DNA from: Alphaproteobacteria bacterium
Lineage (GTDB): Bacteria > Pseudomonadota > Alphaproteobacteria > Rs-D84
DNA length: 22,005 nt
Direction of reading: 5' to 3'
NCBI GenBank assembly: GCA_009782725.1
Contig: WRIM01000001.1
Location: forward strand, 1 to 22,005
The notes under the pieces are model-generated. The model was not told the origin of the DNA. It was given only the letters and a program-made list of their open reading frames with translations, and searched no databases. The position numbers were made by a program, and so were the translations under genes. Of the stretch, positions 1-22,005 are shown in pieces (position 1 is the stretch's first letter; every line of letters begins with the position of its first letter).

Positions 1-498
1 GATTACGTCGGATATAGTGCATACGCCGTTTCGTATCAACTCCGCCGCGCACGCTATGCCCGCCGGGCCGAGTCCAATCACCGCGGCTTTTTTATTTATC
101 GGCGCGCCCGGCTTTATGGCGGTCCATCCGCGGTTTCGAGCCTCGGCGGAAACGAACCTCTGTATGCGCTGTATCGGGACGCTGTCGCCCTCCAACATCA
201 GCGCGGTGCAATTATTCTGGCAAAGCTCCTCCGCCGGGCATGTGTACGAGCATGTCTCCGGGTACGCGTTCGCGTCCGCGATGATTTCATACGCCCTTTT
301 GATATCGCCGCCGGAAAACGCTTTTATAAACGCCGACGCGTCGACGCCCGCGGGGCAGCCGGACTTACACGTTGCGCCCCAGCACGCGCGGCACTCGTCC
401 GTTAGGGAGCGCATGTACGCCTCGTTACTTAACCTTCCGCCGCGGTAAATCGGGCCGTACACGCCGTTGTCGCGTATGACGCAGCCCGCACAAGCGAT
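1..498 (-). CDS. GltD/PreT/DPYD-like FAD and 4Fe-4S oxidoreductase, N-terminal part (partial)
   Basis: The reverse strand is open from about 498 to the left edge and runs off it. It encodes a cysteine-rich helical domain with motifs CRACWGATCKSGCPAG and CSYTCPAEELCQNNC, then PIQRIQRFVSAEA, then a dinucleotide-binding loop VIGLGPAGIACAAELIRNG. This order is the N-terminal [4Fe-4S] ferredoxin-like domain plus FAD-binding start of the small subunit of glutamate synthase, PreT and dihydropyrimidine dehydrogenase. These enzymes pass electrons between NAD(P)H, FAD and iron-sulfur clusters in the cytoplasm. The exact substrate cannot be told from this piece. The 5' end is unresolved: an in-frame stop lies at 499-501, there is a GTG at 460-462, and an ATG at 412-414 has a weak GAGG upstream but would begin just before the first cysteine. 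The reading upstream of that ATG (VYGPIYRGGRLSNEAY) still looks coding, so the gene may be truncated. Confidence 0.75.
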   Translation of the reverse strand, partial: MACAGCVIRDNGVYGPIYRGGRLSNEAYMRSLTDECRACWGATCKSGCPAGVDASAFIKAFSGGDIKRAYEIIADANAYPETCSYTCPAEELCQNNCTALMLEGDSVPIQRIQRFVSAEARNRGWTAIKPGAPINKKAAVIGLGPAGIACAAELIRNGVCTISDVI

Positions 499-783
499 TT
501 ATATAAAGAAGTACTTCCCGATTACGATTGGCGCGGCGGAATTTTTTTAAACCGGCTTTGCATCATAGAAGCCGGGCATAAATTCGATACAATCCGCACG
601 ATTATGGATGCATTCAAAGACATGGCCCGCGCGCAAGGTTATACAAAAATAGTGGGCGACGCCGGCGCGCATCAACCGATTTTGACGCGGTTTTATGAAA
701 TGCTTGGCGCGCAAAGGGCCGCTTCATTTATGGGAACTCTTGATGCTCACGAATGGATTGTTTACGAGTATAAAATAGAGTAA
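499..783 (+). pseudogene. GNAT-like acetyltransferase, C-terminal fragment lacking its 5' half
   Basis: A plus-strand frame with no stop from 433 to the TAA at 781-783 encodes, from about 499, a sequence resembling the C-terminal half of a GNAT N-acetyltransferase: a helix (IMDAFKDMARAQGYTKIVGDAG), then a segment like the family's final helix and strand (LTRFYEMLGAQRAASFMG). GNAT enzymes move an acetyl group from acetyl-CoA to an amine. The first in-frame ATG is at 604-606, too late to give a whole domain, and no start or Shine-Dalgarno site is seen upstream. The family's N-terminal strands are missing. The fragment abuts the broken 5' end of the oppositely oriented flavoprotein gene. Its TAA lies in the first unit of the repeat element at 777-877. 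The family call rests on pattern only. Confidence 0.45.
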
Positions 784-877
784 GAGAGTAATGCGCGCGT
801 TGCGCGCAGAGTAACGTCGGCTACGCCGACAGAGTAAGAGATTATGTTACTCTCTTACTCTCCTTATCTCTTACTCT
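777..877. repeat. Palindromic octamer array with two nested GC hairpins, between convergent genes
   Basis: Left units AGAGTAAG (777-784), AGAGTAA (785-791), AGAGTAA (808-814) and AGAGTAAG (831-838) face the inverted units TTACTCT (847-853), CTTACTCT (854-861), CCTTATCT (862-869) and CTTACTCT (870-877), around an 8-nt centre. Two small GC-rich hairpins interrupt the left arm: TGCGCGC-GTT-GCGCGCA at 792-808 and GTCGGC-TAC-GCCGAC at 816-830. The TAA of the plus-strand GNAT fragment (781-783) and the TAA of mnmG (842-844) both lie inside the element, so it forms the 3' ends of both converging genes. It could act as a transcript-end hairpin for both strands, but there is no clear T tract. Confidence 0.8.
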
Positions 878-2611
878 TCTCAAAACCACCATTATCCCGG
901 CGGGTGTAATTCCCGGTATGCGCGACAGGGATGCGATGTTTTCCGGACGCGTTCTATGCAACTTTTCACGCAGTTCATTTGTAAGTCCCGATAACGAAAA
1001 ATAGTCGAAATCGCCGGGAATTTTGATATTTTGGTCTTTTTTATAGCTTTCTATTTCACGCATTTGGCGCGCGATATATCCCGCATAAAGCTTATCGTTT
1101 TCATTGCTGATTGCTGATTGTTGATTGCTGATTTTTTCAAATTGTTCGCGTGTAATTAAACCCAATTCAACCGCAATCGTCCCAAGCCGGAAAATCGCAT
1201 TGTCGCAACGAATGGACAATCTGTATTCCGCGCGGGATGTAAACATCCGATAGGGCTCATCCACGCCCAATGTCGTGATATCATCGATTAATACGCCAAT
1301 CATAGAATTCGTGCGGTCTAGTTTTAATTCGTGATAAGTGACAGGTGATAAGTGACAAGTATCTGAATTTCCTGTCACCTGTAACCTATCACCTATCACA
1401 GCCGCGTAAGCGGCGGCATTCGCGCCTGCGACCAGTCCCTGCGACGCGGCTTCTTCATATCCGCTTGTCCCATTTATTTGCCCGGCAAAAAATATGCCCG
1501 GAATATCTTTGGATTCAAGCGTGGATTTAAGAACTCGCGCATCAATCGCATCGTATTCAATCGCATATCCGTATCGCGCAACCCGCACATTCTCTAGTCC
1601 CGGAATGGTTCGCAAGAATTTATCCTGAACCGCGGCGGACATAGATGTCGACAATCCGTTCGGGTAAATCAAATCGCTGTTCAGCCCTTCGGGCTCTAAA
1701 AATACATGATGCGATAAATGCTCTGGGAAGCGCATTACTTTGTCTTCCAAGCTTGGACAATAACGCGGGCCGATACCGACAATCTCACCGTTATACATCG
1801 GCGCATCATGAATATTGTCACGAATGACATCATGCGTTTCTTCTGTCGTTCTTGTTATATAACAATTTGAACTTTGAACTTTGAACTTTGAACATTCGGT
1901 TGAAAACCAAGGATGATTTTCATCGCCGGGTTGGGGTTCAAGATTTGTAAAATCAATGCTGTCCCGATAAAGGCGCGCGGGCGTCCCGGTTTTAAGCCGA
2001 ATTAATGAAAAGCCGGCCTTTTTGAGTGTTTTTGATATATTAACATCCGGTTCTTGGTATGTTCCGTCGTCTGTCAGCCGACCCGACTTAATCTTTTCCG
2101 ACCCACGATGACAAAGCCCGCCCAGAAATGTCCCCGTGGTAATAACAATCGCCCGCGCCGCATATTTTCCATTTACAATTTTATTTTCTAAATCAAGAGT
2201 TTCAATAGATTCGTAAATAACTTCAAGCAAGGGCAATCTAAATTCCCCTTCCCTAGTCAGGGAAGGGGAATTTAGACCGAGCAGATTTTTCACGGCCGCG
2301 CGGTAAAGCGTGCGGTCGATTTGCGCGCGAAGCGCCCTTGTCGCCGGGCCATGCGACGCATTCAATGTACGAAAATGAATACCGGCCATGTCCGCAGCAA
2401 CCGGCATTATACCGCCCAGCGCATCGATTTCAGAAACCAATTGGGACTTTCCCGGCCCGCCGATGCTTGGATTGCATGACATAGCACCGATATCCATTTC
2501 AGATTTTGTAAAAAGCGCGACCGACGCGCCCCGACGCGCAGCGGCAGCTGCAGCCTCGACCCCCGCATGTCCCGCCCCTATAACAATAACATCGAATTGC
2601 TGATTTTTCAT
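842..2611 (-). CDS. mnmG: tRNA uridine-5-carboxymethylaminomethyl modification enzyme MnmG (GidA)
   Basis: MnmG works with MnmE to install the (carboxymethyl)aminomethyl group at C5 of the wobble uridine of certain tRNAs, using FAD. The 589-residue protein has the FAD loop GAGHAG at 12-17, the conserved MSCNPSIGG at 44-52, GTGTPARL-type and GPRYCPSLEDKVMRF motifs, GLVAGANAAAYA, EPYRMFTSRAEYRL, and the C-terminal YAGYIARQ and SRIPGITPAGI segments. It starts at ATG 2611 with AGGTAG just upstream, 4 nt after the stop of the preceding gene. The coding sequence is studded with repeat-derived peptides: about residues 112-125 (palindrome), 240-249, 405-427 and 494-503 (heptamer arrays), and the last ten residues from the 777-877 element. 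The linker before YAGYIARQ is much shorter than in E. coli. The reading frame is intact and the family motifs are present, so it is probably functional. Confidence 0.97.
   Translation of the reverse strand: MKNQQFDVIVIGAGHAGVEAAAAAARRGASVALFTKSEMDIGAMSCNPSIGGPGKSQLVSEIDALGGIMPVAADMAGIHFRTLNASHGPATRALRAQIDRTLYRAAVKNLLGLNSPSLTREGEFRLPLLEVIYESIETLDLENKIVNGKYAARAIVITTGTFLGGLCHRGSEKIKSGRLTDDGTYQEPDVNISKTLKKAGFSLIRLKTGTPARLYRDSIDFTNLEPQPGDENHPWFSTECSKFKVQSSNCYITRTTEETHDVIRDNIHDAPMYNGEIVGIGPRYCPSLEDKVMRFPEHLSHHVFLEPEGLNSDLIYPNGLSTSMSAAVQDKFLRTIPGLENVRVARYGYAIEYDAIDARVLKSTLESKDIPGIFFAGQINGTSGYEEAASQGLVAGANAAAYAAVIGDRLQVTGNSDTCHLSPVTYHELKLDRTNSMIGVLIDDITTLGVDEPYRMFTSRAEYRLSIRCDNAIFRLGTIAVELGLITREQFEKISNQQSAISNENDKLYAGYIARQMREIESYKKDQNIKIPGDFDYFSLSGLTNELREKLHRTRPENIASLSRIPGITPAGIMVVLRRVRDKESKRVT
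1103..1130. repeat. Heptamer array (ATTGCTG x4) inside mnmG
   Basis: Four heptamers, ATTGCTG, ATTGCTG, ATTGTTG and ATTGCTG. On the coding strand they give the peptide ISNQQSAISNEN at about residues 494-503 of MnmG. This is where E. coli MnmG has a long linker before the C-terminal domain. Confidence 0.9.
1331..1399. repeat. 69-bp element with inverted heptamer arrays, in frame in mnmG
   Basis: The left arm is GTGATAA, GTGACAG, GTGATAA, GTGACAA (1331-1358). The right arm is the inverted family CTGTCAC, CTGTAAC, CTATCAC, CTATCAC (1372-1399), with a 13-nt centre. Total length is 69 bp, exactly 23 codons. It falls between the conserved GANAAAYA and NSMIGVLIDD segments of MnmG and adds about residues 405-427. 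Confidence 0.9.
1866..1893. repeat. Heptamer array (TTTGAAC x4) inside mnmG
   Basis: Four perfect copies of TTTGAAC. On the coding strand they encode the SKFKVQSSN stretch just before CYITRTTEETHDVIR, at about residues 240-249. Confidence 0.92.
2164..2184. repeat. Degenerate heptamer array (ATTTTCC-like x3) inside mnmG
   Basis: ATTTTCC, ATTTACA and ATTTTAT in succession, similar to the units of the pheT array at 10017-10058. They encode ENKIVNGK, which resembles the ENGKLKIENGK-type peptide of that array. The divergence makes this weaker than the others. Confidence 0.4.
2237..2276. repeat. Perfect 18-bp-stem palindrome inside mnmG
   Basis: Left arm 2237-2254 and right arm 2259-2276 are exact reverse complements around the loop AGTC. 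It reads in frame through MnmG as LNSPSLTREGEFRL at about residues 112-125, between AVKNLL and LPLLEVIYESI. An in-frame palindrome of this kind recalls the Rickettsia palindromic elements in type, but I see no sequence relation to them. Confidence 0.92.
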
Positions 2612-2615
2612 AAAG

Positions 2616-3092
2616 CTACCTGACTATTTCCAACAATTGTTCTCTTAATTCTTGTTCAATATCCGTGTTCCAAATTCGTGATAATTTTAAAAACTTATTA
2701 TACCAACCGACCGCGAAATCATACCCGCAATTCGATTTGCCAACCATTGGAAAATCAAGCGAGCATATCTTTATTATACTTTTTTCGGTTTTTCTGTAAA
2801 ATTCTATACGCACGATGTCCGAGTATCTGAACCAATTGTATTTCGGACTGGTGGAACTATTATCCTCGGTGGCATACCAATTGAAACTGCTGTTTCTTCT
2901 TAGATATCCGGGCATAGATTCAAGTTTATTATAGACAAGCTGAAGACCTTCTTGCATTAATTCTTGATTCTTTTCAAGTTGTGCCTGTCTTTCTTCGAAT
3001 TTTTGCAGAATTGCGGTATTGCCGCGTCCGCGGCGGCGGCGTTCGTTTCCCCGCGTCTGTTGCCGATAGTCCATTTCGACGATGTCATCCAT
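2616..3092 (-). CDS. Unknown protein with central coiled coil, upstream of mnmG
   Basis: A 158-residue protein I do not recognise. The N-terminus is charged and arginine-rich (NERRRRGRGN). A short predicted coiled coil follows (KFEERQAQLEKNQELMQEGLQLVYNKL), and the C-terminal half is rich in aromatic residues (FNWYATED, YNWFRYSDIVRIEFYRK, VGWYNKFLKLSRIW). No signal peptide or membrane segment is seen. The frame is open to 3191, but I chose ATG 3092 because AAAGGG lies about 6 nt upstream and a promoter-like pair (TTGAAA, 16 nt, TATATT) at 3122-3149 would start the transcript downstream of the longer starts. It ends 4 nt before mnmG and is probably co-transcribed with it. Its 5' region overlaps the divergent promoter of the ileS operon. 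Confidence 0.7.
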   Translation of the reverse strand: MDDIVEMDYRQQTRGNERRRRGRGNTAILQKFEERQAQLEKNQELMQEGLQLVYNKLESMPGYLRRNSSFNWYATEDNSSTSPKYNWFRYSDIVRIEFYRKTEKSIIKICSLDFPMVGKSNCGYDFAVGWYNKFLKLSRIWNTDIEQELREQLLEIVR

Positions 3093-3121
3093 TTTATGCC
3101 CTTTTGTCGCCTCCACCGGCG

Positions 3122-3149
3122 AATATATCATACTTGACTTTGATTTCAA
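3122..3149 (-). promoter_or_regulatory. Sigma-70-like promoter for the unknown gene and mnmG
   Basis: On the minus strand, TTGAAA (3149-3144), a 16-nt spacer and TATATT (3127-3122). It lies about 30 nt before ATG 3092 and overlaps the opposing promoter at 3134-3161. Confidence 0.55.
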
Positions 3150-3161
3150 GTCGTTTATAAT
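3134..3161 (+). promoter_or_regulatory. Strong sigma-70-like promoter of the leader-kinase-ileS operon
   Basis: TTGACT (3134-3139), a 16-nt spacer, TATAAT (3156-3161). The expected start of transcription is about 3168-3169, at the ATG of the Ile-rich leader ORF, so that ORF would be translated from a leaderless 5' end. Confidence 0.75.
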
Positions 3162-3168
3162 AACGGCC

Positions 3169-3201
3169 ATGTTCACGAAAACAATAATCATTATAGAATA
3201 A
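3169..3201 (+). CDS. Isoleucine-rich leader peptide of the ileS operon (MFTKTIIIIE)
   Basis: A 10-codon ORF, ATG at 3169-3171 and TAA at 3199-3201, with four consecutive isoleucine codons ATA-ATC-ATT-ATA at 3184-3195. It sits 7 nt after a consensus -10 box, so the transcript probably begins at or next to its ATG; no Shine-Dalgarno site is present. It is followed at once by two hairpins, the second with a T7 tract, and then by the operon that contains isoleucyl-tRNA synthetase. In classical amino-acid attenuation, leader peptides rich in the regulated amino acid sense its charged tRNA by ribosome stalling. The match of codon identity to the regulated gene is the main argument that this short ORF is real; it has not been seen expressed. 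Confidence 0.7.
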   Translation: MFTKTIIIIE

Positions 3202-3252
3202 CTGGCAAACGCGCTTTGCAGTTATTTGCGGCGCGTAAAGCGCCATTTTTTT
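3200..3252 (+). promoter_or_regulatory. Transcription attenuator: pause hairpin, antiterminator and terminator
   Basis: Hairpin 1 pairs AACT (3200-3203) plus GCAAA (3205-3209) with TTTGC (3215-3219) plus AGTT (3220-3223), with one bulged G. The terminator hairpin is GGCGC (3230-3234), loop GTAAA, GCGCC (3240-3244), then A and seven T (3246-3252). An alternative pairing joins ACGCGC (3209-3214) to GCGCGT (3231-3236) and would exclude the terminator. A ribosome stalled on the Ile codons would cover the 5' arm of hairpin 1 and leave 3209-3214 free, giving antitermination. A ribosome that reaches the stop codon would cover 3209-3214 and let the terminator form. The mechanism is inferred from the sequence. 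Confidence 0.68.
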
Positions 3253-3269
3253 GTGACAAAGGACAAATT

Positions 3270-3830
3270 ATGAAAACCAACCAAGTCGTTTTAATCTACG
3301 GCTTTCCCGCAACCGGCAAGTATACCATGGCCAAGAAATTGGAAGAGGGCGGCGCCAAATTGCTGGACAACCATTATTTTCATGATTTCGTGCGGCCTTT
3401 TATCAAAGCGGCCGATGATGAGAAAGTGGAATATTTTGAAAAAATGTCCAAATTGCGGGGCGCATTTTTCGATATGATTCGGAAATTCTATCCGAAAGAC
3501 CGGCTTGTCAGATATGTTTTTACAAGCATATTGGTCCAGGGCGATGAAGCCGAGTTAAAAAACCTGACAAGCTTGGCCGAAGATATAAACGGCGAATTCA
3601 TACCGATAGAATTAATCGCAAATCCGGATGTTTTAAAGCAAAGATGCCAAACCGAATATCGACGCGGACGGGGAAAACTGTCCGATCCGGGCAAATTAGA
3701 GAAATTATTTGAACGCTACGTTCACATGGATGTCGAACACCCGAACAAACTTACAATCGATGTATCGGATTTGACCGAAGAAGAAACATTTCAAAGAATC
3801 GAAAAACATTTAGCAAAGGTCTCAAAATGA
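3270..3830 (+). CDS. P-loop NTP-binding protein, probable small-molecule or nucleotide kinase
   Basis: A 186-residue P-loop protein with a Walker A motif GFPATGKYT at 11-19 preceded by a hydrophobic strand (VVLIY). An NHYFHDFVRPF segment follows where related AAA-type kinases have an NH-containing substrate loop, and a basic RRGRGKL stretch near residue 135 may form a lid. The fold suggests phosphoryl transfer from ATP in the cytoplasm; the substrate is unknown. The frame is open from 3216, but ATG 3270 is chosen because AAAGGA lies about 6 nt upstream and the attenuator ends just before it. It overlaps ileS by ATGA (3827-3830), so translation is probably coupled, and the gene is the first after the Ile-responsive leader. 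That context hints at a role near tRNA or amino-acid metabolism but proves nothing. Confidence 0.75.
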   Translation: MKTNQVVLIYGFPATGKYTMAKKLEEGGAKLLDNHYFHDFVRPFIKAADDEKVEYFEKMSKLRGAFFDMIRKFYPKDRLVRYVFTSILVQGDEAELKNLTSLAEDINGEFIPIELIANPDVLKQRCQTEYRRGRGKLSDPGKLEKLFERYVHMDVEHPNKLTIDVSDLTEEETFQRIEKHLAKVSK

Positions 3831-6800
3831 CATACCCAAAGACAGAAGCGCGCGCGAATTTTCCAGAATTAGAGCATTCGGTTTTAAAATTCTGGCGCGA
3901 GAACAGCACATTTCAGAAAACAATGGAAAAAACCCGCGACGGCGTGCCGTTTACATTCTTTGACGGGCCGCCTTTTGCAAATGGAATTCCGCATTGGGGC
4001 CATGTCGGCGTATCTGCGATGAAGGATATGGTCTTTCGCTTTCAAACCATGCGCGGCAGGCACGTATTGCGCGAATTGGGCTGGGACTGTCACGGTCTTC
4101 CGGCGGAACAATCGGTTGAAAAATCGACCGGAAAATTGGCCAAGGATATCGTGGCGGGGCAGGGCATCGATGCATTCTGTGAAATGTGCCGCGTCGACGT
4201 TTTAAAATATACCGACGTTTTCGAACGGGTTTATGAACGCGAAGGACGCTGGTTCGAATCCGCGCCCGAATTCGGATACGCCACAATGGATAAAGACTTT
4301 ATGGAATCCGTAATATGGGCGATGAAGCAATTATATGACAAAGGTTTGTTATACAAAGACTTCCGCGTGAATCCTTTCGATTGGAAATTGGGCACAGCGT
4401 TAAGTAATTCCGAGGCAAGCCAAGAATACATGGACGTTGTCGACGATGCGATAACCGTATGGTTCGAATTGGCCGACGGTCGGCGCGTTTTGGCATGGAC
4501 GACCACGCCTTGGACTTTGCCTGCGAATAGCGCATTGGCCGTAAATCCGAAATTAACATACGCGGTTATGAGGGACGCGGACGGCGCGGAATATATAATT
4601 GCCGAATCACGCCTTAAATCATATGAAAAACAATTCGCAAATACGGAACGCATCGGAAGCGTCGCGGGCGCGGATTTGGTTGGATTAAAATACAAACCTT
4701 TGTTCGATTATTACAATGATGAAAAATTATATCATGTAATCGCGGGCGAATTCGTGTCCGATTCCGACGGCACGGGCGTTGTGCATATCGCGCCTGCATT
4801 CGGGGACGAAGACTTTTGGGCATTGAAAAATATCGACCCGAAATTCCCGGTCATTTTGAACGTCAGCGAATATGGCAATTTTACGGATGAAGTCACGGAT
4901 TTCGCCGGCATGAATATATTCGACGCGAATCCGAAAATCATAGAATTTCTGAAAAAAGCCGGACGTCTTGTAAAAAAAGAATCATACAAACACTCGTACC
5001 CGTTCAGCTATCGCACTCATGAAAAGTTAATTTATCGCGCGGCGGAAAGCTGGTACATCGATGTGCCAGCCTTGCGCGACCGTTTAATCGAAAACACGAA
5101 AAAGACAGATTGGAAATCCGCAGGCGAAAGATTTATGAAATGGATAGAGGGCGCGCGACCATGGTCTGTATCTCGCAATCGATTCTGGGGAACACCATTG
5201 CCGATTTGGGAACGCAACGGGGAATTCAAAGTATTCGGAAGCGTCGCGGAATTGGAAGAATTTTTCGGCACCAAAATCGACGACCTTCACCGGCCGACAT
5301 TGGACGCGTTGGAAAAAGACGGTTGGAAGCGTATTCCGGATGTTTTGGATTGCTGGGTTGAATCCGGCTCTATGCCGTTCGCGCAAATGCATTATCCGTT
5401 TGAAAACAAAGAAAGATTTGAACGTGAATTCCCTGCGGACTATATAATAGAGGGTCCCGACCAAACACGCGGGTGGTTTTATTCGTTAATGGTAATGGCC
5501 ACCGCATTGTTTGACAAGCCTGCATTCAAAACGGTTTCGGTCAATGGATTGATATTGGACGACCAACGTCGCAAGATGTCAAAGTCATTGGGCAATTACG
5601 ACGACCCAATGAATTTAATGGAGAAATACGGCGCGGATGCCGTGCGTTTGTACATCCTTGGCGGGAACTTTATGAAATGCGAACCGATTGTTTTGGACAA
5701 AGAAGGCAAGGTATTTAACGAACCAACTAAAAACATATTGGTGCCGTTGTGGAACGCGTATCACTTCTTCACGCTTTATGCGAACGCAGGCGCGCTTCGC
5801 GCGAATGAACAATTAACAATTAACAATGAACAGTTAAATGTTCTGGACCAATACATATTGGCGGAATTGGATGAATTGATTGGCGTGACTGGCAGGGCGC
5901 TTGACGATTATGCGCCTGATTTGGCGATTCGTGAATTTGTGCGATTCTTAGAGGTTCTTAACAACTGGTACATTCGTCGTTCACGCGAACGGTTTTGGGA
6001 TGAAGAACAAGCCGCGTTCGATACGCTGTACTTTGTGCTTGTCGAGTTCTGCAAACTGCTTGCGCCATTCGCGCCGTTTATTGCTGAATTTATATACCGC
6101 AACCTGACCGGCGCTGAATCCGTGCATTTGGAAGATTTTCCTGAGCATAAGAACAAACACAATGAATACAATATTCTAGATTCAATGCGTGAAGTTATGG
6201 CCGTTGTTTCTGTTGGAAAACAACTACGCGAGAAATACGGTCTTCGGAACCGCCTGCCGCTTAATAAAATTAGTGTCATTGGTTCCGTATTCGGTTCAAT
6301 GAAATACAACAATATAATTATGGATGAGTTAAATGTTAAAAATATTTCAGTTGAGCTGAATCAAGATATTTCATCCGTTGCCGATTCGTTCATATACCTT
6401 ATCACGCCGAAAATCGGCGCGCGTTTGGGTGCAAAATTAAAAGATATCATGGCCGCATCTAAACAGACGGATTTTAATCCTGTTGATTGGGGCCTTAATC
6501 CAGACGAATATGAAATGCGCCTTACCGTCAAACCCGGAATCACGGGCGCCGCATTGCCGGATAATACCGCCGTTGTGGTGTTGGACACGAACGTGACAAA
6601 GGAATTGGCGGACGAAGGGCTTGCCCGCGATGCGTTGAGATTTATCCAAGATACGCGGCGCGATATGGATTTAAACGTATCCGACCGGATTGTTTTGGAA
6701 TATTCCGCGGATTCAGATTTGGAGTTTGCAATCAACGCGCATGCTGATATGATAAAGGAAAACGCATTGATTGTCGAATTACGCCCGACCGCGGGCGCCG

Positions 6801-6859
6801 CCGATTTCACAACAGAAATCGAAGGCCGCAAATTCGGAATAAAAATAACAAAAGCATAA
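3827..6859 (+). CDS. ileS: Isoleucyl-tRNA synthetase, type 2 (eukaryote-like)
   Basis: IleRS charges tRNA-Ile with isoleucine and edits misactivated valine. The 1010-residue protein has the class I signature HWGH at 56-59 within PPFANGIPHWGH, then WDCHGLPAE, an editing domain with AWTTTPWTLPANSALAV and GTGVVHIAPAFGDEDF, the WYIDV and NRFWGTPLPIW segments, and KMSKS at 583-587 (RRKMSKSLGNYDDP). The anticodon-binding domain with NNWYIRRSRERFW follows. No C-terminal Cys4 zinc ribbon is present. Length and motif wording fit the type 2, eukaryote-like group, members of which are often resistant to mupirocin. A repeat-derived peptide (about residues 655-671, ALRANEQLTINNEQLN) is inserted just before the anticodon-binding domain. 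The gene overlaps the kinase upstream and is followed 11 nt later by the PNPOx-like gene; control is probably through the leader at 3169-3252. Confidence 0.97.
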   Translation: MTYPKTEARANFPELEHSVLKFWRENSTFQKTMEKTRDGVPFTFFDGPPFANGIPHWGHVGVSAMKDMVFRFQTMRGRHVLRELGWDCHGLPAEQSVEKSTGKLAKDIVAGQGIDAFCEMCRVDVLKYTDVFERVYEREGRWFESAPEFGYATMDKDFMESVIWAMKQLYDKGLLYKDFRVNPFDWKLGTALSNSEASQEYMDVVDDAITVWFELADGRRVLAWTTTPWTLPANSALAVNPKLTYAVMRDADGAEYIIAESRLKSYEKQFANTERIGSVAGADLVGLKYKPLFDYYNDEKLYHVIAGEFVSDSDGTGVVHIAPAFGDEDFWALKNIDPKFPVILNVSEYGNFTDEVTDFAGMNIFDANPKIIEFLKKAGRLVKKESYKHSYPFSYRTHEKLIYRAAESWYIDVPALRDRLIENTKKTDWKSAGERFMKWIEGARPWSVSRNRFWGTPLPIWERNGEFKVFGSVAELEEFFGTKIDDLHRPTLDALEKDGWKRIPDVLDCWVESGSMPFAQMHYPFENKERFEREFPADYIIEGPDQTRGWFYSLMVMATALFDKPAFKTVSVNGLILDDQRRKMSKSLGNYDDPMNLMEKYGADAVRLYILGGNFMKCEPIVLDKEGKVFNEPTKNILVPLWNAYHFFTLYANAGALRANEQLTINNEQLNVLDQYILAELDELIGVTGRALDDYAPDLAIREFVRFLEVLNNWYIRRSRERFWDEEQAAFDTLYFVLVEFCKLLAPFAPFIAEFIYRNLTGAESVHLEDFPEHKNKHNEYNILDSMREVMAVVSVGKQLREKYGLRNRLPLNKISVIGSVFGSMKYNNIIMDELNVKNISVELNQDISSVADSFIYLITPKIGARLGAKLKDIMAASKQTDFNPVDWGLNPDEYEMRLTVKPGITGAALPDNTAVVVLDTNVTKELADEGLARDALRFIQDTRRDMDLNVSDRIVLEYSADSDLEFAINAHADMIKENALIVELRPTAGAADFTTEIEGRKFGIKITKA
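5808..5835. repeat. Heptamer array (AACAATT-like x4) in ileS, with GC mini-hairpin upstream
   Basis: AACAATT, AACAATT, AACAATG, AACAGTT, giving NEQLTINNEQLN. A CGCGC-TTC-GCGCG hairpin lies at 5791-5803 just before it and encodes GALRA. Both read in frame, at about IleS residues 655-671. Confidence 0.9.
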
Positions 6860-6870
6860 AAGGAATCGAT

Positions 6871-7314
6871 ATGAACAAAGCAGAAATTTTAAACTTTATA
6901 GATGCGCAAGCCATTTTGATTCTGACCACTATGAATGGGATGCAGCCTGAGACGCGCGCGTTGATTAATATCCGCAATGCCGGAATCGCGCCGCATCTTG
7001 CGCCTTATTTTAAAAATAACGACCGGATTTTGTTCATTACGAATACGCATACGGACAAGATTAAACAAATCCGCGCGAATCATCGTGGCGCGCTTTATGC
7101 TTACAGCAATAGTTTTTCTGGATTGTTATTGACCGGGAAAATCACCGAGGTCACAGACGCGGAAACAATCGACGCATTGTGGGATGATTCTTGGAAGATG
7201 TATTATCCGGACGGCAAGAATGGCGGGGATTTCTCGGTGCTTGAATTCGTGCCGGAAAATTTCAAATCGTACAGCGGCGAAGACTTTTCAAAGCAAGCCG
7301 GCGCGGTGGAATAA
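6871..7314 (+). CDS. Pyridoxamine 5'-phosphate oxidase-like FMN-binding split-barrel protein
   Basis: A 147-residue protein whose pattern fits the PNPOx-like, general-stress-protein-26 group of flavin-binding split barrels: an N-terminal helix (ILNFIDAQ), strand (AILILTTMNG), then TRALINIRN, RILFITNTHTDKIKQIRAN, RGALYAYSNSFSGLLLTGKITEVTD and WDDSWKMYYPDGKNGGDFSVLEFVPENFKSY. Such proteins bind FMN, F420 or related cofactors; the reaction here is unknown. AAGGA precedes ATG 6871, 11 nt after ileS, and the stop directly abuts the ATG of nth, so it is in the ileS operon. It is much shorter than PdxH and lacks that enzyme's C-terminal part, so I do not call it pdxH. Confidence 0.8.
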   Translation: MNKAEILNFIDAQAILILTTMNGMQPETRALINIRNAGIAPHLAPYFKNNDRILFITNTHTDKIKQIRANHRGALYAYSNSFSGLLLTGKITEVTDAETIDALWDDSWKMYYPDGKNGGDFSVLEFVPENFKSYSGEDFSKQAGAVE

Positions 7315-7974
7315 ATGGCGCCGAATCCGGAAATTTATTTCAAGGAAATGCCGAAACATTTGGATATGACAACGCGGTCGGAATTGTATTCTACAAATGA
7401 ATTCACATTCGCAGTCGCCGTGATATTATCGGCCCAGGCAACGGATAAAAAAGTAAACGAAGTCACGCCTGCGTTGTTTGCAATCGCAGACACGCCGGAA
7501 AAAATGTTGGATTTGGGCGAAGAGGGTTTGAAAAAACATATCAAAGTAATTTCGTTCTTTAATAACAAGGCGAAAAATATTATTGGATTGGCGTCCGCGC
7601 TGAACCACGGCGCACAAAGTCCCGACTATAAATTTCCATTGAAATATCATGATGTCGACGAACTGATGAAACTTCCGGGAATAGGGCGCAAGACCGCGAA
7701 TGTCGTTATGAACGTCTTGTGGGGCGCGCCAATGGTTGGCGTGGACACGCATGTATTCCGCCTTTCGCATCGATTCGGCTGGACAGATAAAAATGACAAT
7801 ACGCCCGATAAAGTCGAAAGAAAGCTATTAAAAATCGTGCCGAAAAAGTACCACGGCATGGTGAATCACGTTATGGTTTTGCATGGGCGGTATATCTGCA
7901 AAGCGCTGCGTCCCAAATGCGCCGATTGTCCCGTGGCAAGGTTTTGCGACGCGGCGGACAAGTCAATTCTTTGA
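7315..7974 (+). CDS. nth: Endonuclease III (DNA glycosylase/AP lyase)
   Basis: Endonuclease III removes oxidised pyrimidines and cleaves the abasic strand in base-excision repair. The 219-residue protein has the helix-hairpin-helix LPGIGRKT at 120-127, with catalytic lysine K126, catalytic aspartate D144 in VDTHVFR, and a C-terminal [4Fe-4S] loop with cysteines at 195, 202, 205 and 211 (C-x6-C-x2-C-x5-C). Length is normal for the family. Its ATG directly follows the TAA of the upstream gene, and no separate promoter is seen, so it is probably the last gene of the ileS operon. Its 3' end overlaps by 12 nt the small unknown gene coming from the other strand (7963-7974), and no intrinsic terminator is visible there. 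Confidence 0.97.
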   Translation: MAPNPEIYFKEMPKHLDMTTRSELYSTNEFTFAVAVILSAQATDKKVNEVTPALFAIADTPEKMLDLGEEGLKKHIKVISFFNNKAKNIIGLASALNHGAQSPDYKFPLKYHDVDELMKLPGIGRKTANVVMNVLWGAPMVGVDTHVFRLSHRFGWTDKNDNTPDKVERKLLKIVPKKYHGMVNHVMVLHGRYICKALRPKCADCPVARFCDAADKSIL

Positions 7975-8247
7975 CATGAACAAATCTTTCGCATAGTCTC
8001 TCAGCATTACAAAGAAGTTCGGGCGAGAATTTACAAGCTCTAACAATTCGTTGTATTTCGTATTCGCCTGTTTATTGACATCCGAGAAAATCAGATGAGA
8101 TCCGATTATAAAATAATCGTGATGTTCGGTCCAACTTTTGGAAAACGGATTTTTGACCTGTGCGGACACGCGCATAGAGTCGATTCCTTTGACCGCGGTC
8201 AATTCCGGTTTTGAAACCGACAGTATATACTTGGTATTTTTTTCCAC
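7963..8247 (-). CDS. Small unknown protein coupled to pheT
   Basis: A 94-residue protein I do not recognise. It starts with GTG at 8247-8245, sharing one base with the TAG stop of pheT (TAGTG), so translation is probably coupled. It contains YILSVSKPELTAVKGIDSMRVSAQVKNPFSKSW, then HHDYFIIGSHLIFSD and a helical tail ending NFFVMLRDYAKDLFMSKN. There is no membrane segment or signal peptide. The tail overlaps the end of nth. An internal ATG (MRVSAQ) is an alternative start. Supported as a gene by tight coupling and open frame only. Confidence 0.55.
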   Translation of the reverse strand: MEKNTKYILSVSKPELTAVKGIDSMRVSAQVKNPFSKSWTEHHDYFIIGSHLIFSDVNKQANTKYNELLELVNSRPNFFVMLRDYAKDLFMSKN

Positions 8248-10580
8248 TATTTATCTCTTATCTTCGCGTCGAATAGTTTCTCTGTTTCCGCAATTATTTT
8301 ATTCTGCAAATCCAATAAATCCGTATCCGACATATTGGATGTCGGTTGGATTACTATCTCGAATGCGACGGATTTCTTTGCATTGCCCAAATCGAACACG
8401 TCGAAAACATTCGTGTCATAAATAATCGGATTGCTGTCTTTGATTGCTTTGACCATGTCATCCGGCGATACATTGTTATCCACAATAAATGCAAAATCGC
8501 GCGTGATTAATGGAAATTCAGGAAAGTCGTTAACCGATTTATGATTTGTGATTTTCGATTCGCGTGTCGCGGATAATTCCGGAATTACCTTTACATCGTC
8601 GACAATACCCAAAACCACGCGGGTCTTGATTCCGAATTTTTTTGCAATCATGGGATGAAGTTCGGCGAATTGCGCAAATGGCTTACCGGTAATGGTAATT
8701 TTACCGGCACGGAACGGATTGGCCCATTTTGGCGGATTATCATCATTGCTAATTGCTAATTTCTCATTGCTAATTAGCGCCAACAAATCTTCGCGGACAT
8801 CATAGATTTCAACATTACGCCCATGTTTGGCGCCGATGTTCGGGCCTGCGATTCCTGTGCGTGCGATTACCAATTGCTGATGCTGTTCGTTCGGCATATC
8901 TCCGTCGAATACGGTGCCAAGTTCGAATAAATTAAGATTCGTTCGTTTAAAACGGTCGTTGTTTGCGATTATATCCAACATGTTTTGGATCAGCCCGTTC
9001 CGCGCGGTATCAAAGTTGGACACAATCGGATTCTTGATTTTGATATTCGGCCGATCGGATAAAAGCTTTTCCTTTTCAGAATCGCCGAAACCGTAAGATA
9101 CGGACTCTGTAAGGCCCAACGCGGCCAAGCGCGATTTAATATTTATAATCTGGGATTTAATATTTGCAGACACGGATTCATGTTTTTTGCTTTTTATATT
9201 TTCATACCCATAAATTCTTATAAGCTCGGACACTATGTTTTCCGGAATCTCTACATCCACGCGCGCGGGCGTCGGAATCACAATCCAATTTTTGTCATTT
9301 ATATTTACGGCAAATCCCAATTTTTCCAAAATTTCTTTCTGTACGCCGGGCGCCAAATCAATCCCGGTTTTCTTTTTGAATAAATCTGGAGAATAGGGGA
9401 TACGGCGGGTTTCCGGCGGGTTTTCGCCCGCGACAAAACTTCCCACAATTTCGCCGCCGCATGCTTCCATAATTATTTCCGCGGCCATTGCAATGGCATC
9501 ACCGGTGATTGTTGGGTTGATTCCACGCTCGTACCTATATGACGAATCGGTGGAAAGGCCCAAACGCTTCGCGGTTTTACGAATGCCGACCGGTTCGAAA
9601 TACGCGGATTCCAAGATTATATTCTTCGTATTATCCGTGGTCATGCCGCGCGCGCCGCCGACAACGCCTGCAAGCGCAAGTATCCCGTCCGAATCGGCGA
9701 TTACCAAATCAGTATCGATTAATTCGTGTTCGGCCCCGAATAAGTCTGTGAATTTTTCGCCAATGTCCGCATTCCGAATTATAATATCGCCATGGATTTC
9801 ATCCGCGTCAAAGCAATGCATGGGTTGCCCAATGTCATAGCATATGTAATTCGTGGCATCTATCGCGGCGTTTTTCGGATTGCTTCCAATGGCGGAAAGG
9901 CGTCCGGCAATTGTCGGATTCGAAGGCGCCATATTTAATCCATGAATTTCGCAAAGGCGATACACCGGGCATGCGACGTTATTTTCGATTCGCGCTTTGC
10001 GCGTTCCGGATTTATCATTCGTAATTTTCAATTTTCCATTTTCAATTTTCAATTTCCCAATCCCTGCGGCGGCAAGGTCCCGCGCGATTCCAATGACGGC
10101 AAGATAGTCCGGGCGATTGGGCGTAATGCCCGCGTCGAAAACGGCGTCAGCGGTTTTTAATTGCGCGCCGATTTCGGAATTTTCCGGCAATTCGATAATC
10201 CCGCTGTGGTCGTCGGAAATCCCCAATTCTTGCGCGCTGCACATCATGCCATGCGATTCGATTCCCCTGATTTTCCCGGATTTGATAAGCATGTCGCCGA
10301 TTTTGCATCCGGGCAGGGCAAGCGCAGAGATAAGGCCCGCGCGCACATTCGGCGCGCCGCATACGATTTGACGCGGTGTCGCTTCGCCGCAATCGACGGT
10401 CAGCTTGTGCAAATGAGTATCCGGGATTATTTCGCATTCAATCACGCGCGCCGCGACCGGCACGATTGGCACCGCGACGTCTTCGACTTCAAGCCCGATT
10501 TCCGTAAGCTTGTCCGCGATTTCAACGACGCCCGCATCCGTATCAAGATAATCTTTCAACCAATCATATGTCCATTTCAT
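8247..10580 (-). CDS. pheT: Phenylalanyl-tRNA synthetase beta subunit
   Basis: PheT is the large subunit of the alpha2-beta2 PheRS that charges tRNA-Phe and carries the editing site for misactivated tyrosine. The 777-residue protein has an N-terminal tRNA-binding OB-fold domain (CEIIPDTHLHKLTVDCG, IVCGAPNVRAG), a B3/B4 editing region (DATNYICYDIGQPMHCFDADEI, LAGVVGGARGMTTDNTKNIILESAYF), the B5 domain around residues 400-475, a synthetase-like core (LGLTESVSYGF), and a C-terminal FDX-ACB anticodon-binding domain (FPEFPLITRDFAFIVDNNVS to the end). ATG 10580 has AAAAAGG about 8 nt upstream and follows pheS by 15 nt. Four heptamer-type arrays lie in frame within it, giving KLKIENGKLKITNDK, INIKSQIINIKS-like, ISNEKLAISN and SKITNHKS peptides. 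It ends TAG, overlapping the GTG of the next gene. Confidence 0.97.
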   Translation of the reverse strand: MKWTYDWLKDYLDTDAGVVEIADKLTEIGLEVEDVAVPIVPVAARVIECEIIPDTHLHKLTVDCGEATPRQIVCGAPNVRAGLISALALPGCKIGDMLIKSGKIRGIESHGMMCSAQELGISDDHSGIIELPENSEIGAQLKTADAVFDAGITPNRPDYLAVIGIARDLAAAGIGKLKIENGKLKITNDKSGTRKARIENNVACPVYRLCEIHGLNMAPSNPTIAGRLSAIGSNPKNAAIDATNYICYDIGQPMHCFDADEIHGDIIIRNADIGEKFTDLFGAEHELIDTDLVIADSDGILALAGVVGGARGMTTDNTKNIILESAYFEPVGIRKTAKRLGLSTDSSYRYERGINPTITGDAIAMAAEIIMEACGGEIVGSFVAGENPPETRRIPYSPDLFKKKTGIDLAPGVQKEILEKLGFAVNINDKNWIVIPTPARVDVEIPENIVSELIRIYGYENIKSKKHESVSANIKSQIINIKSRLAALGLTESVSYGFGDSEKEKLLSDRPNIKIKNPIVSNFDTARNGLIQNMLDIIANNDRFKRTNLNLFELGTVFDGDMPNEQHQQLVIARTGIAGPNIGAKHGRNVEIYDVREDLLALISNEKLAISNDDNPPKWANPFRAGKITITGKPFAQFAELHPMIAKKFGIKTRVVLGIVDDVKVIPELSATRESKITNHKSVNDFPEFPLITRDFAFIVDNNVSPDDMVKAIKDSNPIIYDTNVFDVFDLGNAKKSVAFEIVIQPTSNMSDTDLLDLQNKIIAETEKLFDAKIRDK
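8536..8563. repeat. Heptamer array (GATTTxx x4) in pheT, with GC mini-hairpin
   Basis: GATTTAT, GATTTGT, GATTTTC, GATTCGC, encoding SKITNHKS on the minus strand. CGCG-TGT-CGCG at 8561-8571 overlaps its end. It lies just before the FDX-ACB domain. Confidence 0.75.
8745..8772. repeat. Heptamer array (ATTGCTA-like x4) in pheT
   Basis: ATTGCTA, ATTGCTA, ATTTCTC, ATTGCTA, encoding LISNEKLAISN at about residues 603-612. Its sequence is close to the ATTGCTG array of mnmG at 1103-1130. Confidence 0.88.
9133..9167. repeat. 21-bp-period direct repeat in pheT
   Basis: The 12-mer GATTTAATATTT occurs at 9133-9144 and again at 9154-9165, a period of 21 bp, three heptamers. It encodes ANIKSQIINIKS in the core of PheT. 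Confidence 0.65.
10017..10058. repeat. Heptamer array (ATTTTCA-like x6) in pheT, with GC mini-hairpin
   Basis: ATTCGTA, ATTTTCA, ATTTTCC, ATTTTCA, ATTTTCA, ATTTCCC: 42 bp, 14 codons, giving KLKIENGKLKITND. A CGCGC-TTT-GCGCG hairpin lies at 9991-10003, 13 bp away. Together they form a low-complexity insert between the tRNA-binding domain and the B3/B4 region. Confidence 0.88.
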
Positions 10581-10595
10581 TGTAAAAACCTTTTT

Positions 10596-11558
10596 TTAGA
10601 ATCCGTTTGCCTGCAGCCAGCGCACATCGCCTTTGAAAAATTCACGAAGGTCGGTAAGCCCGTATTTCATCATCGCAAGGCGGTCAAATCCGAACCCAAG
10701 CGCAAAGCCTTGATACTCATCCGGATCGACGCCGACATTTTTTAAAACATTCGGATGCACCATGCCCGCCCCGCCAAGCTCAAGCCATTTGCCGGGCAAC
10801 CATTCTATATCGACTTCTAGTGAGGGTTCTGTGAATGGGAAAAAGCTTGGCCGAATGCGCATGTTGAATTCCCGGCCGAAAAACTTTTCCAAAAACACTT
10901 TGAAATCACCGACAAGGTCGGACAGCGTTATGTCTTTATCAATCCAAAGCAATTCTATTTGATGAAACATGGGCGAATGCGTCGCGTCCATATCGCGCCG
11001 ATACGTCGGGCCTACGACGAACATCTTTATCGGCACACCGTCGGATTCCATTGCGCGGATTTGAACCGACGATGTTTGGGTGCGCAACAGATTTCCGGAT
11101 TCCATAAAAAAAGTATCCTGCATATCGCGGGCGGGGTGGAAATCCGGCGTATTCAGCGCGGTAAAATTATGCCATTCGTCTTCGATTTCTGGCCCGGAAT
11201 AAAATTTGTATCCCATGCCGGTCATGATTTCAGAAATCTCGGTCATATTTTGCGATAACGGATGAAGCTTGCCATAAACGTAAGGCGTAAGGCGTGAGGC
11301 GTGAGACGAATTTGCGGCGGCATCAAGCGCATTTTCCTTTAATTCAGCCAAAATTGAGAGGTCTTCAAGTTCAATTTGACGCAATTTGAACGCTTCGCGC
11401 AATTCTGTGTTTTCCAAGTTCAGAGCCGCCCGCGCATCATTGTCCAGATTCTTCATATCTTTAAGGCGAAGCGTCATAGTGCCGCTTTTGCCGAATGTCG
11501 CGGTATGAAGCGCCGTTAATTCTTCCAATGAATTTATATTCTTAATTTGTTCCAGCAT
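10596..11558 (-). CDS. pheS: Phenylalanyl-tRNA synthetase alpha subunit
   Basis: PheS carries the aminoacylation site of PheRS. The 320-residue protein has an N-terminal helical arm (MLEQIKNINSLEELTALHTATFGK), then class II motifs: GPEIEDEWHNFTALNTPDFHPARDMQDTF, LLRTQTSSVQIRAME, GPTYRRDMDATHSPMFHQIE, WLELGGAGMVHPNVLKNVG and the C-terminal GFGFDRLAMMKYGLTDLREFF. The frame is open to 11675, but the start is ATG 11558, because AGGGAG lies about 7 nt upstream and the upstream extension is repeat-derived. A heptamer array at 11280-11307 adds SSHASRLTPYVY before KLHPLSQN, where relatives have a shorter linker. pheT follows after 15 nt. Upstream, towards rplT, lie a repeat element and a strong palindrome. 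Confidence 0.97.
   Translation of the reverse strand: MLEQIKNINSLEELTALHTATFGKSGTMTLRLKDMKNLDNDARAALNLENTELREAFKLRQIELEDLSILAELKENALDAAANSSHASRLTPYVYGKLHPLSQNMTEISEIMTGMGYKFYSGPEIEDEWHNFTALNTPDFHPARDMQDTFFMESGNLLRTQTSSVQIRAMESDGVPIKMFVVGPTYRRDMDATHSPMFHQIELLWIDKDITLSDLVGDFKVFLEKFFGREFNMRIRPSFFPFTEPSLEVDIEWLPGKWLELGGAGMVHPNVLKNVGVDPDEYQGFALGFGFDRLAMMKYGLTDLREFFKGDVRWLQANGF
11280..11307. repeat. Heptamer array (GTAAGGC-like x4) inside pheS
   Basis: GTAAGGC, GTAAGGC, GTGAGGC, GTGAGAC, encoding SHASRLTPY on the minus strand, at about PheS residues 84-93, just before the KLHPLSQ segment. Confidence 0.9.
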
Positions 11559-11578
11559 TCTTGCTCCCTTTGGTCGCA

Positions 11579-11682
11579 GTGATAAGTAATAGGTGATAAG
11601 TGATAGGAAGTCTGATTCAAGTTCAACCTTCGTATCACTTATCACGAGCAAACGCGTCAGCGTTTGCGATATCACTTGTCAC
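11579..11682. repeat. Inverted heptamer element with nested GC hairpin, 5' of pheS
   Basis: GTGATAA, GTAATAG, GTGATAA, GTGATAG at 11579-11606, then a 24-nt core, then the inverted units TATCAC, TTATCAC (to 11645) and, after an interruption, ATCACTT, GTCACC (11671-11682). The interruption holds a perfect hairpin GCAAACGC-GTCA-GCGTTTGC (11648-11667). The units match those of the 69-bp mnmG element at 1331-1399, so the two are the same family. Confidence 0.82.
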
Positions 11683-11718
11683 CAACAATAAAACCGCCGT
11701 TAGGCGGTTTTATTGTTG
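11683..11718. terminator. Perfect 16-bp palindrome with A/T flanks, probable terminator after rplT
   Basis: The arms at 11683-11698 and 11703-11718 are exact reverse complements around GTTA. The stem has a GC core (CCGCC/GGCGG) and an A-rich 5' part that pairs with TTTTATTGTTG, so a U-rich 3' arm is read in either direction. It lies between rplT and pheS on the minus strand and could end or attenuate transcription from the rpmI promoter before pheS. Confidence 0.65.
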
Positions 11719-11839
11719 CATATAGAACGATAAACGCCAACGATTATTTCTTATCGTCCGTGATAAATCGTGCGGTTTTATTGTTGCATATAGAACGATA
11801 AACGCCAACGATTATTTCTTATCGTCCGTGATAAATCGT
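11704..11839. repeat. 68-bp perfect tandem duplication over the end of rplT
   Basis: 11704-11771 and 11772-11839 are identical. The unit contains the last 28 nt of rplT with its stop, the 3' spacer, and half of the terminator palindrome. Only the copy farther from the gene (11704-11771) still has a partner arm for the hairpin. Confidence 0.95.
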
Positions 11840-12180
11840 TTCGCCGCGTCTATCAATTTTGCGAAATTCGCGTCGTTCGCGTATGCCATTTCGGCCAAGA
11901 CTTTGCGGTCAAGCGTGATGCCCGCCTTCTTTAAACCGTTCATGAATTGGCTGTACGTCATGCCCGCCGCGCGCACCGCCGCATTGATGCGGATAATCCA
12001 AAGGCTGCGAAATTCGCGCTTTTTATTCCGTCTGTCGCGGTATGCGTATTGCCCGGCCTTTTCGGTCTTTTCGCGCGCCGCGCGATATGTCGACGAATGA
12101 CGGCCCAAATAACCTTTGGCCCGGTCAAGTATTTTCTTATGTTTTTGTTTTACGGTTGTCCCGCGTTTTACACGTGCCAT
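11812..12180 (-). CDS. rplT: 50S ribosomal protein bL20
   Basis: bL20 is an early-assembly protein of the large subunit and, in several bacteria, a translational repressor of its own operon. The 122-residue sequence is typical: [24 protein letters not shown] basic N-terminus, then [44 protein letters not shown] and [15 protein letters not shown] lies 6 nt before ATG 12180, and the gene begins 10 nt after rpmI. Its last 28 nt form part of a 68-bp tandem duplication, so a second copy of the C-terminal codons lies just downstream and is not translated from this start. Confidence 0.98.
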
Positions 12181-12190
12181 TTTGCGCTCC

Positions 12191-12397
12191 TTATTTCTTC
12201 AAGCCATACGGCGCCATCAATTTGATTTGGTCCGTGTGATTATCGTTCATGTATGAAACCTTGCGTCCCTTGACATTGGCACGTTTGGTCTTTTTGCGCA
12301 AAAAGTGATTGTGTCCGGAAGAACCAGTTTTGATTTTCCCGGTGGCAGTCATTGAAAAGCGTTTTTTCACACTGCTGTTGGTTTTTAATTTTGGCAT
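12191..12397 (-). CDS. rpmI: 50S ribosomal protein bL35
   Basis: A 68-residue, strongly basic large-subunit protein with the family hallmarks [21 protein letters not shown] and a [11 protein letters not shown] stretch. A perfect AAAGGAG precedes ATG 12397. It forms the usual rpmI-rplT pair; infC, which often leads this operon, is not here. A promoter-like pair lies at 12451-12478. Confidence 0.97.
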
Positions 12398-12450
12398 TTT
12401 TATACTCCTTTAGGTCCTTGGGGCTGCCTTGGCCACTTTGGACAGGGGGT

Positions 12451-12478
12451 ATTATGGCATGAAAATCTTATAAATCAA
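12451..12478 (-). promoter_or_regulatory. Sigma-70-like promoter of rpmI-rplT
   Basis: On the minus strand, TTGATT (12478-12473), a 16-nt spacer, CATAAT (12456-12451). The leader of about 50 nt that follows contains GTCC and GGAC arms around a GC-rich interior, which could fold into a hairpin, as in bL20-regulated leaders; I cannot show that it is one. Confidence 0.5.
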
Positions 12479-12502
12479 GAAAAAGTTGCAATCATGGCAT
12501 AA

Positions 12503-13372
12503 TTGTTTAATATCGTGTTTGTGGCAAGTAAATCAACGACTTTTAAAGTAACTTCGCGCGTCAAAGAAATCGTTCGCGCCAGCGTTACCGCGTGCATTTT
12601 GCCGATTTTCTTTCTTTACATCTTTTTGGGCAAGCCGGATTACAAAATAATGCGCGCCGCAACCGGCATAGTCGTGCCGGTCGCCCGAACCTTGGGCGAT
12701 ATTGTCACTTGGCCGGTGCGCGCGGTCGGGCATTTGGCCAAAAATGTGGGCGAGCATTCGCGCGCCCTGGAAGAAAACCGGAAATTGAGGGCTCAATTGG
12801 ATGCAGCATTGGCGTCGCAAAATGAATGCGTGACAATTATGGCCGAGAATCAGCGTTTGACGGGCATATTGGATTTTGCCAAGGCACGCCCCCAGAAAAC
12901 CACTTTATCGCGTGTAATGCTTGAAAACAATGCATTCCGGGCGGCGACAATTATCATAGACAAAGGCGAAACATCTGGAATCGGCGAAGGCCAGGTCGCG
13001 TTATCGACCGACGGCTATATGGTTGGGATTGTCGTCGACGTAAATTCCATATCTTCGCGCGTTCGAACGCTGAACGACGCCAAATCCAACATCCCGGTGC
13101 GGGTAACCGGCACGGGAGTGTACGGATTCCTTCGCGGCACGGGCACCAATCACCCCGTATTTGAATTTTTCAGCGACCAAGAGTTCAAACCCGGCATCGG
13201 CATCCGGCTTGTCACGTCTGGCATACGCGGGAATATTCCGGACGATATACCCGTCGGCACGGTCATATCCGACACAGTTGGCGACGTGCGCGTACGGCTT
13301 GGGCGCCCGGGTTCATCCGTGCACGAAGTAGTCGTGTTGGGATTCGACGGAAAGGGGGGATACAAAAACTAA
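12503..13372 (+). CDS. mreC: Rod shape-determining protein MreC
   Basis: MreC is a periplasmic protein anchored by one membrane helix that links the MreB cytoskeleton to the PBP2-RodA elongation complex. The sequence has a membrane segment near residues 30-45 (ACILPIFFLYIFL), a predicted coiled coil (EHSRALEENRKLRAQLDAAL) and the C-terminal beta-barrel pair with AATIIIDKGETSGIGEGQVALSTDGYMVGIVVDVNSISSRVRTLNDAKSNIPVRV. The start is uncertain: TTG 12503, GTG 12515 and GTG 12521 are all in frame, and none has a Shine-Dalgarno site. A CATAAT box at 12498-12503 hints that the transcript begins nearby, possibly with little or no leader. mreB, usually next to mreC, is not present; upstream is the divergent rpmI. 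The TAA stop (13370-13372) lies within the first repeat unit of the element at 13367-13479. Confidence 0.92.
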   Translation: MFNIVFVASKSTTFKVTSRVKEIVRASVTACILPIFFLYIFLGKPDYKIMRAATGIVVPVARTLGDIVTWPVRAVGHLAKNVGEHSRALEENRKLRAQLDAALASQNECVTIMAENQRLTGILDFAKARPQKTTLSRVMLENNAFRAATIIIDKGETSGIGEGQVALSTDGYMVGIVVDVNSISSRVRTLNDAKSNIPVRVTGTGVYGFLRGTGTNHPVFEFFSDQEFKPGIGIRLVTSGIRGNIPDDIPVGTVISDTVGDVRVRLGRPGSSVHEVVVLGFDGKGGYKN

Positions 13373-13479
13373 CAACTAACAACTAACAACTAACAACTGA
13401 TACGTTTAAAAACACGTTATCATTTGTACATGAAAATCGAATTTTCTAGTTGTTAGTTGTTAGTTGTTAGTTGTTAGTT
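13367..13479. repeat. 113-bp inverted heptamer element between mreC and mreD
   Basis: AACTAAC x4 plus AACT (13367-13398) and AGTT plus GTTAGTT x4 (13448-13479) form a perfect 32-bp terminal inverted repeat around a 49-nt core. The left arm holds the stop codon of mreC, and the ATG of mreD comes 4 nt after the right arm. The core resembles that of the element at 13935-14046 and contains a small GAAAAT-CGA-ATTTTC hairpin. Confidence 0.95.
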
Positions 13480-13482
13480 AAC

Positions 13483-13947
13483 ATGAAACAACTAAAAATC
13501 ATTTTCAACGCCATATTCCCATTTGCCATAACGCTTGTCTTTTGGCGGTTGTCGACGCCTTTTTGGAATCCGTGCGGAATTTTGGCGATGATTCCGATAT
13601 TTTATTATTCGTTTATATCTCCGCGTTCGGGGTTTCTTCCGTTCGCGCTTTTTATATGTTTTCTTATCGATTATAACTTTGATACGATGCTGTTCTGGAC
13701 ATCGATGTTCGCAATCACATATTCGGCGAATTATTTCCAAACGGTGCTGCGGGTCGCGGTCACACGAGAATCCGGCCTTTGGTCGTTTGCGGCGTTTATG
13801 GGCGCGTGCCTTGTCATTTTGGGAATCGCCGCGTTCTTTACGACTTGGGCATTTACCGCATTGGGACAGATGATATGGATTTGGGCGCTTACAGTAATGG
13901 GATATTTTGGGTGGATAAAACTAGGAGCTAAGCTAACTAACAACTAA
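13483..13947 (+). CDS. mreD: Rod shape-determining protein MreD
   Basis: MreD is the small integral-membrane partner of MreC in the cell-elongation complex. The 154-residue protein is very hydrophobic, with about five membrane segments (FPFAITLVFWRL, CGILAMIPIFYYSFI, GFLPFALFICFLIDY, LVILGIAAFFTTWAF, WIWALTVMGYFGW), and has the family's usual length. The call rests on hydrophobicity, length and position between mreC and PBP2. ATG 13483 is 4 nt after the right arm of the upstream repeat element, with no Shine-Dalgarno site; the frame continues into the repeat (TTG 13471). The last codons (LTNN and stop) come from the next element, so the C-terminus is repeat-derived. How the ribosome starts here, just past a possible 32-bp hairpin, is unclear; reinitiation is one option. 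Confidence 0.88.
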   Translation: MKQLKIIFNAIFPFAITLVFWRLSTPFWNPCGILAMIPIFYYSFISPRSGFLPFALFICFLIDYNFDTMLFWTSMFAITYSANYFQTVLRVAVTRESGLWSFAAFMGACLVILGIAAFFTTWAFTALGQMIWIWALTVMGYFGWIKLGAKLTNN

Positions 13948-14046
13948 CAACTAACAACTAACAACTGATTCGTCATAAGCACGTCATCATTTGTATATGA
14001 AAATTGAATTTTCTAGTTGATAGCTGTTAGTTGTTAGTTGTTAGTT
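13935..14046. repeat. 112-bp inverted heptamer element between mreD and PBP2
   Basis: AACTAAC x4 plus AACT (13935-13966) face AGTT, GATAGCT and GTTAGTT x3 (14015-14046), so one unit of the right arm has drifted. The 48-nt core differs from the mreC/mreD core by about nine positions. The mreD stop codon (13945-13947) lies in the left arm, and the likely TTG start of PBP2 (14053) lies 6 nt after the right arm. Confidence 0.93.
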
Positions 14047-14052
14047 ATAACA

Positions 14053-15831
14053 TTGTTCGATAAACAAATCGCTTTGACTTTTGACAGACGCGCCGCACTG
14101 GTTGTAACAGGCGGCGTGATTTTGACGTCCGTTTTGGTGCTTCGCATGCTTCAGCTTCAGGTTTTTCAACATAAGACTTACAAGCGCATGTCCGAAAACA
14201 ACGCGACGCGCGTACGCGTCAATCTTCCGGAACGGGGACGCATACTGTCCGTCACCGGAACCTCGCTTGCCATGGATACCGCCGTGTACAGGATATACGT
14301 AATCCCGTCCGAAGCGGAAGACCTGGAAGGCCTTTTGGGTGCGGTCGCGCGCGAATTGTCATTAAAGCCGAAAGAATTAGAACGAATAAATGCAAGAATA
14401 AAAAAACAGCGCAGCTTTCAACCGGTAATAATCCGCGAGACCGCATCTTGGGAGCAATTGGCAAATCTTCGCGCGAACAACCTTGCGGGATTATACATAG
14501 AGCCCGGCTTTTTACGAAGATACCCGGGCGAAGGCATGGCGTCGCATGTAATCGGATTTGTCGGCGATGCGGAACTTGCCGATATGGGCAAACGCATCTT
14601 GGATACAAGTCCCTTTTTGATGACAGGCATGGCGGGTTTAGAGAAAACTTATAACGACACTCTGTCCGGCACGCCGGGGCAAAGCGTGGCCCAGGTCGAC
14701 GCGCTTGGCCGCGTTACCGGCATAGACGCGACGCGGGGGATAATGGCCGTTCCCGGAAAAAACCTGAACACCACATTGCATGAGGATATTCAAAAAAAAC
14801 TTGAATCGGGTCTATCCGCGCATATGGCCGGATGCGGCGTCGCGCTTGAAATAGACACCGGTAATATTCTCGCAATGGCAAGCCTGCCCGGATTCGACCC
14901 GAATTTATTTCGCGGCGGGGACGCCGCCGCAACTTTTGCCGAATTGCGGAAAAACCCGCTGAAGCCGTTTATGAACCGCGCACTCGAAGGATTGTATCCG
15001 CCCGGTTCTACGTTTAAAATCGTGGTCGCGTTGGCCGCGTTAGAGGCTGGCGCGGTGACTCCCTCTGAAAAGATACTCTGTCCCGGATATTGGGAATACG
15101 GCAAGCATATGTATCATTGCTGGGAGAAAAAGGGTCACGGGTGGGAAACGCTTGAAGACGCGATTGCGCACTCTTGCGACATTTATTTTTATCAGCTGTC
15201 GCTTCGCATCGGCATAGACGCAATACGCAATATGGCGCTTCGCTTGGGGTTGGGGGGGATGCAACTTGGCGGGACTTTACGCGAAATGGCGGGCGTAATT
15301 CCCGACCGCGCGTGGAAGGAAAAAAACATAGGCGCGCGCTGGCAGCACGGGGACACCATAATATCCGGCATCGGCCAGGGATTTATTTTATCAAACTGTC
15401 TTCAATTATGCACGATGACGGCGCGCGCGGTGTCAAATAAATTGATAATGCCAAAGCTTATCATAAAAGAAAAAGAAAAATTCGAATCATTGGGATTGCA
15501 AGAAAAAAACATTAAAATCGTAACCGACGGATTAAAAAGGGTTATGGAGGCCGGCGGCACCGCGGCGGGCTCTGCCATAAATGTCAACGGCATGCGAATG
15601 GGCGGAAAAACCGGCACTTCCCAGGTTCGAAGAATATCCGAGGCCGAGCGCGCAGCAGGAATAAGAACCGGCGAAGGATTGCCGCGTCATCTGCGCAATC
15701 ATGGTCTTTTTGTAGGCTATGCGCCGGTCGACCGTCCGAAATATGCAATCGCCACGATTATCGAACACGGCGGCTCATCCGGCCCGGCGGCGCAAGTCGC
15801 CGCCGCAACAATGAAAGAGTTATTGAAATAA
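14053..15831 (+). CDS. mrdA: Penicillin-binding protein 2, elongation peptidoglycan transpeptidase
   Basis: PBP2 crosslinks new peptidoglycan during lateral growth, with RodA as glycosyltransferase. The protein has an N-terminal membrane anchor (LVVTGGVILTSVLVLRMLQLQVF), the dimerisation-domain motif LPERGRILSVTGTSLAMD, and the catalytic domain with STFK at 319-322 (serine nucleophile), SCD at 374-376 and KTG at 519-521. Length, about 592 residues, is normal. The start is unresolved: TTG 14053 lies 6 nt after the repeat element and is preferred, while TTG 14038 lies within the repeat; no ATG or Shine-Dalgarno site is available. Its TAA (15829-15831) shares a base with the ATG of rodA. Gene order mreC-mreD-PBP2-rodA is the standard elongasome cluster. 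Confidence 0.95.
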   Translation: MFDKQIALTFDRRAALVVTGGVILTSVLVLRMLQLQVFQHKTYKRMSENNATRVRVNLPERGRILSVTGTSLAMDTAVYRIYVIPSEAEDLEGLLGAVARELSLKPKELERINARIKKQRSFQPVIIRETASWEQLANLRANNLAGLYIEPGFLRRYPGEGMASHVIGFVGDAELADMGKRILDTSPFLMTGMAGLEKTYNDTLSGTPGQSVAQVDALGRVTGIDATRGIMAVPGKNLNTTLHEDIQKKLESGLSAHMAGCGVALEIDTGNILAMASLPGFDPNLFRGGDAAATFAELRKNPLKPFMNRALEGLYPPGSTFKIVVALAALEAGAVTPSEKILCPGYWEYGKHMYHCWEKKGHGWETLEDAIAHSCDIYFYQLSLRIGIDAIRNMALRLGLGGMQLGGTLREMAGVIPDRAWKEKNIGARWQHGDTIISGIGQGFILSNCLQLCTMTARAVSNKLIMPKLIIKEKEKFESLGLQEKNIKIVTDGLKRVMEAGGTAAGSAINVNGMRMGGKTGTSQVRRISEAERAAGIRTGEGLPRHLRNHGLFVGYAPVDRPKYAIATIIEHGGSSGPAAQVAAATMKELLK

Positions 15832-17015
15832 TGTCACGACAAGTACGCGTTTCAAAATCGCAAAATATGACTTTCGCGGAAAGGCTTCGCCTTTTCGGAT
15901 GGCCGCTTTTTGCAATCATGTGCATAATACTTGTGCTAAGCGTCGTAACGCTATATTCCGCGGGTACTGTTCCTTGCGCAAATGCGTCCGAGCCTTGCGA
16001 ATTCTTCGGCGCATGGCGCCCGTACGCATTGTCTCAGCTTTCAAAAATCGGACTTGGGTTGATACTTTTCTTTTTCGTCGCGTTTTCGGATATAAAAATA
16101 TGGCTGAAGTCTTCTTATGCGATTTACGGCGCGGCGCTTGTCCTTGTAATACTTGTAACATTTGTCGGGCATACCGGCATGGGGGCCACACGGTGGCTGA
16201 ACCTTGGGTTTATACACATCCAACCGTCGGAGCTTATAAAGATTGCTTTAATCATGGGGCTTGCCCAATATTTTGCATGGATGAATTCTACGGATTTGGA
16301 AAAGACCAAGAATTATCTTATTCCAATGGCAATGATAGCGGTGCCGTTTTTGATGATTGTGGCGCAACCGGATTTGGGCACCGCGTTGTCGTTATTGTTT
16401 ATTGCGGCGGGATTTTTCTTTATCGTCGGCATGCCAAGACGGCTGTTTATAATCGGCGGCGTTCTTGCGACATTGGCGCTCCCGGTTGCGTGGTTCGGCG
16501 GCCTTCACGATTATCAGCGCGAAAGGATTCTTACATTCGTAAGCCCCGGCCGCGACCTTCAGGGAAGCGGGTACCAGATTAATCAGGCAAAGATAGCATT
16601 CGGTTCCGGCGGCGTTATCGGCAAAGGATATTTATCCGGCACTCAGTCGCATTTGAAATTCTTGCCGGAAAAGCACACCGATTTTATATTCACGATGTTC
16701 GGCGAAGAGCTTGGGTTTATAGGCGGATTCGTTCTGATACTGCTTTATTCGATTGCGACCGGAATTATGTTTTGGTACGCGAAAAAAATGCGCAATCGAT
16801 TCGGGCAATTGTTGGTCTTCGGTTTTATGTTGAATTTCTTTGTTTATTACTTTATAAATGTCGCTATGGTTCTTGGATTGATGCCGACGGTCGGCGTGCC
16901 GCTTCCGCTTATGAGTTTCGGCGGGTCAAGTTTATTATCGCTTATGTTCGGCTTTGCATTGGTCCAAAACGCGCATATTAATAGGAATCAGCAACTGTCT
17001 GCACATGGCGGGTAG
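15831..17015 (+). CDS. rodA: Peptidoglycan glycosyltransferase RodA
   Basis: RodA is the SEDS-family polymerase that makes glycan strands during elongation, in complex with PBP2. The 394-residue protein has about ten membrane segments and the family landmarks GATRWLNLGFIHIQPSELIKIALI, AQPDLGTALSLLFI, GSGGVIGKGYLSGTQSHLKFLPEKHTDFIF, FGEELGFIGG and GVPLPLMSFGGSSLLSL. ATG 15831 overlaps the stop of PBP2 (TAATG), so translation is probably coupled. It ends 5 nt before the repeat-bounded four-helix-bundle gene. No promoter is seen within the cluster, so it is likely transcribed from upstream of mreC. Confidence 0.97.
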   Translation: MSRQVRVSKSQNMTFAERLRLFGWPLFAIMCIILVLSVVTLYSAGTVPCANASEPCEFFGAWRPYALSQLSKIGLGLILFFFVAFSDIKIWLKSSYAIYGAALVLVILVTFVGHTGMGATRWLNLGFIHIQPSELIKIALIMGLAQYFAWMNSTDLEKTKNYLIPMAMIAVPFLMIVAQPDLGTALSLLFIAAGFFFIVGMPRRLFIIGGVLATLALPVAWFGGLHDYQRERILTFVSPGRDLQGSGYQINQAKIAFGSGGVIGKGYLSGTQSHLKFLPEKHTDFIFTMFGEELGFIGGFVLILLYSIATGIMFWYAKKMRNRFGQLLVFGFMLNFFVYYFINVAMVLGLMPTVGVPLPLMSFGGSSLLSLMFGFALVQNAHINRNQQLSAHGG

Positions 17016-17020
17016 CTCCG

Positions 17021-17440
17021 AAGTAGTAAGTAATAAGTAGTAAGGAAAAAGTTTTATGAAAGAAAGCATCGTGATTTTAAAAAGTGAGGCTTTCGCGGAT
17101 AGAATTTTTAAACTACACAAATACTTATGCGAAACGAAGAAAGATTTTGTTGCGTCAAAACAAATTCTTCGATCTGGAACAAGCATTGGAGCAAATCTTG
17201 CAGAAGCAAAATATGCAAGCTCTAGGAAAGACTTTTTATCAAAAAACACTATTGCTTTAAAAGAATGTTCGGAAACATTGTTTTGGCTGAAAAAATTAAA
17301 AAATAGTGATATTTTGACACAAGAACAATTTGATAGCATGCATAAGGATTGCGAAGAACTGGTAAAACTTCTTACAAGGATAACAAAAACACTAAAGGCT
17401 GAGTAAGTATTTACTACTTACTACTTATTACTTACTACTT
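17021..17440. mobile_element. 420-bp cassette: four-helix-bundle gene between inverted heptamer arrays
   Basis: The left end has AAGTAGT, AAGTAAT, AAGTAGT, AAG (17021-17044). The right end has ACTACTT, ACTACTT, ATTACTT, ACTACTT (17413-17440). The outer 24 bp are perfect inverted repeats (17021-17044 against 17417-17440). The gene fills nearly all the interior. This is the layout of the intervening sequences found in some 23S rRNA genes, where a stem encloses a similar ORF, but here it lies between two protein genes. Mobility is inferred from the layout and composition. Confidence 0.65.
17056..17406 (+). CDS. Four-helix-bundle protein of the S23 / 23S rRNA-IVP family
   Basis: A 116-residue helical protein of the family first known from ORFs within intervening sequences of 23S rRNA genes, also related to the Avd accessory protein of diversity-generating retroelements. 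Visible family features are SEAFADRIFKLHKYL, the hallmark ILRSGTSIGANLAEAKYASSRKDFL at about 37-61, ALKECSETLFWLKKL, and a final helix (MHKDCEELVKLLTRITKTLK). Function of the family is not settled; pentameric, nucleic-acid-binding roles have been proposed for relatives. ATG 17056 has AAGG (17042-17045) upstream, supplied by the last unit of the left array. The gene is visibly richer in A+T than rodA and topA on either side, a sign of transfer. It is read in the same direction as its neighbours. Confidence 0.9.
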   Translation: MKESIVILKSEAFADRIFKLHKYLCETKKDFVASKQILRSGTSIGANLAEAKYASSRKDFLSKNTIALKECSETLFWLKKLKNSDILTQEQFDSMHKDCEELVKLLTRITKTLKAE

Positions 17441-17453
17441 CAAGGAACGCGTA

Positions 17454-19730
17454 ATGAATCTGTTAATCGTCGAATCCCCCGCAAAAGCAAAAACAATCGA
17501 AAAATATCTGGGCAAAGATTGGCGGGTTGTGGCATCTGTCGGACACGTGCGCGACTTGGTGCCCGAAGACGGAAGCGTCGATGTCGACAAAGACTTTGAA
17601 ATGAAATGGCAGATTATGCCGGGCAAAGAAAAGCATATCAAAACCATAACCGACGAATTAAAGAAAGCCGACGCGCTGTACCTTGCAACCGACCCGGACC
17701 GCGAGGGCGAGGCGATAAGCTGGCACATCTTCGACATACTGAATTCAAAAAAAGCATTGGCGGGAAAACCTGTTTACCGCGTTGTCTTTCATGAAATCAC
17801 CAAAAACGCCGTGCAAAACGCAATTGCGAATCCGCGCGAAATCGACCAGAATTTGGTCGATGCTTATCTTGTTCGGCGCGCGTTGGATTATTTAATCGGG
17901 TTTAAACTATCGCCCGTGTTATGGCGGCGGAATCTTGGCAAATCCGCCGGCCGCGTCCAATCCGTCGCGGTCGCATTGGTCGTAGAGCGCGAGCGTGAAA
18001 TCGAAAAATTCAAACCGGTGGAATACTGGTCGCTTGACGCGATGTGCGCATTTATGAAAAGCGAATTCAAAGCGCGCCTGACGCAATTCAACGGCGAAAA
18101 AATCGAAAAGCTAAGCATTAATAACAACGACGACATGCAAAAGATTTTGGCGGGATTGGGACAACCGATAATCAAAGCCGAAGTAATATCGGTTGAAAAG
18201 AAAAAGACCTCGCGGCGGCCGGCGGCGCCGTTTACGACATCCACGCTTCAACAAGAAGCGGCGCGAAAGCTGTATTTTTCTTCAAAAAAAACAATGTCGG
18301 TCGCGCAAAAATTGTACGAGCAGGGATTCATAACATACATGCGAACGGACGCGACGAATCTCTCCAATGACGCGGTGTCAAGCATCCGCGGCTTTATCAA
18401 TGATAAATACGGCGACAAATTTTTGCCGAAATCGCCGATTCTTTATGCCACAAAATCCAAAAACGCACAAGAAGCGCACGAAGCAATCCGCCCGACGGAT
18501 GTATCCAAAGTCGGCGCGCTTGACGGCGACGAGTACAAGCTTTATGACCTTATCTGGAAGCGCACGGTCGCATGCCAAATGACGAATGCGGAATTCGATT
18601 CTGTTGTTGTCGATATCAAGGCCAAATCGGCAATCTTTCATGCGGTTGGAACCACGCGCACATTCGACGGATTTATGAAGGTGTATATCGAAGACATTGA
18701 CGATAAGGACGACGATAACGACGGTGAAACAAAACTGCCCCCGCTCTCTGTCGGCGATGCGATTGATATTACGGAATTATTACCGGAACAACATTTTACC
18801 GCGCCTCCGCCAAGATATTCCGAAGCGTCATTGGTAAAAAAACTTGAAGAGCTTGGCATCGGGCGTCCGTCGACGTATGCGACGATTATGTCCACAATCG
18901 TCGACCGCGAATACGTCACGATTAATAACAAGCGATTTTTCCCGTCGCCTTCGGGTTGGTTGGTCGCGGCTTTCTTGGCGCGATATTTCGCAGACATAAT
19001 CGCGGTTGATTTCACGGCCAAAACCGAAGACACTTTGGACGATGTTTCGAATGGGGAACAAAAACGGTTAAGCGCGCTGACCTCTTTCTGGCAACCGTTC
19101 AGCACGATTTTGAACAACGCCAAAGATGTGCCTACACCCGAAATTATGGACGAAATAAACAAGTCGTTATTCGCCCACCTTTTCCCAGACGACAACAACA
19201 ATTGCCCGGAATGCGGCGTTGGCAAATTGGGCCTTAAAGTATCGCGTTTCGGCGCATTCCTCGGATGCGGAAATTATCCGAAATGCAAATATACAAAACA
19301 CTTAAGCGCGACCGACAACGCAAGTAATAATGAAGGCAACGACAACACCCCCGCCAACAACAATTCCGCAGATTTGGGCGAAGATATCAAATTCCTTGTC
19401 GGGCGATTCGGCCCTTATGTGCAATCTGGTTCTGGCAAAGACGCCAAACGCGCCGCCGCAAAGAAATACTCAGCCGAAACAATCACGCTTGAAATCGCCA
19501 AAGAATTATTGGCCGCGGACAAAGCGGCCCGGGTCGAGCCATTAGAACTCGGCAAAAATCCCGCGACAGACAAAATGATTTATTATTATCCAACGGGGCG
19601 TTATGGGGCATATATTTCAAGCAACAAAGTGAATGTCAGCGTGAAAGAACAACCGTCGCTTGATGCCGCCGCGGAACTTATCAACAATAAAAAGCCTGCC
19701 GCAAAACGCGCATGGGGCAAAAAGAAATAA
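17454..19730 (+). CDS. topA: DNA topoisomerase I
   Basis: TopA relaxes negative supercoils by cutting and passing one strand. The 758-residue protein has the N-terminal Toprim domain (LIVESPAKAKTIEKYL, then DPDRE at 80-84), the 5Y-CAP domain with catalytic tyrosine Y295 in GFITYMRTDATNLS, GIGRPSTYATIMSTI, and one C-terminal Cys4 zinc ribbon beginning CPECG at 584. A zinc-free repeat (FLVGRFGPYVQSG, then YYPTGRYGAYISS) and a lysine-rich tail (KPAAKRAWGKKK) follow. A low-complexity Asn-rich linker separates the ribbon from these. AAGGA lies about 8 nt before ATG 17454, just after the right array of the cassette. dprA, which often precedes topA, is absent. The hydrolase gene follows directly. 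Confidence 0.97.
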   Translation: MNLLIVESPAKAKTIEKYLGKDWRVVASVGHVRDLVPEDGSVDVDKDFEMKWQIMPGKEKHIKTITDELKKADALYLATDPDREGEAISWHIFDILNSKKALAGKPVYRVVFHEITKNAVQNAIANPREIDQNLVDAYLVRRALDYLIGFKLSPVLWRRNLGKSAGRVQSVAVALVVEREREIEKFKPVEYWSLDAMCAFMKSEFKARLTQFNGEKIEKLSINNNDDMQKILAGLGQPIIKAEVISVEKKKTSRRPAAPFTTSTLQQEAARKLYFSSKKTMSVAQKLYEQGFITYMRTDATNLSNDAVSSIRGFINDKYGDKFLPKSPILYATKSKNAQEAHEAIRPTDVSKVGALDGDEYKLYDLIWKRTVACQMTNAEFDSVVVDIKAKSAIFHAVGTTRTFDGFMKVYIEDIDDKDDDNDGETKLPPLSVGDAIDITELLPEQHFTAPPPRYSEASLVKKLEELGIGRPSTYATIMSTIVDREYVTINNKRFFPSPSGWLVAAFLARYFADIIAVDFTAKTEDTLDDVSNGEQKRLSALTSFWQPFSTILNNAKDVPTPEIMDEINKSLFAHLFPDDNNNCPECGVGKLGLKVSRFGAFLGCGNYPKCKYTKHLSATDNASNNEGNDNTPANNNSADLGEDIKFLVGRFGPYVQSGSGKDAKRAAAKKYSAETITLEIAKELLAADKAARVEPLELGKNPATDKMIYYYPTGRYGAYISSNKVNVSVKEQPSLDAAAELINNKKPAAKRAWGKKK

Positions 19731-20333
19731 ATGAAAAATCTTCTTGTCTTTTTGCATGGGTTCGGATTCGATAAAAACAACAATTCGGATTTTATATCAA
19801 ATCTTGCGACGGAATTGAACGCAGATATATTGGCATTGGATGCTCCGTTTGAATCCGGTCGCGCGTATGGCGGATTCGCATGGTATCCGATAACGCCTGA
19901 CACGCACGAATATATTCTTGGCGACGAATTCAACCATTCTGTTGAATTTATAAAATCCGAAATTGATAAATATTTGCGCGAACACGACATGACTTGGAAT
20001 GATGTTATTTTAACCGGCCGGTCCCAAGGCGCGTTTATGGCGATGTATTTGGCGCTTACCGAAATCGTTCAAACCCGCGGAATCATTAGTCTGTGCGGAC
20101 ATGATTGCAATGGGTTATTGGAAAAAAACGTGAAAAACAAATCCGTACCCATACTATTTTGCAGTGCGGAATTCGAAGACGCCAATCGACTTGCATACCA
20201 TACCGATAAAATTTTGGGCGACGCCGGCGCGAACATTCTAAGCATAATCCTATCCAATTCTGACCATGATAATTTATCCATAAATGCCATACCCGATGTG
20301 GTCGCAGCGGCCCGCAAAATGGGCATTATATAA
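19731..20333 (+). CDS. Alpha/beta-hydrolase, carboxylesterase/phospholipase-like
   Basis: A 200-residue small serine hydrolase of the carboxylesterase/phospholipase type. It has the oxyanion-loop HGFG at 9-12, the nucleophile elbow GRSQG with S98, and a probable catalytic histidine H179 in SDHDN; the acid may be the Asp or Glu near SAEFEDANRL. Members cleave short carboxylic or thioesters; the natural substrate is unknown. There is no signal peptide, so it should be cytoplasmic. Its ATG comes directly after the TAA of topA, without a separate Shine-Dalgarno site in between, so it is co-transcribed. The dnaG promoter starts 5 nt after its end. Confidence 0.85.
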   Translation: MKNLLVFLHGFGFDKNNNSDFISNLATELNADILALDAPFESGRAYGGFAWYPITPDTHEYILGDEFNHSVEFIKSEIDKYLREHDMTWNDVILTGRSQGAFMAMYLALTEIVQTRGIISLCGHDCNGLLEKNVKNKSVPILFCSAEFEDANRLAYHTDKILGDAGANILSIILSNSDHDNLSINAIPDVVAAARKMGII

Positions 20334-20337
20334 TTAT

Positions 20338-20366
20338 TTGCTAAACACAAATTCGCGGTTTATAAT
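20338..20366 (+). promoter_or_regulatory. Promoter of dnaG, probably giving a leaderless mRNA
   Basis: TTGCTA (20338-20343), a 17-nt spacer, TATAAT (20361-20366). Exactly 7 nt separate the -10 box from the dnaG ATG at 20374, so transcription should begin at or within a base or two of the start codon. No Shine-Dalgarno site exists. Confidence 0.7.
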
Positions 20367-20373
20367 CCATGAC

Positions 20374-22005
20374 ATGGCCGGATATTCCAACAACTTTAAT
20401 GACGAATTGCGCGCGCGATTGTCCATTGTGGATATCGTGGGCAAACGCGTTCCGTTGATTAAAAAAGGCCAGAATTTCTGGGGATGCTGCCCCTTTCATA
20501 ATGAAAAAACGCCAAGCTTTTCGGTGAACGAGCAAAAGGGATTCTATCACTGTTTCGGATGCGGCGAGCATGGCGATATCATATCATTCCTTATGAAATC
20601 TCAAAATATGCAATATATCGACGCGATACGCGAGCTTGCCAATATGGCCGGGCTTAAAATGCCGGATTACAAGCCGAAAACCCCGGAACAAACCGCGCGC
20701 GAACAAACATACGTCGAAATTATGACCGGGGCCGCGCGCGCATACGCCGCCGCATTATTTTCACCCGCAGGCGCATCCGCATTGGAATATATAAAGAAAC
20801 GCGGATTTTCGATTGATGTTATAAAACGCTATGGACTGGGCTATGCGCCAGGTGCAAACGTTATCGCTTCGAAATTTTCAAATCAGAAACTTGTCAATTT
20901 ACTCTCGACGGGATTGGTGCGCGAAAGCACGCGCGGCGGTTCTCCGTACGATTTCTTCCGCGACAGATTGATGTTCCCCATATTTAATCCGAATGGTCAG
21001 GTTATTGCGTTTTCTGGGCGAAGCCTTGACGGGTCAGAGCCTAAATACATAAACACAACGGATACCGAATTATTTCATAAACGTCGCACCGTATTCGGTT
21101 TAAACTTTGCGCGCGACGCGATTTATAAAGCAAATCGAAGCATTGTCGTCGAAGGCCAAATCGACGTAATTCAAATGCAGACGCATGGATTTCCCGAAAC
21201 GGTCGCGCCGCTTGGCACTGCATTGACTGAAGAGCATTTGCAGATTTTATGCAAATCGAACCGCAATATCACATTTTGTTTCGACGGCGACACAGCTGGA
21301 CAAAAGGCCGCCGCGCGCGCGCTGGACATAATCGCGCCGCTAATCCGCGATACGTCCGATATACGGTTTGCGTTTATGCCCGCGGGCTCTGACCCCGACG
21401 ATATTTTGCGAAGGGCTAACGGCACCGCCGCCATGAAAAAAATTATCGACGATTCTTTGCCGCTTATGGGCGAAGACGGGTTTTTATGGAAATTTTTAAA
21501 TTCTAATTTTAATACGCGGACGCCTAATGGCAAGGTTTTGGCCGAAAAATGGGCTGATAAGTGGTTGGAAAAAATAACCGATTTGAAACTTCGGGAAATG
21601 TTCAAAACTGAAATCAATAATATGATGTGGATTTGTTGGAAAAAAATAAAATCTAAAAAAGACATGGAAAGCGACGCTGCGCGCAAGATTGTGGTGCCGC
21701 ATGTCGACGCACGCACGCAAAAAACATTATCCGAAATCGCGGCCGCATGCCCGGAATTGATAGAAAAACACGCAGAGTTTTTGGCAAAAACCGGGATGAA
21801 TTTTAACGATTCGCCAATCGCCAATAACCAAGTGCCAATGACATCCGCGGATGCGGAAAAATTCATCGTGTCGTTAAAGTTGAAAAATTATTTGGAAAAT
21901 CTGACCCGCGATAAAAAAGAATTGATGTCAAAAATGCTGAACTCGGCAGAATCCGCGGACGGGACAATATCGGAAAAAATAAAATTCATCGATTCGGAAA
22001 TAAAG
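20374..22005 (+). CDS. dnaG: DNA primase DnaG (C-terminus beyond the window)
   Basis: DnaG makes the RNA primers for replication, in contact with DnaB helicase. The visible 544 residues hold the N-terminal CHC2 zinc finger (C39, H42, C60, C63 in CCPFHNEKTPSF and YHCFGCGEHGD), the RNA-polymerase core (YGLGYAPG, FRDRLMFPIFNPNGQVIAFSGR, PKYINTTDTELFHKR) and the Toprim domain with E260 in VVEGQIDVI, DGD at 304-306 and AGSDPDDILRR. The motif reads EGQIDVI where EGYMDVI is common. The DnaB-binding C-terminal part has begun but runs off the right edge. ATG 20374 is chosen because it is in frame and 7 nt after a perfect -10 box; ATG 20369 is out of frame. Confidence 0.97.
   Translation, partial: MAGYSNNFNDELRARLSIVDIVGKRVPLIKKGQNFWGCCPFHNEKTPSFSVNEQKGFYHCFGCGEHGDIISFLMKSQNMQYIDAIRELANMAGLKMPDYKPKTPEQTAREQTYVEIMTGAARAYAAALFSPAGASALEYIKKRGFSIDVIKRYGLGYAPGANVIASKFSNQKLVNLLSTGLVRESTRGGSPYDFFRDRLMFPIFNPNGQVIAFSGRSLDGSEPKYINTTDTELFHKRRTVFGLNFARDAIYKANRSIVVEGQIDVIQMQTHGFPETVAPLGTALTEEHLQILCKSNRNITFCFDGDTAGQKAAARALDIIAPLIRDTSDIRFAFMPAGSDPDDILRRANGTAAMKKIIDDSLPLMGEDGFLWKFLNSNFNTRTPNGKVLAEKWADKWLEKITDLKLREMFKTEINNMMWICWKKIKSKKDMESDAARKIVVPHVDARTQKTLSEIAAACPELIEKHAEFLAKTGMNFNDSPIANNQVPMTSADAEKFIVSLKLKNYLENLTRDKKELMSKMLNSAESADGTISEKIKFIDSEIK

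Follow-up and report, generated by a model that had tools for sequence, protein, structure and literature searches.

Leader-peptide attenuation is known mainly from amino acid biosynthesis operons, and the trp, his, and ilv operons of enteric bacteria, together with pheST of Escherichia coli, are classical ribosome-mediated attenuators. Like these enteric systems, the ileS locus analyzed here combines a short open reading frame (ORF) rich in cognate codons with an antiterminator and an intrinsic terminator that would be mutually exclusive and that precede the target gene, and on sequence comparison we read its mechanism as classical ribosome-mediated attenuation. It differs from them in that its target is ileS, its ORF has about 10 codons with the Ile run placed one codon before the stop, and the leader in the stretch under study is probably without a 5′ untranslated region. 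Attenuation of his is described in PMC9413887.

The small CDSs that ribosome profiling mapped in Caulobacter crescentus include one named as an ileS leader CDS (CCNA_03934) and one named as a trpS leader CDS (PMC4117421). Like our locus, this alphaproteobacterium thus has a small CDS named as the leader of ileS, although we have neither sequence nor mechanism from that source to compare (PMC4117421). It overtakes the original prediction, which knew of no described Ile leader for ileS of this form, since an “ileS leader CDS” was already in print. In S. meliloti, the RNA rnTrpL is described as beginning with the ATG of trpL, that is, with a leaderless leader ORF (PMC7298713). This alphaproteobacterial leader resembles ours in sitting on an RNA that starts at its ATG (a probable start in our case) and is unlike it in its amino acid (Trp), its biosynthetic target, and the trans role reported there (PMC7298713). 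In Streptomyces, candidate attenuators of trpS and leuS have been put forward, and the actinobacterial ileS T-box is said in the same source to act on translation (PMC1262725); the cognate leader peptides before synthetase genes are shared with our locus, whereas the phylum is another one and ileS is under T-box control there (PMC1262725).

Here, attenuation appears to be attached to the synthetase genes of small genomes, and at least five synthetases in one family seem to use it. Among the papers listed, our literature search did not find such a family-wide set of five synthetase leaders; the study by Lopatovskaya and co-workers, which reportedly deals with attenuation of amino acid and aminoacyl-tRNA genes, could hold related cases.

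Leader, terminator, and operon in the window

The window, that is, the whole stretch of 22,005 nucleotides that was analyzed, carries the following features at and around the leader:

3134..3161, + strand: sigma-70-like promoter TTGACT-16-TATAAT (consensus match only), with the −35 element TTGACT at 3134-3139, the −10 element TATAAT at 3156-3161, and a 16-nt spacer, as read from the sequence
3169..3201, + strand: putative leader ORF MFTKTIIIIE-stop, 10 codons, with ATG at 3169-3171 and stop codon TAA at 3199-3201 (sequence; kept in relatives)
3184..3195, + strand: four consecutive Ile codons (ATA ATC ATT ATA), proposed as the site of sensing
3196..3227, + strand: first hairpin, predicted to sequester the antiterminator strand and holding the stop codon (fold; the related consensus helix is 80.1% paired)
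3209..3217, + strand: putative 5′ strand of the antiterminator, ACGCGCUUU, whose ACGCGC can pair with 3231-3236 (in 86 leaders, 94.9% of cells are paired)
3230..3252, + strand: putative intrinsic terminator, stem 3230-3244 and T-run 3246-3252 (96.7% of cells paired)
3258..3263, + strand: Shine-Dalgarno-like AAAGGA of the first operon gene (by eye)
3270..3830, + strand: gene for a small P-loop kinase-like protein, 186 amino acids, ATG at 3270, between the leader and ileS (sequence, profile search)
3827..6859, + strand: ileS, isoleucyl-tRNA synthetase, 1,010 amino acids, its start overlapped by the kinase-like gene (profile searches)

On reading the sequence, the promoter, the ATG, MFTKTIIIIE with its Ile codons and stop, and the terminator with T7 all lie where they had been predicted, and ACGCGC at 3209-3214 is indeed complementary to GCGCGT at 3231-3236. 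The first hairpin is likewise present with the stop in its 5′ arm, which also contains the Glu codon; its extent is 3196-3227 and not, as proposed, 3200-3223. The terminator stem has five G-C pairs and a loop of 5, followed by an A and then T7, and its 5′ arm is common to the antiterminator. Positions 3169-3270 fold at −27.0, compared with −18.8 (SD, 2.8) for shuffled sequences (z, −2.9; 1 of 200 shuffles as low). The promoter, which scores 11 out of 12, is the joint best among 10 promoter-like sites in 2600-3900, an interval in which shuffles have 3.3 sites. From these elements and the comparisons below, we conclude that the locus is very probably a ribosome-mediated transcription attenuator that tunes ileS expression to how much charged tRNA-Ile is available.

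Because the leader ATG lies 7 nt downstream of TATAAT, transcription in the window probably starts at the ATG itself, which would make the ORF leaderless. No Shine-Dalgarno sequence is visible before this ATG, so that translation, too, would probably begin at the 5′ terminus of the transcript. Of the 92 distinct leaders compared, 27 stand behind a tRNA-like 3′ end (judged by the T-arm pattern). Among the other 65, the ATG lies 6 to 9 nt past the best −10 match in 20, and 7 have no such match. A Shine-Dalgarno-like sequence precedes 8 of the 92 leader starts, compared with 87 of 94 ileS starts searched for the same motifs over the same distance. A divergent minus-strand ORF at 2616-3191, without a Pfam or NCBIfam match, overlaps the leader in its longest reading; an internal start at 3092 seems more likely.

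A T-box riboswitch reading tRNA-Ile directly would serve the same end, and ileS T-boxes are known in Actinobacteria, as PMC1262725 reports. The leader RNA, however, measures only some 100 nt, and neither a T-box nor any other known RNA family has an Rfam match at cut-off in the window; at an E value of ≤5, positions 3100-3290 gave one weak small-RNA match on the opposite strand and no T-box. The probability that we leave to this explanation is close to nil.

The assignment of ileS is firm in the profile searches (TIGR00392 at 754 bits against a cut-off of 621; Pfam tRNA-synt_1 and Anticodon_1). The product of 3270-3830 gave a weak match to a shikimate kinase model (E value, 0.0011; 19 bits against a cut-off of 204) and none among solved structures. 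Homologs of this protein at an E value of ≤0.001 were found in only 8 of the 80 genomes searched, the window's own included. In a relative of the same genus (G001), the leader MATKTIIIIE stands directly before ileS and the kinase gene is absent from that place, the two homologs of this genome lying on other contigs. Since the leader adjoins ileS there, the kinase gene in the window gives the impression of having been inserted into the unit under regulation, and the regulatory target is likely ileS. Regulation meant for the kinase is unlikely, given the same relative and the rarity of the gene. At two other loci (L039 and L048), several hundred bases separate the leader from the ileS that follows, and by eye another gene seems to occupy this interval.

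Conservation of the leader and its Ile codons

How far an Ile run before a gene can be trusted was gauged in a relative, G035, in which a short upstream ORF with four Ile codons occurs at 6 of 745 genes (≥150 amino acids), ileS among them. One sequence alone therefore makes a weak to moderate case, and the original view that such a run would be an unlikely coincidence overstated the rarity of the run itself; conservation and four further cognate leaders have borne it out. It is because the leader is conserved in relatives that chance can be set aside. A chance ORF before an ordinary terminator, for which those six genes speak, has to face a leader in 165 of 183 family genomes, covariation, and own-amino-acid leaders at four more synthetase genes, and is very improbable indeed.

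An ileS protein match was found in all 201 genomes of the order, several of them only weak or partial. We read the upstream DNA at 119 ileS loci (L011 to L129, the window included), and at 97 of them the terminator is preceded by a short ORF that closes with an Ile run; these 97 include L029 and L043, where the start is lost at a contig end and which were added by hand. The expected conservation of an Ile-rich ORF upstream of ileS is thus seen in related genomes. Of the 22 loci without the leader, 16 belong to other families of the order; these include L067 and L069, where ileS is partial and could not be judged, and L053, L055, L057, L059, L061, and L067, which were left out of the scan because their matches looked unrelated and are counted as misses. 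The remaining six are from the window's family: L041, L042, and L044 (genus g3; genomes G003, G021, and G015), L054 (G029), L097 (G144), and L015. At L015, a covariance model does detect the leader, at the extreme end of the contig; the other five genomes have ileS and lack the leader. In a longer stretch of G144 (L295), a tRNA and a plain terminator-like hairpin precede ileS and no Ile ORF is seen, a possible loss of the sensor.

The covariance model (R1), which holds the sequence and six terminator pairs, matches 165 of the 201 genomes of the order. All 165 are among the 183 genomes of the window's family, and none of the 18 from the families f2 to f6 is matched, with 16 of the misses assigned to family by subtraction. 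In 9 of the 18 family misses, the ileS match is no better than an E value of 4.9e-149, so in those nine assemblies ileS is probably missing or broken. Relatives that keep the operon and lack the ORF had been named as evidence against the idea; a few family genomes do have ileS and lack the leader, which is kept at 97 of 119 loci and in 165 of 183 family genomes. In a class-wide draw, the model matches 4 of 385 genomes, all from the window's family and including the window's own. Among 30 other loci of the class (one of them, L441, with almost no upstream DNA), Ile-rich short ORFs upstream of ileS contain III in only 2, L435 being among the loci without it, and a further 40 loci gave a weaker Ile pattern in 3 and III in none. 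Upstream of ileS at L437, from another family of the class, we read MSDIRSISIIISIIIP; among the 70 class loci, only this one looks like what is perhaps an independent Ile leader.

The 92 distinct leaders keep the start, frame, and stop of the ORF, and their N-terminal codons are very variable. At least four Ile codons are present in 83, the consecutive cognate codons in a short upstream ORF that mark an attenuator, and three in the other 9; 83 have 10 codons and 91 start with ATG. The last residue varies (K in 59, R in 13, E in 8, G in 8, and others in 4). One genome (G016) has two ileS copies (L029 and L293), each with an Ile leader; that of L293, which is outside the 119 loci, reads MYQNIIIIIK, with five Ile codons, before the same type of hairpin. 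At L049, L050, L056, and L068, the ileS that follows this same leader is much more divergent (46 to 49% identity to that of the window), which looks like an exchange of the synthetase with the leader retained.

In counts that include related sequences many times over, the wobble base of the 82 distinct four-Ile leaders is A in 79 at Ile1 and T in 80 at Ile3, whereas at Ile2 it is T in 67, C in 14, and A in 1 and at Ile4 A in 40, T in 40, and C in 2. The wobble positions of Ile1 and Ile3 are conserved beyond coding need. Genes of G035 use ATA for 35%, ATT for 45%, and ATC for 20% of their Ile codons, and ARAGORN, run on 20-kb pieces of that genome, finds a single tRNA-Ile(GAT) along with three CAT-anticodon tRNAs, among which we see a possible AUA reader. 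The wobble pattern could serve the sensing of both Ile isoacceptors, or it could reflect a palindrome with another role; its conservation makes isoacceptor-specific sensing directly testable.

The palindrome deserves attention because the near-invariant wobble bases of Ile1 and Ile3, next to the variable ones of Ile2 and Ile4, would also suit a run that is not read as codons at all. ATAATnATTAT would then be a DNA or RNA palindrome, such as an operator or protein site, and attenuation would be constitutive or protein controlled. With the same repeated counting of related sequences, 79 of the 92 distinct leaders have both the palindrome and at least four Ile codons, 4 have the Ile codons only, none has the palindrome only, and 9 have neither. 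The four exceptions (L014, L050, L074, and L127) thus have four Ile codons and no palindrome, and the reverse is not seen in any leader. Moreover, the leader ORF holds its start, frame, and stop despite such variable N-terminal codons, and the leaders of thrS, cysS, serS, and hisS carry their own amino acid in unrelated sequence. We consider a palindrome acting in place of codons improbable.

Alternative pairings and the proposed switch

On sequence evidence, an intrinsic terminator lies between the ORF and the gene, and an antiterminator is present that would exclude it. Pairing was assessed in an alignment (A1) that spans Ile run to T-run and takes in 86 of the 97 leaders, the other 11 being repeats of the post-stop sequence. 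In the terminator (columns 59-64 with 71-76), 96.7% of cells are paired, compared with 37 to 69% in slid registers, and three pairs are changed on both sides, a number reached by 0 of 500 shuffles. In the antiterminator (columns 36-43 with 58-64), 94.9% of cells hold a standard pair, compared with 31 to 72% when slid; two pairs are changed on both sides (reached by 26 of 500 shuffles), and the covariation score of 0.083, which 1 of 500 shuffles attains, is equalled by the slide of +2. RNAalifold alone predicts only four terminator pairs.

Compensatory changes, which had been called for in both hairpins, are found in the terminator and antiterminator, and they are joined by a change of three strands at once: at L115 and L116, strands 2, 3, and 4 go from GCGC/GCGC/GCGC to GCAC/GUGC/GCAC, keeping both alternative pairings. 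We regard this as the best single evidence for the predicted switch, and it may be one event, as the two genomes share a genus. For the first hairpin, the outcome is divided. In the consensus register, 80.1% of cells are paired and 20% unpaired, compared with 13 to 75% when slid (74.8% at the slide of +2), and 21 cells are changed on both sides, a count reached by 0 of 500 shuffles. Pairs with such two-sided changes, however, are no more numerous than in shuffled alignments (3 versus 3.5).

We propose that the RNA would start at or beside the leader ATG and that a ribosome would read the 10-codon leader. When Ile-tRNA is ample, the ribosome would pass all four Ile codons and reach the stop; there, its leading edge would cover the 5′ side of ACGCGC. 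Alternatively, it would depart and let the first hairpin close. By either route, the terminator at 3230-3252 would form and transcription would end. When Ile-tRNA is short, the ribosome would stall on the Ile codons, the later ones being the most effective, and hold the first hairpin open; free ACGCGC could then pair with GCGCGU, which would block the terminator and allow the kinase-ileS operon to be transcribed. If this reading is true, the cell probably makes more IleRS when loaded tRNA-Ile runs short.

Folding models bear on this scheme in several ways. For the full-length leader of the window, with the ribosome edge set 15 nt past the first P-site base (the sole edge tried), the terminator is predicted without a ribosome and with Ile1 or the stop in the A site, and the antiterminator with Ile2, Ile3, or Ile4 in the A site. 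For the 86 leaders, folded as RNA transcribed to the end of strand 3 with ribosome edges of 12, 15, and 17, the mean antiterminator probability is 0.57 without a ribosome and goes up to 0.95 with one at Ile4 (edge 15) and to 0.94 with one at Ile3 (edge 17). For a ribosome at the stop it is 0.96, 0.87, and 0.31 for edges 12, 15, and 17, and with edges 12 and 15 it exceeds the values at Ile1 to Ile3 (0.54 to 0.69). The modeled logic depends on the assumed ribosome edge, and only edge 17 yields the textbook contrast. As the 5′ arm of the consensus first hairpin begins after the stop, a ribosome at Ile1 or Ile2 would hardly disturb it. In full-length equilibrium folds, the terminator is preferred by most leaders in every state tested (57 to 82 of 86), and with the ribosome at Ile3 or Ile4 (edges 15 and 17) it still wins in 66 to 72 of 86; for this reason, the switch would have to be kinetic, which is plausible.

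Cognate-codon leaders at other synthetase genes

When the joined G035 contig was searched for short ORFs that lie upstream of genes and contain residue runs, 129 were found; TTTTTT, the longest of these runs, stands before thrS. In this genome, the leaders read MNNICVFFTTTTTTPAGV before thrS, MTIRFIDFYCCCR before cysS, MKFVFLSLRHSSSPFGVRI before serS, MNIQNFIFFTLHHARWAGCL before hisS (these four gene identities are from Pfam), and MNNATIIIIR before ileS, five leaders picked out of 16 synthetase genes recognized by homology or N-terminal sequence, argS and glyS not being among the genes located. The background per 745 genes, these genes included, is 1 for T6, 4 for C3, 6 for S3, and 25 for H2, which makes the His case the weakest alone. 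A G-C hairpin is encoded in the ORF end of the thrS, serS, and hisS leaders, and the cysS hairpin has a weak T-run.

The same leaders recur in relatives. Thr codons (TTTTTTP[AL]GV type, counted as TTT, TT.T, or T.TT) precede thrS at 21 of 30 loci (L326 to L355, of which L346 is without upstream DNA), including the window's own genome, where the leader reads MKKLFVLLTTVTTPLGV (L343), G001 (L347), and one genome of another family (L350). Cys codons (FINFYCC(C)R type) precede cysS at 30 of the 43 loci that could be placed among the 50 given (L296 to L325 and L356 to L375), L307 and L361 being doubtful. Ser codons precede serS at 20 of 29 placed loci out of 30 given (L376 to L405), and His codons precede hisS at 15 of 25 placed loci out of 26 given (L406 to L431), L424 and L426 being doubtful.

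With four more synthetase genes of the family carrying leaders for their own amino acid, codon sensing appears much more likely than coincidence. Together with conservation and covariation, these leaders support, by comparison, the predicted control of ileS by charged tRNA-Ile through ribosome stalling. A leader ORF could also work by another logic, such as re-initiation at the next gene, a peptide or RNA acting in trans (compare S. meliloti trpL), or a general sensing of translation, and rnTrpL is reported as a leaderless leader ORF with a trans role (PMC7298713). Such a logic would leave the Ile run, the conserved terminator and antiterminator, and the cognate residues at five synthetases unexplained, and we think it highly improbable.

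Codon sensing may extend beyond ileS. We see an even chance that the family controls at least five synthetases (IleRS, ThrRS, CysRS, SerRS, and HisRS), each by a cognate leader peptide doing the job of Gram-positive T-boxes, and that the AUA-AUY-AUU order lets the ileS leader sense both Ile isoacceptors. Ile, Thr, Cys, Ser, and His would form a natural series for studying how a stalled ribosome brings about the choice to terminate, in what way leaderless leader ORFs function, and whether some lineages use leader peptides in place of T-boxes.

In G035, no cognate leader was seen for valS, leuS, metG, tyrS, trpS, gltX, proS, alaS, aspS, lysS, or pheS; the Ala-containing short ORF at alaS was taken for part of another gene. 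By eye, pheS in the window has no Phe leader, and a Val run before a lon-like gene in G035 was rejected because it lies within the end of an apparent other coding frame. The cut-off hisS copy of the window's genome (L430) reads FYHARRGNCL, without HH. At several loci, the cysS leader lies directly behind a tRNA gene, which in G035 is tRNA-Ser.
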